A stretch of 64,000 bases of DNA from Psychromonas algarum (GTDB lineage Bacteria; Pseudomonadota; Gammaproteobacteria; Enterobacterales; Psychromonadaceae): positions 186,001 through 250,000 of the forward strand of contig NZ_SNUW01000006.1 in the NCBI RefSeq assembly GCF_004376845.1. Direction: 5' to 3'. The first letter of the stretch is position 1, and every line of letters begins with the position of its first letter. The notes beneath the pieces are model-generated. The model was not told the origin of the DNA. It worked only from the letters and a program-made list of their open reading frames with translations, and searched no databases. Position numbers and translations under genes: made by a program. Below, piece after piece: positions 1 through 64,000 of this stretch.

Positions 1-42
1 TAACTGCTTTATCTCTTGTGCTATTTTTTTATTATCACTCAT
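1..42 (-). CDS. ligA: Probable NAD-dependent DNA ligase LigA, N-terminal fragment
   Basis: Only the first 14 codons lie inside the window; they read MSDNKKIAQEIKQL and run off the left edge. The identification rests mainly on context: ligA directly follows zipA on the same strand in E. coli and many relatives, and the fragment resembles the helical start of LigA. A weak purine-rich ribosome site (AAGAG) lies about 8 to 12 bases upstream of the ATG. A terminator sits between zipA and this start, so it may have its own promoter or rely on readthrough. Sequence beyond the left edge would settle it. Confidence 0.55.
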   Translation of the reverse strand, partial: MSDNKKIAQEIKQL

Positions 43-72
43 CAATCTTTGCTCTTATTTATTTTTACTAAT

Positions 73-100
73 AAAAAAACCTCGTAAACGAGGTTTTTTT
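73..100 (-). terminator. Rho-independent terminator after zipA
   Basis: A perfect 12-bp inverted repeat with core CCTCG/CGAGG and a TAAA-type loop is flanked by an A run on one side and a T run on the other. It lies 25 bases past the zipA stop and before the ligA start, so it can end zipA transcription. Confidence 0.8.
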
Positions 101-124
101 AGGAGAGTATCCTGCATCAAAAAA

Positions 125-949
125 TTACGAATATTGTTTTAAACGATGACGATATTCAATAAATTGTTCTTTGGTTAATAATTCACGTTGCTCATTTAAT
201 ACATCACAATTAAATTCATCTGCAATTTGCTCAACAGCTCGTAACATCATATCAAATGCTTTATTAACGCTAATCTTATCGTTTGGAGCAGTTAAGAAAA
301 ATGAAATACCCTGAGAGCTAAACTGTTCCATATGGTCAAGATCAAACGTTCCTGGAGCCATCATATTGGCAATACTAAATAATACTTCACCAGTACCATC
401 AGAATGCTCATGTCGATGGAAGATATTCATTTCTCCAAAACGAAACCCAGATGTTAAAAAGAATTGTAACAATTCATGTCCGCCTAAACGCTTATCTTCT
501 CTTGTAACAACATTAAAAATAAAAATATCGTTCTGTATTTTTGTTTGCTCTTGATTATTGTTAAATTCATCTTTAACAGCAGCATCATTATTAACTGGAG
601 ATAATTCGATATCAGCTTGAGTGGCGCCAATTTCAACTTCATGATCAAGTGTTGAATGACTTTTAATAACAGGATCCGAATCTATATTTTGATGATTGTC
701 TACAATGAATTCAAACATTTCAGGTTCATCTTTTTCTTCTGTAGAAGAAAAAACAACATGTTCAATATCTTCTTTAATAGTGGCAGAAGATTGCTCTGAC
801 TCAATATTTTCAATTTGCTCAGACTCTTTCTCTTCTTGTTCAGCTTTTAGAGCAAGTTTATTTTTCCTATTTAATAAAAAACCGTGAATTAATACACCGG
901 CAATCGCCAAAATACCAATAGCAATAAGAATAGATTGAAAGTTTTGCAT
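125..949 (-). CDS. zipA: Cell division protein ZipA
   Basis: ZipA is an inner-membrane division protein that tethers FtsZ to the membrane. The 274-residue product has the family layout. An N-terminal membrane anchor covers about residues 5-27 and is followed by a short basic stretch (NRKNK). Residues 30-135 are an acidic, low-complexity linker. A C-terminal ZipA domain from about residue 138 carries the FtsZ-tail-binding fold. It is somewhat shorter than the E. coli protein (328 residues), mostly because of the linker. It is divergent from cysZ and followed by ligA, the arrangement seen in enterobacteria, which supports the call. Confidence 0.93.
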   Translation of the reverse strand: MQNFQSILIAIGILAIAGVLIHGFLLNRKNKLALKAEQEEKESEQIENIESEQSSATIKEDIEHVVFSSTEEKDEPEMFEFIVDNHQNIDSDPVIKSHSTLDHEVEIGATQADIELSPVNNDAAVKDEFNNNQEQTKIQNDIFIFNVVTREDKRLGGHELLQFFLTSGFRFGEMNIFHRHEHSDGTGEVLFSIANMMAPGTFDLDHMEQFSSQGISFFLTAPNDKISVNKAFDMMLRAVEQIADEFNCDVLNEQRELLTKEQFIEYRHRLKQYS

Positions 950-1138
950 TATTAATTCTCTTGATTCATATAGATAATTTAATTATAGGTAAATTACCTT
1001 GTATCGCACTGTGCGTCTATCATTTGCCATGATTTTTTTACAAAACTGCTAGGCAATTGATAAAAGAGGTGATTTATTAGCTGATATTTGCATTTTACAA
1101 GGTAATATTACCCTATATATCAATAACAAGGCTCAGTA

Positions 1139-1924
1139 ATGAAAACAGAAAAAATCATAAAACAACCGTTAACTGGTATAGGATATTTAATCAAAGGTAC
1201 ACAACTACTCCGACACCCTAAATTAAGAGTTTTTGTGTTAATTCCATTACTCATCAATATTCTCATTTTTGCGAGTGCATTTTGGTTTTTATTTTCTAGC
1301 ATCACCGAGTGGATAAACAGTTACATCGGAGACTTACCTGATTTTTTAAGTTGGTTATCTTATCTCTTTTGGCCAATTATAATTTTCTCTATTCTATTTG
1401 CCTTTTCATTTGTATTTTCTACCATTGCGAACCTTATTGCAGCGCCGTTTAATGGTTTATTAGCAGAAAAAACAGAAAATTTACTCACAAATTCATCTAT
1501 TAATGATGATGGATGGAAAGAGTTATTAAAAGATTTACCAAGAATATTTAAGCGAGAATATCAGAAGTGGGTATATTTTTTACCACGTATGCTTTTATGC
1601 TTAATTCTATTTTTCATTCCTGTTATTGGACAAACTATTGCACCTGTTATTTGGTTTATATTTGCAGGATGGATGATGGCCATTCAATATGCTGATTATC
1701 CATTTGATAATCATAAAGTCCCCTTTGCTAAAATGAAGAAGATTTTAATCGCTCGTTTTGGAAAAAATATTACCTTTGGTATGGTGATCAGTATTTGTAC
1801 AACAATACCTGTTTTAAACTTTATCATTATGCCCATTGCCGTCTGCGGAGCAACCGCTGCCTGGGTTGATATATATAAAAACCAAGTATTCGACGATGTA
1901 GTTGCAAATATTGAACAAAAATAA
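1139..1924 (+). CDS. cysZ: Sulfate transporter CysZ
   Basis: CysZ is an inner-membrane protein that brings sulfate into the cell for cysteine synthesis. The 261-residue product has several hydrophobic segments (about 28-55, 70-105, 145-180 and 205-235) and begins with the typical motif around residues 10-35 (TGIGYLIKGTQLLRHPKLR). Its length matches E. coli CysZ (253). It is divergent from zipA, as in E. coli, but cysK is not next to it here. A bidirectional terminator follows. Confidence 0.92.
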   Translation: MKTEKIIKQPLTGIGYLIKGTQLLRHPKLRVFVLIPLLINILIFASAFWFLFSSITEWINSYIGDLPDFLSWLSYLFWPIIIFSILFAFSFVFSTIANLIAAPFNGLLAEKTENLLTNSSINDDGWKELLKDLPRIFKREYQKWVYFLPRMLLCLILFFIPVIGQTIAPVIWFIFAGWMMAIQYADYPFDNHKVPFAKMKKILIARFGKNITFGMVISICTTIPVLNFIIMPIAVCGATAAWVDIYKNQVFDDVVANIEQK

Positions 1925-1934
1925 GTAATAAAAA

Positions 1935-1968
1935 AAGCCGTTCGCTCAAATAAATGAACGAACAGCTT
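1935..1968. terminator. Bidirectional terminator between cysZ and aqpZ
   Basis: An imperfect 13-bp inverted repeat (AAGCCGTTCGCTC paired with GAACGAACAGCTT, two substitutions) has an A run to the left and Ts to the right. It lies between two converging genes. Confidence 0.65.
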
Positions 1969-2005
1969 GTTTTAAACTATTTGATGTAATCGCTATTAAA
2001 TTAAA

Positions 2006-2707
2006 TTAAGCTTTTTCACTTTCAAACCATTTATAAACAATACCCGCTAAAATAGCACCTACAATCGGCGCTACCCAGAATAACCACAACTGTGAAACAG
2101 CCCAATCACCTTGAAAAATAGCAACGGCAGTACTACGCGCAGGGTTTACAGAAGTATTAGTAACAGGAATACTAATTAAATGGATCAGTGTTAAACCTAA
2201 ACCAATAGCAATCGGAGCAAAACCAACAGGAGCACGTTTATCTGTTGCACCTAAAATAATAATTAAGAACATAAAGGTTAAGACAATTTCAGTTGTTAAT
2301 GCAGCTACTAGACTATAACCATCAGGTGAATGAGCACCATAACCATTTGAAGCGAAACCACTTGCAGCAGCATCAAATCCCATTTTTCCACTAGCGATTA
2401 AGTATAAAATAGCCGCGCCTGCAATACCGCCTAATACTTGTGCAATGATATACGGCACTAATTCATTTGCAGGGAAACGACCACCTGACCAAAGCCCTAA
2501 TGAAACAGCAGGATTCAAATGACAACCAGAAATATGTCCGATTGCATAGGCCATTGTTAATACAGTTAAACCAAAAGCAAATGCAACACCAACAAAACCA
2601 ATACCAAGTTCTGGATAACCTGCCGCTAATACAGCACTACCACAACCTCCTAATACTAACCAAAATGTACCAATAAACTCAGCACCTAACTTTTTAGTCA
2701 ACGTCAT
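2006..2707 (-). CDS. aqpZ: Aquaporin Z
   Basis: This is a water channel of the MIP family in the inner membrane. The 233 residues form six membrane segments with both NPA boxes, at residues 65-67 and 188-190. The arginine directly after the second box (R191) and histidine H176 of the selectivity filter are present. The segment [18 protein letters not shown] is essentially that of E. coli AqpZ, so a water-selective rather than glycerol channel is expected. A DUF411 gene lies 127 bases upstream on the same strand. Confidence 0.95.
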
Positions 2708-2834
2708 AAATATTCCTTTATATTAAAGTATATAACCAATTGAAATCACACTGTTGTAATAACAAACTAATAGTAAACGCCAGATAATTAAAAAGTAAAG
2801 TAAAGTTATTGATTTGTTAAATAAAAGTAATTAA

Positions 2835-3284
2835 CTACTGAATATTATATTGGTTATAAACGCGTAATTTTTGTGTTTTATCAAAAGCAATAACTTGGTA
2901 AGGATCATTATTTCCTTCCACATCCATACCAGGTGAAGATGCAGGCATGCCCGGTACTGCAATTCCTTGTATATCGTTTTTTTCAGAGAGTAAACGTTTG
3001 ATATCAGCAACTGGAACATGACCTTCAATAACATAACCGTCAATAATGGCGGTATGGCATGAAGCTAGCTGAGTTGGCATAGACAAGTTTTTACGTAATT
3101 GATCATTATTATCTTGTTCAATCACTTTCACACTAATTCCAGCAGCTTGTATATGCTTAACCCAAGCACTACAACAGCCACAATAAGGTGACTTATATAC
3201 AGTCATCTCAGTTGCTAACACCGTTCCACTAAAAAAGAATAAAAAAGTAAATAACAATTTAAAGTTAAAATTAAAATTAAACAT
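2835..3284 (-). CDS. DUF411 (CopG-like) periplasmic copper-binding protein
   Basis: The family binds copper; the characterised member CopG holds a cysteine-bridged copper cluster and is linked to copper resistance. The 149-residue product starts with a signal peptide ending near ...LATEM, so the mature protein is periplasmic. It then has the family's CGCC motif at about residues 35-38, a second cysteine in QLASCHTA, and the Met-rich VPGMPASSPGM segment, all possible copper ligands. The start is the ATG after an AGGTGAA ribosome site. A promoter with MerR-type geometry lies about 75 bases upstream (separate entry). No copper ATPase or oxidase is adjacent. Confidence 0.88.
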   Translation of the reverse strand: MFNFNFNFKLLFTFLFFFSGTVLATEMTVYKSPYCGCCSAWVKHIQAAGISVKVIEQDNNDQLRKNLSMPTQLASCHTAIIDGYVIEGHVPVADIKRLLSEKNDIQGIAVPGMPASSPGMDVEGNNDPYQVIAFDKTQKLRVYNQYNIQ

Positions 3285-3355
3285 ATTTCACCTACATAGA
3301 TTAAAAATAAAAGTACAAAACAAGTGTATTGCTAGGTACTGTTTGTGTTGTAAAG

Positions 3356-3386
3356 AAAATAATCTATGCCCCAAGGGGAGAGTCAA
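3356..3386 (-). promoter_or_regulatory. Possible MerR/CueR-type promoter of the DUF411 gene
   Basis: Read on the minus strand there is a -35-like TTGACT, a 19-base spacer and a -10-like TATTTT. The spacer holds the dyad CCCCTTGGGG. A 19-base spacer with a GC-rich dyad is the hallmark of promoters activated by MerR-family metal sensors such as CueR, which fits a copper protein downstream. The exact dyad differs from textbook CueR boxes, and no merR-type gene is in the window. Confidence 0.35.
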
Positions 3387-3546
3387 AAAGAAGATAAAGT
3401 AACAGTTCACACTTTTTAGTATTCGGGGAATAATAATATTAGTTAACAAGGGTATTAAGTTCTTGCTTTTGTTATACAATCAACTTTTGATTTATCCATT
3501 TATTTGAAAATGAAATCGTCATTTTCAATATGTAATTAGGTTTTAT

Positions 3547-5781
3547 ATGCGTTTCTGGCTAATTGTTTTTTTTCTTATCCCTTCTATCTCAGTAGCAGAA
3601 TCTCGCCCTAAAATAGGCTTAGTATTAAGTGGAGGCGGGGCTAAAGGTGCTGCACATATAGGTGTATTAAAAGTACTCGAAAAGCATAACATTCCAGTCG
3701 ATTATATTGCCGGTACCAGTATCGGTTCTTACGTGGGAGGACTATATGCATTAGGGTACAATGCTGATGAAGTGGAAGCTATTATGCTAAAAACTAATTT
3801 TGATAAAGGCTATTCTGACTATATTCCACGAGCCCAATTACAATACGAGGATAAACAGTTACGTGATAAATATAATATTCCAGTACGTATTGGTTATAGT
3901 GATGGCCGCTTCAAAATGCCAAGTGGTTTATTACTTGGACAATATGCTTTACAAGTATTAAAAAATTCTATCGGGGAAATTGGCGAGTTAGATAGTTTTG
4001 ATCAATTACCTATTCCTTATCGTGCCGTTGCAACAGATATCTCGACCTCTAAAGCCACAATATTATCTACCGGAAGCTTAAGCCAAGCCATTAAAGCATC
4101 ATCAACTGTTCCCGGTGCTTTAGAACCTATTGAGATAGATGGTCACTTATTAGTTGATGGTGGGATCACAAACAATATGCCTATTGATGTAGTCAAATCA
4201 ATGGGAGCAGATATTATTATTGCTGTCGATATTGGTTCTTCTTTAATAGATCAAGAAAATATTCAAAGTACCGTAGATGTACTTGATCAATTATCTAATA
4301 TCCTCACCATTAACACAACGAATAAGCAAAAAGAGTTATTAACAAAAAAAGATATTTTAATCCGCCCTAAAATCGATGACATTGATACGATGGATTTTTC
4401 AAAACTTGAAGATGCTTTAGTCCTAGGGGAAGATGCGGCTAACGACAACCTCGGAGAGCTACAGAAATTATCTGTATCTGATACGGAATACCAAGCTTAT
4501 TTAGCAAAAAAACAAAATATTCGAGAGCAATGGACAGAGCAACTCGGTAAACCTGTCACTGCTATTCAATATAATAACCAATCGCTTATTAACGAAAACT
4601 ATATTGCACAACATTTTAATATTAAAGAAGGAAATGTGGTTAATAAAGAACAACTAGAAGAAGCAATTCAAGCTGTATATGCACTTGACCGCTTTGAATT
4701 TGTCAATGCAGAATTTATTGATACTCCGGAAGGACGAACCGTTGTTTTAACCACTAAAGAAAAATCATGGGGGCCTGACTACTTATTGTTTGGTTTTTCA
4801 TGGCAAGGAAACTTTACCAGTCATTCTATCGTTTCATTCGATTTTTCGTATTTGTTAACTGACATTACACCAACTGGTGGTACTTTAAAAAATGAGCTAT
4901 CTCTAGGTTGGGAAACATTTGTAGGTACTGAATTTTATCAACCTTTTGATGAGAACTATAACTCCTTCGCTCGTCTTGCATTAAGTTACGAAGAAAATAA
5001 ATATGCAGAATATAAAGGCTCAGTTCGTTATGCTCGCCCTGAACTAACTGATAGCAGCTTTTTATCTAAAACTGGTATTGGCTATCACTATACTGATTAT
5101 GGTATTTCTGAAATAGGCCTATTGGCACAATATGGTGAGCTTCAATTTCATGATAGTAGTTTAGGGCTTGAGGTCGACTATTATAGTTACGGCGGTTATA
5201 TAACCCTAGGTTACGACAATCTTAATAGTATCAATTTTCCCACTCAAGGTAATAAAATTGAATTAACAATTACTGCTCGAAAAGACTTCTATACTAAAGA
5301 AATCTTCGGTAGTGACACCGATAATAACCTTTCAATAGAATTTGATTGGCGTGGAGCATTCGGTTTAGGCAATCACACTTTTGTTGGAATAGCCTCAGCA
5401 GCAGCGTTACTTAATCAAAGTGATTTTAGTGTACGTTTAACTGAATTGGGTGGTTTTTTAAATCTATCTGGTTTTCAAAAGGACGCATTAATCGGTGTGA
5501 ATAAAGCATTTGCTGCCGCTGTGTATCAATATGATCTTGGTCGAGAAGTTCCCGGTGGTACTGGTTTGCCATTGTATGCAGGCACCAGTCTTGAAGCTGG
5601 TAACGTATGGGGAATTAATGAAAATGTTTCTCCAAAAGAATTGATTACTTCAGGCAGTTTCTATTTAGGTACAGATACAGATTTTGGACCTGCCGTTATC
5701 GGTTTAGGGTACGCAACCAGTTTTAACTTTGATACAGAAGATCAAATAACCTTATTTTTCTCATTAGGGAAAAATTGGTAA
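3547..5781 (+). CDS. Patatin-like phospholipase with POTRA and outer-membrane barrel (PlpD-type, type Vd autotransporter)
   Basis: Proteins of this build carry a lipolytic patatin domain across the outer membrane on a BamA-like barrel. The 744 residues show a signal peptide (about 1-18), then the patatin domain (about 24-220). The patatin domain has the oxyanion loop GGGAKG, the nucleophile motif GTSIGS and the catalytic aspartate in DGG. A POTRA-like region (about 335-405) and a barrel to the end (NW-terminus, many aromatic alternating strands) follow. The length is close to Pseudomonas PlpD (728). The catalytic Ser-Asp dyad is intact, so an active phospholipase is likely. It is monocistronic, ending at a bidirectional terminator facing sodB. 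Confidence 0.9.
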   Translation: MRFWLIVFFLIPSISVAESRPKIGLVLSGGGAKGAAHIGVLKVLEKHNIPVDYIAGTSIGSYVGGLYALGYNADEVEAIMLKTNFDKGYSDYIPRAQLQYEDKQLRDKYNIPVRIGYSDGRFKMPSGLLLGQYALQVLKNSIGEIGELDSFDQLPIPYRAVATDISTSKATILSTGSLSQAIKASSTVPGALEPIEIDGHLLVDGGITNNMPIDVVKSMGADIIIAVDIGSSLIDQENIQSTVDVLDQLSNILTINTTNKQKELLTKKDILIRPKIDDIDTMDFSKLEDALVLGEDAANDNLGELQKLSVSDTEYQAYLAKKQNIREQWTEQLGKPVTAIQYNNQSLINENYIAQHFNIKEGNVVNKEQLEEAIQAVYALDRFEFVNAEFIDTPEGRTVVLTTKEKSWGPDYLLFGFSWQGNFTSHSIVSFDFSYLLTDITPTGGTLKNELSLGWETFVGTEFYQPFDENYNSFARLALSYEENKYAEYKGSVRYARPELTDSSFLSKTGIGYHYTDYGISEIGLLAQYGELQFHDSSLGLEVDYYSYGGYITLGYDNLNSINFPTQGNKIELTITARKDFYTKEIFGSDTDNNLSIEFDWRGAFGLGNHTFVGIASAAALLNQSDFSVRLTELGGFLNLSGFQKDALIGVNKAFAAAVYQYDLGREVPGGTGLPLYAGTSLEAGNVWGINENVSPKELITSGSFYLGTDTDFGPAVIGLGYATSFNFDTEDQITLFFSLGKNW

Positions 5782-5805
5782 TAATACTAATCACAATAAA
5801 TAGCA
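5782..5805 (+). repeat. Short relic of the dispersed repeat
   Basis: The stretch TACTAATCACAATAAATAGC directly after the phospholipase stop matches the end of the dispersed repeat (TACCAATCACAGTAAATAGC at 44763) with two substitutions. Nothing else of the element is visible here. Confidence 0.4.
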
Positions 5806-5810
5806 AAAAA

Positions 5811-5842
5811 AAACCTATCTCAATAAAATATTGGATAGGTTT
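5811..5842. terminator. Bidirectional terminator between the phospholipase gene and sodB
   Basis: The inverted repeat AAACCTATC / GATAGGTTT, with further partial pairing inside the loop, is preceded by a run of nine A and lies between two convergent genes. Confidence 0.75.
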
Positions 5843-5897
5843 GTATATTTACTCAATGTAGTTCATCAATACGACAAACTGAATCAATATCTAAGTA

Positions 5898-6482
5898 TTA
5901 TGCAGCAAAGTTTTTAGCTACAAATTCCCAGTTTACTAATGCCCAGAAACCATTTAAGTAGTTAGGACGAACATTACGGTAATCAATGTAATAAGCATGT
6001 TCCCATAAATCAACCGTTAATAAAGGTGTAGTACCTTCTTCAGTTAATGGGCAACCTGCATTTGAAGTGTTAACGATCTCTAAAGAACCGTCTGCTTTTT
6101 TCACTAACCAAGTCCATGAAGAGCCGAAGTTATTCACTGCTTTATCATTTAATTGTGCTTGGAACTCAGCAAATGAACCAAATTTAGCATCGATTGCAGC
6201 AGCAAGTTCACCAGTAGGTTCACCACCAGCATTTGGTGCTAGACAGTTCCAGTAGAACGTGTGATTCCAAATTTGTGCTGCATTATTAAAAACACCACCT
6301 TCAGAAGTTTTAATGATCTCTTCTAAAGATTTATCAGCTAATTCAGTACCTTCAACTAAACCATTTAATTTAGCAACATAAGTTGCATGATGTTTGCCGT
6401 GGTGAAAGTCTAATGTTTCTGCTGAGATATGTGGTTCTAATGCATCTTTTGCATAAGGTAGTGCTGGTAATTCAAAAGCCAT
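5898..6482 (-). CDS. sodB: Superoxide dismutase [Fe]
   Basis: SodB converts superoxide to hydrogen peroxide and oxygen in the cytoplasm. The 194-residue product has the metal ligands H27, H74, D158 and H162. Gln70 sits in the active-site pocket (NNAAQIWNH), the arrangement typical of iron enzymes; manganese enzymes carry the equivalent glutamine elsewhere. The signature DLWEHAYY is present. The start follows an AGGAGA ribosome site. It is divergent from grxD, and rnt is nearby, an order also found around sodB in E. coli. Confidence 0.96.
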
Positions 6483-6686
6483 TTAAATTCTCCTAATATA
6501 GGCTGGGGGGATATATTCTACAGGGACTATTTATACTTTCTTTATGAACAAAAATCCACAACAAAAATTGATCTGGATCATTCCCTATATATGCTAGAAT
6601 AATCTCAAATTCGTAGTAAGATTGCACGCACTCAAGTACTATAATGTGCAATTGATTAACAATATTAAGTCGTTAAAGGAAAAATA

Positions 6687-7019
6687 ATGGAAACTTTAGA
6701 TAAAATTAAAGAGCAATTAAGTGAAAATACTATTTTGTTATACATGAAAGGCTCTCCAAAATTACCAAGCTGTGGTTTTTCATCACAAGCATCTCAAGCA
6801 TTAATGCAATGTGGCCACCCTTTTGCTTATGTTGATATTCTACAGAATCCAGATATTCGCGCTGAATTACCAAAATATGCAAACTGGCCAACTTTCCCAC
6901 AATTATGGGTAGAAGGTGAGTTAGTTGGTGGTTGTGACATTATTTTAGAAATGTTTCAACAAGGTGAATTACAGCCGTTGATTACAGCTGCAGCAGAGAA
7001 AGCAGAAGCGGCAAAATAA
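6687..7019 (+). CDS. grxD: Monothiol glutaredoxin GrxD
   Basis: Grx4-type glutaredoxins bind a [2Fe-2S] cluster with glutathione and act in iron-sulfur trafficking. The 110-residue protein has the monothiol CGFS motif at residues 29-32 and the glutathione-binding WPTFPQLWVEGELVGGCDI segment. Its length fits E. coli GrxD (115). An AAAGGA ribosome site lies just before the ATG. It is divergent from sodB and converges on rnt across a strong terminator. Confidence 0.95.
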   Translation: METLDKIKEQLSENTILLYMKGSPKLPSCGFSSQASQALMQCGHPFAYVDILQNPDIRAELPKYANWPTFPQLWVEGELVGGCDIILEMFQQGELQPLITAAAEKAEAAK

Positions 7020-7038
7020 TTGATTCTTTATAAGCAAA

Positions 7039-7070
7039 AAGACGCGATTAACAATTGTTAACCGCGTCTT
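7039..7070. terminator. Bidirectional terminator between grxD and rnt
   Basis: A 14-bp inverted repeat (AAGACGCGATTAAC with GTTAACCGCGTCTT, one mismatch) has a four-base loop and A and T runs at its ends. It serves both converging genes. Confidence 0.85.
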
Positions 7071-7097
7071 TATATTTATATAACTAGCAATAATGTA

Positions 7098-7715
7098 CTA
7101 CTCTTCCTGCCAACCGCCTAATGCTTTATAACGATTGACCATATAATAAAATAATTCTGCAGTGACTTCCGTATCATATAAAGCAGAGTGTGCTTCGTTA
7201 TTATCGTAAGGTACCCCAGCTTTTAAACATGCTTTAGCTAATACTGTTTGTCCTAATATTAAGCCCGCCATACTTGCTGTATCAAATGAAGCAAAGGGAT
7301 GAAAAGGCATACGTTTTAACTTGCAACGCTCTGTCGCTTTATTAATAAATCCTTGGTCAAATGAAGCATTATGTGCAACTAAAATAGCACGGCTACATTC
7401 ATTTTGTTTTTGATATTTACGTACTTTTTTAAATATTTCAGTTAAGGCTTCACGTTCATCAACCGCACCACGTAAAGGGTTAAAAGGATCAATACCCGTA
7501 AAACTTAATGCTTTGGGATCTAACTCAGCACCTTCAAAAGGCATCACATGAAAATGTATTTTATCAACACTTGTTAAGTACCCTTGTTCATCCATTTGCG
7601 GAAAAATAGCCGCAATTTCTAATATGGCATGACATTGAGAATCTAAGCCAGAGGTTTCAATATCAATTATTACTGGGTAAAAACCTCTAAATCGTGCTGC
7701 TAATTTATTATCCAT
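7098..7715 (-). CDS. rnt: Ribonuclease T
   Basis: RNase T trims the 3' ends of tRNA and other stable RNAs and acts as a DEDDh-family exonuclease dimer. The 205-residue product has the first acidic pair in IDIETSGLD (D18, E20), the central aspartate in [10 protein letters not shown], and the final His-Asp in [10 protein letters not shown]. Its length is close to the E. coli enzyme (215). It converges on grxD. Confidence 0.95.
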
Positions 7716-7854
7716 TTGATCTCACTACTAAATAAAGTATGCAGATTATGCCAGAAAGTGATAGAAATCGCATAATTTTACACAACATATTTCATTTTCT
7801 ATTTATTAATTAATGAATAGATAAAAAAGCTATAGCGAATAATTGCTCAAAAAA

Positions 7855-7885
7855 AATCCTCAACCTAGAGATAAGATTGAGGATT
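7855..7885 (-). terminator. Terminator after the outer-membrane barrel gene
   Basis: The inverted repeat AATCCTCAA / TTGAGGATT has a 13-base loop and is followed on the minus strand by six Ts. It lies about 20 bases past the stop of the barrel gene. Confidence 0.75.
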
Positions 7886-7905
7886 ATATTACGTTAATGA
7901 TAGCG

Positions 7906-8559
7906 TTAGAAACGGTAAGCAACACCAAGCATTAATGCAGAAGTACTTAAGGCATAAACTTTATCACTACTCGAACTTAATTTCGTCACTTCAACAAACT
8001 GTACGTCTGATTGATAAAATAAACGTGTTGATAAATGAGGAATTGCAGGGGGTTGATACTCTAAACCAAAACCAACATGTAGAGCAACATCACCACCATC
8101 AGCACTTTCTAGAGCAGAATAAACAGTGTTATCAGCCGATGACATATCAACATGAGATAAACCCGCTAATGCAAATGGACGTAAACCATTAGCAAATGTC
8201 CAGCCTACATTGGCAGCAACAGCAATAGACGTCGGTGAAAAAACAACTTCATGCGCTTTGTTTTTAACATCACCATAATCAGTGTAACTAAGCTCAAGGC
8301 CAACTACTCGGTTAAAATAATAACCGCCATAAATACTATAAGGAGTTCCACTAGTATCAGAAGCTTCATTTGAAGGATTTGTATTATCTACAACAAAACC
8401 TTTATCACCACTGGGCGCATAATCTTTAGATAACCCACCATCATTATAAGCGGATGTACCAGCAGCCCCACCTAAGTAGAAACCTTTTGCCATAACATTG
8501 GCAGAAAATGCTAAGCTAGTCGCAGATAATAAAATAGTAGTAAGTATTATTTTTTTCAT
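7906..8559 (-). CDS. Outer-membrane beta-barrel protein, OmpA/AcfA-like small porin fold
   Basis: The 217-residue product has a clear signal peptide (about 1-24, ...ANVMAKG) and then alternating hydrophobic/aromatic strands. It ends in VAYRF, the terminal phenylalanine expected for Bam-dependent insertion. Motifs such as YSIYGGYYFNRVVGLELSYTD and GWTFANGLRPFALAGLS are typical of eight-stranded barrels (outer membrane beta-barrel family). The substrate or role cannot be read from sequence. It stands alone with its own terminator, and an A+T-rich 295-base upstream region separates it from yajD. Confidence 0.75.
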   Translation of the reverse strand: MKKIILTTILLSATSLAFSANVMAKGFYLGGAAGTSAYNDGGLSKDYAPSGDKGFVVDNTNPSNEASDTSGTPYSIYGGYYFNRVVGLELSYTDYGDVKNKAHEVVFSPTSIAVAANVGWTFANGLRPFALAGLSHVDMSSADNTVYSALESADGGDVALHVGFGLEYQPPAIPHLSTRLFYQSDVQFVEVTKLSSSSDKVYALSTSALMLGVAYRF

Positions 8560-8798
8560 AATGTATCCGTAAAATCATAAACAATGAATCGACTTTACAC
8601 CTCAAACAAAAAAAAACCATAAAGCAGCTAAATCATGACTTTTAATTAACTTTAAAAAGTTAAATACAAACAGTAGTTATAATATTGATTTTAAGGTGAA
8701 TAAAAGCAGAGGTGAAAACACAGTCTAAATGAATTTAATCTTACTATAAATGTTGTCAATCATTAATTTAAATAACATTTGAAAGGATGATGCAATTA

Positions 8799-8835
8799 AA
8801 AAATGCTGTTTATTTTAAGTACAAAACAGCATTTA
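8799..8835 (-). terminator. Terminator after yajD
   Basis: A long inverted repeat (AAAATGCTGTTT / AAAACAGCATTT) ends in a T run on the minus strand, 20 bases beyond the yajD stop. Confidence 0.75.
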
Positions 8836-8854
8836 ATTATAAAAATAGGGAGTA

Positions 8855-9190
8855 TTATTTCTTCATTTTAGATAACAAGTCTGCAAAAGGGTTATAAGTT
8901 GCAGTTGCTACATTTTCATCTCCCGCTTCTACATGACTACCATATAAATCGGCTTGGGTATATTTATCATGCTCATGATCATGACAATATATACACAGTA
9001 ACTCCCAATTACTGCCATCAGCAGGGTTATTGCTGTGATCATGATCCATATGGTGCACGGTCAACTCTTTTAAATTTGAATAAACAAATTCTCGAGTACA
9101 TTTTCCACATACCCAAGGAAATAACTTTAATGCTTTATCACGATAATTGCTTTCTAAACTTTTATAATTGCTTGGAATATAAGCCATCAC
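8855..9190 (-). CDS. yajD: HNH nuclease family protein YajD
   Basis: The 111-residue product closely follows E. coli YajD. It has a zinc-binding CGKC pair, the HNH core (LTVHHMDHDHSNNPADGSN), and a second pair in CIYCHDHEH. The fold is a small zinc-stabilised beta-beta-alpha endonuclease; the natural substrate is unknown. It stands alone between the outer-membrane gene and the small DNA-binding protein gene on the other strand. Confidence 0.92.
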   Translation of the reverse strand: MMAYIPSNYKSLESNYRDKALKLFPWVCGKCTREFVYSNLKELTVHHMDHDHSNNPADGSNWELLCIYCHDHEHDKYTQADLYGSHVEAGDENVATATYNPFADLLSKMKK

Positions 9191-9401
9191 TACCTCTGCT
9201 CTCTTAAGAACGCTATTTTTAAAGTAAATATTTCTTCATAATATGTTTTCAGTCGTAATAAGTGAACAACTTAACAATAAAATAAACAGCGAATACGGTG
9301 AAATTTAATATGCCCTTCCATTTAAGTAAACATTAGTTTCAACTTACTGTAAGCTAACTATGTAATTAATCCATCACGCGATATAAATAAGATAAATACA
9401 C

Positions 9402-9758
9402 ATGCAAACAAATGATCCACTACACGGTGTTAAATTGGCACAAATACTGACTGAATTACAAACTAAACACACATGGACTGCAATGGGTGAAAAATTAGGG
9501 ATTAAATGCTTTTTAAATAATCCAACACAAAAATCCTGTTTAAAATTTTTACGCCAAACTCCGTGGGCAAGAAGTCGTGTAGAAATATTGTATTTAAAAA
9601 CCTTTTGTAGCAAACACCCTGAAACTTCAAAGTTGATCCGTAGCATTCTAGCCACTCAAAATAACAAGCAACAAACAGAAGTTAAAAAAGAACCTAAAAA
9701 ACCATCTGTAATAAAAAGTAACGATGGATTTGAATGGGCAAAAATTAACAATAAATAA
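9402..9758 (+). CDS. VF530-family (DUF2132) DNA-binding protein
   Basis: Members are small helical proteins named after Vibrio fischeri VF530 and annotated as DNA-binding; no cellular role is established. The 118-residue product has the family core: DPLHGVKLAQIL, then the block CFLNNPTQKSCLKFLRQTPW and ARSRVEILYL (residues 5-70). A lysine-rich tail (about 85-105) ends in DGFEWAKINNK. No clear ribosome site precedes the ATG. It is followed by the DUF3622 gene 75 bases on. Confidence 0.85.
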   Translation: MQTNDPLHGVKLAQILTELQTKHTWTAMGEKLGIKCFLNNPTQKSCLKFLRQTPWARSRVEILYLKTFCSKHPETSKLIRSILATQNNKQQTEVKKEPKKPSVIKSNDGFEWAKINNK

Positions 9759-9833
9759 AGCTATGAAGAAACACTATGATCTGTGTTATTATCGCGCGCC
9801 TAAAATAACTAATGTCTAAACTAGGAATAGCTC

Positions 9834-10190
9834 ATGACCCAACAAAAAAAGTTCGATTACCAAATCAAACAGGACGCTAATACCTGGAGTGCAGAAATCA
9901 CCCGTCGTATTAGTGCTCGTAGAAGTAGTATCTCTAAGCGACAAGATGGTTTTGTCACTGAAGCATTAGCCATTGAATGGGCTACAGCTGAATTAGCTGG
10001 CTTTTTAGAAAAGCAAAAACAAGCAAATGTACGTAAATCAGAACGCCGTACTGAACGTAATGAATTAGCAGCAAAAGCATTAGCAGAAAAAGAAGCTAAA
10101 AATGCAGCATTCTTAGCAAAAAGAGAAGAATCTCGAGCATTAGCACTTGAAGCTGCTGACGACGATGATTTTGATTACGACGAAGAGTAA
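9834..10190 (+). CDS. DUF3622 protein
   Basis: This small conserved protein of unknown function is common in Vibrio-like bacteria. The 118 residues start with an antiparallel-sheet-like segment (YQIKQDANTWSAEITRRIS). A long charged, alanine-rich helix (about 45-105), probably a coiled coil, follows, and the tail is strongly acidic (DDDDFDYDEE). An AGGAATAG ribosome site precedes the ATG. The sequence suggests a nucleic-acid or chaperone-like accessory protein, but that is inference only. Confidence 0.8.
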   Translation: MTQQKKFDYQIKQDANTWSAEITRRISARRSSISKRQDGFVTEALAIEWATAELAGFLEKQKQANVRKSERRTERNELAAKALAEKEAKNAAFLAKREESRALALEAADDDDFDYDEE

Positions 10191-10264
10191 AGTCGTTTTA
10201 ATTTACGATAAGTTTTTCTTACCTCTTAGATCCGCATAATAAGTGCAATTTATAAGGTTAGATA

Positions 10265-10329
10265 GTCAGCTGTTATGCTTCACCATTTTCTCAGTAAAAG
10301 AAATGGCTAATGAACGACCAACAGCTGAC
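10265..10329. repeat. Nested inverted repeat
   Basis: The outer arms GTCAGCTGTT (10265-10274) and AACAGCTGAC (10320-10329) pair perfectly. Inside them CCATTT (10283-10288) pairs with AAATGG (10301-10306). There is no T run, so it is not a classical terminator. It could be a small structured RNA, a miniature element or a protein site. Confidence 0.5.
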
Positions 10330-10508
10330 ATAATAAAAACGATATCAGGTTTTTACATCCATTAAGTAACCCCTCCTCTACAAAGACGCTAGATCATCCC
10401 CCTCTCATACGTTATTTATTGAGTAACCAACAATATTAGTGGCTGCATAAACGATTGCATTTATGACTTATACCCATGCATTAAGTATATGATCTAAATT
10501 TTGCGCAG

Positions 10509-10632
10509 AAAAAACAATTCAATTCGAAGCGTAAATTGAGATAAATGGTTGTTCCATTTACGAAATTTATAACAGAGAAGAGAGATGTTTTAGTCTGCAA
10601 AATAGATCAGCTATTTACTATGATTGGTATTA
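10509..10632 (-). repeat. Dispersed repeat, copy 1 (long)
   Basis: Read on the minus strand it starts TAATACCAATCATAGTAAAT and ends in GAATTGAATTGTTTTTT. The copy at 34264-34388 aligns along its whole length. The copy at 40011-40125 shares AAACAATTCAATT and CGAAATTTATAAC exactly. It contains the small hairpin AAATAG-ATCAG-CTATTT. Confidence 0.7.
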
Positions 10633-10727
10633 ATCCAATAATTGATTAAAAAGAGTTTGTTTTGCATCAATAACCGACTAATTTACTTGGTTATAGTAGC
10701 GACATTAATTAGTCAGAGGTAACAACA

Positions 10728-10964
10728 ATGAGTGAATCAATTCACGGTCATGAAGTAATAGAAATGATTGCTACATCAGAAAGAACTTATACTAAACAAG
10801 CATTGAAATTAGAAATTGCCACTAAATTTGGTGACCATGCTCGTTTTCATACTTGTATGGGGAGTGATTTAACTGCTGATGAGCTAATTGCATTTTTAAC
10901 ATCTAAAGGAAAGTTCATTGAATCTAATGAAGAGATCCATATGTCTGAAAATCATACTTGTTAA
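10728..10964 (+). CDS. yecH: YecH family metal-binding protein (DUF2492)
   Basis: The 78-residue product matches E. coli YecH along its length: SIHGHEVIEMI near the start, FGDHARFHTC in the middle, then LTADELIAFLTSKGKFI. Conserved histidines and cysteines (HGHE, HTC, the C-terminal HTC) explain the family's annotation as metal-binding; the biological role is unknown. An AGAGGTAA ribosome site precedes the ATG. It converges on a small unknown gene. Confidence 0.88.
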   Translation: MSESIHGHEVIEMIATSERTYTKQALKLEIATKFGDHARFHTCMGSDLTADELIAFLTSKGKFIESNEEIHMSENHTC

Positions 10965-10992
10965 TATAAATTAATCATTTTCAGTTAACTTC

Positions 10993-11036
10993 TATTGAGA
11001 TGTTATAACTTCACTACTAAAGCTATGACATCCCAA
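10993..11036. terminator. Possible terminator between yecH and the small unknown gene
   Basis: An imperfect stem (TTGAGATGTTATAAC with GCTATGACATCCCAA) lies between the convergent genes. It has no strong T run, so support is weak. Confidence 0.35.
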
Positions 11037-11053
11037 TAAGCACTAATCGTTTA

Positions 11054-11260
11054 TTAAGCACAAGCTGAAAGAGATAACTGATTCATTGCAATTGGCTCTA
11101 AACAGGCTTCTAATTCTTCTTCAGTTGTAGGTATAACTCCTAATTCAAATAACTCTCTAGAACCCAACATATATGCAGTTGTTTGTCCATGATCATGATG
11201 AAACCACTTACCTAATAAACAAATATCGGTGTAACACTTCTCTTCCATATGTAACTTCAT
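11054..11260 (-). CDS. Small hypothetical protein, Cys/His-containing
   Basis: I do not recognise this family. The 68-residue product is acidic in its second half and has cysteines at about 9, 14, 53 and 67 and an HHDHGQ cluster, so metal binding is possible. An AAAGGATAT ribosome site six bases before the ATG supports it as a real gene. It is divergent from nrdA across 539 bases and converges on yecH, another small His/Cys protein. Confidence 0.6.
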   Translation of the reverse strand: MKLHMEEKCYTDICLLGKWFHHDHGQTTAYMLGSRELFELGVIPTTEEELEACLEPIAMNQLSLSACA

Positions 11261-11610
11261 ACATATCCTTTTCTACATCCCAGATTTAATGAAGTTTAAG
11301 TGTACAAAAAGTTACATTAACAAATCGTTAACTTAACTCAATAATTTGAATTAACTTTAATTTCACAACCTTTGTTTGATTAAGGTCAATTTACAATACT
11401 TATAAGCACTAGTTACATGCCATTACTATATTGCTTTAAAAAAATATAATTAAAACATGAACAACATCTAATTTATAAGAATTAATATCGCTTATATATA
11501 AATCTTTTTTATCTAAAAAAAGATTAAAAATAGTTATTGCAATTTGAATAAAACAGACCTGACTTACAGTCTTTTGTTAGTAAGTACTAACCACTAAATG
11601 ACCTAGTAAT

Positions 11611-11631
11611 TTATCCACAAATTTATCCACT
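11611..11631 (+). promoter_or_regulatory. Two DnaA boxes upstream of nrdA
   Basis: TTATCCACA (11611-11619) is a perfect DnaA box, and TTATCCACT (11623-11631) differs at the last base. The two are 12 bases apart on the same strand. In E. coli the nrdAB promoter is also controlled by DnaA through upstream boxes, so replication-linked control of nrdA is likely here. Confidence 0.75.
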
Positions 11632-11667
11632 AATATAGCTATAGTTATCACTTGAAATTATCATAAA

Positions 11668-11715
11668 AAGCTTTATCTTGTGTGCATTCATTAAAATCAA
11701 CACTATATGTTGTGT
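11668..11715 (+). promoter_or_regulatory. Tandem NrdR boxes
   Basis: The second box, ACACTATATGTTGTGT (11700-11715), is a near-perfect match to the NrdR consensus acaCwAtATaTwGtgt. The first, AAGCTTTATCTTGTGT (11668-11683), is a weaker match. They are separated by 16 bases, so their start points are 32 apart, the three-helical-turn spacing required for cooperative NrdR binding. NrdR is the dATP/ATP-sensing repressor of ribonucleotide reductase genes. Confidence 0.8.
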
Positions 11716-11799
11716 TTTAATTGAACAACTACTACTAAAGCCAATAACTGCTTGTATTTAATGCAAGTAATTATTTTGCTCTTCGATAAAGGCAAAAAA

Positions 11800-14076
11800 A
11801 TGAACAAAAACCTGACTGTAACCAAACGAAATGGTAAAAGAGAAAGCATTGACCTTGATAAAATTCATCGCGTTATCACGTGGGCGGCAGAAGGTCTAAC
11901 TAATGTTTCTGTTTCACAGGTTGAGTTGAACTCTCACATTCAGTTTTATGATGGAATTCGTACTGATGATATCCATGAAACCATTATTAAAGCAGCGGCC
12001 GATCTTATTTCAGAAGAGTCTCCTGATTATCAATATTTAGCGGCACACCTAGCTGTATTCCATTTACGTAAACGTGCTTACCAACGTTTTACACCACCAA
12101 GTGTGTTTGAGCATGTCAGTAAAATGGTTTCAAAAGGTAAATACGATGAACATTTATTAGAAGATTATAGCAAGCAAGAATTTGAAGAAATGGAAACGTT
12201 TATCGATCACAGTCGTGATTTAAACTTTTCATACGCTGCAGTTAAACAGCTAGAGGGTAAATATCTTATCCAAAACCGTGTTAGCGGTGAAATATATGAA
12301 AGCGCACAATTTTTGTATCTATTAGTTTCTGCTTGTTTATTTGCTAATTATGATAAAGATGTGCGTCTTGATTACGTAAAACGTTTTTATGATGCAACCT
12401 CTCAATTTAAAATTTCCTTACCAACACCAATTATGTCTGGTGTACGTACACCAACCCGTCAGTTTAGCTCATGTGTCTTAATTGAAGCGGATGATAGTTT
12501 AGATTCGATCAATGCAACCGCGAGTTCAATTGTTAAGTATGTATCACAACGTGCAGGAATTGGTATTAACGCTGGCCGTATTCGCGCAATGGGCAGTAAT
12601 ATTCGAGGTGGTGAAGCATTCCATACTGGTTGTATTCCATTTTACAAATACTTCCAAACAGCGGTTAAATCTTGTTCTCAAGGCGGCGTTCGTGGTGGTG
12701 CTGCGACAGTATTCTACCCAATTTGGCATTTAGAAGTTGAATCATTATTAGTATTAAAAAATAACCGAGGTATTGAATCTAACCGTGTTCGTCACCTTGA
12801 TTATGGTGTACAACTAGGTCGTTTGTTCTACCAACGTTTAATTGATAAAAAAGACATTACATTATTTAGCCCTTCTGATACTCCTGGCTTATATGATGCA
12901 TTTTTTGAAGATCAAGATGAATTTGAGCGTTTATACCATCAATACGAAGCTGATGAATCTATTCGTCAAACGTCTATTCCAGCAGTACGTTTGTTCTCAT
13001 TATTAATGCAAGAACGAGCAAGTACTGGTCGTATTTATATCCAAAATGTTGACCATTGTAATACTCATAGTCCATTTGATAGTAAAGTCGCACCAGTACG
13101 TCAAAGTAACTTATGTTTAGAAATTGCGTTACCAACTAAACCGCTACAACATATTATGGATGAAGAAGGTGAAATCGCACTTTGTACGCTATCAGCACTT
13201 AACTTAGGTGCGATTGAATCATTAGATGAAATTGAACCTTTAGCTGAATTAGCAGTGCGTGCATTAGATAACCTATTGGATTACCAAGACTATCCTATTA
13301 TTGCAGCAGAAAAGAGCAGCATGAATCGCCGTACGTTAGGTATAGGTGTTATTAACTACGCATATTACTTAGCGAAAAATGGTGTTAAATATTCTGATGG
13401 TAGTGCGAACAACTTAACGCATAAAACTTTTGAAGCAATTCAATTTTATCTGTTAAAAGCATCAAATAAACTAGCAAAAGAACGTGGTGCCTGCCCTAAA
13501 TTTAACGAAACACGTTATGCTCAAGGTATTTTACCTTTAGACAATTACAAAAAATCATTGGATACTATTTGTAATGAAGAGTACCACTTAGATTGGGAAA
13601 CATTACGTCAAGATATTGTTAGAGATGGCTTACGTAACTCTACATTATCAGCATTAATGCCTTCTGAAACATCAAGTCAGATATCTAATGCTACGAACGG
13701 TATTGAGCCTCCACGTGGTTTCATCAGTATCAAAGCCAGCAAAGATGGTATTTTAAAACAAGTTGTTCCAGAGTTTGATAAATACAAAGAAAACTACGAA
13801 TTATTGTGGAGCATTCCTAATAATCAAGGTTACTTAGAGCTAGTTGGTATCATGCAAAAGTTTGTTGACCAAGCAATTTCAGCAAATACAAACTACGATC
13901 CAAAACGTTTTGAAGATGGCAAAGTGCCAATGACTGTTTTACTTAAAGATCTATTAATGGCTTACAAAATGGGATTAAAAACACTTTATTATCATAATAC
14001 ACGTGATGGTGCAGACGATGAAAAAGTAATGGAAAAAGAAGATGATGATTGTGCAGGCGGAGCTTGTAAAATCTAA
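11800..14076 (+). CDS. nrdA: Class Ia ribonucleoside-diphosphate reductase, alpha subunit
   Basis: NrdA reduces ribonucleoside diphosphates to deoxyribonucleotides with the radical supplied by NrdB. The start at 11800 (MNKNLTVTKRNGKRESIDLD) matches E. coli NrdA and gives 758 residues (E. coli 761). The open frame extends 16 codons upstream to a TTG without family similarity. An N-terminal ATP-cone (about 5-95) provides dATP control. Active-site segments SSCVLIE, NLCLEIALP, the NATNGIEPPRG region and the terminal CAGGACKI redox cysteines are present. It has tandem NrdR and DnaA boxes upstream but, unusually, a terminator directly downstream and no nrdB next to it. Confidence 0.97.
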   Translation: MNKNLTVTKRNGKRESIDLDKIHRVITWAAEGLTNVSVSQVELNSHIQFYDGIRTDDIHETIIKAAADLISEESPDYQYLAAHLAVFHLRKRAYQRFTPPSVFEHVSKMVSKGKYDEHLLEDYSKQEFEEMETFIDHSRDLNFSYAAVKQLEGKYLIQNRVSGEIYESAQFLYLLVSACLFANYDKDVRLDYVKRFYDATSQFKISLPTPIMSGVRTPTRQFSSCVLIEADDSLDSINATASSIVKYVSQRAGIGINAGRIRAMGSNIRGGEAFHTGCIPFYKYFQTAVKSCSQGGVRGGAATVFYPIWHLEVESLLVLKNNRGIESNRVRHLDYGVQLGRLFYQRLIDKKDITLFSPSDTPGLYDAFFEDQDEFERLYHQYEADESIRQTSIPAVRLFSLLMQERASTGRIYIQNVDHCNTHSPFDSKVAPVRQSNLCLEIALPTKPLQHIMDEEGEIALCTLSALNLGAIESLDEIEPLAELAVRALDNLLDYQDYPIIAAEKSSMNRRTLGIGVINYAYYLAKNGVKYSDGSANNLTHKTFEAIQFYLLKASNKLAKERGACPKFNETRYAQGILPLDNYKKSLDTICNEEYHLDWETLRQDIVRDGLRNSTLSALMPSETSSQISNATNGIEPPRGFISIKASKDGILKQVVPEFDKYKENYELLWSIPNNQGYLELVGIMQKFVDQAISANTNYDPKRFEDGKVPMTVLLKDLLMAYKMGLKTLYYHNTRDGADDEKVMEKEDDDCAGGACKI

Positions 14077-14107
14077 TCTTTGATACCTGCTATTACCCTC
14101 ATAAATT

Positions 14108-14134
14108 AAGGATGTGTTTTACACATCCTTTTTT
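14108..14134 (+). terminator. Strong terminator directly after nrdA
   Basis: The perfect 10-bp stem AAGGATGTGT / ACACATCCTT with a TTT loop is followed by further Ts, 31 bases past the nrdA stop. It should separate nrdA transcription from the next genes. Confidence 0.9.
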
Positions 14135-14372
14135 ATTACCCCTAATATTTATTATTAAAAAATTAATTCAAATTAATATCATCATTTAGGAAATTTAAAT
14201 ACACCTTCTCGGGTCTTTATTTTTAAGCTATCTATTAAGCACTTATATATATGGAATATATTTGTTTAGCAGCAATAAAAAATAATAGATAAAAACTCGA
14301 TTTAAGATGTTTTAACAGGTTAAACAAAACCTTATAAATCATCTAACTGTATTTCCCTAAAGGCGATCAATT

Positions 14373-16526
14373 ATGCTTAAAAAAATCACCCTACTGTTAC
14401 TTGCTGTATTATTAATCGGCTTGTTCTTTCATTTTAACTTGAATCAATTACTCACTTTAGAAGGCCTAAAGGGATCAATGGAGCAATTTAATGAATGGAA
14501 AGAGCAATCACCCGTTACAATTATTGGCGCTTTTTTTCTGTTATATATTCTAGTTACAGCTTTAGCATTGCCTGGAGCTGCTATCTTAACTTTAGCCGCA
14601 GGTGCTTTATTTGGATTATTAAACGGATTCGTGATTGTTTCTTTTGCTTCTAGTATTGGAGCAACGCTGTCTTTCTTAGTATCTCGTTATCTTTTACGTG
14701 ATTCATTAAAACAACGCTTTCCTGAACGTTTAAAAGCCATTGATGAAGGCGTCAAAAAAGAAGGCGCTTTCTATCTATTTACATTACGTTTAGTGCCAGT
14801 GTTTCCTTTCTTTTTAATCAACCTATTAATGGGCGTGACGGCACTTAAATCATGGACTTTCTATTGGGTAAGCCAAGTGGGTATGCTAGCGGGCACCTTT
14901 GTTTACGTTAATGCTGGTACGCAACTAGCACAAATCGATAGTCTTTCGAACATTTTATCGTTTAACTTAATTCTTTCGTTTGTTTTATTAGGCGTTTTTC
15001 CATTGATTGCAAAAATAATTATTAACATTATTAAAAAGCGTCGTGTTTACAAAAACTGGACTAAACCCGCTAAGTTCGACCGTAATATGGTTGTTATTGG
15101 TGCGGGTGCAGGTGGATTAGTAACAAGCTATATTGCCGCAGCAGTGAAAGCAAAAGTCACTTTAATTGAAGCCGGTGAAATGGGTGGTGACTGTCTGAAC
15201 TATGGTTGTGTCCCGAGTAAAGCCATCATCAAAAGTGCAAAAATTGCCGAGCAAATTCGCAATGCACACCATTACGGTTTGGAAGACTCTACTCCACAAT
15301 TTTCATTCAAAAAAGTAATGGCACGTGTTCACCAAGTAGTTGCAGATGTTGCACCTCACGATAGCGTTGAGCGTTACACAAAGTTAGGTGTTGAAGTGGA
15401 AAAAGGCTATGCCAAAATTCTTGACCCGTGGACAGTACAAATTAGTTATGCTGACGGAACCACTAAAAAACTCACCACTCGTAGTATTGTGATTGCAACA
15501 GGTGCTCGTCCATTTGTACCACCACTACCTGGTATAGAAGAAACGGGTTATGTCACCAGTGATACTTTATGGAATGAATTTGCAAAATTAGAAGAAGCAC
15601 CTAAGAAACTAGTGGTACTAGGCGGTGGGCCAATCGGTTCAGAGTTAGCACAAAGTTTTGCACGTTTGGGTTCTGAAGTGACACAAATAGAAATGGCTGA
15701 ACGCATCATGATCAAAGAAGATCTTGAAGTGTCTGAGTTTGCAACAGAATCACTAAAAGAAAGTGGTGTTAATATCTTAACCTCACACCAAGCATTACGT
15801 TGTGAAGCAAAAGACGGTAAGAAATTCATTATCGTAAAACATAATGATCAAGAGATTGAAATTGAATATGACCAACTATTATGTGCTGTGGGTCGTAGCG
15901 CTCGTTTAACGGGTTACGGCTTAGAGGAATTAGGAATTGAAACTAACCGCACTATTTTAACCAATGAATATTTAGAAACGCTGTACCCTAATATTTTTGC
16001 AGCAGGTGATATTGTAGGTCCTTACCAATTTACTCACGTTGCAGCTCATCAAGGTTGGTATGCAGCGGTGAATGGTTTATTTGGTAATTTGAAAAAATTC
16101 AAAGTGGATTACCGTGTTATTCCATGGACAACGTTTATTGATCCAGAGGTAGCTCGAGTAGGTATTAATGAAGCGGAAGCAAAAGAAAAAGGTATTGATT
16201 ATGAAGTGACACGCTTTGATTTTGAAGAGTTAGACCGTGCAATTACAGATAGTGCAACCAAAGGTTTCATTAAAGTGATCACACCAAAAGGTAAAGACAA
16301 AATTCTAGGCGTTACTGTGGTTTCTGAGCACGCAGGTGATTTAATTGCAGAGTTTGTATTAGCGATGAAACATGGTTTAGGGCTGAACAAAATATTGGGA
16401 ACAATTCACAGTTACCCAACATGGGCTGAAGGTAACAAATATGCTGCAGGCGAATGGAAACGTAATCACGCGCCAGAAACTGTTTTAAATTGGTTAGAGA
16501 AATATCATACATGGAGACGCGGTTAA
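14373..16526 (+). CDS. TVP38/TMEM64 (VTT) membrane domain fused to FAD-dependent pyridine nucleotide-disulfide oxidoreductase
   Basis: The 717-residue protein joins two known families. Residues 1-225 are a multi-spanning TVP38/DedA-like VTT domain, with the family's glycine-rich region near residue 80 and FxxRLVPVFPF near residue 140. Residues 238-700 are a class I flavin disulfide reductase with the FAD-binding GAGAGG (243-248), the redox pair CLNYGC (C274, C279), an NAD(P) site at GGGPIGSELA and the dimerisation domain. Where lipoamide dehydrogenase has HPT near the end, this protein has HSYPTWAE, so the usual catalytic histidine is a tyrosine (Y681) while E686 is kept. The function is unknown; a membrane-attached thiol/disulfide or metal-reducing role is inference. 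The next gene starts inside its stop codon. Confidence 0.88.
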   Translation: MLKKITLLLLAVLLIGLFFHFNLNQLLTLEGLKGSMEQFNEWKEQSPVTIIGAFFLLYILVTALALPGAAILTLAAGALFGLLNGFVIVSFASSIGATLSFLVSRYLLRDSLKQRFPERLKAIDEGVKKEGAFYLFTLRLVPVFPFFLINLLMGVTALKSWTFYWVSQVGMLAGTFVYVNAGTQLAQIDSLSNILSFNLILSFVLLGVFPLIAKIIINIIKKRRVYKNWTKPAKFDRNMVVIGAGAGGLVTSYIAAAVKAKVTLIEAGEMGGDCLNYGCVPSKAIIKSAKIAEQIRNAHHYGLEDSTPQFSFKKVMARVHQVVADVAPHDSVERYTKLGVEVEKGYAKILDPWTVQISYADGTTKKLTTRSIVIATGARPFVPPLPGIEETGYVTSDTLWNEFAKLEEAPKKLVVLGGGPIGSELAQSFARLGSEVTQIEMAERIMIKEDLEVSEFATESLKESGVNILTSHQALRCEAKDGKKFIIVKHNDQEIEIEYDQLLCAVGRSARLTGYGLEELGIETNRTILTNEYLETLYPNIFAAGDIVGPYQFTHVAAHQGWYAAVNGLFGNLKKFKVDYRVIPWTTFIDPEVARVGINEAEAKEKGIDYEVTRFDFEELDRAITDSATKGFIKVITPKGKDKILGVTVVSEHAGDLIAEFVLAMKHGLGLNKILGTIHSYPTWAEGNKYAAGEWKRNHAPETVLNWLEKYHTWRRG

Positions 16527-17434
16527 TGTTTTTTATGAAAAATCTAAGTTCAAAAAAAATCAACAATGCGAGCTCTTTTATGCGTTTAGCATTGGGTGCA
16601 GTTTTGTTAATAAACCCATTAATCAGTCATGCTAATGGCATTTCAAACAATGACTCTTCTGTGCATAACATAAGCTCGCCAACAACAGAAGTGGTCAAAC
16701 CCAATCTACATGCAGATTGGCAAACACTACTTAGCCAATATATTAAACCGATCAATAATGGCCATAGCACAGCCGTTGATTATACTGGTATAAAAAAACA
16801 GCAAGCACTATTACAGAGTTACCTTAAACGTTTAAGTAAGGTCTCACAAAAGGAGTTTGATGCTTGGTCAAACTCAAAACAATTAGCTTTTTTAATCAAT
16901 GCTTATAATGCCTGGACCATTGAGTTTATTCTTACTGAATACCCAAATATTGAATCAATTAAAGATTTAGGTAGTTTCTTTAATTCTCCATGGGATAAAG
17001 CATTTATTCCTTTATTAGGTAAAAAAGTCAGCTTAAATGATATCGAACACGGGTTAATTCGTGGTAGTGATCGTTATAATGATCCACGTATTCATTTTGC
17101 AGTTAACTGTGCAAGCATTGGCTGCCCAGCTTTAAGTGAAGAAGCTTATACGGAGAATAAACTAGAGACGCAATTAACAGTACAAACAGAGCGTTTTTTA
17201 ACAGATTCAAGTCGTAACTATATTAAAGGCAATAAGTTGTATTTATCCTCTATCTTTAAATGGTATGGCGATGACTTTGAAAAAGGTTTTAGAAATACAA
17301 ACTCTATACAAACCTTTATATTGTTATATGCAGATGCTTTAAAGTTAAGTGATGCTCAAAAGTTAGCATTAAGTAAACAGGACTTTACTATTAAATTTTT
17401 AGATTACAATTGGAAGTTGAATGCAACAAACTAA
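16526..17434 (+). CDS. DUF547 protein, exported
   Basis: The ATG at 16526 overlaps the previous stop (TAATG) and has a GGAG site eight bases upstream, giving 302 residues. A longer open frame starts at 16490 but lies inside the upstream gene. An N-terminal hydrophobic segment (about 17-36, ending SHANG) looks like a signal peptide. The DUF547 domain (about 70-260) has its characteristic AFLINAYNAWTI, the SPW motif near HGLIRG, and NCASIGCPAL with two cysteines four apart. The function of DUF547 is not known; the cysteines and the reductase upstream make a redox role conceivable. Confidence 0.85.
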   Translation: MFFMKNLSSKKINNASSFMRLALGAVLLINPLISHANGISNNDSSVHNISSPTTEVVKPNLHADWQTLLSQYIKPINNGHSTAVDYTGIKKQQALLQSYLKRLSKVSQKEFDAWSNSKQLAFLINAYNAWTIEFILTEYPNIESIKDLGSFFNSPWDKAFIPLLGKKVSLNDIEHGLIRGSDRYNDPRIHFAVNCASIGCPALSEEAYTENKLETQLTVQTERFLTDSSRNYIKGNKLYLSSIFKWYGDDFEKGFRNTNSIQTFILLYADALKLSDAQKLALSKQDFTIKFLDYNWKLNATN

Positions 17435-18728
17435 CTATTATAGACAGCTGATAAGGATAATTAGCTGTCATTTTAGCGCTTTATTTTTACTACAGGGCTT
17501 ATTACTGGGTATAACGTTACTGGGAGTAATGTTTAGTAGTCATGCTTCAGCGCAGTCTAATCAATCTATGCCAGAAAATTGGCAACAGATTGAACAACAA
17601 GGACGTAACCAGCCTGTTTATTTTCATGCGTGGGGAGGCGATGCTCAAATTAATAATTACATTCAATGGGTTGCCCGCCGGGTTAAAGAAAAATACCAAA
17701 TAGATTTACAACATGTAAAGCTCACCAATACCAGTGAAGCAGTAAGCCGAGTATTAGCTGAAAAATCAGCGAAGAACCATAAAAATGGGCAAGTTGATTT
17801 AATTTGGATCAACGGAGCTAATTTTGCCTCCATGGCAGAGCACCAATTATTAGTCAAAGATTGGGTTAGAACCATACCTAATTTTTCCTTAACAAATCCA
17901 AGTAACAACCCTGCTATGACACGTGATTTTGGCGTACCGACTGGTGGAATGGAGGCGCCTTGGGGTCAAGCAGCCCTCACCTTTTATTATGACCAGTTAA
18001 AAGTTAAGCAGCCTCCGCAATCTCTGCCACAGTTATTAAATTGGAGTAAACAAAACCCTGGTCGCTTTACTTACCCTAAACCACCAGCATTTTTGGGTAT
18101 AAGCTTTTTAAAATATACATTAATTATTTTAAATGAATCACAACCTGAACACATAAAAGAACAACTTTATCTTCCAGCAACAGCTGAAAGCCAAACACTA
18201 TTATTACCACCATTGTGGGCATACTTAGCGCAATTACATCCTTATTTATGGCGTCAAGGTAAACACTTTGAATCCAATGGCTTAGCAATGAGACGTTTAA
18301 TGGCCGATGGCGAATTACAAGTATCTTTTACCTTTTCAGCAGCTGAAATCCCCTCTGCGATTAGTCGCTATGACCTACCAGACACAACGCGTGCCTATAG
18401 GATGCAAGATGGTAGTTTAAGCAATGTTCACTTTATTGCGATCCCCTATAACTCTGCTCATCGTGATAGTGCGAAATTAGTCGTTAACTTCTTGTTAAGC
18501 CCAGAAGCACAAGCTAAAAAACAGCAAGCATCGGTTTGGGGAGATAGTAGCGTGTTAGACTTATCACAATTAAATACTTTTGAAAAATCGCTATTTAATA
18601 GCAATGAGAAAAAGCATCCCAGTACAATCATTGAAAATATAGACAACACTCGTTTATTAAGTGAATTGCACCCTAGCTGGGTAAAAGTCATCTCGGAACA
18701 ATGGATTGCCCGTTATGGAGTGCAATAA
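17421..18728 (+). CDS. ynjB: YnjB-like ABC transporter substrate-binding protein
   Basis: This is the periplasmic binding component of an importer related to E. coli YnjBCD, whose substrate is unknown. The 435-residue product has a signal peptide (about 28-45, ...SHASAQ). Family blocks include VYFHAWGGDAQINNYIQWV near the start, VDLIWINGANF and PWGQAALTFYYDQ, typical of YnjB and distantly like iron/thiamine binding proteins. Its ATG lies 14 bases inside the DUF547 gene, and the permease start overlaps its stop, so translation is coupled. Confidence 0.88.
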   Translation: MQQTNYYRQLIRIISCHFSALFLLQGLLLGITLLGVMFSSHASAQSNQSMPENWQQIEQQGRNQPVYFHAWGGDAQINNYIQWVARRVKEKYQIDLQHVKLTNTSEAVSRVLAEKSAKNHKNGQVDLIWINGANFASMAEHQLLVKDWVRTIPNFSLTNPSNNPAMTRDFGVPTGGMEAPWGQAALTFYYDQLKVKQPPQSLPQLLNWSKQNPGRFTYPKPPAFLGISFLKYTLIILNESQPEHIKEQLYLPATAESQTLLLPPLWAYLAQLHPYLWRQGKHFESNGLAMRRLMADGELQVSFTFSAAEIPSAISRYDLPDTTRAYRMQDGSLSNVHFIAIPYNSAHRDSAKLVVNFLLSPEAQAKKQQASVWGDSSVLDLSQLNTFEKSLFNSNEKKHPSTIIENIDNTRLLSELHPSWVKVISEQWIARYGVQ

Positions 18729-20446
18729 TGATTGTCCCTAATACTGTATTTACACGCACCATTGCAAGCACACCAACTTTACTCATTTTATTATTAGTGG
18801 TACCTGTCCTTGGTGGTTTATTAGGTTTGTTATTACCCGCTTTTGGCTGGTTACCTGCGCTTAACTCAACTGAATTTAATTTACTTGGATTTGAACATCT
18901 TTTGGCAACACCTGGTATCGAACGTATGGTGTTACTGAGCTTTACAACTAGTTTAATCAGTACCTTATTCGCGTTTTTGATCACTATCTTAATATTAGCG
19001 AGTTATTTTAATAGTCCATGGCTACATAGGATCCAGCGTCTCTTAGGGCCTGTATTAGTCATTCCTCATGCAGCAGCAGCAATTGCAATTGGATTTCTGA
19101 TCACCCCTTCAGGATTTATATCTCGAGTTTTTTCACCTTGGTTAAGTGGATGGGATAATCCACCTGACTGGTTACTTCCTAACGACCCTTATGGGTTAAG
19201 TATTATTTTAGGTTTAACGCTAAAAGAATTACCTTTTCTGTTATTAATTGCATTAGGTGTATTAGCGCAACCAGAAATCGGAAGAACCTTAAAAGCACAA
19301 CATAAAGTCGCATTAAGTTTGCAGTATTGCCCTATGACAGCTTTTTTTAAAGTCATTTTACCGACACTTTACGGATATATGCGTTTACCTATTTTGGCGG
19401 TATTAGCTTATTCCAGTGCTAGCGTCGAGATCCCATTAATTTTAGGACCTAATACTCCACCTACTTTAGCGGTTGCGATCATGCAGTGGTTTCATGATCC
19501 TGATTTAAGTTTACGTATTCAAGCATCGTCAGGGGCTATCTTACAAATTGCTATCACATTATTAGTCTTAGCAACATGGACTCTATTAGAGCGCCTTACC
19601 AAAAAATTGCTGCTCGGAAAACTCACTAATGGTCAACGCGAAGTCGGAGGTATGTTCATTAAGCAGTTTACTAATGCACTTACATTTATGATGCTGAGTA
19701 TGATTGGATTCGCGTTAATCGCTATGCTGTTGTGGTCATTTTCTGGTTTTTGGTCTTTCCCTGATTTGCTGCCACAACAACTTGTTAGCCTGCATTGGCA
19801 ATCGGCACTTACACAAATGCAAGCGCCGCTATGGAATACATTAAAAATAGCTCTTACTACGGCATTACTAGCCATTGTATTAACCTTATTTGTACTAGAA
19901 GCGGAGCAACAAACCACTAAAAATATTGCTGTAATCAGTGGCTTTATTATCTACTTACCCTTACTTGTGCCTAGCATCGCCTTTTTATTTGGCTTGGTAT
20001 GGGTATTGGAACAGATAAATAGCCAACACTCTTTTATTAATGTGGTATTAGCTCACCTGCTTTTTGTCTTACCCTATGTATTTTTATCCTTGGCCACCAG
20101 CTACCGCCGTTTAGATCCTCGTTTTAGTGCTGTAGCTGCAAGTTTAGGTGCAAGCCCAGCTAAGATTTTCTGGCAATTAAAATTACCTTTATTATTCGCA
20201 CCAATTTTAATTGCTTGTGCCTTAGGGTTAGCTATTAGTTTTGGTCAGTATTTACCGACATTATTAGCAGGTGCAGGGCGACTTAATACCATCACCACTG
20301 AAGCGGTTACCTTAGCAAATGGAGCAAGTCGTAGAACCAGTGCTGTATACGCTTTAGTGCAAATGTTATTACCCGCTTTATTCTTTTTATTAGCTTGGTT
20401 ACTACCAAAGCTTTTCTTCCGCGCATCAAGTGAGGACATTAAATGA
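18728..20446 (+). CDS. ynjC: YnjC-like ABC transporter permease (two fused permease halves)
   Basis: The start at 18728 overlaps the ynjB stop (TAATG) after a GGAG site; the longer frame from 18701 lies in ynjB. The 572-residue product has about twelve membrane segments in two halves, each with an EAA-type cytoplasmic loop (KVALSLQYCPMTAFFKVILP near 200, AASLGASPAKIFWQLKLP near 475). It is therefore a fused homodimer-like permease. E. coli YnjC is similar in layout (511). It forms the channel of the importer with YnjD. Confidence 0.87.
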   Translation: MIVPNTVFTRTIASTPTLLILLLVVPVLGGLLGLLLPAFGWLPALNSTEFNLLGFEHLLATPGIERMVLLSFTTSLISTLFAFLITILILASYFNSPWLHRIQRLLGPVLVIPHAAAAIAIGFLITPSGFISRVFSPWLSGWDNPPDWLLPNDPYGLSIILGLTLKELPFLLLIALGVLAQPEIGRTLKAQHKVALSLQYCPMTAFFKVILPTLYGYMRLPILAVLAYSSASVEIPLILGPNTPPTLAVAIMQWFHDPDLSLRIQASSGAILQIAITLLVLATWTLLERLTKKLLLGKLTNGQREVGGMFIKQFTNALTFMMLSMIGFALIAMLLWSFSGFWSFPDLLPQQLVSLHWQSALTQMQAPLWNTLKIALTTALLAIVLTLFVLEAEQQTTKNIAVISGFIIYLPLLVPSIAFLFGLVWVLEQINSQHSFINVVLAHLLFVLPYVFLSLATSYRRLDPRFSAVAASLGASPAKIFWQLKLPLLFAPILIACALGLAISFGQYLPTLLAGAGRLNTITTEAVTLANGASRRTSAVYALVQMLLPALFFLLAWLLPKLFFRASSEDIK

Positions 20447-21093
20447 AAACTCAATCCCCTCCTTCATTAGACATTCGCCATTTGCTGTTAAAGCAAAATG
20501 AGAAAACGTTACTGTCGCTTAATGAAGTCATTAAAGGTGGAGAAATACTCACTATAATGGGACCTTCAGGCAGTGGTAAATCCACACTACTTAACTGGTT
20601 GGTTGGTATGTTACCCAGTAATTTTCAGGCAACAGGTGAATTGTATTTAAATGAGAGCAACATTACTCATAGTGCAAGCCATGTTCGACACATTGGATTG
20701 CTTTATCAAGATCCTTTGTTATTTCCTCACTTAACCGTTGAAGGTAATATTGCCTTTGCTATGCCTGCAGGTAATAAACAACAGCGTCTTGATAAAATTA
20801 ATGAAGCATTAGATCAGGTAGGTCTTACAGGTATGGGCAAACGCTTTCCACAAAGTTTATCCGGAGGACAACAAGCACGTATTGCCTTATTACGAGTTTT
20901 ATTAAGTAAACCCAAAGCCATTTTATTAGATGAGCCTTTTAGTAAATTAGACAGTCAATTACGTCAAGAAACACGTCAGTTAGTATTTGAGCAAATACAG
21001 CGTCATTGTTTACCTGCTGTGATGGTCACACATGATCAGAGTGATGCAACTGCCGCGCAGGGAAAAGTGATTACATTAAATTCCACCTCGTAA
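20443..21093 (+). CDS. ynjD: YnjD-like ABC transporter ATP-binding protein
   Basis: This is the ATPase of the importer. The 216 residues contain Walker A GPSGSGKST (40-48), the signature LSGGQQAR, Walker B AILLDEPF and the switch VTHDQSDA. The start overlaps the permease stop by four bases (ATGA). Its length and order (B-C-D) follow E. coli ynjBCD. Confidence 0.92.
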   Translation: MKTQSPPSLDIRHLLLKQNEKTLLSLNEVIKGGEILTIMGPSGSGKSTLLNWLVGMLPSNFQATGELYLNESNITHSASHVRHIGLLYQDPLLFPHLTVEGNIAFAMPAGNKQQRLDKINEALDQVGLTGMGKRFPQSLSGGQQARIALLRVLLSKPKAILLDEPFSKLDSQLRQETRQLVFEQIQRHCLPAVMVTHDQSDATAAQGKVITLNSTS

Positions 21094-21123
21094 TCCAATC
21101 ATTTACACATAATAGGAAAGCAC

Positions 21124-21738
21124 ATGCTAGATAAATTTATCACTCCTTATATCAAACCTATATTAATGCCTATTGTGGTGCAATTAGATAAACGCAAGGT
21201 ACATGCAGACCAAGTAACTTTAGTGGGTTTTGGCATCGGTTTATTAGCCTTACCACTGCTAGCAGCACAACTTTGGACGGCAGCATTAGTCATGATAGTG
21301 CTTAATCGTGTACTCGATGGTTTAGATGGTGCACTTGCTCGTTATCAACAACAATCGAATAGTGCGGGTGGATATTTAGATATCTGTGTCGACTTCTTAT
21401 TTTATGCCGCTATTCCATTAGGTTTTGCTTTAGCCGAACCTATTGAAAATGCATTGCCTGCCACCGTCTTATTAGCTGTTTTTATTGGCACGGGTTCCAG
21501 TTTTTTAGCATTTGCGATCCCAGCAGAAAAGCTAAATTTAGCACGTCCACAATTTGCTAATAAAAGCTTTTATTTTTTAAATGGATTAACTGAAGGCACT
21601 GAGACTATCGCCTTTTTTGTCGCTTTTTGCCTATGGCCAACTTACTTCCCAGAGCTTGCTTATAGTTTTGCATTGTTAGGTGCGATCACTATTTTCACTC
21701 GTATTCATGGTGGCTACCAAACCTTAAAAAACAAATAA
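21124..21738 (+). CDS. ynjF: CDP-alcohol phosphatidyltransferase family protein (YnjF-like)
   Basis: Enzymes of this family transfer a phospho-alcohol from a CDP-linked donor to an acceptor alcohol in membranes. The 204-residue membrane protein carries the full signature DG(x)2AR(x)8G(x)3D(x)3D at residues 68-90 (D68, G69, A72, R73, G82, D86, D90), so catalysis should be intact. E. coli also has ynjF beside ynjBCDE. Here ynjE (rhodanese) is absent. The acceptor is unknown. It lies 30 bases after ynjD with an AGGAAAG ribosome site. Confidence 0.85.
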   Translation: MLDKFITPYIKPILMPIVVQLDKRKVHADQVTLVGFGIGLLALPLLAAQLWTAALVMIVLNRVLDGLDGALARYQQQSNSAGGYLDICVDFLFYAAIPLGFALAEPIENALPATVLLAVFIGTGSSFLAFAIPAEKLNLARPQFANKSFYFLNGLTEGTETIAFFVAFCLWPTYFPELAYSFALLGAITIFTRIHGGYQTLKNK

Positions 21739-21803
21739 AAGTAATGTAGAAAATTATATTGAAAACGGCATAATACGCGACATAGAAAATAGCAGGATAA
21801 TTT

Positions 21804-22634
21804 ATGATGATCGACGATACATTTATTCGACTAGGTGTTTTTTTTCTTGTTCTAGTTGTAATGATAGGATTAGAAATTCGCTCACCCGCAAGGCAACTTC
21901 CTAAATCGACAAAACTACCCATTGTTAGTAAAAGTAAGGCCCAAATAATCCGATTATTAGGTAATTATGGGATCACCATTATATCTGCTGTGGTAGCAAG
22001 ATTATTACTACCGGTAGGATTAGTGGGGGTTGCAGTTTTCAGCACAGATCATGACTGGGGGATATTTAACCTAATTCCAATACCTAGTTGGTTAACTATT
22101 ATTTTAAGCCTTTTATTATTAGATTTATTAATATATTGGCAACACCGTTTATTCCATGAAATACCCTTATTATGGAAGTTACATCGAGTCCATCATGCAG
22201 ATCCTCATGTTGATAGCAGCACTGGGTTACGCTTTCATCCATTAGAAATAGTAGCGAGTTTACTAATTAAGGCACTTGCTATTTTTATGCTGGGGATCCC
22301 TGCTGTAGCCGTTATTCTTTTTGAAGTTTTACTCAATGGATTTGCCATTTTTAATCATGCCAACATTCGTTTACCGCATCGTATTGAAAGTGTTGCTCGA
22401 CGTTTTATCATGACTCAAATATTACATCGGATCCATCATAGTCAACGAGTCGATGAGAATAACTGTAATTATGGGTTTAGTGTCATCTGGTGGGATCACT
22501 TATTCTTAAGCTACACCGATAAATCCACCAAACTAGACTCAAAAATTGAACTTGGGCTTGCTGAATACCCTGATGCAAAGCAAAACACTCATTTACTGGG
22601 ATTATTAATGATGCCCTTTAAAAGAAATGAATAG
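21804..22634 (+). CDS. Fatty acid hydroxylase / sterol desaturase family protein
   Basis: These are membrane di-iron enzymes that hydroxylate or desaturate lipids. The 276-residue product has four membrane segments. The histidine clusters that hold the irons are HRLFH, HRVHH and HPLE in the first half and HRIHH near residue 210, so the active site looks complete. It starts 65 bases after the ynjF gene in the same direction, which suggests it belongs to the same unit, though it could be independently transcribed. The substrate is not predictable. Confidence 0.82.
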   Translation: MMIDDTFIRLGVFFLVLVVMIGLEIRSPARQLPKSTKLPIVSKSKAQIIRLLGNYGITIISAVVARLLLPVGLVGVAVFSTDHDWGIFNLIPIPSWLTIILSLLLLDLLIYWQHRLFHEIPLLWKLHRVHHADPHVDSSTGLRFHPLEIVASLLIKALAIFMLGIPAVAVILFEVLLNGFAIFNHANIRLPHRIESVARRFIMTQILHRIHHSQRVDENNCNYGFSVIWWDHLFLSYTDKSTKLDSKIELGLAEYPDAKQNTHLLGLLMMPFKRNE

Positions 22635-22715
22635 CCCAAAAGCTGATTTTAATAGTGAAGATAAAACCTGTCTTTGTTAAGATGTCGAAAATTAAAATGC
22701 CTAACGGAGAGTCAC

Positions 22716-23861
22716 ATGGCTTACACTACTTTCTCTACTCTTTCTAACGATGCACTTAAAGAGCCAATGTTTTTTGGTAACCCTGTTAACGTGGCTCGTT
22801 ATGATCAACAAAAATTTGAAGTATTTGAAAAATTAATTGAAAAACAGCTTTCATTTTTTTGGCGTCCTGAAGAGATTGATGTAAGTCGAGATCGTATCGA
22901 TTTTTTAAATCTTCCTGATCATGAGCAACATATCTTCATCTCAAATTTAAAATATCAAACACTGCTTGATTCAATTCAAGGTCGTAGCCCAAATGTTGCA
23001 TTATTACCTATCGTATCACTACCTGAACTAGAAACTTGGATTGAAACATGGGCATTTTCTGAAACAATCCACAGCCGTAGTTATACGCATATTTTACGTA
23101 ACCTATTCACTGATCCAAATGAAGTGTTTGAAGATATTGTTAATAATAATGAAATTCAAAAGCGTGCAATTGATATTTCATATTATTATGACGAACTGAT
23201 CCATGCAGTGCAGTTCATGCAATTACATGGTTTAGAGCAAACTAAAGTTGAGTATATTAATCTTCAAGGTAAAGCAGAAAAAATTACTTTACGTGATATT
23301 AAGAAAAAATTATATCTATGTATCTGCTCTACTAACGCATTAGAAGCAATTCGTTTTTATGTCTCTTTTGCATGTTCATTTGCTTTTGCTGAACGCGATT
23401 TATTAGAAGGTAATGCAAAAATAATTAAATTAATCGCCCGCGATGAAGCCTTACATTTAAATTCAACACAACAAATTTTAAACCTATGGGCTGATGGCAA
23501 AGATGATCCTGAAATGGCTGAAATTGCATTAGAATGTTTTGCAGAAGGACGTGAAATTTTCTTAAAAGCAGCACAACAAGAAAAAGAATGGGCGCAATAT
23601 TTATTTAAAGATGGCTCAATGATTGGTTTAAATGAACAAATTTTATGCCAATACGTAGAGTATATTTCTAACCAACGTATGCAGGCCATTGGTTATGAAG
23701 CTCCTTTTGAAGTTAAAAATAACCCAATCCCATGGATTAATCATTGGTTAGTCAGTGACAACGTACAAGTTGCACCACAAGAAGCTGAAATAAGCTCTTA
23801 CTTAGTGGGACAAATTAATAGTTCCGTTGATAGTGAAGACTTAAGTACATTTGAGTTATAA
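22716..23861 (+). CDS. nrdB: Class Ia ribonucleoside-diphosphate reductase, beta subunit
   Basis: NrdB carries the di-iron centre and tyrosyl radical. The start at 22716 ([20 protein letters not shown]) matches E. coli NrdB and has GGAGAG upstream, giving 381 residues (E. coli 376). The frame upstream to 22674 is not conserved. Iron ligands lie in [12 protein letters not shown], the YYDELIHA helix and ARDEALHL. The C-terminal [21 protein letters not shown] region is the NrdA-binding tail. No NrdR box is seen in the 81 bases upstream; nrdA is 8.6 kb away. Confidence 0.96.
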
Positions 23862-23876
23862 ACATCATTATTAATA

Positions 23877-24125
23877 ATGCCAATACTTACCTATAACGGT
23901 CAACAATATCCGCTTCATACTGAAAAAACACTGCTTGAGAATTTAGAGTCTCAAGCAGTTTCGGTTGAATTCCACTGTCGAGAAGGCCATTGTGGTGCTT
24001 GTCGTTCAAAATTAATTTCAGGAAAAGTTACTTACAGCCAGTTTCCAATGGCTTATTTGAGAGGCGACGAAGTCTTACTTTGCTGTAGTAAAAGTGAAGA
24101 AAATATCACTATTGATGCCCCCTAA
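23877..24125 (+). CDS. yfaE: YfaE-type [2Fe-2S] ferredoxin
   Basis: YfaE maintains the di-iron tyrosyl radical cofactor of NrdB. The 82-residue plant-type ferredoxin has the cluster ligands in CREGHCGAC (C-x4-C-x2-C) and a last cysteine in VLLCC. It lies 15 bases after nrdB, as in E. coli, so the cofactor-repair partner has stayed with nrdB rather than nrdA. No clear ribosome site is seen, which suggests translational coupling. Confidence 0.92.
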   Translation: MPILTYNGQQYPLHTEKTLLENLESQAVSVEFHCREGHCGACRSKLISGKVTYSQFPMAYLRGDEVLLCCSKSEENITIDAP

Positions 24126-24279
24126 CCTCTATTTTTTGACTAAAAATCATAAAACAAATGTGAACTAAAGTACTGCACACTTCTCAATATAAAAAATATA
24201 ACAATCCATTACTAAAGAGGTAATGAGATAATTAATAAATGATATTTTTTGTACTTTAGACACGGAAGTTTAATTCGGC

Positions 24280-25950
24280 ATGATGCTGAGATCACTTACT
24301 CAACTTACCTTTACAATATTAATAACACTATTTGCTGTGGTGGTTTTTTCACAACCTAACTTTAGTGATGGTTATGAAGCGGCCAAATCAGGCAATGCTA
24401 AAAAAGCAGTTAAAATATGGCAGCCTCTTGCACAGAAAGGAGATACTGCAGCACAATACTCACTCGCTTGGATGTATGAAAGTGGGCAAGGCATTCAGCA
24501 AGATAATAAAAAAGCAGCCTATTGGTATCGAAAGTCAGCTGAAAAAGGTAATAGTGCCGCACAGTTTGTATTAGCGACTATGTATGCAAAAGGTAAAGGG
24601 GTAAAACAAGATAACCTCAAAGCTTTAAGGCTTTTCAAACTTGCAGCAAAGCAAGGTGATGCCATCTCACAATATCAAGTCGCTTATTATTATCACCATG
24701 GTATTGCTACAAAAATAGATTTTACAAAAGCAATTACTTGGTATCAAAAAGCTGCGCAACAGCATCATATATTAGCTCAAATCACTCTCGGCAATATGTA
24801 TCTAACAGGTAAAGGAGTTATACAAGACCATAAAAAAGCAATCCAATGGTATGAGAGCGCCGCAAATCAAAAGAATGCTTTAGCACAATATCAATTAGCA
24901 CATATGTATGAACATGCTTTTGGTACTAAACAAAATCACAATAAAGCGATTGAGTTATATACACTTTCTGCAAAAAATAGTCATTCACAAGCAGCCTATA
25001 AATTAGGTCTTATTTTTGAATCTGGAATAGGGACTGAAGTAGACTTTAAACAAGCTAACTTCTGGTACCGCAAAGCAGCACTACAAGGCAACGCTAATGC
25101 ACAATTTAAATTAGGAAAGTTGTCAGAAGTTGGTAATGGCACAGAGAAAAATATACAAAGAGCAGTTGAATGGTACACAGAAGCCGCTCGTAGAGATCAT
25201 GCGCAAGCCCATTATCAACTAGCGTATATTTATGAGCATGGTGATCAATATTCAACCAACATATCTAAAAATTTAACAAAAGCACTACAGCATTATCAGC
25301 AATCTTCAGCATTAAATAATCCACTAGCTCATGCAAAATTAGCTTATTTTTATGAGCATGGTATACAAACAAATGTAGATAAATCACAAGCAATTAGTTT
25401 GTATGAACAAGCGTCTCAGCCATGGGCAAAATTAAGATTAGAACACTTAAAAAAACATAAAAAGTGTTTAGAGACAGCAACGACACAATTATTTTCAGTG
25501 TTAATTCGATGCTCAAATAGATCGTTATTAAGTACAAAAATAAAGCAACAGTCAATTAAAGCACTTCAAGAAGATCCTCAATCCTGGTCTGATAGTTATT
25601 TTACGGGGGCCATTATTAAAGGTTCGAGTAAATTAATCATTAATTACACTCGAGAAGATGCATTTGCACAAGCAATGTACACATTTGTTGGTAGAAATGA
25701 TCCCGAATTAATTGTCCGAATAAAAAATGATTTAAGTAAACGTTATGGTGAACCTGTCTCTAACAAAGGTAATGTGACAACAGGTCCAGCTAGCTTCCAT
25801 TGGGTTTTAAAAGATAAAATCATAATTAATGTTTTCCGCGCATGGCCAGATACCACGACCTTTGTTGAATATGTTTACCCTGAACATTTCAATTTACAAA
25901 AGGTACAACAAAAACAATCTAACAATAAACTGTTTCTACCTCAAGAGTAG
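24280..25950 (+). CDS. Sel1-repeat exported protein
   Basis: The 556-residue protein has a signal peptide (about 1-25) and about ten Sel1 repeats of roughly 36 residues (about 30-395) in the A-x-Y-x-L-A-x-M-Y-E-x-G-x-G pattern, forming an alpha-solenoid for protein binding. The last 160 residues are a different domain with RIKNDLSKRYGEPV and a final tryptophan-containing strand, which I do not recognise. It has its own promoter region and is followed by a bidirectional terminator. Sel1 proteins often act as scaffolds in envelope or signalling processes. Confidence 0.8.
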   Translation: MMLRSLTQLTFTILITLFAVVVFSQPNFSDGYEAAKSGNAKKAVKIWQPLAQKGDTAAQYSLAWMYESGQGIQQDNKKAAYWYRKSAEKGNSAAQFVLATMYAKGKGVKQDNLKALRLFKLAAKQGDAISQYQVAYYYHHGIATKIDFTKAITWYQKAAQQHHILAQITLGNMYLTGKGVIQDHKKAIQWYESAANQKNALAQYQLAHMYEHAFGTKQNHNKAIELYTLSAKNSHSQAAYKLGLIFESGIGTEVDFKQANFWYRKAALQGNANAQFKLGKLSEVGNGTEKNIQRAVEWYTEAARRDHAQAHYQLAYIYEHGDQYSTNISKNLTKALQHYQQSSALNNPLAHAKLAYFYEHGIQTNVDKSQAISLYEQASQPWAKLRLEHLKKHKKCLETATTQLFSVLIRCSNRSLLSTKIKQQSIKALQEDPQSWSDSYFTGAIIKGSSKLIINYTREDAFAQAMYTFVGRNDPELIVRIKNDLSKRYGEPVSNKGNVTTGPASFHWVLKDKIIINVFRAWPDTTTFVEYVYPEHFNLQKVQQKQSNNKLFLPQE

Positions 25951-26278
25951 CAAGCAAGAGAGCCTTCCCTCCTATATCACTAGTTGTTTTTTAGTAAAAG
26001 TAATCAGGTTTCCCAAGGAGTAACAACTGTAGCTTTAATGCTAAGAGCATTAGCCATGGAAGTTGCCTCATGTGATATTGATAAGTGGCTTTTCTGCTGT
26101 CAGGGCTTTATTTATCTACTTTATTATCTTTGTTAGTAGCACATTTATTATTGTTACTTTTATTAGATAAGCAGCCAAAATGAAAAATAAAAAAGGGAGA
26201 TGAATATATAGTATTCACCTCCCTTTCCTTCATATTGCATTATGACAAATACAATTAACTACTTTCTAAAAATAAAAC
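25951..26278. other. Gene-free region between the Sel1 gene and DUF3010
   Basis: These 328 bases hold a bidirectional terminator and no supported gene. On the minus strand a stop-bounded run of about 31 codons ending in VVTPWET (stop near 26008) looks protein-like but has no start or upstream continuation. It may be a gene relic. Confidence 0.4.
26193..26225. terminator. Bidirectional terminator
   Basis: The stem AAGGGAGATGAATA / TATTCACCTCCCTT (one mismatch in 14) has a five-base loop, an A run before and Ts after. It lies between the convergent Sel1 and DUF3010 genes. Confidence 0.8.
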
Positions 26279-26710
26279 TTAATCAACTTTATGTTCTAGG
26301 TAACCAAAAGCAGTTAACATTGCTTGCTCTTGAAACTTTTTAAGTCCTAATTCTACTGCTGTTGGTGAATTCTGCGCTTGTTTTAAACCTTGTTTGATGT
26401 AGTCAGGTGTTATCACTTGTACGTCAACACCTTGCATTAATTGCAATGCACCTTCAATTTTAAAACTTAATGTATGACCTGCAAATTTACCCTTTAAAGC
26501 ACGTTGACGAATGATCACTTTATCAACTTGGTAATCTTTCATTAACTGTGCAAAATCAAATTGAAACTTTTTTAAAGGTTCAGTATTGATTGGATCGTTT
26601 AATGTTAGTTTTGTTGTGCGTACAGGAGGCACGTCATATAAACCATTTTTGTACTGCATGATTGCAATTACTGCTTCATTACCTGTTAACTCAACACCAC
26701 ATACTCTCAT
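26279..26710 (-). CDS. DUF3010 protein
   Basis: The ATG at 26710 (MRVCGVELTGNEA) has an AGAGGA site six bases upstream and is where family similarity begins, giving 143 residues. The frame extends seven codons further. The family is found in marine gammaproteobacteria and is uncharacterised. The opening beta-strand with an acidic residue and the later VDKVIIRQR and VQVITP strands resemble an RNase H/RuvC-like fold; that is inference. It stands alone. Confidence 0.78.
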   Translation of the reverse strand: MRVCGVELTGNEAVIAIMQYKNGLYDVPPVRTTKLTLNDPINTEPLKKFQFDFAQLMKDYQVDKVIIRQRALKGKFAGHTLSFKIEGALQLMQGVDVQVITPDYIKQGLKQAQNSPTAVELGLKKFQEQAMLTAFGYLEHKVD

Positions 26711-26840
26711 TTTTATTCCTCTTTTTATCACTTTATATCGCCGACAATTTGCCGACTTTTATTATTATCTTAACCTTGTATTACACGCTTTATCTATCGT
26801 ATTAATACACTTAATGGCAATAGTATATTCGCCATAATAG

Positions 26841-26869
26841 AAAAGCCCTAATCAAAGATTAAGGCTTTT
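26841..26869 (-). terminator. Terminator after the isopropylmalate-type synthase gene
   Basis: The stem AAAAGCCCTAATC / GATTAAGGCTTTT has a three-base loop and one mismatch and lies 30 bases past the stop of the synthase gene. The minus-strand side ends in Ts. Confidence 0.75.
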
Positions 26870-26898
26870 CTTGTAAATCGCTATACCACTAAATTAAT

Positions 26899-28437
26899 TT
26901 ACACTTTTGATTTGGAATGCATGCGTAAATTTATCATACGAATAGTAGCTCCAATACCTGCTAATACCTGATTAGCATTGACGCCACGAGTAGTAAATTG
27001 TTCATCACCATCAACCCAAGTAACAGAACATTCTGTTAATGCACTCGTTTGTCCACCAGGAGGAATACGTAATTGGTAATCGACTAATTCAGGAAAAATA
27101 AATTCATCTTTATCAAGAATTTTTGTCATCGCACCAATAAAGGCATCAAAACCACCATTACCACTACCACTGGTTTTATAAATTTGATCATTAACTCGAA
27201 CGCGAATACTAACTGTCGACTCTAAGTCTAAACCAGAGTTAATAGAACAATTTAATAGTTCAACATGGTTGTATTCATTACGCTCTAATAACTCAGCAAT
27301 AATAAAAGGAAGATCATCAGTGGTAATTGTGGCTTTTTGATCACCAAGGCGTACCACTCGTTGCAACAGTTTTTTCTGCTGATCAGCATCCAGAGAAATA
27401 TCCATCTCTTCTAAGTTTTTAGCCAGAGAAGCTTTACCACTCATTTTCCCTAAAGCATAACTACGAGAACGAGCAAAACGTTCCGGAGTTAGAGCTGATA
27501 TATATAATCCACCTTTTTTATCACCATCAGCATGAATACCACTGGTTTGAGTGAATACATCAGCACCAACAATCGGGGTATTATCTGCAATTCTTTTTCC
27601 TGAGAAATTCTCCACTAACTTACTTAAGTTGTGAATTTCAGACTCATCAATATTCACTTGTTTGCCAAGTTTATCTTTTAGTACCACTGCCACTTGAGAT
27701 AAAGAAGCATTACCAGCTCGTTCACCTAAACAGTTCATTGTACAATGAATAGAAGACACCCCTGCTTTTACAGCATACATTGCATTAGCAGTAGCTAAGC
27801 CATAATCATTATGAGGATGGAAGTCGAATTTCAAGTTAGGAAAACGTGTCACCATATCATTTAAACTTTCAAACACTTCATCAGGTGACATCACGCCAAG
27901 TGTGTCTGGCAACATAAAGTGTGCAATATTTGCATCTGATAGTTTACTTAACATGTCATAGACATATTGTGGGCTATCTTTGTAACCATTAGACCAATCT
28001 TCTAAATAGATGTTAACTTTTAAACCTTGCTGCTGTGCATATTCAATCGTTTGCTTAACATCAGCTATATGCTCATCAAGCGTCTTTTTTAACTGTTCAG
28101 AGCAGTGTTTTAAACTACCTTTAGCTAACAGATTTAAAACCTGACCGCCTGTATCTTTTATCCAATCAACACTTAACGTGTGATCCACAAAACCTAATAC
28201 TTCGATACGATCAACTAAGCCTTCTTTCGTTGCCCAAGTATTTAATTTAGTGACCCCTTCTTTCTCACCTTCAGAAACACGGGCAGAAGCAACTTCGATA
28301 CGATCGATTTTAAGCTTTTGTAATAAAGCTTTCGCAAGGCTAACTTTCTCAGCAGGAGAAAATGAAACACCTTGAGTTTGCTCTCCATCGCGTAACGTTG
28401 TATCCATCAACTGCACAGTGACATTATTTTGTGTCAT
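26899..28437 (-). CDS. 2-isopropylmalate / citramalate synthase-type enzyme (LeuA2-like)
   Basis: Enzymes of this DRE-TIM family condense acetyl-CoA with a 2-oxo acid. The 512 residues have the metal/substrate motif MDTTLRDGEQ at the start, HPHNDYGLA (histidine metal ligands) and a C-terminal LeuA-type allosteric domain (about 385-500). The sequence style (VASARVSEGE, IYLEDWSNG, GERAGNASL) is the one I associate with Bacteroidetes-type synthases rather than E. coli LeuA. Whether the substrate is 2-oxoisovalerate (leucine) or pyruvate (citramalate to isoleucine) cannot be decided by reading. It follows leuCD but is separated by a terminator; leuB is not in the window. Confidence 0.82.
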   Translation of the reverse strand: MTQNNVTVQLMDTTLRDGEQTQGVSFSPAEKVSLAKALLQKLKIDRIEVASARVSEGEKEGVTKLNTWATKEGLVDRIEVLGFVDHTLSVDWIKDTGGQVLNLLAKGSLKHCSEQLKKTLDEHIADVKQTIEYAQQQGLKVNIYLEDWSNGYKDSPQYVYDMLSKLSDANIAHFMLPDTLGVMSPDEVFESLNDMVTRFPNLKFDFHPHNDYGLATANAMYAVKAGVSSIHCTMNCLGERAGNASLSQVAVVLKDKLGKQVNIDESEIHNLSKLVENFSGKRIADNTPIVGADVFTQTSGIHADGDKKGGLYISALTPERFARSRSYALGKMSGKASLAKNLEEMDISLDADQQKKLLQRVVRLGDQKATITTDDLPFIIAELLERNEYNHVELLNCSINSGLDLESTVSIRVRVNDQIYKTSGSGNGGFDAFIGAMTKILDKDEFIFPELVDYQLRIPPGGQTSALTECSVTWVDGDEQFTTRGVNANQVLAGIGATIRMINLRMHSKSKV

Positions 28438-28517
28438 TGTTTACTCCACTTATGATCTTTAAGGTAAAAGCGTATTGCACTAATGATGAGTAGTTTACTG
28501 CAATAAGTTTTCGATAA

Positions 28518-28542
28518 AAAAGGCGCAACAGGTGCGCCTTTT
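28518..28542 (-). terminator. Terminator between leuD and the synthase gene
   Basis: The perfect stem AAAAGGCGCA / TGCGCCTTTT with a five-base loop and T-rich ends lies 26 bases after the leuD stop. The synthase gene therefore probably has its own promoter in the 80 bases that follow. Confidence 0.8.
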
Positions 28543-28567
28543 AAATGATGTTTTTAAACTGTATTAA

Positions 28568-29188
28568 TTAAGCGCTAGGCCATAACCACGGTAAGCGTTT
28601 TTTCTGTGCATTTTCATATGCAGAGATTTGCTCTTCATGTTTAAGTGTCCAAGCGATGTCATCAAGGCCTTCAAGTAATGATTCCTTACGGAATGCATCA
28701 ACTTCAAAAGCAATTGAAAGACCACCTGGTGTTGTTACTTTTTGAGCTTCTAAATCAACAGTAAATTCAACACCTTCATTTCCTGCGATTTCAGCCATCA
28801 ATTCAGCTAATTGCTCATCAGTTACGACGATTGGTAAAATACTGTTTTTAAAACAGTTACTGAAGAATATATCAGCAAAGCTAGTTGAAATAATAGTATT
28901 AAATCCATAATCAGCAATTGCCCATGGAGCATGCTCACGAGAAGAACCACAACCAAAGTTTTCACCAGCAACTAAAATTTTAGCACCTTGAAAAGCAGGT
29001 TTGTTTAATTCAAACTCAGGATTCGGTGTTACATTATCTGCAAGGTAACGCCAGTTATGAAATAAGTTAATACCAAAACCTGTACGTTCAACTTTTTTCA
29101 TAAAGTTTTTTGGAATGATTTGATCCGTATCGACGTTACTACGATCCATTAACGCTGCGATACTTGTATGTTTAATATATGGTTGCAT
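28568..29188 (-). CDS. leuD: 3-isopropylmalate dehydratase small subunit
   Basis: LeuD forms the swivelling domain of isopropylmalate isomerase with LeuC. The 206 residues include NVDTDQIIPKNFMK near the start and GENFGCGSSREHAPW, the hallmark of the small subunit. Its length fits E. coli LeuD (201). It lies ten bases after leuC, so the two are one transcript. Confidence 0.95.
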   Translation of the reverse strand: MQPYIKHTSIAALMDRSNVDTDQIIPKNFMKKVERTGFGINLFHNWRYLADNVTPNPEFELNKPAFQGAKILVAGENFGCGSSREHAPWAIADYGFNTIISTSFADIFFSNCFKNSILPIVVTDEQLAELMAEIAGNEGVEFTVDLEAQKVTTPGGLSIAFEVDAFRKESLLEGLDDIAWTLKHEEQISAYENAQKKRLPWLWPSA

Positions 29189-29198
29189 TATCTCGCCC

Positions 29199-30596
29199 CT
29201 ATTTCCAATCTCGAATATCTACAAAGTGACCTGCAACTGATGCTGCAGCAGCCATTGCTGGTGATACAAGGTGAGTACGACCACCTTTACCTTGACGACC
29301 TTCGAAATTACGGTTTGAAGTAGATGCACTACGTTGACCGTCTTTTAATTCATCGCCGTTCATTGCTAGACACATTGAACAACCTGGATCACGCCATTCC
29401 CAACCTGCATCCATAAAGATCTTATCTAGTCCTTCTTCTTCTGCTTGTACTTTAACAGGGAAAGAACCAGGTACTGCAATTGCTTGAACGCCAGCAGCAA
29501 CTTTTTTGCCTTTTAACAATTCAGCAGCAGCACGGAAGTCTTCAATACGACCATTTGTACAAGAACCAATAAATACGATATCGATATTAATATCAGTAAT
29601 TTTTTGACCTGCATCTAATGCCATGTATTTAAGTGCGCTTGCACATGCTTGAGATTTAACTTCATTAGTGAAATCAGACGGTGAAGGAACAACACCAGTA
29701 ACTGAGATAACTTGCTCTGGAGATGTACCCCAAGAAACTTGCGGTGCAATATCTTCAGCTTTAAGTTCAATCACAGCATCAAATTCAGCACCTTCGTCTG
29801 AAACAAGTGATTTCCAGTATTCAACAGCAACTGGCCAATCTTTACCTTTTGGTGCGAACTCTTTACCTTCAAGGTAATCAAATGTCACTTGATCTGGAGC
29901 AACAAGACCTGCACGAGCACCAGCTTCGATAGCCATATTACATAATGTCATACGACCTTCCATTGAAAGATCAGTAATTGTATTTCCTGCAAATTCCATT
30001 ACGTAACCAGTACCGCCAGCAGTACCTGTTTTAGCAATGATTGCTAATGCAATATCTTTCGCAGTTGAAAAAGCAGGAAGTTTACCTTCTACTTTAACTA
30101 ACATTGTTTTAGCTTTCTTCTGTTGTAACGTTTGTGTCGCCATCACGTGTTCAACTTCAGATGTACCAATACCAAACGCTAATGCACCAAATGCACCATG
30201 TGTTGCAGTATGGCTATCACCACAACAAACAACCATACCAGGATGAACAAAACCATGCTCAGGTACAACGATGTGAATAACACCATTTTGATTACTATTC
30301 ATACCATAAAGATTAATTTCATTTTCTTCACAGTTTGCTGTCATCGTTTCAACTTGTTTTTTAGCGATAACATCAACAATATTGAAGCGGTCTTTTGTTG
30401 GTACACAGTGATCTATTGTACCTAGAATACTATGTACGTTACGTACTTTACGTTTTTGTAGACGAAGACCTTCAAAAGCCTGTGGGCTTGTTACTTCATG
30501 CATTAGGTGTCTATCAACAAACAAAAGCGGAGAGCCTGCTTCTGGTTCATGCACTAAGTTCGCATCCCAGATTTTTTCATACATTGTTCTAGTCAT
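29199..30596 (-). CDS. leuC: 3-isopropylmalate dehydratase large subunit
   Basis: LeuC carries the [4Fe-4S] cluster of isopropylmalate isomerase. The start at 30596 ([15 protein letters not shown]) has an AAGGG site and gives 465 residues (E. coli 466). The open frame continues 45 codons upstream without family similarity. Cluster cysteines are in FIGSCTNGR and [11 protein letters not shown]. The leading leuCD pair without leuA or leuB is unlike the usual leuABCD order. A Fur-like dyad lies 52-76 bases upstream. Confidence 0.96.
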
Positions 30597-30903
30597 TGTT
30601 TCCCTTACCACGCTGTTACTTAAAATCTTGTTTACCGATCTAAACAAATTGATAATACGAATGATTATCAATAAGCAGATTGCGATGTATTTGTAAAGGT
30701 GCATTCTAATTGATCCAGAACAAACGCACAATATACGGACTTCAATTTATATAACTCAATTAAATATTTATGCAAAAAACAACAAATTTTATGCAAAAAA
30801 GTAGATTTAGCCTAAAACTGATTTAAGCAATATTTCAATAGAAAAAATATAACAATTTCCGTAAGATAGTCACATATATAATCCCGCTTTAGGTCTGCCA
30901 GTA
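30597..30903. promoter_or_regulatory. Divergent leuC / rnd control region
   Basis: These 307 bases lie between divergent genes. On the leuC side they hold a Fur-like inverted repeat (30648-30672) and a short second dyad (TTGTTTA / TAAACAA, 30632-30651 region). The leuC frame stays open upstream and spells an Ile/Leu-rich stretch ([11 protein letters not shown]), discussed in the findings. No gene is supported. Confidence 0.5.
30648..30672 (-). promoter_or_regulatory. Possible Fur box upstream of leuC
   Basis: The perfect dyad ATTGATAAT-N7-ATTATCAAT contains the outer arms GATAAT and ATTATC at exactly the seven-base spacing of the 19-bp Fur consensus; 15 of 19 positions agree. LeuC is an iron-sulfur enzyme, so iron-linked control would make sense. 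The same dyad could instead serve another repressor or form a small hairpin. Confidence 0.45.
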
Positions 30904-32013
30904 ATGCAATTTGAGATGATAACAACGCAAGAAAAATTAATTGAGTATGTTGCCACATTAGATAGCTCACCGATCTCTTTGGATACTGAGTTTGTACGCA
31001 CCCGCACATTTTTTGCCAATTTAGGTTTACTGCAAGTTTCACAAAATAAAAGAATTGTATTAATCGACCCTATTTCAATTGGTGATATCACCTTATTTTG
31101 GCAGGCAATCGATAACAAACCTTGTATATTGCATGCGAGTAGTGAAGATTTAGAAATTATTAAGCAGCAAAAAGGTGATTTGAATATTAAGTTATTTGAC
31201 ACACAAGTAGCTTGTGCTTTCTTAAATCACGGTAACTCTTTAGGCTACGCTAAAATGGTTGAGTTAATGGAAGGCATTGTTTTAGATAAAGGGGAATCTC
31301 GTACCGATTGGTGTGCTCGCCCTCTGAGTGAGAAACAACAGCACTATGCTGCAGCCGATGTATTATATTTACAACCAAGTTTAGAAGTATTGCAGGTACA
31401 ACTTGCAGAAAAAAAGATGACTGACTTTTTTGAGCAAGAATGCCAAATGATCCTTGACCAGAAAATGAAGCAGCAAAAACCAGACAACGCTTATAAAGCG
31501 CTCGATAACCTTTTTAAATTAGACAGACACAGCCTTGCAATCATTAAAGCATTAGCGAAATGGCGATTAGAAACAGCACAAGCACGTAACTTAGCGATTA
31601 ACTTTGTAGTAAAAGCTGAACATTTATGGCTACTTGCCTATTATCAACCATCTTCTTTAAGTGACTTAAAACGCTTAAATTTATTACCCAATGAAATACG
31701 TATTCATGGTGAAAACATTTTATCTATTATTAAAGAAGTGAATAGCCAAGCCCCTGATACTTATCCTGCACTTATTTCTCGATTAGTCGATTTTCCTGAT
31801 TATAAAAAAACACTTAAAAGTATGCGCGATAAAATAAAAGAGTGTGCAGAAAAATATGAACTACCTGTAGAGTTAATTGCCTCAAAGAGGATCATTAATG
31901 AATATTTAAGCTGGTCATGGAAATTAAATGATGAGCAGCGCCAAACAGCAAGTAAACCTAAACTATTAACTGGTTGGCGTTATGAGTTGATCGGGCATCA
32001 GTTTAAACATTAA
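30904..32013 (+). CDS. rnd: Ribonuclease D
   Basis: RNase D is a 3' exonuclease that matures tRNA. The 369 residues (E. coli 375) have the DEDDy exonuclease domain: LDTEFVR with the first acidic pair, the central HASSEDLEI, and HYAAADVLYL with the Tyr-Asp pair. An HRDC helical domain follows near 210-290. The ATG at 30904 could be replaced by one four codons later. It is divergent from leuC and ends at a terminator. Confidence 0.94.
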   Translation: MQFEMITTQEKLIEYVATLDSSPISLDTEFVRTRTFFANLGLLQVSQNKRIVLIDPISIGDITLFWQAIDNKPCILHASSEDLEIIKQQKGDLNIKLFDTQVACAFLNHGNSLGYAKMVELMEGIVLDKGESRTDWCARPLSEKQQHYAAADVLYLQPSLEVLQVQLAEKKMTDFFEQECQMILDQKMKQQKPDNAYKALDNLFKLDRHSLAIIKALAKWRLETAQARNLAINFVVKAEHLWLLAYYQPSSLSDLKRLNLLPNEIRIHGENILSIIKEVNSQAPDTYPALISRLVDFPDYKKTLKSMRDKIKECAEKYELPVELIASKRIINEYLSWSWKLNDEQRQTASKPKLLTGWRYELIGHQFKH

Positions 32014-32040
32014 ATAATTTTGAATACAAAAAACGTAATA

Positions 32041-32073
32041 AAAGAGCCTATTGAATAAACAATAGCGCTCTTT
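32041..32073 (+). terminator. Terminator after rnd
   Basis: The stem AAAGAGCCTATTG / CAATAGCGCTCTTT, with one bulge and a six-base loop, lies 28 bases after the rnd stop and is followed by an A+T-rich tail. Confidence 0.7.
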
Positions 32074-32166
32074 ATAATTTATGAATTAACTTCGCAATTA
32101 AAGCCTATTGTTTATCAGCATGCTTTTTTGCTTTCTCCTTCTTATCGCACTTTATCGAGTCAATGC

Positions 32167-33528
32167 ATGCGAACAAAAACACCAGTATTAGATAAACCCT
32201 CTTGGTTAGAAAGTAGCAAAATCTATCTTGAAAAACGAGTTGCTATATTATTCTTTTTTGGCTTTTCTGCCGGATTACCTATCTTATTAGTTTTTTCCAC
32301 ACTTTCATTTTGGTTACGAGAAGCGGGTGTTAGCCGTGCAAGCATAGGTTTTTTTAGTTGGATAGCACTTGCTTATGCCTTTAAATGGGTATGGTCACCT
32401 TTTGTTGATCGATTATCTATTCCGATATTAACACAATGGCTTGGTCGTCGACGGGCTTGGTTATTACTCTCTCAAGTATCTATCACACTTGCTATCATTG
32501 GTATGGCAATGAGTGATCCACAACAAAATCTTACCTTATTTGCTATTTGCGCTTTAATTGTTGCTTATAGTTCTGCAACTCAAGACATTGTTATTGATGC
32601 TTTTCGAATTGAATCAGCACCAGAGAAATTTCAAGCCGCCATGGCTGCTGCTTATATGACAGGCTATCGTTTAGCCATGATCATGGCTGGAGCAGGCTCA
32701 CTGGCTATTGCAGCTTGGTATAGTGACTCACAAGCTTATCAATTATCAGCTTGGTCCATTTCATACTTTGTTATGGCAGCTTGCATGGCAGTCGGTATTA
32801 TCACCACTTTTGTTGCTGAAGAACCTAAATATAAAAGTACATTACAACTACCAACAGACCCTGAAGTACTAAAAGGCGAGCCTAAACCTTCCTTTGTCGT
32901 ACGCTTTCGGGCTTGGTTAGAAATTGCAATTGTTGCGCCCTTCTCTGATTTTTTCCAGCGTTATGGCAAGCATGCACTACTTATATTATTACTCATTGGT
33001 ACCTATCGTATTTCCGATATTGTAATGGGGATCATGGCCAACCCTTTTTATGTTGATATGGGCTATAGTAAAGGTGAAGTTGCTGCTATCTCTAAAGTTT
33101 TTGGGGTTATCATGACGTTAGCTGGCGCTGGTTTAGGGGGCATTTTATTAACTAGATATAGTACTTATAGCATTCTCTTTTTGGGGGCTTTTTTAGTTGT
33201 TGTCACTAATCTTATTTTTGCAGTACTAGCCTTTGTTGGTAAAGACTTAACCCTATTAACTTTAATTATTTCTATGGATAATATAAGTGCAGGAATCGCT
33301 ACAACAGCTTTTATTACTTATATTTCAAAACTGACCAATATCGAATTTTCGGCTACTCAATATGCTCTTTTTAGTTCAATGATGTTATTGTTTCCAAAGT
33401 TTATCGCCGGTTTTTCTGGTGTTTATGTTGATAGTTTTGGTTATGTTAACTTCTTTGTCGCCTCTGCACTAATAGGTGTTCCGGTATTAGGTTTAATTAT
33501 TGTATTAAAGAAAGTTATCGAGGAATAG
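32167..33528 (+). CDS. ampG: Muropeptide permease AmpG
   Basis: AmpG imports anhydro-muropeptides from the periplasm for cell-wall recycling. The 453-residue protein is a major-facilitator permease with about twelve membrane segments. It has the AmpG blocks [23 protein letters not shown] near the start, the loop [11 protein letters not shown], and [13 protein letters not shown] chose the ATG at 32167; the open frame extends 13 codons upstream to a TTG. The pilin-like gene starts one base after the stop. Confidence 0.9.
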
Positions 33529-33529
33529 T

Positions 33530-34102
33530 ATGGATAAAAGACAGGGATTTACATTAATAGAACTCGTCCTCGTAATTGTGATTTTAGCAATTATGGCTGT
33601 CGTTGCTCTCCCTAAATTTATCAATATACAAGATGATGCCAAGCTATCTTCAATGAAAGCAATGCGTGCTGCTTTACTAAGTGCGGCAGATTTAGCACAT
33701 ATGCAAATTCAAATAAATCCTAATAATATTAGTGATGATAAAAAGAGTTTTACATTAAAAGATGGGCAATCTATTTTAATTCGAGGCGAATACGCAGATG
33801 GAAGATGGATAGGTGCTTTCGATAAGTTAGTACATATGGATCAAGTTACCTACTCGAATTCAGATGATTGCAATGATAAACCAACTAACTGGTGTGTCAG
33901 AGAACGAAGTACTCAATGGTTTAGTAATCGAGGTTATACAAGCAGTAGTGAAGGACGAGGATTTGTGATTTATCCTAAAGGCACAAATATAGAAGATCAG
34001 TGCATTGTTTATTATTTCACTCCTAATAAAGCGACTAGCATTGCCGATACATCCGGTAGAGGTATCAAACCTTATGCAAATATTGACACTACGGGTTGTT
34101 AA
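33530..34102 (+). CDS. Prepilin-type (type IV pilin-like/pseudopilin) protein
   Basis: The 190-residue product starts with a short leader MDKRQG and the prepilin peptidase motif [10 protein letters not shown] with Glu at +5, then a 20-residue hydrophobic helix and an INIQDDAK continuation. The C-terminal domain has four cysteines (two close pairs, DDC..NWC and QC..GC), likely disulfides. The N-terminus is closest in style to MSHA-type pilins. It starts one base after the ampG stop, so the two are probably translated together, and no other pilus gene is nearby. Confidence 0.82.
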
Positions 34103-34220
34103 TAAATAGTCTAAATAAAATAGCCCTCTATTCATTATAGAAAAAGAATAGATGGTCTAAAGATCTATCCGAAAAGACTTTCCTTTCTTATTCTAAATAT
34201 AGGCTTTAAACAAAAGCTAA

Positions 34221-34253
34221 AGCGACAACATTAAAATACAGTATGTTATCGCT
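34221..34253 (+). terminator. Probable terminator after the pilin-like gene
   Basis: The stem AGCGACAACAT / ATGTTATCGCT (one wobble) has an 11-base loop and a T-rich tail. It lies about 120 bases after the gene. Confidence 0.55.
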
Positions 34254-34263
34254 CTTCACTTTT

Positions 34264-34388
34264 TATTATTCCAACCACAGTAAATAGCTGATCTATTTTT
34301 TTATTAAAACAACTCACCACTTTGTTATATCTTTCATAAATGGAGTAATTATTTATGATATTTACGCCTAGCATTGAATTGTTTTTTC
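34264..34388 (+). repeat. Dispersed repeat, copy 2 (long)
   Basis: It aligns with the reverse complement of 10509-10632 from one end to the other. It shares CAGTAAATAGCTGATCTATT at its start, TAAATGGA in the middle and ATTGAATTGTTTTTTC at its end. It lies in a convergent intergenic space. Confidence 0.7.
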
Positions 34389-34409
34389 AGGGCACTTTTA
34401 GGACTACTA

Positions 34410-36440
34410 TTATTTATGATTAGTAATATTAAGGTAAGTATCATAACGGCGCTTTATTTCTCGTACGTAAGTAACCGGCTCTTGCCCTCTTACATAACCA
34501 TAACGAGCTTTAGCTGCATATTTAGGTTGAGACAATAACAACATAGCTTGTTCTACATGGTTAAACCAAATATCATCTCGCCACCCTTTCTGCCTTGCTA
34601 AACGCATCGCATCTCGGACATGCCCTGCACCTGCATTATAAGATGCTAACGTAAACCAAATAATTTCCGAATCAGGTATATTATCAGCTTGCATACGTTT
34701 ACGAACCCAATCCATGTAACGAATACCTGCTTCAATCCCTTTTTCGGGATCATGCATATCTGAAATACCTAATTGCTGTGCAGTTCTAGGCATTACTTGA
34801 AATAAACCCTGTGCTCCTGCCATCGATTTTGCACTAGGATTAAAGCGACTTTCTTGATGCATTTGCGCAACTAATAAGCGCCAATCAAAATTAAATTCTT
34901 TTGCATGAACTTTGACAAGATCATCATAAGGTGACATGACACCCGTTTCAATTTCAGCAATATAACCTTTATATTGTTTATCTAAGCGTTTTTTGTTTTT
35001 GAAATATTTATTGTATATAACGTTATAAAACAGCCCTTTATAATGTTTCTTAAGGAACTTATCTATATACTTTAGTAATTCATCATTTCCTGCTTTAACG
35101 GCCCAACTTTGTGCTTTAGGCTCACCTAATGCCATAAATGATTGGATATCATCACGAAAAGTCATTTCAATATCGACAATATGACTATCAGCAATCGTCA
35201 TTTCATATTGTTTATCACCTACAGCTTCAAGAATGGATTCAGTTTCCATATTTTCAGGTACAGCCACAAGCTTAAGGTTTTTAACTGTTTTTTGAAGATC
35301 AACTGCCGTACTCCAATAGGCACTAGAAGCTCGTGTATAAATCGTATGACCCGAGAGGTCTTCAGGTGTTTCAATGCCAGTGACTTGATCGCCACCAATC
35401 ACCAATTCAGAGGCATAATGATAAGGGCGAGAAAAATCAATTCCTTTAGCTCTTCTAGATGCTGTTGGCGTTAAAAACCCTAAAGCAATATCAGCCTTAT
35501 CTTCGATTAAATAATCCAATAATGCGACATTGTTAGGCGCCACAATTATTTCATAACGTAGCTTATGCTCTTTAGCAAAACGTTTAGCTAATTCATAATG
35601 AAAACCTAATAATTCTCCACGCCAAATATAATAAGATGAAAGGTTGTTACGAAGAACAAAACGAATGGTTCTAGTGGCTTTTATTTTTTTCCATTTATTT
35701 GCATAAAACTTATTTTGTGTCGCTGCTAGTTTTTGAGAGAAAAGAAAGTAGTTTAATTTTTTTTGAAGATTTTTATTACCCAGAGCAACAGCCCATGCGA
35801 TATCGCGCTTTCCACTTGCTTGTAAACTTTGTTTAATATCATCACGGTAATCTAACGCTGCGTTAATTAGATTCTGATCTTGTATTGCTAAATCATATTC
35901 GCCGCTAGCAAGTCTGTCATATAAAACCTCAGTACTAATACTCGTATCAATGTAGCGTATACGCATTTTAGGATAAACTTTTTGTAGTCCTAATGCCGTC
36001 AATTCATAGCTTTTTCCCTTTTGAATGACCACCTCTCGACCATTTAGATCTTTACCACTCTTTAATTCTTTTGAATTCTTACCCATTAATAAGTATTCAT
36101 TACTCTGAATAAAAGCTTCAGTAAAATTAGCTAATTTTTTACGTTGTTTAGTTACTGTTAGATTAGCAGCAATGACATCACCTTCACCGGCAGCAAGCTT
36201 AGTGAATAACTCATCAAATTGAGCCACTTTGATTTGTTCAAAATTCAAACCATGTAATTCAGCAAATTGTTGAAGGTATTGCACTTCAAGATCTTGAGGG
36301 TGAGCTGCACGAGGTAAATAAGTATCCCACCCAGCCCAGGTTAAGACTTTAAAGGAGGATTTATCTTCTGTTAAAGCAACCGCCATGGTAAATGGACTTA
36401 TTACCGATAAACATAAGATTAAAAAACGAATAATAAACAT
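34410..36440 (-). CDS. Lytic murein transglycosylase with two solute-binding domains (MltF-like)
   Basis: MltF-type enzymes cleave peptidoglycan glycan strands. The 676-residue product has a signal peptide (about 1-22), then two tandem SBP_bac_3-type domains (about 30-245 and 255-480), and a C-terminal SLT domain (about 515-640). The SLT domain contains the catalytic Glu in HQESRFNP and the GAQGLFQVMPRTA, SYNAG and YV motifs. E. coli MltF has one binding domain and 518 residues, so this is an expanded architecture. It has no lipobox cysteine, so it is probably periplasmic or membrane-anchored by the signal segment. AmpG, which imports the muropeptides such enzymes release, is two genes away. 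Confidence 0.85.
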   Translation of the reverse strand: MFIIRFLILCLSVISPFTMAVALTEDKSSFKVLTWAGWDTYLPRAAHPQDLEVQYLQQFAELHGLNFEQIKVAQFDELFTKLAAGEGDVIAANLTVTKQRKKLANFTEAFIQSNEYLLMGKNSKELKSGKDLNGREVVIQKGKSYELTALGLQKVYPKMRIRYIDTSISTEVLYDRLASGEYDLAIQDQNLINAALDYRDDIKQSLQASGKRDIAWAVALGNKNLQKKLNYFLFSQKLAATQNKFYANKWKKIKATRTIRFVLRNNLSSYYIWRGELLGFHYELAKRFAKEHKLRYEIIVAPNNVALLDYLIEDKADIALGFLTPTASRRAKGIDFSRPYHYASELVIGGDQVTGIETPEDLSGHTIYTRASSAYWSTAVDLQKTVKNLKLVAVPENMETESILEAVGDKQYEMTIADSHIVDIEMTFRDDIQSFMALGEPKAQSWAVKAGNDELLKYIDKFLKKHYKGLFYNVIYNKYFKNKKRLDKQYKGYIAEIETGVMSPYDDLVKVHAKEFNFDWRLLVAQMHQESRFNPSAKSMAGAQGLFQVMPRTAQQLGISDMHDPEKGIEAGIRYMDWVRKRMQADNIPDSEIIWFTLASYNAGAGHVRDAMRLARQKGWRDDIWFNHVEQAMLLLSQPKYAAKARYGYVRGQEPVTYVREIKRRYDTYLNITNHK

Positions 36441-36972
36441 AGATTTCCTTTCTATTTATATTAGTAATTAATAACTTTTGGTATTAGATAATGTTCAAGC
36501 AGTCATTACTAAAACCTATTCCATTGTTTTTCTAAGTAGTGAGCAGCAATAATAATGTATAAAAATATAAAGCGAATAAGATCATATGATGATCTGTAGT
36601 GGTATGATCTTATTAAGAAAGATATTCAATTGCAGCAAATATATAGCTTTGGTCACGTTAATTAGATTAAAGCTTCATTTTACTAACTACTAGCCTACAA
36701 CATAAATCAATATTAGTCGTTAAATTATAATATCTGTACTTTAATGACCAAACAGTTACATCTAATAGTTCATTAATTTACTTATTTTAGATAGAAAGTA
36801 AATAAAAGCCTTTATCTTAAGTTATAAACTACAGCATCAGGCTGAGAATAATCTTTTATTTTTTAATATTTAACACTTTAAAACTCACTATTTAGCAATT
36901 ATTTATGCCCCTTAGTTTGACATATTAAACAGTCACGGTAATCTTGCAGAAAATCAGAAAAAGAGAATACTC
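36441..36972. other. Divergent control region between the transglycosylase and xseB
   Basis: These 532 A+T-rich bases carry no supported gene. The right end holds the xseB promoter; the left end is the upstream region of the transglycosylase gene, with an AAGGAAA ribosome site before its ATG. Nothing else was recognised. Confidence 0.5.
36917..36944 (+). promoter_or_regulatory. Sigma-70 promoter of xseB-ispA-dxs
   Basis: TTGACA (36917-36922) and TAATCT (36939-36944) are 16 bases apart. Transcription would start near 36951, giving a leader of about 22 bases before the xseB ATG. Confidence 0.65.
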
Positions 36973-37206
36973 ATGGCCCTTAAAAAACCTGAAAATATGC
37001 AATATGAAGAAGCAATTGGTGAACTTGAACAGATTGTTCAACACCTAGAGCAAGGTGACCTACCATTAGAAGAAGCATTAAAACAATTTGAACGAGGTAT
37101 TTCATTAGCTCGTAGTAACAGCCAAAAATTACAACATGCACAACAACAGGTTAGCATTTTAATGCAAAATGATGTGCAAACACCTTTACAAGATTTTAAA
37201 GAATAG
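36973..37206 (+). CDS. xseB: Exodeoxyribonuclease VII small subunit
   Basis: XseB binds the large subunit XseA to form exonuclease VII. The 77 residues match the family with YEEAIGELEQIVQHLEQGDL and LEEALKQFERGI, forming a helical hairpin. It is first in the operon with ispA and dxs, as in E. coli. xseA is not in the window. Confidence 0.94.
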   Translation: MALKKPENMQYEEAIGELEQIVQHLEQGDLPLEEALKQFERGISLARSNSQKLQHAQQQVSILMQNDVQTPLQDFKE

Positions 37207-37237
37207 TTTTCTTATATTTCAATATTAAGCGGCCTAC

Positions 37238-38128
37238 ATGATCCAATTAACATCTGCAATGCAACAATACCAAGTGCGGGTAAATCAGCAACTTGAACAA
37301 TATATTTATCATAGCAACCCGATTGCAGAAACCTTAAATGAAGCAATGGCTTATGGTGCTTTATTAGGTGGAAAACGAGTCAGACCTTTTTTAGTTTATG
37401 CAGTTGGTGAAATGCTCGGTAGTAAATTAGAAACCCTTGACCCTATTGCGGCATCTATTGAATGTATTCATGCCTATTCATTAATTCATGATGATTTACC
37501 CGCTATGGATGACGACGCTTTACGCCGAGGCAACCCTACTTGCCACATAAAATATAATGATGCGACGGCAATTTTAGCTGGAGATGCATTACAAACATTA
37601 GCCTTTGATATTTTATCCTCGGATATGGAAGCAATATTACCTAGAGCACAGCTAAAAATTATCAGTACTTTAGCAAAAGCGTCAGGGGAAAAAGGCATGT
37701 GTGCTGGGCAACTTCTCGACATAACAGCTGAAAATACAGCGATCTCTTTAAACCAGCTACAAAACATCCATAATGCTAAAACAGGTGCTTTGATCATCGC
37801 TGCTGTACAAATGGGCGCCTTAACCAAAAATAATATTGAAGAGCATGAATTTGTATTATTGACTCAATTTGCGACTGCAATCGGGTTAGCTTTTCAAGTA
37901 CAAGACGACATCTTAGATGTTATTGGCAATACTGAAACACTAGGCAAACCACAAGGTTCAGATCAGCAATTAAATAAATCAACCTACCCAGCTTTATTAG
38001 GTTTAGAAGGCGCACAACAAAAAGCACATAGCTTATATCAAGAAGCACTTCATGCTTTATCACAATTGCCCTATAATACACAGTTACTTGAGTCGTTCGC
38101 TCATTACATCATCAAACGTGATAAATAA
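37238..38128 (+). CDS. ispA: Farnesyl diphosphate synthase (polyprenyl synthetase)
   Basis: IspA adds two isopentenyl diphosphates to dimethylallyl diphosphate. The 296 residues carry the two aspartate-rich motifs, DDLPAMDDD and DDILD, and the GGKRVRP segment. Its length fits E. coli IspA (299). The next gene starts two bases after the stop. Confidence 0.95.
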
Positions 38129-38130
38129 AT

Positions 38131-39993
38131 ATGCCATTGGATTTAAAAAATTACCCGTTACTCGCCAAAATAAACTACCCAGAAGATCTGCGTTTATTAA
38201 AAAAACAGCAGCTACCTGCGTTATGTGAAGAATTGCGTCAATTTTTATTAACCAGTGTTAGCCAAACCAGCGGTCACCTTGCATCAGGCCTAGGGGTTGT
38301 TGAATTAACGGTTGCTTTACATTATGTATATCACACTCCTTTTGATCATCTTATATGGGATGTAGGCCATCAAGCTTATCCTCATAAAATACTAACGGGT
38401 CGCCGTGATCAAATGGCAAGTATTCGACAGTTCAAAGGCTTACACCCATTCCCTTGGCGTGAAGAGAGTGAATATGATGTATTAAGTGTTGGTCATTCAT
38501 CAACTTCGATTGGTGCTGCTTTAGGGTTAGCGATTGCTGCTGAAAAAGAAAAGAAAGACCGTAAAGTAGTCGCTGTAATCGGTGATGGAGCAATTACTGC
38601 AGGCATGGCATTTGAAGCGTTAAATCATGCAGGTGCATTACATAACGATATGTTAGTTGTACTTAATGATAACGAAATGTCTATTTCTGAAAATGTAGGT
38701 GCATTAAATAATCATTTAGCCAAAATCCTCTCAGGTGATTTGTACACTCAATTACGCGAAGGTAGTAAAAAGGTATTATCAACATTACCTCCCATTAAAG
38801 AATTAGCTAAAAAAACTGAAGAACATTTAAAAGGCATGGTATCCCCTGCCACTATTTTTGAAGAGTTTGGCTTTAATTATATTGGCCCAATGGATGGTCA
38901 TAATGTAATGGATTTAGTTGATACTTTACGTAATATGCGCTCTCATTCAGGCCCTCAGTTTTTACATATCATGACCAAAAAAGGTAAAGGCTATAAGCAA
39001 GCTGAATTAGACCCTATTGGTTATCATGCGGTTCCTAAATTTACTCCAGATGAAGCATTACCAAAACCTAAAGCCAGTACCCCAACTTTTTCTCAGATAT
39101 TTGGTCAATGGCTAAATAATATGGCTGACCAAGATCCAAAATTAACAGCAATCACTCCTGCAATGCGTGAAGGTTCAGGCATGGTTGAGTTTTCAAAACG
39201 TCATCCAGATAAATACTACGATGTTGCCATTGCAGAACAGCATGCCGTCACATTAGCAGCAGGTATGGCCATTGCAGATTTAAATCCTATTGTTGCTATC
39301 TATTCTAGCTTTTTACAACGTGCATATGATCAGGTTATCCATGATGTAGCGATTCAAAACCTTGGGGTATTATTTGCAATAGATAGAGCTGGTGTGGTTG
39401 GAGCAGATGGGCCAACTCATCAAGGAGCTTACGATTTAAGTTTCTTACGCTGCGTACCTAATATGACCATAATGACGCCTTCCGATGAACAAGAATGCCG
39501 CGATATGTTATATACAGGACACTTATTAAATACGCCTGCAGCGGTCCGTTATCCACGTGGTAGTGGAACAGGCGTAGCAGTAAAACCAACAATGACACAG
39601 TTAGAAATAGGCAAAGCTAAACTAATTAAAGAAGGCAAAACAACACTTATTTTATGTTTTGGTACTTTTTTACAAGCAGCTATTCCTGTTGCAGAAAAAT
39701 TAAATACAACCTTAGTTGATATGCGTTTTGTTAAACCGTTAGATAAAGCATTATTAACGCAGCTTTCACAAACACACTCTCAAGTTGTAACCATTGAAGA
39801 AAATAGTATCGTAGGTGGCGCTGGCTCTGCAGTGAGTGAGTTTTTAACTACTCTACAATATCAAGGTAAAGTATTACATTTGGGTTTACCTGATACGTTT
39901 ATCGAACAAGGTACTCAGCAAGAAATTTATAGCATGTTAAAACTTGATAGTGAAGGCATTGAAGAGCAGATACTTAGTTTTTTTAGCAAATAA
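38131..39993 (+). CDS. dxs: 1-deoxy-D-xylulose-5-phosphate synthase
   Basis: Dxs condenses pyruvate and glyceraldehyde 3-phosphate, the first step of the MEP isoprenoid pathway. The 620 residues (E. coli 620) have the thiamine diphosphate motif [18 protein letters not shown]...NDNEMSIS, the catalytic glutamate in IAEQHAVT and the transketolase C-terminal domain. It is the last gene of xseB-ispA-dxs, the classic order. A dispersed-repeat copy and a long palindrome follow. Confidence 0.97.
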
Positions 39994-40010
39994 ATTTTTT
40001 TTGTAAAAGT

Positions 40011-40125
40011 AAAAACAATTCAATTTAAGATAAAATTGACGTAAGCACTTGCTTCATTCTCGAAATTTATAACGAAGAATAAATTGTCTTAAGCAAAATT
40101 AGAGCAATTATTTACGATAATTGCT
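40011..40125 (-). repeat. Dispersed repeat, copy 3 (diverged)
   Basis: It shares AAAACAATTCAATT and CGAAATTTATAAC with copy 1 at matching spacing, and CAATTATTTACGAT replaces CAGCTATTTACTAT at the far end. Here the terminal small hairpin has grown into a perfect 22-bp palindrome (next entry). Confidence 0.6.
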
Positions 40126-40139
40126 CTAATTTTGCTTAG
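40091..40139. terminator. Perfect 22-bp palindrome between dxs and the peptide-binding protein gene
   Basis: Bases 40091-40112 and 40118-40139 are exact reverse complements around the loop TTACG. The right arm contains the last codons and stop of the minus-strand gene. There is no adjacent T run outside the stem, though the arms are A+T-rich. It is well placed to stop both convergent transcripts. Confidence 0.55.
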
Positions 40140-41655
40140 CAGCTTTAGTCTCCATTTTTAATAAAGACCAATACGGTATCGAGTTTGTGGAGAAGATATC
40201 CTGTAAATTAATATCCCCATTTTCAACCCAAACCTGATCCTGAAATAGCAATGGGATCACCCAATCATCTCTCTGTAATGATTCAAAATATTCTGATTTT
40301 TTCTGAAAGTCACTGACAATATTTTCTTCTGAAAATTTGTTTTTCAAATAATTAGTTAAAAAGCTATTACTAAAAAGTGCACTATAAACATTCTCACGGC
40401 TCATTAGTCGCGTATGCAAAGCAGTCACTGTAAAATCATAATAGAGGTTTGTTTTATTCCAAAGATCTTTAGATCCTGTTTTTTGAATCACTAATTTAAT
40501 ACCAATCTGATTAAGCATATAACTTAATGCATTCGCCACTTGCTCTGAATTCCCTAAGTTATCTAACATAACTAACATTGACATCTGCTTAGGTAATTTA
40601 ACATTCTTGAGCATTTTTTTGGCTTTATTTAAATCATATTCAGGTGGTGCTAAGCACATTTTCCCCATCTGTTCAGGTACTTTACTTTCAGCTAATGTCA
40701 TAAAAGAATTATTAACACGCCCACTATTGTTTAAGATATTTTTTAGCATACTTTGCTGATCAATAGCTAAGCGGATAGCTTTACGCACTTCTCTATTATG
40801 TAATACTGGTGATAATTTATCGTTGATAGTAAGAAAAATCGCATTCGATGAAGGCACCTTAATTAAATGCTTTCCAGAATTTCTTGAAAGATCATGTACG
40901 TTTTTATTGGGTACCGAGTAACTCACTTGCACATCATCAGCTAATAAAGCAAACAAACGAGATTGCGCATTTTTAATTCGCATGAAACGTAAATGCTTCA
41001 TTTCAGGTACCTGTCCCCAATAATGTTCATTGGCAATCACCTCAATACCTAATATTGGGTTAAATTTATATATTTGATACGGTCCAGTCCCCGAAATCGG
41101 TAACTTTTCAATAGGAGGTAGTAAAATAGAAGCGGCAGGATTAAGCAATGCCATATTGTTTTTATAAAAATCAGAATCAAGTATAAAAACATAAGTTAAA
41201 TAATCAAAAAGCTGAAAGTTCGTTAATGTAGAACGAATATCAAAACTGTATTTATTACGTTGTTTTATCGATTCTATTTTACTAAAAAAAACAGAATTAG
41301 TTTGCTTTTTAGCTTCTTGAAAAGACCAAATAACATCCTTAGATGTTAGTAGGTTACCAGAATGAAAATGGATATCAGGACGTAAATGAAAACGCACTGT
41401 TTTATTATCAATACGTTCCCAGTGTTCTACTAAACGCATCTCTAATTTATTTTGTGTCCCCCAACGAAATAAAGGATCAAAAAATAGATGTTTAAATTGC
41501 TGAGAAAATAATTCTTTACTAACAAAAGGATTAAATGAAGTTGGTGTTTTCTCTATCGCAATCGTGACAACAGGAGGAGTTAATACAGCTTGGCTCTGTG
41601 CAATACTATTTAATGCATAAAAGAGTAAAATAAAAACAAAACAACGCTGTAGCAT
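40126..41655 (-). CDS. Family 5 extracellular solute-binding protein (peptide/nickel type)
   Basis: The ATG at 41655 with a GGGGA site seven bases upstream gives 509 residues; the frame is open four codons further into pgpA. A signal peptide (about 1-20, ...NSIAQSQ) is followed by the SBP_bac_5 fold: PTSFNPFV, LFDPLFRWG, VRFHLRPDIHFHSG, TGPYQI and VRKAIRLAIDQ. It resembles the binding-protein half of SgrR but has no helix-turn-helix. No ABC permease or ATPase is nearby, so it is an orphan; its partner and ligand are unknown. It is the last gene of the rluF-thiL-pgpA run. Confidence 0.82.
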   Translation of the reverse strand: MLQRCFVFILLFYALNSIAQSQAVLTPPVVTIAIEKTPTSFNPFVSKELFSQQFKHLFFDPLFRWGTQNKLEMRLVEHWERIDNKTVRFHLRPDIHFHSGNLLTSKDVIWSFQEAKKQTNSVFFSKIESIKQRNKYSFDIRSTLTNFQLFDYLTYVFILDSDFYKNNMALLNPAASILLPPIEKLPISGTGPYQIYKFNPILGIEVIANEHYWGQVPEMKHLRFMRIKNAQSRLFALLADDVQVSYSVPNKNVHDLSRNSGKHLIKVPSSNAIFLTINDKLSPVLHNREVRKAIRLAIDQQSMLKNILNNSGRVNNSFMTLAESKVPEQMGKMCLAPPEYDLNKAKKMLKNVKLPKQMSMLVMLDNLGNSEQVANALSYMLNQIGIKLVIQKTGSKDLWNKTNLYYDFTVTALHTRLMSRENVYSALFSNSFLTNYLKNKFSEENIVSDFQKKSEYFESLQRDDWVIPLLFQDQVWVENGDINLQDIFSTNSIPYWSLLKMETKAAKQN

Positions 41656-41657
41656 TC

Positions 41658-42176
41658 TTATCCCCAATATTGGATCATAAAGAATAAAATGACTGCAGAG
41701 ATAATACCAGCCACAATATCATCAATCATGATCCCAAAACCACCATCAACTTTTTTGTCTAACCAACTGATTGGAAAAGGTTTTAAAACATCAAAAAAAC
41801 GAAATAAAAGAAAACCTACAGCGACCCAGATAACCGGAATCACTTGCCCTTGATGGTTCTCTGGGTAAAGCATTAAAACAGGCAGCATGGTTATCCAATA
41901 ACCTACAAACTCATCCCAAACAATCGCTTTGTGATCATGTACGCCCATTGCTTCACTGGTGGCATGACAAAACCAAAAACCAGCAAAACTGGTGATCACT
42001 AATGTTGCAACATACCATTCAATGCTCATCATCGCTAATAGGTAAAATAATGGAATAGCAGCGAGAGTACCAAAGGTTCCTGGCGCTTTAGGAGCTAAAC
42101 CACTACCAAAGCCAACTGCGGCAAAATGAATTGGATTAGAAAGTTTTAAACCTTTTAAATCATCACGATTTAACAT
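41658..42176 (-). CDS. pgpA: Phosphatidylglycerophosphatase A
   Basis: PgpA removes the phosphate from phosphatidylglycerol phosphate in the inner membrane. The 172 residues have the family motifs GFGSGLAPKAPGTFGTL, VWDEFVGYW and DDIVAG, with four membrane segments. It lies nine bases after thiL, the conserved thiL-pgpA pairing. Confidence 0.94.
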   Translation of the reverse strand: MLNRDDLKGLKLSNPIHFAAVGFGSGLAPKAPGTFGTLAAIPLFYLLAMMSIEWYVATLVITSFAGFWFCHATSEAMGVHDHKAIVWDEFVGYWITMLPVLMLYPENHQGQVIPVIWVAVGFLLFRFFDVLKPFPISWLDKKVDGGFGIMIDDIVAGIISAVILFFMIQYWG

Positions 42177-42185
42177 TTTGATACC

Positions 42186-43181
42186 TTATTTAAAATGATC
42201 CCAACCTGTACTTTTTAACGCTACAGCTTGTTTTTTATATGTAAACACTAATGATTGAGTCTCTTCATTCACTAATTGTTGTTGAGTGACTGTGCCTATA
42301 TCAAAGCAACTTAGATTTAATTTATTAAGTTCAAGTCTAAGCTTTATTAATTTTTCAGCTGAAATAGTAAATAACAATTCATAATCATCACCACCATTAA
42401 TAGCAAACTGCCAAGCTTGTTGCTTCGTTATATTGCCTGATTTGATTTCATCGAGCATCGCATCAGATAGGGGTAATTTATCTAGTGCGATTTCAGCATA
42501 ACACTGTGATTGTTTAAGAATGTGCGATAAATCCTGACTTAATCCATCGGATATATCGATACAGCTCGAAGCATGATCAACTAATGACTTAGCAAGTGCT
42601 AAGCGAGGCTCGGTCAATTCTAAAGCATCAATAAAAGGTTGGGGGTTAGTCAGTGTTAACGACTCTAGTTTTGCAGATAAACCTACAGCACCATCTCCTA
42701 ATGAACCACTCACACAAATAATATCACCCACTTTTGCATTGTTGCGAGTTAGCACTTTAGTCTTTTTCACCAAGCCTTTGGCGGAAACTGTAATTGATAA
42801 TGGTCCTTTTGTTGTATCTCCCCCCACTAACTGCACATTATATTGGTCAGCTAATGCAAAAAAACCTCGGCAAAATTCAGCTAACCAAACTTCGTTTATG
42901 CTTGGTAAAGTAATCGCTAATGAAACCCACTTTGCCGTTGCCCCCATCGCCGCTAAATCACTCAAATTAACAGCTAAAGATTTATAACCTAAACGGTAAG
43001 GATCAACGTCTTCAAAAAAATGTACACCACTCACTAAGCTATCTGTGGTGACAGCTAACTGATAATCTTGTGGAATATCTAAAATAGCGCAATCATCACC
43101 AATACCAATAACAACACCATTATCATCATTTTTTGGGCGTTGAAAATAGCGTTGAATAATATCAAACTCACCTTTACTCAT
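42186..43181 (-). CDS. thiL: Thiamine-monophosphate kinase
   Basis: ThiL makes thiamine diphosphate from the monophosphate. The 331 residues (E. coli 325) show GDDCAI, TTDSLVSGVHF, NLSDLAAMGA, GGDTT and DISDGLSQDL, the metal and nucleotide sites of the family. Its ATG overlaps the rluF stop by four bases. nusB, the usual upstream neighbour, is replaced by rluF here. Confidence 0.95.
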   Translation of the reverse strand: MSKGEFDIIQRYFQRPKNDDNGVVIGIGDDCAILDIPQDYQLAVTTDSLVSGVHFFEDVDPYRLGYKSLAVNLSDLAAMGATAKWVSLAITLPSINEVWLAEFCRGFFALADQYNVQLVGGDTTKGPLSITVSAKGLVKKTKVLTRNNAKVGDIICVSGSLGDGAVGLSAKLESLTLTNPQPFIDALELTEPRLALAKSLVDHASSCIDISDGLSQDLSHILKQSQCYAEIALDKLPLSDAMLDEIKSGNITKQQAWQFAINGGDDYELLFTISAEKLIKLRLELNKLNLSCFDIGTVTQQQLVNEETQSLVFTYKKQAVALKSTGWDHFK

Positions 43182-44143
43182 TTTCGTTTAAGTGTCATTT
43201 TAGGTTTTAAAGACAATGTGCCTTTATTATTTGAGGATGGTTTAGCATTTTTATTCACAAATACTTTTTTACTTTTTGCTGCTGGCTTTTCACTCTTACC
43301 GTAATAAGGACTCTTTTCTGAAGATTGCTTTTGACGAGATAGCTTTTCACTATTCACCGAATTTGTGGAAGTCCCTTTAGGTAAAGTTGTATTCACAGCC
43401 GTTTTAGATGAACCTGCAACAGCTTGGTTAATCTCAGCCATCTCTTTTTCGGACAAGTTACGCCATTGCCCTGCTTTTAAATTATTTAGCGTCACATTCA
43501 TAATACGAGTACGTTGTAAACGCGTTACTTCATAGCCTAAGTATTCGCACATACGACGAATTTGACGATTTAACCCTTGGGTCAAAATAATAGTAAATAC
43601 AAAACGGCTTTCAACTTTTACAATACAAGGTTTAGTAATCGTATCTAAAATCGGCACACCACGCTGCATGCGTTCAACAAATCGTTCACTTAAAGGTTGA
43701 TCAACCGTTACTCGATATTCTTTATCATGTGCATTTTCAGCGCGTAAGATTTTATTCACAATATCGCCATCACTGGTTAAAAAGATTAAACCTTCAGAAG
43801 GTTTATCTAAACGACCAATGGGAAAAATTCGTTCTTTATGTTTAATAGCATCAATGATATTGCCATACACATTACGCTCCGTGGTACAGGTAATACCAAT
43901 CGGTTTATTATATGCAATATAAATACGATCTGATTTATTAGCCGCTATTTTATTGATCCGTTTACCATCAACAAACACTTCATCGCCGGGCTGAACTTTA
44001 GTACCTAGCTCTGGCACTTTGCCATTAATTTTAACGCGACTTTGTTCAATTAACTTATCGGCTTCACGGCGAGAACAATAACCTGAATCACTGATAAATT
44101 TATTAAGACGTTTCTCGGTATCTTGACTCACAGTAAACCTCAA
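43178..44143 (-). CDS. rluF: 23S rRNA pseudouridine synthase RluF-type
   Basis: RluF modifies U2604 of 23S rRNA. The 321 residues have an N-terminal S4 RNA-binding domain (about 10-55), the catalytic motif GRLDKPSEGLIFLTSDG, and QGLNRQIRRMCEYLGYEV. A basic, low-complexity tail (about 245-321) rich in Lys/Ser extends beyond the catalytic domain. E. coli RluF has 290 residues and also a basic tail. It is first in the rluF-thiL-pgpA transcript. Confidence 0.88.
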   Translation of the reverse strand: MRFTVSQDTEKRLNKFISDSGYCSRREADKLIEQSRVKINGKVPELGTKVQPGDEVFVDGKRINKIAANKSDRIYIAYNKPIGITCTTERNVYGNIIDAIKHKERIFPIGRLDKPSEGLIFLTSDGDIVNKILRAENAHDKEYRVTVDQPLSERFVERMQRGVPILDTITKPCIVKVESRFVFTIILTQGLNRQIRRMCEYLGYEVTRLQRTRIMNVTLNNLKAGQWRNLSEKEMAEINQAVAGSSKTAVNTTLPKGTSTNSVNSEKLSRQKQSSEKSPYYGKSEKPAAKSKKVFVNKNAKPSSNNKGTLSLKPKMTLKRK

Positions 44144-44301
44144 TGCTATTTATTTAACGACTATCTAAGCGCTGTATTAAAGCATAATCAAGAAGTTAAC
44201 GGAAATGAAAAACAATAAACAAAGTACAACATCAGGATGCAAATGCAAGCAGAGAAAATTTGCTTTTTATCTGTTATCAGATGAATAAAATTCAGGCAAA
44301 A

Positions 44302-44329
44302 AAAAAGCTTCGCAAATGCGAAGCTTTTT
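44302..44329 (-). terminator. Terminator after tRNA-Leu
   Basis: The perfect 12-bp stem AAAAAGCTTCGC / GCGAAGCTTTTT around AAAT lies eight bases past the tRNA 3' end on the minus strand. Confidence 0.85.
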
Positions 44330-44337
44330 CTTAGAAT

Positions 44338-44423
44338 TGGTGCCCGGAGACGGACTTGAACCGTCACGACCATAAGTCGAGGGATTTTAAATCCCTTGTG
44401 TCTACCGATTTCACCACCCGGGC
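44338..44423 (-). tRNA. tRNA-Leu (anticodon UAA)
   Basis: The 86-base minus-strand gene folds as a class II tRNA with acceptor GCCCGGG/CTCCGGGC, a long variable arm and anticodon loop TTTAAAA giving TAA. The T arm is GGTTCAAGTCC-like. CCA is encoded. It is nearly identical to E. coli tRNA-Leu(UAA). A terminator follows. Confidence 0.95.
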
Positions 44424-44566
44424 TATTGCTTAAAGCGTTCTCAAGCAAGTGAGGCGTATTATAGAGAAGTTTATCTTAACCACAACCCCTAAACATGAAT
44501 AAAGCCAAATATTTTAACTGACTGCTGATAATTTCAACACATTGATATTTAACAAACAATTATTGT

Positions 44567-44737
44567 TTAAAATTCATACCCAGCCGTAAATATCGTTTCA
44601 TCGCCAGCACGTTTTTTAGAGGCTCCAGGGGAGTTTCCTAAGTATGCCATCTTAAATGCCGTATCAAAATAGGATCCTATATCTAAAGTTATACGTAAAC
44701 CGAAAGCATATTGAAGTTTTGTAACATGAGTTATTCG
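44567..44737 (-). pseudogene. Relic of an outer-membrane beta-barrel gene (C-terminal end)
   Basis: A minus-strand open stretch of about 56 codons, bounded by TAG and TAA, reads as barrel strands (KLQYAFGLRITLDIGSYF, then DTAFKMAYLGNSPG). It ends GDETIFTAGYEF, with the terminal phenylalanine of outer-membrane proteins. There is no start codon with a ribosome site and no signal peptide, and the reading frame stops about 25 bases before a dispersed-repeat end. It is probably the remaining 3' end of a lost gene. Confidence 0.55.
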
Positions 44738-44760
44738 CTAAATGTTTTGATTCATTGAAA

Positions 44761-44790
44761 TAATACCAATCACAGTAAATAGCTGATCTC
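44761..44790 (+). repeat. Dispersed repeat, end fragment
   Basis: The bases TACCAATCACAGTAAATAGC followed by TGATCT are identical or nearly so to the start of copies 1 and 2. The sequence after that diverges, so only about 30 bases are recognisable. Confidence 0.6.
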
Positions 44791-44908
44791 TTGATTGCGC
44801 TTAGAATAATAATTTTGATACTAATAAAACTTTAGCAATACTGAGGATAGTCATCAAAGCAATGCGCTTAACCTGGCTTTTGAAGTTTATTTAAACTGAA
44901 TTTTGAAA

Positions 44909-44979
44909 TTGACAAGTAAAAATAGGCCGAATACAATCCGACCTGTTTTTTTGAAAATAAAAGACTAGTTTTCTAGATA
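44909..44979 (+). promoter_or_regulatory. Tandem promoters before tRNA-Ala
   Basis: TTGACA (44909-44914) and TACAAT (44932-44937), spacer 17, form a near-consensus promoter. A second pair, TTGAAA (44951-44956) and TAGATA (44974-44979), spacer 17, would start transcription about ten bases before the tRNA. The first -10 lies in the loop of a weak hairpin followed by seven Ts, so its output might be attenuated. Confidence 0.55.
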
Positions 44980-44995
44980 ACAAAAATCATATTGT

Positions 44996-45071
44996 GGGGC
45001 TATAGCTCAGCTGGGAGAGCGCGACGCTGGCAGCGTTGAGGTCTGCGGTTCGATCCCGCATAGCTCCACCA
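44996..45071 (+). tRNA. tRNA-Ala (anticodon GGC)
   Basis: The 76-base gene has acceptor GGGGCTA/TAGCTCC, D arm GCTCAGCTGGGAGAGC, anticodon loop CTGGCAG (GGC), T arm GGTTCGATCCC and encoded CCA. It closely matches E. coli tRNA-Ala(GGC) outside the anticodon stem. Confidence 0.96.
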
Positions 45072-45101
45072 CTTTATGACCCTTAAAATGTCTACGTAAA
45101 A

Positions 45102-45965
45102 TTACTTTTTACGCTGACGAATCAAACCTTCTTGGATACTAGATGCAACTAATACTCCATCTCGAGTAAAGAACTGCCCTCTCACCAATCCTCGTCCATC
45201 TGATGCCACTGAACTTTCTACAGAATATAATAACCATTCATCTAAACGAAAATCATGATGGAACCACATTGAATGATCCACAGTAACCACTTGCATACCT
45301 TCCGTTAAATATGAAACACCATGAGGCTGTAATGCAGTAGGTAGAAAATTAAAGTCAGATGCGTAAGCTAATAAATAACGATGCACACGTAAATCATCGG
45401 GCATTTTGCCATTTGCTCTAAACCAAACTAAACGCTTGGGTGCTTCTACTTCAGGGTCAACTGGATGCACAAAACTAACAGGTCGCATCTCAATTGGTTT
45501 TTCTCCAACTAATTTATCACGAATAAAATCTGGTAGCATTTCAGTATGGATCAACGCCATTTCTTGTTCTGATATTAACGCTTCTGGATCGGGTGCCTCA
45601 GGCATTTTATCTTGATGTTCAAAGCCTTTTTCTGGTGCTTTAAATGATGCTGTCATATAGAAAATAGGTTTACCATTTTGCACTGCTTTGATACGTCGGG
45701 CAGACAAAGACTTACCATCTCTTATCCTTTCAACATCATAAACAATCGGTTGGTCAGTTTTACCTGCACGTAGAAAATAGGAGTGAAAGGAATGTACTTG
45801 TTGGCGAGCCTCTACTGTTTCTTTAGCTGCAGAAATAGCCTGTCCCATTACTTGTCCGCCAAAAACAATACCTAAGCCTAAATCTTGGCTTTGACCACGA
45901 AACAAATTCTCTTCTAGTTTTTCTAAACTCAATTGTTGTAAAAGATCGTTTAATACTTTACCCAT
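45102..45965 (-). CDS. tesB: Acyl-CoA thioesterase II
   Basis: TesB hydrolyses medium and long acyl-CoAs in the cytoplasm. The 287 residues (E. coli 286) form a double hot-dog with the family blocks [31 protein letters not shown], the aspartate in [10 protein letters not shown] and [16 protein letters not shown] site precedes the ATG. A terminator sits immediately upstream, so it may depend partly on readthrough from thrABC. Confidence 0.95.
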
Positions 45966-45980
45966 TTTTTACTCCAAAAA

Positions 45981-46001
45981 AAGGACGTGTAATACGTCCT
46001 T
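45981..46001 (-). terminator. Terminator between thrC and tesB
   Basis: The stem AAGGACGT / ACGTCCTT with a five-base loop is followed by seven Ts on the minus strand, 31 bases after the thrC stop. The tesB ribosome site begins right after the T run. Confidence 0.8.
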
Positions 46002-46031
46002 ATCTAATGTTTAAAATGCCTATTATAATGC

Positions 46032-47309
46032 TTATAGAGCCATTAATAGTTCACGGACTTTTGCAAAATCAACAGGAAACTCTTTTGACAATAAAGGTAA
46101 CTCTGCACGTGATGCTAACGCTTCAGGAATAAAAATATCACGCCCTAAAATGTCTTCAACACTTTCTTTAAATTTAGCGGGATGTGCTGTACATAAGAAT
46201 AACCCAGTTTCACCGTCTTTTAGCTGCTTAGTTAACTCATGGTAAGCAATTGCACCATGTGGTTCACATAAATAACCTAATTTATCCATTTCAATTAATG
46301 TATCTTTAGTTTCTTGATCAGATAACTTACCGTAACCTAATTCACTTAAAGACCAACCTTTTACTTTGAATAGCTCTTCAATACGTGGCCAGTTATTTGG
46401 TGCGCTAACATCCATTGCATTAGAAAGTGTTGCTACTGTTTTCTTAGGTGCCCAAGTACCTTCTTGCAAATAACGAGGCACTGTATCATTGTCATTCGTT
46501 GCAGCAATAAAGCGTTTAATAGGTAAACCTAATGACTTAGCTAACAAGCCCGCCGTTAAATCACCAAAATTACCGCTTGGTACTGAAACCACTAAGTTAT
46601 CGCGTTGCTCAATAGTTAATTGTGCAAATGCTTCAAAGTAATAACAGATTTGTGCCACTAAGCGGCTAATATTAATTGAGTTAGCAGAGTTTAGGCCAAC
46701 AGCCTGTTTTAACTCTTGATCATCAAATGCTTGTTTTACCATCGCCTGACAATCATCAAAATCACCTTCGATCGCAACCGTTGTGATATTACCACCTAAT
46801 GTACAAAATAGTTTTTCTTGTAACGGACTGATTTTGCCTTTTGGATAAAGGATAACAACATTAATGTTTTCCATGCCATAAAACGCATGCGCTACTGCAG
46901 CACCAGTATCACCAGAAGTAGCAGTTAAAATGGTAATTTTTCCAGCATCTTTAAATTGTGCTAAACATTGCGCCATAAAACGGCCTCCAAAGTCTTTAAA
47001 TGCTAATGTTGGACCATGGAATAACTCTAACGCATTGATATTTTCAGTTACTTTTTTAACAGGCGCTGGGAAAGTAAATGCTTTAGAAACAATATCATGC
47101 ACAGCTTGTTTCGATAACTCATCACCAATTAGATGCGATAAAATTTCAGTTGAACGGTCAACTAAATTCATTGCAAGTAAAGCATCTACATTTTCTAATG
47201 GAGTAATAGTATCAGGGAAAAATAAGCCTTGGCCACGTCCTAATCCTTGCTTAACAGCTTGTTGAAAGTTTACTTGTTCGCTGTTGTCTGTGATGTTGTA
47301 TAAATTCAT
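46032..47309 (-). CDS. thrC: Threonine synthase
   Basis: ThrC makes threonine from homoserine phosphate using pyridoxal phosphate. The 425 residues (E. coli 428) have the PLP lysine in HGPTLAFKDFGGRFM, and TATSGDTGAAVAHAF and SVPSGNFGDLTAG. It overlaps the thrB stop by four bases and ends the operon. Confidence 0.97.
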   Translation of the reverse strand: MNLYNITDNSEQVNFQQAVKQGLGRGQGLFFPDTITPLENVDALLAMNLVDRSTEILSHLIGDELSKQAVHDIVSKAFTFPAPVKKVTENINALELFHGPTLAFKDFGGRFMAQCLAQFKDAGKITILTATSGDTGAAVAHAFYGMENINVVILYPKGKISPLQEKLFCTLGGNITTVAIEGDFDDCQAMVKQAFDDQELKQAVGLNSANSINISRLVAQICYYFEAFAQLTIEQRDNLVVSVPSGNFGDLTAGLLAKSLGLPIKRFIAATNDNDTVPRYLQEGTWAPKKTVATLSNAMDVSAPNNWPRIEELFKVKGWSLSELGYGKLSDQETKDTLIEMDKLGYLCEPHGAIAYHELTKQLKDGETGLFLCTAHPAKFKESVEDILGRDIFIPEALASRAELPLLSKEFPVDFAKVRELLMAL

Positions 47310-48262
47310 AGTTCTTTTCCTAACACGCGTGCACCTTGTTCATCAAGGTGACAAATATGACAGAATCCATCTTCATTTTGAAGAAAGTTTTCTGTTAACC
47401 AATTTTTTAATGATTCTGCTTGTGATAAATCATTCATCACAGCAAAGACTGTAGGACCTGATCCAGAAATCCCCATTGCTAATGCACCACTTTGCTGTGC
47501 AAATACACGAGCGTCATCAAAACAAGGAATTAATTGTGAGCGATAAGGTTCTGCGATTACATCTTTCATCATAGTGGCAGCTAAAGCAGGCTGATTACTA
47601 TGACAAGCATGTACAAAAGCACCTAAACGTCGACCATAAGTTAATGCTTCAGATAAACGATATTGTGATGGCAAAATTTCACGTGCAGCAGAAGTTGAAA
47701 TAGTGATCCCCGGATAAGCAACTACCCAATACCACTCTTTAAATGAAGGAATTGTTTGGCTAATTTCACCACCTTCATTGACCATCAGTTGCATACCACC
47801 TAAATAGCAAGGTGCCACATTATCGTAATGCACACTACCACTAATTTTACCTTCCATTTCACCCATGATCGTTAACATAACATGTTTATCTAATAGATAG
47901 TCATGCCATGCATTAAGTGCTTCTAATGCAGCAACGATCGAACTAGAGCTTGAGCCTAAACCACTACCTACAGGAAGATTTTTCTCTAATGTCATTGATA
48001 CAGGTAATATTTCTTTATTTAATTTTGCAATTTCAGTTTGGTACGCTAAATAACAGTCATAAACAATATTACTTTTAAAATCTTCAGGTAACTTATGAGC
48101 ATAAGGCCCTACACATTGCAGTGAAAATCCATAATCTCCTTTAGTGATTTTAACGCGATCACCTAATGGCGAACCATCAATAGGGGTTAACGCACCACCT
48201 AAGACATCAAACCCCACACTCACATTGGCCGTTGAGGCTGGAGCATAAACAACAATAGACAT
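47306..48262 (-). CDS. thrB: Homoserine kinase
   Basis: ThrB phosphorylates homoserine. This GHMP kinase of 318 residues (E. coli 310) has the ATP loop PVGSGLGSSSSSIVAAL and the glycine-rich AMGISGSGPTVFAV. It lies between thrA and thrC, the classic operon order. Confidence 0.97.
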   Translation of the reverse strand: MSIVVYAPASTANVSVGFDVLGGALTPIDGSPLGDRVKITKGDYGFSLQCVGPYAHKLPEDFKSNIVYDCYLAYQTEIAKLNKEILPVSMTLEKNLPVGSGLGSSSSSIVAALEALNAWHDYLLDKHVMLTIMGEMEGKISGSVHYDNVAPCYLGGMQLMVNEGGEISQTIPSFKEWYWVVAYPGITISTSAAREILPSQYRLSEALTYGRRLGAFVHACHSNQPALAATMMKDVIAEPYRSQLIPCFDDARVFAQQSGALAMGISGSGPTVFAVMNDLSQAESLKNWLTENFLQNEDGFCHICHLDEQGARVLGKEL

Positions 48263-48349
48263 TTTAAAATTCCTGTTTCTGAATTTGTTTGTTGTGCGTA
48301 ATACAGATCACGCTACAAGTTGTAAGTTATTGTACACATTGGATATGTA

Positions 48350-50812
48350 CTAAAACTCTTGTTTCCAGTTTAATGTACGTAGTACATCAGCAAATACACC
48401 CGCTGCAGTTACTTCAGTACCCGCGCCATAACCACGTAAAACTAATGGGATAGGCTGATAATACTGACTATAAAATGCTAATGCATTTTCACCATCTTTT
48501 ACTTTATTAAGAGGATCATTTTCATCGACGGCCATAATGCTACATTTACATTTACCATCTTCAATACTGCCAATATAACGTAATACTTTACCTTCTTCAT
48601 CGGCTTTATCTTGTAACTTTTTAAAGTAAGCATCTGCTTCAGGCAAGCGAGCCATAAATTCTTCGGGCGTACCTGTATCATCAAAACCCGGTGGCAATGC
48701 TTGTTCAACTTCTACATCATCTAATGTTAATTCCATTCCAGCTTCACGCGCTAGAATTAACAGTTTACGAGCAACATCAGTACCGCTTAAATCATCACGA
48801 GGATCAGGTTCAGTAAAGCCTAAGTTACGAGCCTCCGTTGTTACATCAGAAAATGATTTTCCATCATCTAATTTACCAAATATAAATGATAACGAACCAG
48901 ATAAAATACCATTGAATTTAACTAGACGGTCACCTGCATTAAATAGATTTTGAATATTTTCGATAACCGGTAAACCAGCACCAACATTAGTATCGTATAA
49001 GAATTTTCGGCGCTTCATTAATGCCGTTAAACGTAACTGATGGTAGTAATCCATACTGCTTGTATTTGCTTTTTTGTTCGCAGTTACAACATGGAACCCC
49101 GCCCCTAAGAAATCAACATAGCGAGCAGCAATACCGTCATTACTTGTACAATCAACAATAACTGGATTAATAATATGCGAGCCATTAACTAAGTTTTTCA
49201 TCGCAACTAATGACAACTCTTCAGTTGCATCTTTTAACATATCGCGCCAATTGCTTAAATCAACACCTTGCACATCTAACAACATGGCACGGCTATTCGC
49301 AACACCACAGACGCGGATCGCAATATTACGCTCAGCCAAATAACTTTGCTGACGATAGATTTGATCAATTAACGCACCGCCAACACCACCACAACCAATC
49401 ACAAACAGATCAATAAATTGGGTGCTGCTGAAAAAGCTATGGTGACAAGCAATCACAGCTTCATTAGCTTTTTTCTCAGAAACAACTGCTGATATTGAAC
49501 GTTCAGAAGAGCCTTGAGCAATAGCAGTCACATTAATAGAAGCGTCAGTTAATGCAGTTAAGAAACGAGCCGCAACTCCTTTCTCTTTTTTCATACCATC
49601 ACCAACAAGTGAAATAATCGCTTGTTTATCGATGATATCTATTTTTTCTAATAAGTTATTTTCAAACTCTAAACTAAACTCTTCAGTTAATGCATCAATG
49701 GCATGTGCGGTATCATTTGAATAGATACAAAAACTCAAACTGTATTCAGAAGAAGACTGCGTGATCAAAATAATAGATACACCAGCACGAGATACGGTCG
49801 AGAAAATACGCCCCGCCATGCCTACAATACCTTTCATGCCTGGACCAGAAATGCTTAGCATACTTAACCCTTTCAGGTCAGAAATACCTTTAACACGTAA
49901 TTTTTGGTCGCTTTGTTGCGCACTAATTAAAGTACCCTCAGCTTGAGGGTTATGGGTATTTTTAATTAAACAAGGGATATAATGCTGTGCAATCGGGGCA
50001 ATCGTTTTTGGATGCAATACTTTTGCGCCAAAATAAGATAGCTCCATTGCTTCCGCATAACTTAATGATGTTAATAATTTTGCATCTTTCACTAAACGAG
50101 GGTCACAACTATAAACGCCATCCACATCAGTCCAGATTTCACAACATTCAGCTTTTAAACAAGCCGCTAATACAGCTGCAGAATAATCAGAACCATTACG
50201 CCCTAAAACTAATGTTTCCCCCTCTTCATTACCCGCAGTAAAACCTGGCATTAAATAGATAGCATTTGCAACAATAGGCTCTTGAGCAAATAATTTACGT
50301 GACGCATTAATATCAATTTGTGCTTCTAAATAACCACCTTTAAAAGCAATTAGTTTTTGCTGAGGCACAATCACTTCAACTTGATGACCTTTTGCAATCA
50401 GTAGTTGCTTCATGCAAGCAATACTTAATGTTTCACCTTTACTTAAAATACGAGCTTCAATACTTGCAGGACATTGTCCTAATAAACGAACACCTTCCAA
50501 TAAATTAGTCAGCTCAGCAAGTTCGTTTTCAAAAGTATTGCGTAATACATCATCGGCAAGCTCTGCATAGGTTTCTTTTAAACCTTGGATCAATTCAACA
50601 AAGATTTTTTGAATAGCCATTAGGTGTTCGTCAGCAGAGAGCCCTTGACTGGTTTTTTCTACTACAGCAACTAAATTATTGGTCACACCAGATGGCGCAG
50701 ATAACACTAGAGCTATTTGAGATTGCTGTTGATTATTAATAACAATATCAGCAACCTGATTGAAACGTTGAGCATTTGCTAATGAAGTGCCGCCAAATTT
50801 AAGTACGCGCAT
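48350..50812 (-). CDS. thrA: Bifunctional aspartokinase I / homoserine dehydrogenase I
   Basis: ThrA catalyses the first and third steps from aspartate to threonine. The start at 50812 ([17 protein letters not shown]) has a strong AAGGGGG site and gives 820 residues, exactly the E. coli length. The frame upstream to 50851 runs through the leader hairpin. The aspartokinase domain (about 1-250), two ACT regions (about 310-455) and the NAD-binding homoserine dehydrogenase domain ([14 protein letters not shown] near 470, [18 protein letters not shown]) are intact. Threonine feedback control is expected from the ACT domains. Confidence 0.97.
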
Positions 50813-50834
50813 CGTACCCCCTTGCTTTAAGACG

Positions 50835-50862
50835 AAAAAACCCGCTTTCAATAGCGGGTTTT
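50835..50862 (-). terminator. Leader terminator 2 (thr attenuator), next to thrA
   Basis: The perfect stem AAAACCCGCT / AGCGGGTTTT with a six-base loop is followed by six Ts on the minus strand. It ends just before the thrA ribosome site. Its place in the leader makes it a likely attenuator. Confidence 0.75.
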
Positions 50863-50894
50863 AAATGTACAGATTTACTGTTTTACAAATAACA

Positions 50895-50925
50895 AAAAGC
50901 ACTGCGAACAAAGCGCAGCGCTTTT
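50895..50925 (-). terminator. Leader terminator 1 upstream of thrA
   Basis: The stem AAAAGCACTGCG / CGCAGCGCTTTT (one wobble in 12) has a seven-base loop and a T-rich tail. It lies in the same leader about 35 bases before the second hairpin; no other gene on this strand lies upstream of it. Confidence 0.7.
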
Positions 50926-51000
50926 CTGTTTAAGCTGAGAAAATAAAGTAAAATCCATGTTTGTTAATATTTCGTTGTTTTGTTAAATTTATATGTACTG

Positions 51001-51006
51001 ATTATA
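51001..51006 (-). promoter_or_regulatory. -10 element of the thr operon promoter
   Basis: A perfect TATAAT on the minus strand has TTCCAG at -35 spacing of 17. Transcription would start near 50994, giving a leader of about 180 bases that contains both hairpins. Confidence 0.5.
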
Positions 51007-51349
51007 TCAAAGCTTGGTGCGTACTGGAACAAACAACCTAGTGAGCTAGCAATTAATTCGTATAACAAATAACAAAATGTTAACTATCACTCAAGACTGA
51101 TTTGATAAATATCAAACCAAAGTAGTAAATTTGCTGTTTAATTGCATAATAAGTTGTTATCTATATGTTAATTACTTACAATTTCACTATTAAAACCACG
51201 ATTTTCTGCAAACTTTGTTTCGTTTCATTCCTCGCCTTGTGAAATATTTGTTAAACATCGAACAGCTTCAGAACACAAACGGGTTTTAACTACTTTATGA
51301 ATTTCCATAATGTAGTCAATGAATTATTAATTTCCATAGGAGTCAATTC

Positions 51350-52066
51350 ATGTCTAGCGCTAACATTTTAGTTGTAGAAGATGAGTTAGTTACACGTAGT
51401 ACATTAAAGAGTGTCTTTGAGGCCGAAGGTTACCAAGTTTTTGAAGCAAACGACGGTACAGAAATGCATCAAGTATTAAATGACAACGAAATTCATTTAA
51501 TCATCATGGACATTAACTTACCAGGGAAGAACGGACTTTTATTAGCACGTGAAATACGTGAGCATAAGAATATCGCTTTAATTTTCTTAACTGGTCGTGA
51601 TAACGAAGTGGATAAAATTTTAGGGCTAGAAATTGGTGCGGATGATTATATTACTAAACCATTTAATCCGCGTGAATTAACTATCCGAGCTCGTAACTTA
51701 TTAACTCGTACTATGCAAGATACAATATACTTTGAAGAGGTACGTCAAAAAGTTGAACATTATAAATTCAGTGGCTGGACGTTAGAGATTGATAGCCGCT
51801 CATTAATTAGTCCAAATGGTGATGTATTCAAGCTACCACGTAGTGAGTTCCGCGCTATTTTACACTTCATTGAAAACCCAGGGAAAATTCAAACCCGTGC
51901 TGATTTATTAATGAAAATGACAGGCCGTGAATTAAAAGCACATGACCGAACTGTTGATGTCACTATTCGTCGTATTCGTAAGCACTTTGAAAGCGTACCA
52001 GAGTCAGCTGAAATCATTGCTACCATTCATGGTGAAGGTTACCGTTTCTGTGGTGAACTAGAATAG
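51350..52066 (+). CDS. arcA: Response regulator ArcA
   Basis: ArcA is the DNA-binding regulator of respiratory metabolism under low oxygen. The 238 residues (E. coli 238) have a receiver domain with D54 as phosphorylation site (IIMDINLPG), conserved acidic residues ED at 10-11, K at TKPFNPREL and an OmpR-type winged helix ending [11 protein letters not shown]. An AGGAG site precedes the ATG. Its partner arcB is the next gene, on the opposite strand. Confidence 0.97.
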
Positions 52067-52096
52067 AAGTTATTAATATTTTATTAGTGATATTTT

Positions 52097-52122
52097 AAAG
52101 GCTTGCATTGCAAGCCTTTTTT
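52097..52122 (+). terminator. Terminator after arcA
   Basis: The stem AAAGGCTTGC / GCAAGCCTTT with an ATT loop and a six-T tail lies 31 bases after the arcA stop. Confidence 0.9.
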
Positions 52123-52216
52123 GTACCTTTACTATGCAATTGTATCAAGTATGTGAAGCCAGTTTGGCTTATAAAAGCAACTCAAATAGAGTGGCTATTA
52201 CTTAACATAAACAACA

Positions 52217-54463
52217 TTATGCATTAGCAACAATCCACTTTTTCAATTCTTTAATATCTTTTAAGTACAAACTTTTAATTAATTCATGCCAATCATCAAT
52301 ATTATCCCACCAAGCAGGCAAGTCAGGAGATTGCATTTTTTGTGCTAAATCTTGAATACGTAACAAGCCAACAGATGCTGCAGCCCCTTTTATCTTATGA
52401 GCTTTATTCACAATACCTTTTTCATTTTTAGCCATCATATGACTTTCTAAAATAGCTAAATACTCTGGCATTAAGTTTTCAAATAAAGTGACGTTATCTA
52501 ACATGACTGATGTTGGTAAGAACTCCATTAATTCTTTTAACATCACCTCGTTAAATAACATTTCTTCAGATTCTACCGGTTTAACTATTTCTTCATTAAG
52601 TACAATGGGCATTGCTTCAACATCTTTAGTAAAATGGCGTTCAAGCATAGTATTAAATGAAGATAAGCTTAATGGTTTGCCAATTGCATCATCTAAGCCC
52701 TTATCAATAAACTGCTGTGGACTTGCAAACACATTGGCAGTTAACGCCACAATCGGCGGTAATTGAGGATACAATTCGCGTAAACGAGCCGTCACTTCAT
52801 AACCATCCATATCTGGCAATTGAATATCCATTAAAATAAGTTGGTATTGTGAATTTGCTACTTTTTCAATGGCTTGCAAACCATTCATGGCGACATCAAC
52901 ATGATGCCCTTGTTTCTCTAATGACGCCCTTGCAACTAAAATATTAAGTTCAATATCTTCAACTAATAAAATAGATAATGTAGGCATTTTTAATGGCTCT
53001 TTCTTGAGCTCAGGCGCTAAACAAGAACTTGGCAAACATAATTTAAATGTACTGCCTTTTCCGAGTTCACTACTCACAGTTAGGCGCCCATTCATCGCTT
53101 TAACAATAGTACTTGAAACAGCAAGCCCTATTCCCGTTCCTGATGCATGACGACTACCTTCAACTTGATAATACATAGCAAATATTTTATCTAGCTTATC
53201 TGTAGGGATACCAACACCTGTATCTTCTACTTCAAAGCACAACCACTTTTGCTTTTCATGAATACTGCCACTACAACGGATAGTTACTTGCCCTTGTTCA
53301 GTAAACTTAACGGCATTAGTGATCAAGTTCCATAAAACTTGGCGTAGTCGTGTAGCATCAGAAGTGATACATTCAGGCAAATTAGGCTTTTGTTCAAACA
53401 CTAATTTTAGATTTTTTTGTTCCGCTTGAATGTAAGCAAGACTTTGTAAATCATTCATAAAGTCATCAACATTAATGCATTCATTGACTAAATTTAAACG
53501 TCTTCTATCTAGTTTATCTAAATCTACAATATCATTAAAAATATTACCTAAAGTAATAGCACTCATGTGAATCGTTTTCAGGTATTTGGTTTGCTCTTCA
53601 TTAAGGTTTTCATCCAAAAGCATACGGCTTAAACCAACAATTCCATTAAGTGGAGTACGTAATTCATGGCTAATCGTTGAAATAAATGTGGTTTTATCTC
53701 GACTGGCTTTTTCTAAAAATTCTTGATGTTTTTTACGTTCGGTAATATCTCGTCCAAAGCCAATTAAACCAACACATTCATTTTGACTATTCAATAAAGG
53801 CAGTGCACGGATTTCAAAATAGACCAAGTGCCCATTAGGATACTGCAACCAACTTTCATGGATTTGTTCTGTACGAGTTTTAATTACTTTTTGATGACGC
53901 GCAGTAACTTCTTTTGCATATTCCTCAGGGTAAGTATCTTCAGGTGCTAACCCAACTAATTCAGCTTCTGTTTTACCAAATAGTCTGCCCATCGCTTTAT
54001 TACAGCTAACAAAGCGCCCTTCTAAATCACGGTGAAAAATTAAATCTGGAGACGTATCAAAGAAAGAACGTAATAAACTGGTACCTTCACGTAATTGTTG
54101 TTGTGTATTTTGATGCTCTACAATTTCTTTTTCTAATAAGCTTGTTTTAGCTTTATCATCAGTAGAGATCTTTTTTAATTTTTTTACTGTTGTTGCAAGG
54201 CGTTGGCGAGCGTTATCTAAATCGTTAACTACCACAGTTAAAAAATAAACTGCCCAAGGTGTGATCAATAAACCTAAACTTAAAGAGCGATAAACATCCG
54301 CTTTATGTAATGGCTCTGAAAAAATATAAGCAAGACTAATTTGTAAAGCAGCATCCGCCGCTATAATTGCAAACGCTAAAACTAGACTAAATTTTACAGG
54401 TCCAAGTCGCTTTAATAATGCAACGTAATAATAAACCCACGGTTTTAAATTAAACAAATTCAC
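52217..54463 (-). CDS. arcB: Hybrid sensor kinase ArcB
   Basis: ArcB reads the quinone pool redox state and phosphorylates ArcA. The 748 residues have two membrane helices (about 25-48 and 60-80), a linker coiled coil, a PAS domain (about 128-245), HisKA with H266 (ISHELRTPLNG), an ATPase domain with GTGIGL, a receiver with D546 (LMDIQLPDMDGYEV) and a C-terminal HPt domain with H689 (KAHKIKGAAAS). The PAS cysteine equivalent to E. coli C180 is present (C154, VSCNKAM). The position of E. coli C241 is Y215, and a different cysteine, C230, lies 15 residues later. Confidence 0.95.
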   Translation of the reverse strand: MNLFNLKPWVYYYVALLKRLGPVKFSLVLAFAIIAADAALQISLAYIFSEPLHKADVYRSLSLGLLITPWAVYFLTVVVNDLDNARQRLATTVKKLKKISTDDKAKTSLLEKEIVEHQNTQQQLREGTSLLRSFFDTSPDLIFHRDLEGRFVSCNKAMGRLFGKTEAELVGLAPEDTYPEEYAKEVTARHQKVIKTRTEQIHESWLQYPNGHLVYFEIRALPLLNSQNECVGLIGFGRDITERKKHQEFLEKASRDKTTFISTISHELRTPLNGIVGLSRMLLDENLNEEQTKYLKTIHMSAITLGNIFNDIVDLDKLDRRRLNLVNECINVDDFMNDLQSLAYIQAEQKNLKLVFEQKPNLPECITSDATRLRQVLWNLITNAVKFTEQGQVTIRCSGSIHEKQKWLCFEVEDTGVGIPTDKLDKIFAMYYQVEGSRHASGTGIGLAVSSTIVKAMNGRLTVSSELGKGSTFKLCLPSSCLAPELKKEPLKMPTLSILLVEDIELNILVARASLEKQGHHVDVAMNGLQAIEKVANSQYQLILMDIQLPDMDGYEVTARLRELYPQLPPIVALTANVFASPQQFIDKGLDDAIGKPLSLSSFNTMLERHFTKDVEAMPIVLNEEIVKPVESEEMLFNEVMLKELMEFLPTSVMLDNVTLFENLMPEYLAILESHMMAKNEKGIVNKAHKIKGAAASVGLLRIQDLAQKMQSPDLPAWWDNIDDWHELIKSLYLKDIKELKKWIVANA

Positions 54464-54766
54464 ATATCCTTAGAGTAATAATATCTCCCATTGTACCCAT
54501 TTTTTATGCGTTAGCCTCTAGCAAACTAATTAAAGCGAGAGATCCCTCATTACAAAATTTAGCAGCCATAGTGAATAATCTTCATGTTTAATATGAATTA
54601 AGCTTTCAAACTGAGGTGATTTTTTTGATTATAGAGATAAATTATCAATCACTTAGTTAAAACCTTTGTATTTGATGGTTTTTAATTGTTGTTAACCCGT
54701 CTATAATGCGCGCTTAATTTTAAAATCATTTATCCATATAAAGCATATTGAAGGGAGCCTAATTTA
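54464..54766. other. Divergent arcB / folE2 control region
   Basis: These 303 bases carry no gene. A -10-like TATAAT lies about 70 bases before folE2 (near 54702). I looked for a Zur-type palindrome because folE2 is zinc-regulated in many bacteria and found none. Confidence 0.45.
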
Positions 54767-55687
54767 ATGGCAATGCCAGATATCGCAAATAGTGCACAAG
54801 CTCAAACCGAAGGTACATTAGACCGTGTTGGTATGAGCAATATTGAGTTACCTTTAATGGTACAGACCGACAATTGCCCAGCTCAACAAGTTAGTGCAAG
54901 TGTTGAGGTTTTTGTTAATCTTGGTGACCCACAAGCGAAAGGCATCCATATGTCTCGTTTGTATCTGCAATTAGATGAACTTTCAACAGAGTCTGAATTA
55001 ACACTTGAAACATTAACTGCTTTATTAACAGGCTTTATTGAAAGCCATAATGATTTAAGTTCAGAAGCTTTTGTAAAAATTGCCTTTGATTACAATTTAC
55101 GTCGTAAATCATTAATCAGTGAAAAACGTGGTTGGAAAGCTTACCCGGTAGTCATTATTGGTCGTTTAATTAACGGTAAGTTTGATTTCCAATTACAAGT
55201 TGATGTTCCTTATTCTTCAACTTGCCCTTGTTCAGCTGCATTAGCTCGTCAACTTATTCAAGATGCGTTCAGTAAACAATATGAGCAACAAGCAAGCATC
55301 GATAAAGAGGATATTTTAACTTGGTTAGGTTCAACACAAGGTATTGTTGCTACACCACATAGCCAACGTAGTGTTGCACAAGTTAAAGTTAAATTAGGAA
55401 AATCTGCCTCTAACTTCCCTATTATTGCTTTAATTGATTTAATTGAAGCAACATTAAAAACACCAGTGCAAGCTGCAGTTAAACGAGAAGATGAGCAAGA
55501 ATTTGCTCGTTTGAATGGTCAAAACTTAATGTTTTGTGAAGATGCCGCTCGTCAATTACAGTACGCATTAAATCAACAAACACAATTTGATGATTTCTGG
55601 CTACGCGTTAATCATTACGAAAGCTTGCATGCACATGATGCAGTATCAATTACCACTAAAGGCATTAAAGACGGTTACCAAGCTTAA
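54767..55687 (+). CDS. folE2: GTP cyclohydrolase FolE2 (type IB)
   Basis: FolE2 converts GTP to dihydroneopterin triphosphate, the first step to folate and queuosine, and replaces the zinc enzyme FolE in many bacteria. The 306 residues have the family motifs KGIHMSRLY (H61), [16 protein letters not shown] and the catalytic/metal cysteines in [10 protein letters not shown] (C153, C155). A GGGAG site precedes the ATG. It is monocistronic with its own terminator. Confidence 0.93.
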
Positions 55688-55710
55688 TTAACTTTGTTTT
55701 ATGCAAAACT

Positions 55711-55747
55711 AAAAACCTCAGCTCTTGATAATAGAACTGAGGTTTTT
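55711..55747 (+). terminator. Terminator after folE2
   Basis: The perfect 11-bp stem AAAAACCTCAG / CTGAGGTTTTT has a 15-base loop and lies 24 bases after the stop. It can also serve the convergent GGDEF gene. Confidence 0.85.
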
Positions 55748-55805
55748 ATGTATTTGTTCTACCATTTCTGTAACAGTTAACTTGTTGGAGACTCACTAAT
55801 AGTGA

Positions 55806-58343
55806 CTAAGTAACTTGTACTTGATTACGTCCCGTAGATTTAGCTTTGAATAATGCTTTATCAGCTTCTTTAATTAACAGCTTACTATTGCTTCTATCAC
55901 TTGCAATTTGCGTTGCCATGCCAATACTCATTGTCACAAATAAAGAAGCTAAGGATTTAGAATGCTCAATACCTTCAGATTCTATTGCGCTACGAATATC
56001 TTCTGCAATACGTAAAGCGTGTGTTACATTTTTATCTTTAATTAATACTACAAACTCATCCCCGCCATAACGAGCAACAAAACAATCATGCTCTACACAT
56101 TTACGTTGTAAAATATGCCCTATCACTTGCAACACTTCATTGCCTTCAGATTTGCCATAAGCCTCATTGTAAGATTTAAAACAGTCAAGATCGCCAATAA
56201 GCAAAGTGAGTGGCGCTTTCTTTTCAACGGCTTTGTTCCAATATTCTTCTATTATTTCATCAAATACTCGACGATTAGCAACCCCCGTTAGAGGGTCATG
56301 TAACGATTGTCGTTGCAGCTTTGATTCTGCTTGCTCTAATTTTAATTGTTGATTTTTACTATCAGTAATATTTTTTGCACTAATAGCAATACCACGAAAA
56401 TCACCTGTAGGATCATTGAATGGGGTTTTATTCACTTCATACCAAATTTCTTCATTATTAAAAAAAACAAATTCTTCAAATGTAATCGACTCCCCTGATT
56501 TCATTATTTCTTTATTTTGACGATCATGCCAATCAGCTCGTTCATAGGGTAAAATATTTTGTTGTAAAAGACCGCTTAAATCTTCTAGGTCACTCCCCAT
56601 AAAAGCAGAAAATGCTCGACTAGCAGCTAAAATAAGCCCTTTTTCATCTAATACTCCAACAGGCCCTTTTGCATTAGCAAATATACTTTCTAATAATACC
56701 GTTTGTTGAGATAAACTTTTTTCAGCTTGTTGACGTTGCGTACTTTCACCTTTTAACTGCTCGCTTAAAAGGTGCGTTGCTGTCATATCGGTTACCACAC
56801 TCAATATAGAAAAGACTTTTCCTTGTTGATCATAAAGTGGTAATTTACTTTGATTAATTAATTTTTTTGCTTTGTTTTTTTGAGCAATCCATTCCTGTGC
56901 ATAAAACGCCTCTCCCGCTAAAACATCAATATTTTGCTGGGCAGATATTTTTGCTTGTGACTCATTAAAGTATGTTGCTTCTTTAGTTCCTGTTGCATCT
57001 AATACCGTTGTGTTATTAGCTTTTACCCAGCTATCATTACATCCAACAATATCCCCTTGAGGAGAAATAAAACTCACTTGTTCTGAAATTGAAGCCAGTA
57101 CCTTATTAAATTTTTCACGTTCTTTATGCAGGTCATTTTGTAGTTTAACTTGTTCAGTAATATCGTTGAAATAACACAACCAAGCAGACTCTCCTTGATA
57201 ATGAATTCGTTTTGCTGACACCTCAATATCATAAAAGCGACTTACTCCGTGTAAATTTAAACACGTATCTTTAACGATACTTTGATGAGTCATTTTTTTA
57301 ATAAACTGTGATAACTTCAGCTGGTTTTTGCTCTCTTCAAACAGATAAACCTGCTTATTTTTTTTAAAAGAAAAGAGTGACTTAGCTTGCGTATTAGTGA
57401 AGTACAATTCCTTACCATTTAAACCGCAAATAATTAACGGGTAAAGTGATTCACCTAAAAGATAATTAAGGTGCTGTGCTTTTTGTTTTTTAGATTGCTT
57501 GAGCAAAATAATTAAGAGTAAAAATAACAATACAATTAATAAATAACGTCCAGTTACTTTAGATACTCCCCATTGAGAAACAGTGACTGACTCAAGCAAT
57601 GGTGCTAACTTAGCCACTAATTGTTCTTTTTCAATCCCCCACTTTATCCAAGTTAATAAGCTTTCATTATCCGCCACACTATAAGCATATAAAGCATTTC
57701 TATCTGCGCTTACCTCACTAAGGCTTAATAAATAAGGTAATAATTTTTCAATCAATGTCGCGGGAGTATCTACTACTTTGAATAATAAAATAGAATCAAT
57801 TTCCCCCCGATATAAACTGGTTAACAGCGCTAATATACCCGTTGATTCTTGGTAAGTAATATTAGAGTGATGGCTTATAAAGGGTAATAATTTAGCTTCC
57901 GGTAACAAACCACCAACAACCACAGGTGTACGTTGATCATTTAATGCATTTTGAATAAATAAATGGTTTTCAGAGAGATAATAAAATTCACTTGATAAGC
58001 GCATAATCGCTTGAGATTTAAGTGAATTTTGAGTGTTAACAGGCGTATTTAAACCACTATAAATAGCCATATTATCGTGAGTTAATAAGCGAGTTAAATT
58101 TTGTCCATGATAAGGCTTAAATTCAACATTAATAGCCGTTACTTTTGACCATTCTTGCCAATAGTCAACTAACATGCCTTGTGCTAGCGGTTTGGCATTA
58201 AACCCAGAAAAAGGTAGAGCTTCATCAAGATAGACAGTCAATTTAATAGGCTTATCTGAGATATTCAAAGAAGTTGCATAAGTAGAGATGCAAACAGAAA
58301 AGATCAGAGAGATAGATAAAAATAGTTTTTTAAATTGACGCAT
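55806..58343 (-). CDS. Membrane diguanylate cyclase with periplasmic sensor and PAS domains
   Basis: The 845-residue product has a signal segment (about 1-23), a periplasmic solute-binding-like sensor domain (about 30-255), one membrane helix (about 264-282), three PAS-like regions (about 290-660) and a C-terminal GGDEF domain (about 675-845). The GGDEF motif is intact (RYGGDEFVVL), as are the GDLDCFK metal site and ANRRVFDE, so it should make cyclic di-GMP. The RxxD inhibitory site expected just before the motif is not apparent. The ligand sensed in the periplasm is unknown. Confidence 0.87.
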   Translation of the reverse strand: MRQFKKLFLSISLIFSVCISTYATSLNISDKPIKLTVYLDEALPFSGFNAKPLAQGMLVDYWQEWSKVTAINVEFKPYHGQNLTRLLTHDNMAIYSGLNTPVNTQNSLKSQAIMRLSSEFYYLSENHLFIQNALNDQRTPVVVGGLLPEAKLLPFISHHSNITYQESTGILALLTSLYRGEIDSILLFKVVDTPATLIEKLLPYLLSLSEVSADRNALYAYSVADNESLLTWIKWGIEKEQLVAKLAPLLESVTVSQWGVSKVTGRYLLIVLLFLLLIILLKQSKKQKAQHLNYLLGESLYPLIICGLNGKELYFTNTQAKSLFSFKKNKQVYLFEESKNQLKLSQFIKKMTHQSIVKDTCLNLHGVSRFYDIEVSAKRIHYQGESAWLCYFNDITEQVKLQNDLHKEREKFNKVLASISEQVSFISPQGDIVGCNDSWVKANNTTVLDATGTKEATYFNESQAKISAQQNIDVLAGEAFYAQEWIAQKNKAKKLINQSKLPLYDQQGKVFSILSVVTDMTATHLLSEQLKGESTQRQQAEKSLSQQTVLLESIFANAKGPVGVLDEKGLILAASRAFSAFMGSDLEDLSGLLQQNILPYERADWHDRQNKEIMKSGESITFEEFVFFNNEEIWYEVNKTPFNDPTGDFRGIAISAKNITDSKNQQLKLEQAESKLQRQSLHDPLTGVANRRVFDEIIEEYWNKAVEKKAPLTLLIGDLDCFKSYNEAYGKSEGNEVLQVIGHILQRKCVEHDCFVARYGGDEFVVLIKDKNVTHALRIAEDIRSAIESEGIEHSKSLASLFVTMSIGMATQIASDRSNSKLLIKEADKALFKAKSTGRNQVQVT

Positions 58344-58751
58344 GAAAAGTTAGTCACCAAGTAAAGTTAAAATACAGAGTAAGACAGCCCGATTTAATAA
58401 AAATGCAACATTAATTGGCTTAATATCACAGGCTTAAATACTGAGGTTTACAATGAAAATAAGTGTTTAAAAAACTTATTAGCAGTAAAGTAATACTTTA
58501 AAAGCGACAGGATAATTCAGAAATTAATGGCAATTGATATGCGCAATAATGATACGCCCTAAAAAATAAAATACTCGACTCTTCCTCACAAATCATGGAC
58601 TACATTTTGATAAGTCAGGTTCATATATTTTATAAAAAAAAATTAAAATAGTGACTTACATCTCACTAAGTGAGAAAGGCAATATTTAAAAGGATAAAAT
58701 GAGAGGGATCACTAACGTCTTTAATTTATAAAAAGAACGATGGGTAATGAA
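58344..58751. other. Gene-free region upstream of the GGDEF gene
   Basis: These 408 A+T-rich bases lie between rluA and the GGDEF gene on the same strand. I see no gene, no clear terminator after rluA and no repeat. Confidence 0.45.
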
Positions 58752-59435
58752 TTACTGCAGAGCATCAGGCTCTATAAAAGGAACTTCTGTTTTGAAACAA
58801 ACCATTTTTTTAGTGTAAGGATGTTTAATAGAGATCTCAGTTGCGTGCAATAATAACCTTGGAGAAAGCGCTAAAGCCACAGGATCCGCATAAAAATCAT
58901 CGCCTAAAATAGGATGCCCAATAGCTAACATATGCAAACGTAACTGGTGTGTACGTCCCGTCACAGGCATCAACTTAACCAAAGTACTTTGCTTCCCATA
59001 ACTAATCACTTCATAAAAAGTTTTACAGGCTTTACCCGTTTCGAGAGCAATTTTATGCTTAGGAGGGTTATCGGTATCTTTACTTAAAGCCACATCAATA
59101 CAGCCCGTTTTATTTTTAACATGACCAAAAACACGAGCATAATAAATTTTCTTAGTTTCACGCTCTTGAAATTGCATTTTTAACGCCCTTTCAGCATCTT
59201 TACGTAATGCAAAAATGATCACTCCTGACGTAGCTAAATCTAAACGGTGTACGGTATGACTGTTAGGATGCTTTGCTAATAAACGACTGTAGATACTGTC
59301 ATGACGTTCGATATCTCGACCTGGTACTGACAATATGCCGGCTGGTTTATTAAAAACAATCATATCCTTGTCTTTGTAAATCGTATCTAACCAAGGTTCA
59401 GTAGGAGGATTGTAATCAAAGTCATTCATAAGCAA
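58752..59435 (-). CDS. rluA: Dual-specificity pseudouridine synthase RluA
   Basis: RluA modifies U746 of 23S rRNA and U32 of several tRNAs. The 227 residues (E. coli 219) start NPPTEPWLDTIYKD, as in RluA, and carry the catalytic motif HRLDLATSG, then GRTHQLRLHMLAIGHPILGD. There is no S4 domain, as expected for RluA itself. An alternative start lies two codons later. Confidence 0.9.
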   Translation of the reverse strand: MLMNDFDYNPPTEPWLDTIYKDKDMIVFNKPAGILSVPGRDIERHDSIYSRLLAKHPNSHTVHRLDLATSGVIIFALRKDAERALKMQFQERETKKIYYARVFGHVKNKTGCIDVALSKDTDNPPKHKIALETGKACKTFYEVISYGKQSTLVKLMPVTGRTHQLRLHMLAIGHPILGDDFYADPVALALSPRLLLHATEISIKHPYTKKMVCFKTEVPFIEPDALQ

Positions 59436-59597
59436 TTATATTCAGTATTAGTTAAGCGAGGATAAAGAGGTGCTAAAGATACCTGTTTGCATAGGCTTTA
59501 TCAATCAAGCTCACTTTTTTACTTTCACTTTAGCAAAAGGTAAGCCTGATTAGAAAATGTAATCAATAGCTGAATGACTATATTGCTAATATATGCA

Positions 59598-60941
59598 TCA
59601 GACTAAACTCTTCTTCCACTTCCCACCTAACATACGGATATGGAATGGAATACTTTTAATAACTTCTTCTAACAACGTTAAAGCAAATACCCAAACGGCA
59701 CTTAATTCCCAATATAAAACAAATAAAGCAGACAAGGGTAAAATGATAAACCATTGTGTATAAGCATGTATTTTGAATACATGCGTTGCATCACCACCAG
59801 CACGTAATACATTGCCACAAAAAGTATTTGAAGTTCGAATGAAAGCGATAATAAATAAAATAGGAACAAACTGCCAAAGAGTGTCTACTGTTTCTTGTTG
59901 TAACTCAGGGTAAATTAATTTAAACAAATAGAACATGCTGACATAAGCAATGGCAATTAGCACACCAATATAGAATGAAACTCTCCATGCTTTACTAATA
60001 AAAGTATCAAGTAAGCCCCATGATTTTTTACCTAATAAATGCCCAACATTGATACTCGTCGCTTGTGCCCATGCCGTTGCAAGTTGAGCAGAGACTTTAA
60101 CCCAAGGTGCAATCAAAATTAATGCAGCAAATTGATTCACACCTAACTTCGCGTAAATAAGCATACAGATACTATTCACAAGTACCGCACTGACAAAAGT
60201 ACCAGCAATGGGGGTCGCATATTTTAAGTGGAAAAGTACATCAGCCTTAATTAATTTGGCAGGTTTGTTTGCTTTAGTAACACCTATTTTGCTTTGATGT
60301 TTTGAATAAAAAAGTAATAAGAATGAAGTTCGGCATAAAATCGCCACAGCAGAGCCTATCCCAGCACCCACTAATCCTAATGCAGGAAAACCAAGATACC
60401 CATAAATGAAAACGGTACTAACAACTACATTCACAGGGATTTCAACAATATTAGCGTAGAAAGGAATTTTACTATTACCTGTTGCGTTGAAATAAACGGT
60501 AATATTCTGCGAGAAAGCAACGCCAATAGTCACTAACGAGAAAACTCTGAGGTAATCATAAGCCATTACCGCAACGTCCTCTGTATCTGCAATTAATTCA
60601 ATAAGATGCTTGGAAACAGTAAAAATAAGTAAAATACTGATGACCACAATGGCAACATTTACAAATCGCCCGGAACGAAACCCTCGACTCACTAAAGCTG
60701 TATTCTGTGCTCCAAAAGCTTGCGCAATAACCAGCTGAGTACCATTTGAAAACGCAAATAATAAACCAAGAATAATACCTGCAATACTTGCAGCAATCCC
60801 CATTGCAGCAACAGACTCTTCACCTAAAGGCGTAACAAGTACGGTATCAATAACGAGGATCAATTGTAATAAAACGGCATTCATACCAATTGGCCATGCA
60901 AGGCCAAAATTACTTTTCATCGTTGGTGCTGTTTGAGTCAT
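59598..60941 (-). CDS. MATE family efflux transporter
   Basis: MATE transporters export organic cations and drugs against sodium or protons. The 447 residues have twelve membrane segments, with the family's NGTQLVIAQAFGAQN in the first half and ATSINVGHLLGKK in the second. It is a NorM/DinF-type protein, but the substrate cannot be named. It stands alone, with a 450-base upstream space before tmRNA. Confidence 0.88.
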   Translation of the reverse strand: MTQTAPTMKSNFGLAWPIGMNAVLLQLILVIDTVLVTPLGEESVAAMGIAASIAGIILGLLFAFSNGTQLVIAQAFGAQNTALVSRGFRSGRFVNVAIVVISILLIFTVSKHLIELIADTEDVAVMAYDYLRVFSLVTIGVAFSQNITVYFNATGNSKIPFYANIVEIPVNVVVSTVFIYGYLGFPALGLVGAGIGSAVAILCRTSFLLLFYSKHQSKIGVTKANKPAKLIKADVLFHLKYATPIAGTFVSAVLVNSICMLIYAKLGVNQFAALILIAPWVKVSAQLATAWAQATSINVGHLLGKKSWGLLDTFISKAWRVSFYIGVLIAIAYVSMFYLFKLIYPELQQETVDTLWQFVPILFIIAFIRTSNTFCGNVLRAGGDATHVFKIHAYTQWFIILPLSALFVLYWELSAVWVFALTLLEEVIKSIPFHIRMLGGKWKKSLV

Positions 60942-61353
60942 GTATGTACCTTTAAGGTATTATATTGTTTACTTTCATGTAGTAAGTCTGAACATCCGCG
61001 TATTATATTCTTTTAAGTAAGCAATAAAAACTTCATTACTAAAATTACAATGGCTCAATTGATATCAAACAAAATATATAGGAAAAGGGACCTGCATAAA
61101 AACTTTTATACGCACTCTATTTCATCTATGGATCTTTAATCATTATTAGCGTGTAAACCTTTTCTTTAGATGTTCTTGTTTTACTTCTGCATTCGTTAAT
61201 CGAGTTACTTTTGCCATAAGCCGTACCAAGATCCGTTAATGTTCTCTAGTACTACCTAGAGTACTACTTAAATGACAGAGTCTCATGGAACTACAAAAAA
61301 CGTAATAGGATGAAAAATGCCTCTAGCAAGGCGGTATTACTAAATTTTAGGCA
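60942..61353. other. Gene-free region between the MATE gene and ssrA
   Basis: About 410 bases with the MATE gene promoter region on the left. The right part shows no gene, repeat or recognised RNA. Confidence 0.45.
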
Positions 61354-61380
61354 TAAAAAAAGACGCCCTAGAGCGTCTTA
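61354..61380 (-). terminator. Terminator after ssrA
   Basis: The stem AAGACGC / GCGTCTT with a six-base loop is followed by seven Ts on the minus strand, 12 bases past the tmRNA 3' end. Confidence 0.85.
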
Positions 61381-61391
61381 ATTTAAGTAGG

Positions 61392-61746
61392 TGGTGGAGA
61401 TGGGGGGAGTCGAACCCCCGTCCGAAAAGCCTACATCCTCGGTACTACATGCTTAGTCTATCTTTAGATTAACTCTCAACACTCCGACAGACAGGATTGC
61501 AAAGAGCGAGTCCGATACTATTTCGCGGTTCACCCTCGAACAAGGTTCCCTCGCTATCCAAATGTAAATGACCTTCCGAATCCCTGCCCATAGGAGAAAC
61601 GTGGGTGGAAGGCTAGCGAGCCTAAGCTGCTAGAGCGTAGTTATCGTCGTTTGCAACTATAACTTTGGTGGCTTTTTACGAGGCCAGCCACCACCTCGGC
61701 ATGCACCTTGGGTTTCAAGAATCTCGTCGAGTCCTAAATCATCCCC
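61392..61746 (-). ncRNA. ssrA: Transfer-messenger RNA
   Basis: tmRNA rescues stalled ribosomes together with SmpB. The 355-base gene begins GGGGATGATTTAGG and ends in a tRNA-like T arm (GGTTCGACTCC) and encoded CCA; the two ends pair as an acceptor stem. The conserved GAAACCCAAGGTGCATGCCG and GCATGTAGTACCGAGGATGT blocks match E. coli tmRNA. The tag frame after the resume codon GCA reads ANDDNYALAA and stops at TAG; E. coli has ANDENYALAA and TAA. It lies just downstream of smpB on the same strand. Confidence 0.97.
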
Positions 61747-61840
61747 ACAGTGGTTAGTGATAAATCACCAACATTTCAAGTTTAACAAAGCTAAGTCATG
61801 CAAGATAGCATTATCTTCTTATACTTTGCTAAATGCTTGT

Positions 61841-62326
61841 TTATCGAACGCTATGTTTCATCATACGTTCTTTTTGTACTTGCCATTCCCGGTCTTTTAC
61901 ATCACTACGTTTATCATGATCTTGTTTACCTTTTGCTAATGCAAAGGAGATCTTAACCCAGGCTTTCTTCCAATATAAAGAAATAGGGATAATTGAATAA
62001 CCTTGACGCTCTACCTTACCCATTAAATTATCAAGCTCGCGTCTTTTAAGTAGCAATTTTCGATAGCGTAAAGGGTCACATACAACGTGTGATGAAGCTG
62101 CGATTAAAGGTGGAAATGTTGCATTTAATAACCAAGCTTCTCCATTTTTTAAGAAGATGTAGCTATCTGCAATATTTGCTTTACCTGCTCGTAATGTTTT
62201 TACTTCCCAACCTTGTAACTCAAGTCCCGCTTCAAAGCGTTCTTCTAAGTGATACTCATGGGAAGCACGTTTATTACGAGCAATCGTATTATCATTGTTT
62301 TTAGTTTTTGAATTTTTTTTAGCCAT
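61841..62326 (-). CDS. smpB: SsrA-binding protein SmpB
   Basis: SmpB binds tmRNA and brings it to stalled ribosomes. I chose the ATG at 62326 (MAKKNSKTK) with GCAGG upstream, giving 161 residues (E. coli 160); an in-frame ATG lies three codons earlier. The beta-barrel core has [33 protein letters not shown] and [14 protein letters not shown]. The basic tail [18 protein letters not shown] is the ribosome-active part. It is divergent from ratA, as in E. coli. Confidence 0.95.
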
Positions 62327-62466
62327 AGCCTGCATTATAAAGTTTGTTTTTTTAAATGGCTATTTGATTTAACGAAAAGTCGCTCATTTATAAGTATTTT
62401 TTACTATTTTTTTTCAGTTCAAGCATTGCATCGTGTAAGATGCTATTTTTTCAAACGAGGTAAAAC

Positions 62467-62904
62467 ATGGCTCAAGTCTCACGCAGCGCATTGTTGATGT
62501 ATAGCGCACAAGAAATGTATCAATTAGTCAATGATGTGAATGCTTATCCTGAGTTTTTACCTGGATGCAGTGAAACGATTATATTATTAGATCAGCCTGA
62601 TTTAATGAAAGCTTCAGTTAAAGTTTCTAAAGCTGGGATCACGCAAACTTTTGTCACTGAAAACACACTTGTACCTGCACAATCTATCACAATGAATTTA
62701 ATTAAAGGCCCATTTAAGCATTTAACGGGTGGTTGGACTTTTACTGCATTAGATGAAAAAGCCTGCAAAGTGAGTTTAGATCTACAATTTGAGTTCAGTA
62801 GCTCTCTTGTGGAGTTAGCATTTGGACGTATTTTTCATGAATTAGTCGGCTCTATGGTGAGGTCTTTTTCAAATCGCGCTAAAACCGTTTATGGTAGTCG
62901 TTAA
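62467..62904 (+). CDS. ratA: Polyketide cyclase/START-domain protein RatA
   Basis: E. coli RatA has been reported to inhibit ribosome subunit association; related COQ10 proteins bind ubiquinone. The 145 residues form one START-like domain with MAQVSRSALLMYSAQEMYQLVNDV and YPEFLPGCSE at the start, and FEFSSSLVELAFGRIFHEL at the end. It is followed by ratB, the conserved pairing. Confidence 0.92.
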   Translation: MAQVSRSALLMYSAQEMYQLVNDVNAYPEFLPGCSETIILLDQPDLMKASVKVSKAGITQTFVTENTLVPAQSITMNLIKGPFKHLTGGWTFTALDEKACKVSLDLQFEFSSSLVELAFGRIFHELVGSMVRSFSNRAKTVYGSR

Positions 62905-62974
62905 TCTTTTATTTTGAAGAAGTAAAATAGTTCTACTATTTACTGAAACTAGTACAATATTGGAAGCAAACAAA

Positions 62975-63271
62975 ATGAGTCAATTAATTGATATAGAAGT
63001 CGTTTATGGTTTACCTCACAAACAAGTTTTGTTGTCATTAAAAGTACCAGCTGGCACTACCATTGAAAATGCCATCAAATTATCAGGCATTGTAAAACAC
63101 TTCCCAGAAATTATCCCTAGCGAAGCCGTTGTAGGTATTTTCAGTAAAGCCGATAAATTAGAAAATACAGTTAACAATGCTGATCGTATTGAGATTTATC
63201 GGCCATTAACAGCAGACCCCAAAGAAATGCGAAAGTTACGCGCAGAGAAAGCCAAACAAGCTAAAAAATAA
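62975..63271 (+). CDS. ratB: RnfH/UPF0125 family protein RatB
   Basis: The 98-residue product is a ubiquitin-like fold protein of the RnfH family. The ATG at 62975 (MSQLIDIEVVYGLP) has GGAAG seven bases upstream; an open frame extends five codons to a TTG. It has the family blocks VPAGTTIENAI, VGIFSK and RIEIYRPLTADPKEMRKLRAEKA. Its function is not established. It lies 70 bases after ratA. Confidence 0.92.
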   Translation: MSQLIDIEVVYGLPHKQVLLSLKVPAGTTIENAIKLSGIVKHFPEIIPSEAVVGIFSKADKLENTVNNADRIEIYRPLTADPKEMRKLRAEKAKQAKK

Positions 63272-63285
63272 TATGTTTAGCCCAC

Positions 63286-63308
63286 AAAAAAGCGCCCTAA
63301 GCGCTTTT
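63286..63308. terminator. Bidirectional terminator between ratB and the fadL-type gene
   Basis: The stem AAAAGCGC / GCGCTTTT around CCTAA has A and T runs at its ends and lies 14 bases after ratB and 30 bases from the end of the convergent gene. Confidence 0.85.
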
Positions 63309-63337
63309 TGTTATTCTCAGATGCGAATAATTAATCT

Positions 63338-64000
63338 TTAAAACTGATGGCTGTATTGCACCGCGGCTAATATTGCATTGGCATGTGTAGTACCTGTAAT
63401 TGAAGATACACCCGGTTTTGATTCTGAAACAGATACGTCTTGACCTAATAAATAAGTTGCACCTAAATCAACATTAGCATTTTCTGATAAGTGGTAAGTA
63501 AAACCAGCTGAAAACCACTGACGATCAGAATCAGGTACTGAAATTGATGTGACTTCATCTTGAGCACTCATGTCATACATATATCCCGTTCTCAATGTCC
63601 AAGATTCACTAAGGTAATATGTCCCACCTAGTGAGAAATGATAAGTATCTTTCCAGTCATAAGTATTTAGTGTGCCAAAAGCTTTTGAATCTAAAGTGTC
63701 AAATGAAGACCATCCAATCCATTGCACACTATAGTGAACTGCATATTTAGTATCTACAATACGATGGTATCCAGAGAACTCGGCCATATCAGGTAAGCCC
63801 AAATGAAGAGTATCATCTTTAGCAGTTACAGAGCCTTGAGCAACGTAGACTGTAGTATCACCTTCAACCTTTAACTCAGGGCTATAATGATAAGATAAAC
63901 CAAATCGGTTATTTTTATTAAGCTCAAAAACAGCACCTAAATTAAAACCAATACCAACACCCGCAGCATCTGTATCTAATGCCGTCGCCCCTGCGTGTGG
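63338..64000 (-). CDS. FadL/OmpP1-family outer-membrane transporter, C-terminal part
   Basis: FadL-type channels bring long-chain fatty acids and other hydrophobic compounds through the outer membrane. The frame is open from its stop to the right edge (220 codons), so the 5' part is outside the window. Visible are barrel strands such as FGLSYHYSPELKVEG, WTLRTGYMYDMSAQ and WFSAGFTYHLSENANVDLG, and the terminal YSHQF with a final phenylalanine. These are typical of the FadL C-terminal half. A TTG at 63802 is inside the gene and is not its start. Confidence 0.87.
   Translation of the reverse strand, partial: PHAGATALDTDAAGVGIGFNLGAVFELNKNNRFGLSYHYSPELKVEGDTTVYVAQGSVTAKDDTLHLGLPDMAEFSGYHRIVDTKYAVHYSVQWIGWSSFDTLDSKAFGTLNTYDWKDTYHFSLGGTYYLSESWTLRTGYMYDMSAQDEVTSISVPDSDRQWFSAGFTYHLSENANVDLGATYLLGQDVSVSESKPGVSSITGTTHANAILAAVQYSHQF

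Follow-up and report, generated by a model that had tools for sequence, protein, structure and literature searches.

The ydjXYZ-ynjABCD operon of Escherichia coli is the closest described system to the gene block analyzed here, and to our knowledge no substrate or role has been assigned to it. This operon is activated by FNR; ynjE is listed separately from it, and the two have FNR sites of their own (PMC3688515). The BaeR envelope-stress regulon of E. coli lists ynjA and ynjB at 1.6- and 1.4-fold, respectively (PMC2731931). Among DedA proteins of COG0398, fusion to PF07992 and PF02852 is reported as the most frequent kind in that subfamily (PMC10127716), in a passage that gives neither operon context nor regulation. 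On the regulatory side, RpoE2 of Haemophilus influenzae and SigE of Neisseria control comparable regulons (PMC7907618), and the SigF regulon of Caulobacter includes YedY/MsrP, DUF2282, and DoxX (PMC3511200).

A variant ydj-ynj block between nrdA and nrdB

The block was examined within a 64-kb window, i.e., the whole 64,000-nucleotide stretch analyzed from Psychromonas algarum. Open reading frames read from the sequence confirmed the gene set and overlaps proposed in an initial annotation, namely, seven same-strand genes of which the first five overlap (Table 1). According to Pfam, the first product carries VTT, Pyr_redox_2, and Pyr_redox_dim within a single protein, and the others contain DUF547, SBP_bac_8, BPD_transp_1, ABC_tran, CDP-OH_P_transf, and FA_hydroxylase. 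YnjB scored 496 bits, above the NCBIfam NF008633 cut-off of 203, and the names YnjC, YnjD, and YnjF were assigned from tblastn searches with their E. coli counterparts (identities of 39% for YnjB, 30% for YnjC, 47% for YnjD, and 56% for YnjF); E. coli YdjX and YdjZ both matched the fusion.

Table 1. Block, predicted promoter, and flanking features (positions in the 64-kb window)
Feature	Position	Strand	Basis or remark
nrdA (ribonucleotide reductase large subunit), upstream flank	11800-14076	+	ORF list, Pfam
Terminator-like hairpin and T-run, directly after nrdA, ahead of the unit	14108-14130	+	Sequence
Predicted ECF-sigma-like promoter, GAAATT-N16-GGTCTT	14190-14217	+	155 nt 5′ of the fusion ATG
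VTT/disulfide reductase fusion	14373-16526	+	ORF list, Pfam, NCBIfam
DUF547 protein, exported-looking	16526-17434	+	TAATG overlap with fusion gene
YnjB solute-binding protein	17421-18728	+	14-base overlap with DUF547 gene
YnjC permease, 572 aa	18728-20446	+	TAATG overlap with YnjB gene
YnjD ATPase	20443-21093	+	ATGA overlap with YnjC gene
YnjF-type CDP-alcohol phosphotransferase	21124-21738	+	30-base gap after YnjD gene
Fatty-acid-hydroxylase family protein	21804-22634	+	65-base gap after YnjF-type gene
nrdB (presumed), downstream flank	22716-23861	+	Name from sequence and place
yfaE-type ferredoxin (presumed), flank	23877-24125	+	Name from place after nrdB

With homologues of YnjB, YnjC, YnjD, and YnjF and a VTT (YdjX/YdjZ-type) domain at one locus, the block is, judged by homology, a variant form of the ydjXYZ-ynjABCD(E)(F) system seen in E. 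coli. It differs in that its VTT part is fused to a disulfide reductase, it adds DUF547 and hydroxylase genes, its ynjF lies on the same strand as the other genes (opposite strand in E. coli), and its predicted promoter is ECF-like, with no FNR box standing out. YdjY, YnjA, and YnjE gave no tblastn match in the window at E 1e-3. The absence of ynjE had thus been noted correctly, but, contrary to what had been suggested, it does not mark a new pathway, since YnjE is encoded nearby in two relatives carrying the fusion, ynjBCD, and ynjF (L228 and L232) and is listed apart from the operon in E. coli.

The block sits between nrdA and nrdB, two genes of one DNA-building enzyme (ribonucleotide reductase). 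These flanks, the yfaE-type gene, and the hairpin do not figure in the initial annotation; we take the downstream ORFs to be nrdB, from its sequence and position, and a yfaE-type gene, from its position after nrdB. Equivalents of the hairpin are present in L030, L066, and L234, and none was seen in the short stretch read of L237, in which nrdA and nrdB are adjacent. No terminator-like site was found between the hydroxylase gene and nrdB. Because a TGTTARKAT-like string precedes nrdB in all four loci examined by eye, we do not conclude that nrdB is driven only by the unit. An Rfam search of the window and four loci returned, in the window, only a tmRNA and a tRNA, and a riboswitch or other known RNA was rejected as a clue to the substrate.

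The fusion reductase and the DUF547 protein

The fusion joins a VTT/DedA-type membrane domain (PF09335, 87.8 bits against a cut-off of 33.9) to a MerA-like pyridine-nucleotide disulfide reductase, a type shared, by domain make-up alone, with the COG0398 DedA fusions. Among solved structures, 5x1y is closest to the reductase domain (269.5 bits), and both the redox Cys pair (in GGDCLNYGC) and the Tyr of the C-terminal motif (in HSYPTWAE) are present. Among 103 fusions picked by PSK context, all carry the Cys pair and 96 carry, by pattern, a Tyr at the MerA-like place. MerA typically has a C-terminal vicinal Cys pair, whereas none of 105 full-length fusions has Cys-Cys within its last 30 residues; the window protein also scores below the NCBIfam MerA cut-off (385.8 versus 454.45 bits) and differs from MerA in its membrane domain.

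In the DUF547 protein, C195, C200, H175, H190, and D250 are invariant in 12 of 12 aligned sequences. A phmmer search of the PDB at 0.1 gave no match, and its structural model (pLDDT 77.8) gave none with Foldseek at E 0.001 and a best VIA Z of 3.8, which does not by itself make a new fold. No paper on DUF547 together with TVP38 was found in the open-licence literature.

A predicted ECF-type promoter motif shared with envelope repair genes

The predicted promoter is the only match with at most one mismatch, in the 64-kb window, to a consensus conserved upstream of the operon, GAAAKT-N16-GGTCTW. Of 40 operon starts tested, 14 have an exact match no more than 400 nt away and 5 have a match with one mismatch; these 19 belong to Psychromonas, Colwellia, Pseudoalteromonas, Pseudocolwellia, Salinimonas, and genome G280, and dinucleotide shuffles equal them in 0 to 2 of 200 cases. 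Since the motif was first spotted by eye before nine TonB-headed operons and the window operon, the rows for those operons are not independent evidence. The motif had no match in the Psychrobacter (8/8) and halomonad (9/9, six starts approximate) versions or before the L228 and L232 operons, and only 1 of 72 VTT neighbourhoods from the class has it with at most one mismatch, indicating that the predicted ECF control is lineage-specific. Boxes for Fur, FNR, Zur, NrdR, NikR, ArcA, and Crp, searched as consensus letters, gave no consistent signal before 19 operons (single rows at p 0.03-0.07, most often FNR). Strings resembling an FNR box (9 of 10 letters) occur ahead of 3 of the 9 TonB-headed operons, with shuffle p values of 0.03-0.07; the best such string ahead of the window operon has 8 of 10 letters, which 47% of shuffles equal.

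The host genome offers an independent test: allowing A, G, or T as the final base, it has five exact motif matches (versus four for the reversed control), of which four lie 33-155 nt 5′ of the starts of MsrP-MsrQ, a DoxX-like gene, a spondin-domain (Spondin_N) lipoprotein gene, and the window operon. Host MsrP (471 bits, cut-off 207) is adjoined by MsrQ and has the motif 33 nt upstream. The motif also precedes MsrP in G249, an exported MsrA in G242, G246, and, by its sequence, G234 (L295), and a DoxX-like gene in G000, G234, G242, and G246. In G237, where the fusion and ynjB are at separate sites, the motif precedes each of them. The DoxX-like Pfam score is 22.4 in the host and 23.6 in L031, against a cut-off of 23.6, and the host protein is 70% identical to one encoded divergently from the operon in Shewanella algicola. 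Across the genus, the motif further precedes Cys-repeat peptide genes and, in one genome only (G247, L310), a DUF2282 gene (77.6 versus 22.4 bits). Of 94 genus matches read, 43 stand upstream of genes from 13 named families, 9 of which recur; a further 26 fall inside other long ORFs, and no named gene goes with the remaining 25. The 24 genus genomes contain 118 matches versus 91 for the reversed control, the excess being limited to nine carriers (71 versus 33; 47 versus 58 in the other 15). The host genome has three ECF sigma genes with likely anti-sigma partners, and an ECF-DUF3379 gene shows motif-like letters (one to two mismatches) inside its coding 5′ end in 16 of 19 genomes; no open-licence paper was found on DUF3379 with a sigma factor.

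By analogy, the motif-linked gene set resembles the envelope-oxidation regulons of RpoE2, SigE, and SigF, which likewise place methionine sulfoxide reductases, DoxX-like, and DUF2282 genes under a shared promoter (COG3767 of the H. influenzae paper is presumably DUF2282); MsrP belongs to the set in Caulobacter, as in the window's genome. The present set differs in including the VTT-reductase/ynj operon, spondin and Cys-repeat proteins, and, in related genera, a TonB receptor gene, and the Caulobacter/Brucella-type promoter differs from this motif. No open-licence paper was found joining this operon to an envelope-oxidation regulon. Because its likely start signal is common to genes repairing oxidised envelope proteins, the operon looks, from its sequence, like part of a response to oxidant or thiol stress in the envelope, and not like a proven route of lipid synthesis. 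On balance, we favor a transferred ydj-ynj-variant operon with one ECF-sigma-type promoter common to genes for the repair or buffering of oxidised envelope proteins.

Conservation, transfer, and alternative readings

The order of all seven genes is kept in 11 of 80 YnjB-anchored loci, from Psychromonas, Shewanella, Colwellia, Pseudoalteromonas, Pseudocolwellia, Alteromonas, and Salinimonas, with a TonB receptor gene upstream in 9 of the 11, and another genome from this taxonomic order (L233) has them arranged likewise. Recurrence of this gene order is not chance. The genes do co-occur within several marine genera, where the grounds for refutation given in the initial annotation (genes rarely together, unrelated regulation) therefore do not apply, and the overlaps, conserved order, and one likely start signal support the single unit proposed at the outset. 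The block is thus a real and conserved operon, and, with a tree that shows transfer, one that has apparently moved between lineages. The fusion usually lies away from the importer, with ynjC within 6 kb in only 3 of 79 class neighbourhoods and the fusion in only one of six further YnjB regions from the genus and order (L229-L232, L238, and L239), so that the fusion-importer link is lineage-specific.

This distribution bears on an alternative that we consider unlikely, in which separate modules (fusion and DUF547; ynjBCDF; hydroxylase) travel together by horizontal transfer under a shared promoter with no common pathway. G237 carries the fusion and DUF547 genes between nrdA and nrdB, with ynjBCD and ynjF elsewhere and the hydroxylase gene lying before the motif. 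Moreover, seven other class genomes have DUF547 no more than 3.5 kb from the fusion, all without YnjB over cut-off, and the transfer seen in the tree fits this reading as well. Against it stand the tight gene overlaps and the joining or co-promotion of the modules across different lineages.

The headgroup route originally envisaged, in which YnjBCD would import an alcohol or headgroup precursor, YnjF attach it to a lipid, the hydroxylase modify the lipid, and the fusion provide a linked reduction, appears quite unlikely. In its favor, all 11 complete loci and 4 Psychrobacter loci keep YnjF and the hydroxylase beside the importer, and YnjF, with or without the hydroxylase, follows a divergent fusion-ynjBCD operon in six other Psychromonas genomes; 11 halomonad loci, however, have ynjBC and the fusion but gave no match to YnjF or the hydroxylase. 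Foldseek ranked an AEP-binder and sugar-phosphate binders first for the YnjB AF2 model (pLDDT 89.8), which agrees with such a precursor, but with VIA-align, sugar, dinucleotide, and glycerophosphodiester binders tie at Z 25-28. The YnjB sequence matched nothing in the PDB with phmmer at 0.01, and its profile gave weak matches (best E 0.0022) to ferric, polyamine, AEP, agropine, and sugar binders. Because many sugar, phosphate, polyamine, and iron binders tie by fold, we make no ligand call. The YnjC permease is weakly related to ThiP/PhnU2-type permeases, under their cut-offs. The hydroxylase, presumably of the di-iron type, is a distant relative of the ornithine-lipid hydroxylase OlsE, scoring 77.6 bits where the curated cut-off is 475. 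The headgroup route also leaves the predicted promoter common to MsrPQ, MsrA, and the DoxX-like gene unexplained.

Finally, it is improbable that the reductase and DUF547 belong to an arsenosugar/selenium-like organometalloid pathway with the unit as its import-and-lipid branch: ArsS-type radical SAM genes occur within 6 kb of the reductase in 10 of the 79 neighbourhoods (one more match, of 26%, was dropped), TIGR04282 and TIGR04283 relatives occur in 7 and 6 of the 79, halomonad ynjBCD loci hold both beside the fusion, and G210 joins hydroxylase, DUF547, fusion, ArsS, and both transferases, but 56 of the 79 lack any of the 12 partner queries scored, none of the three families was matched in the window at E 1e-3 or in any of the 11 loci with the complete unit at E 1e-6, and ArsS is not over cut-off in the window's genome (best 46.6 versus 300 bits). 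No open-licence paper was found on "selenodomain-associated transferase."

A candidate envelope-oxidation response

For the favored oxidant-defence operon, the sequence itself shows which genes are present, how they are conserved, and which other genes have the same promoter motif; the sigma factor, inducer, direction of electron flow, substrate, and lipid step in what follows are inferred. An envelope oxidant (hypohalous acid, copper, or other thiol oxidant) would free an ECF sigma factor, which would switch on the operon together with MsrP-MsrQ, exported MsrA, DoxX-like, DUF2282, and Cys-repeat peptide genes. The membrane-anchored, NAD(P)H-fed flavoprotein may then act at the inner membrane to reduce a metal, an electrophile, or an oxidised thiol, and the exported DUF547 protein may act on a related substrate in the periplasm. 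YnjBCD, fed by the TonB receptor in related genera, could import a small solute that the stress either damages or makes necessary, and YnjF and the hydroxylase would change membrane lipids. More tentatively, and with considerable doubt, ydj-ynj in general could be an envelope-redox defence, with a membrane-bound MerA-like reductase, an exported DUF547 protein, import from TonB receptor to ABC transporter, and the two lipid enzymes working jointly in a marine, ECF-controlled, Msr-linked response to hypohalous or metal oxidants, encoded on a cassette moved between genera.

The motif tie to MsrPQ, MsrA, and the DoxX-like gene makes envelope oxidation a concrete condition under which the function of ydj-ynj may be sought, and the same condition applies to the functions of DUF547 and of DedA-reductase fusions. 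Furthermore, the co-motif families of uncharacterised role are now named as candidates for testing.

The unit, its proteins and its site

The seven genes encode a VTT-disulfide reductase fusion (hereafter, the fusion), a DUF547 protein, YnjB, YnjC, YnjD, a YnjF-type protein and a hydroxylase. The sequence bore out the head-to-tail order and the overlaps described in the initial annotation; these overlaps would fit translational coupling, short of proof. Families were assigned by Pfam, the identity of YnjB was confirmed by NCBIfam, and YnjC, YnjD and YnjF (56% identity) are matched by their E. coli counterparts.

The closest PDB relative of the reductase half is MerA; the protein does not pass the MerA tests (curated cut-off and C-terminal Cys pair). 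All 103 fusions, chosen by their PSK context, retain the redox Cys pair, and in 96 of the 103, by pattern, a Tyr occupies the aligned position of the His whose role is familiar from lipoamide dehydrogenase. DedA-reductase fusions are already recorded (PMC10127716). DUF547 has two Cys, two His and one Asp invariant in 12 of 12 sequences, compatible with a catalytic or redox role for the conserved Cys, and structure comparison yielded no match for its fold. The predicted structure of YnjB fits a periplasmic binding protein well, its comparisons giving no ligand call, and the hydroxylase is remote from OlsE.

The unit lies between nrdA and nrdB, the latter directly following the hydroxylase gene. 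A terminator-like hairpin lies 3′ of nrdA in all three of the unit carriers compared, and in the two-gene version as well. The TGTTARKAT-like string directly 5′ of nrdB, similar by eye in four loci, may be the promoter of nrdB itself. The window also holds a tmRNA and a tRNA.

Coordinates of features in the window and in fetched loci of related genomes (L-numbers)
Feature	Position	Strand	Remark
nrdA end	14076
nrdA-nrdB junction	14077-14372 and 22635-22715		also L234, L235, L237
Terminator-like hairpin	14108-14130
GAAAKT-N16-GGTCTW motif	14190-14217		exact
Seven-gene unit	14373-22634	+
TGTTARKAT-like string	22660-22715
nrdB start	22716
tRNA	44341-44423	-
tmRNA	61392-61746	-
Second halomonad cluster	L052:8870-18184		also other halomonad loci
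Six-gene cluster of genome G210	L142:5459-14578		~9 kb
Cys-repeat peptide	L304:281-574		also L268, L292, L312, L322, L325, L338
327-aa family	L329:259-1239		also L265, L271, L289, L297, L313; L262 by eye
ECF-DUF3379 gene with motif-like letters	L281:1447-2007	-	also L345-L363

Gene neighborhoods

Genome contigs were scanned with a YnjB alignment, and only the best 80 of at least 587 loci were kept, so the sample is biased to close relatives. Among these best 80 of at least 587, all seven genes occur in order in 11 (L030-L034, L037, L040, L047, L048, L050 and L066), and the fusion is covered over at least 70% of its length in 32. Within the same best 80 of at least 587, eight of the 10 Psychrobacter loci carry the fusion, ynjBCD and YnjF, with the hydroxylase in 4/10 and DUF547 in 0/10; 11 halomonad loci show an APH-type kinase, ynjB, ynjC and relatives of TIGR04283 and TIGR04282, followed by the fusion, ynjD being present in 10 of the 11; and the other halomonad loci, like the alphaproteobacterial ones, have ynjBC(D), the whole fusion being absent. 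The halomonad arrangement, with families checked on L052 alone, is a second conserved cluster: APH-type kinase, ynjBCD, TIGR04283, TIGR04282, VTT-reductase and a SelD N-terminal-like oxidoreductase. A TonB receptor gene (776-809 aa in four loci) stands directly 5′ of the fusion in nine loci and likewise in L233, a place taken in Psychromonas by nrdA; the receptor is siderophore-receptor-like, with a score below the cut-off (95 bits versus 223.5, L031 tested).

An even sample of 229 class genomes gave a fusion match in 99 at 1e-100, counting split and reductase-only relatives, together with YnjB over the cut-off in 8, DUF547 in 51 and ArsS over the cut-off in 113. We accepted 68 fusion-like places in 67 genomes; DUF547 lies within 3.5 kb of the fusion in 8 of the 30 genomes having both. 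Twelve partner queries were then scored within 6 kb in 79 reductase neighborhoods (72 with a VTT part): ArsS was found in 11 (10 once L151, at 26% identity, was dropped), DUF547 in 9, TIGR04282 in 7, TIGR04283 in 6, YnjC and YnjF in 3 each, the hydroxylase in 2 and YnjB in 1, while 56 of the 79 had none of the 12 within that distance. Viewed from the fusion, the association is thus looser: fusion plus DUF547 recurs as a pair, and the tie of this pair to ynjBCD is lineage-specific. One genome, G210, groups a hydroxylase (37%), DUF547, fusion, ArsS, TIGR04283 and a TIGR04282 relative (28%).

The nrdA-nrdB junction and the history of the unit

Nine of 24 genus genomes, the window's own included, have the unit's YnjB type at 69% identity or more, every one between nrdA and nrdB. 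In 11 of the 15 others the two nrd genes are spaced by ~45-155 bases; the spacing is ~520 bases in G244, and no nrdB match was found in G240. G237 has the fusion and DUF547 alone at this site, the hydroxylase, ynjBCD and ynjF lying at another place, and G233 has 4.9 kb holding a 336-aa and a 959-aa gene, which we take from sequence to be binding-protein-like and GGDEF/EAL-like. The junction is a repeated insertion place in Psychromonas, occupied by the unit, its two-gene version or this unrelated pair.

A distant YnjB (38-44%) occurs in 9 of the 15 non-carriers, G237 among them, and the two types were never found together in one of the 24 genomes. Six of the nine main regions fetched have fusion-ynjBCD-ynjF, two of those with the hydroxylase; L221 has a VTT gene without reductase, and L227 ends too early.

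In a maximum-likelihood tree of 31 fusions (midpoint-rooted, with some long branches and 8 of the 28 inner branches open), the four nrd-located fusions tested form one clade (100/100), sister to Shewanella algicola (96/95) within a 13-row marine set (100/99). Six other Psychromonas fusions form a separate clade (100/100), and two Psychrobacter rows are nested in a Pseudoalteromonas/Pseudocolwellia group (100/98). The simplest reading is horizontal transfer.

A promoter-like motif before the operon

The main new result is a putative regulatory link, the ECF-sigma-like motif GAAAKT-N16-GGTCTW, first spotted by eye upstream of nine TonB-headed operons and in the window. The window holds a single match at up to one mismatch, against a chance mean of 2.73 at such looseness. 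Forty operon starts were tested: 14 have an exact match, five have one mismatch and two, L031 and L048, have two mismatches (equalled by 4 and 3 of 200 shuffles); the motif is missing at 19 (L228, L232, eight Psychrobacter and nine halomonads). Rows independent of its discovery are L030, L066, L220-L226, L233 and L234.

In the own genome, GAAAKTN16GGTCTD gave 5 matches versus 4 for the reversed control, and GAAANTN16GGTCTW gave 6 versus 6. Four of the five sit 33-155 nt upstream of a start, namely those of MsrP (471 bits, cut-off 207; followed by MsrQ, 213 bits, cut-off 130), a DoxX-like gene, a Spondin_N lipoprotein and the fusion operon; the fifth falls within an ABC-transporter ORF. A member of the DoxX-like family adjoins the operon in 13 loci, which belong to Shewanella, Pseudoalteromonas, Pseudocolwellia, Alteromonas, Salinimonas and Psychrobacter. 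The DoxX-like protein of the own genome shares 70% identity with the one from Shewanella, an independent sign.

Across the 24 genus genomes the motif gave 118 matches versus 91 for the control, with the excess in the nine carriers (71 versus 33) and none in non-carriers (47 versus 58). We read 94 of the 118, sorting families by short peptide patterns, with Pfam run on a single example each of MsrA, HAD, YdjM, Glu_synthase, DUF2282 and NfuA-like. The genes that follow encode a Cys-repeat peptide (7), the VTT fusion (6), a 327-aa family (6), HAD hydrolase (5), YdjM (5), DoxX-like (4), MsrP, MsrA and Glu_synthase-like (2 each; a third MsrA, L295, by eye), and spondin, NfuA-like, DUF2282 and a presumably DsbD-like protein, named from its residues (1 each); 26 matches lie within other long ORFs and 25 are other. 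The Cys-repeat peptide is small and exported-looking, ends in NPCAAK-type repeats and is possibly a metal or oxidant sink. Neither this peptide (L304) nor the 327-aa protein (MVKE..LRLGEK; L329) matched a Pfam family.

Candidate sigma factors and role

Three ECF/anti-sigma-type pairs of the own genome are candidate readers of the motif: ECF-DUF3379 and two that we take, from their features, to be RpoE-RseA-like and ECF-ChrR-like. In 16 of 19 genomes the ECF-DUF3379 gene carries letters resembling GAAATA-N16-GGTCTT, with 1-2 mismatches to the motif. These letters prove nothing because they lie in the gene's own coding start; they could reflect coding constraint or an internal promoter.

Comparable regulons are described in several papers. 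Methionine sulfoxide reductases, DoxX and DUF2282 are under ECF control by H. influenzae RpoE2 and N. meningitidis SigE (PMC7907618), Caulobacter SigF controls a similar set, its msrA homologues showing no response (PMC3511200), and a Brucella ECF pair governs MsrPQ homologues under HOCl (PMC8315932). The Brucella promoter is given there as GTAAC-N17-CGAA. The motif found here is a different one, so the likeness to these regulons concerns only their type. E. coli ynjA-ynjB is weakly BaeR-dependent (PMC2731931).

Import of a headgroup precursor, as proposed in the initial annotation, is possible, with little positive evidence. Taken together, the unit is a real and conserved marine form of the ydj-ynj system, common to several genera, and its likeliest role, which we favor by a little over even chances and far above any single biochemical step, would be an ECF-driven response to envelope oxidation.
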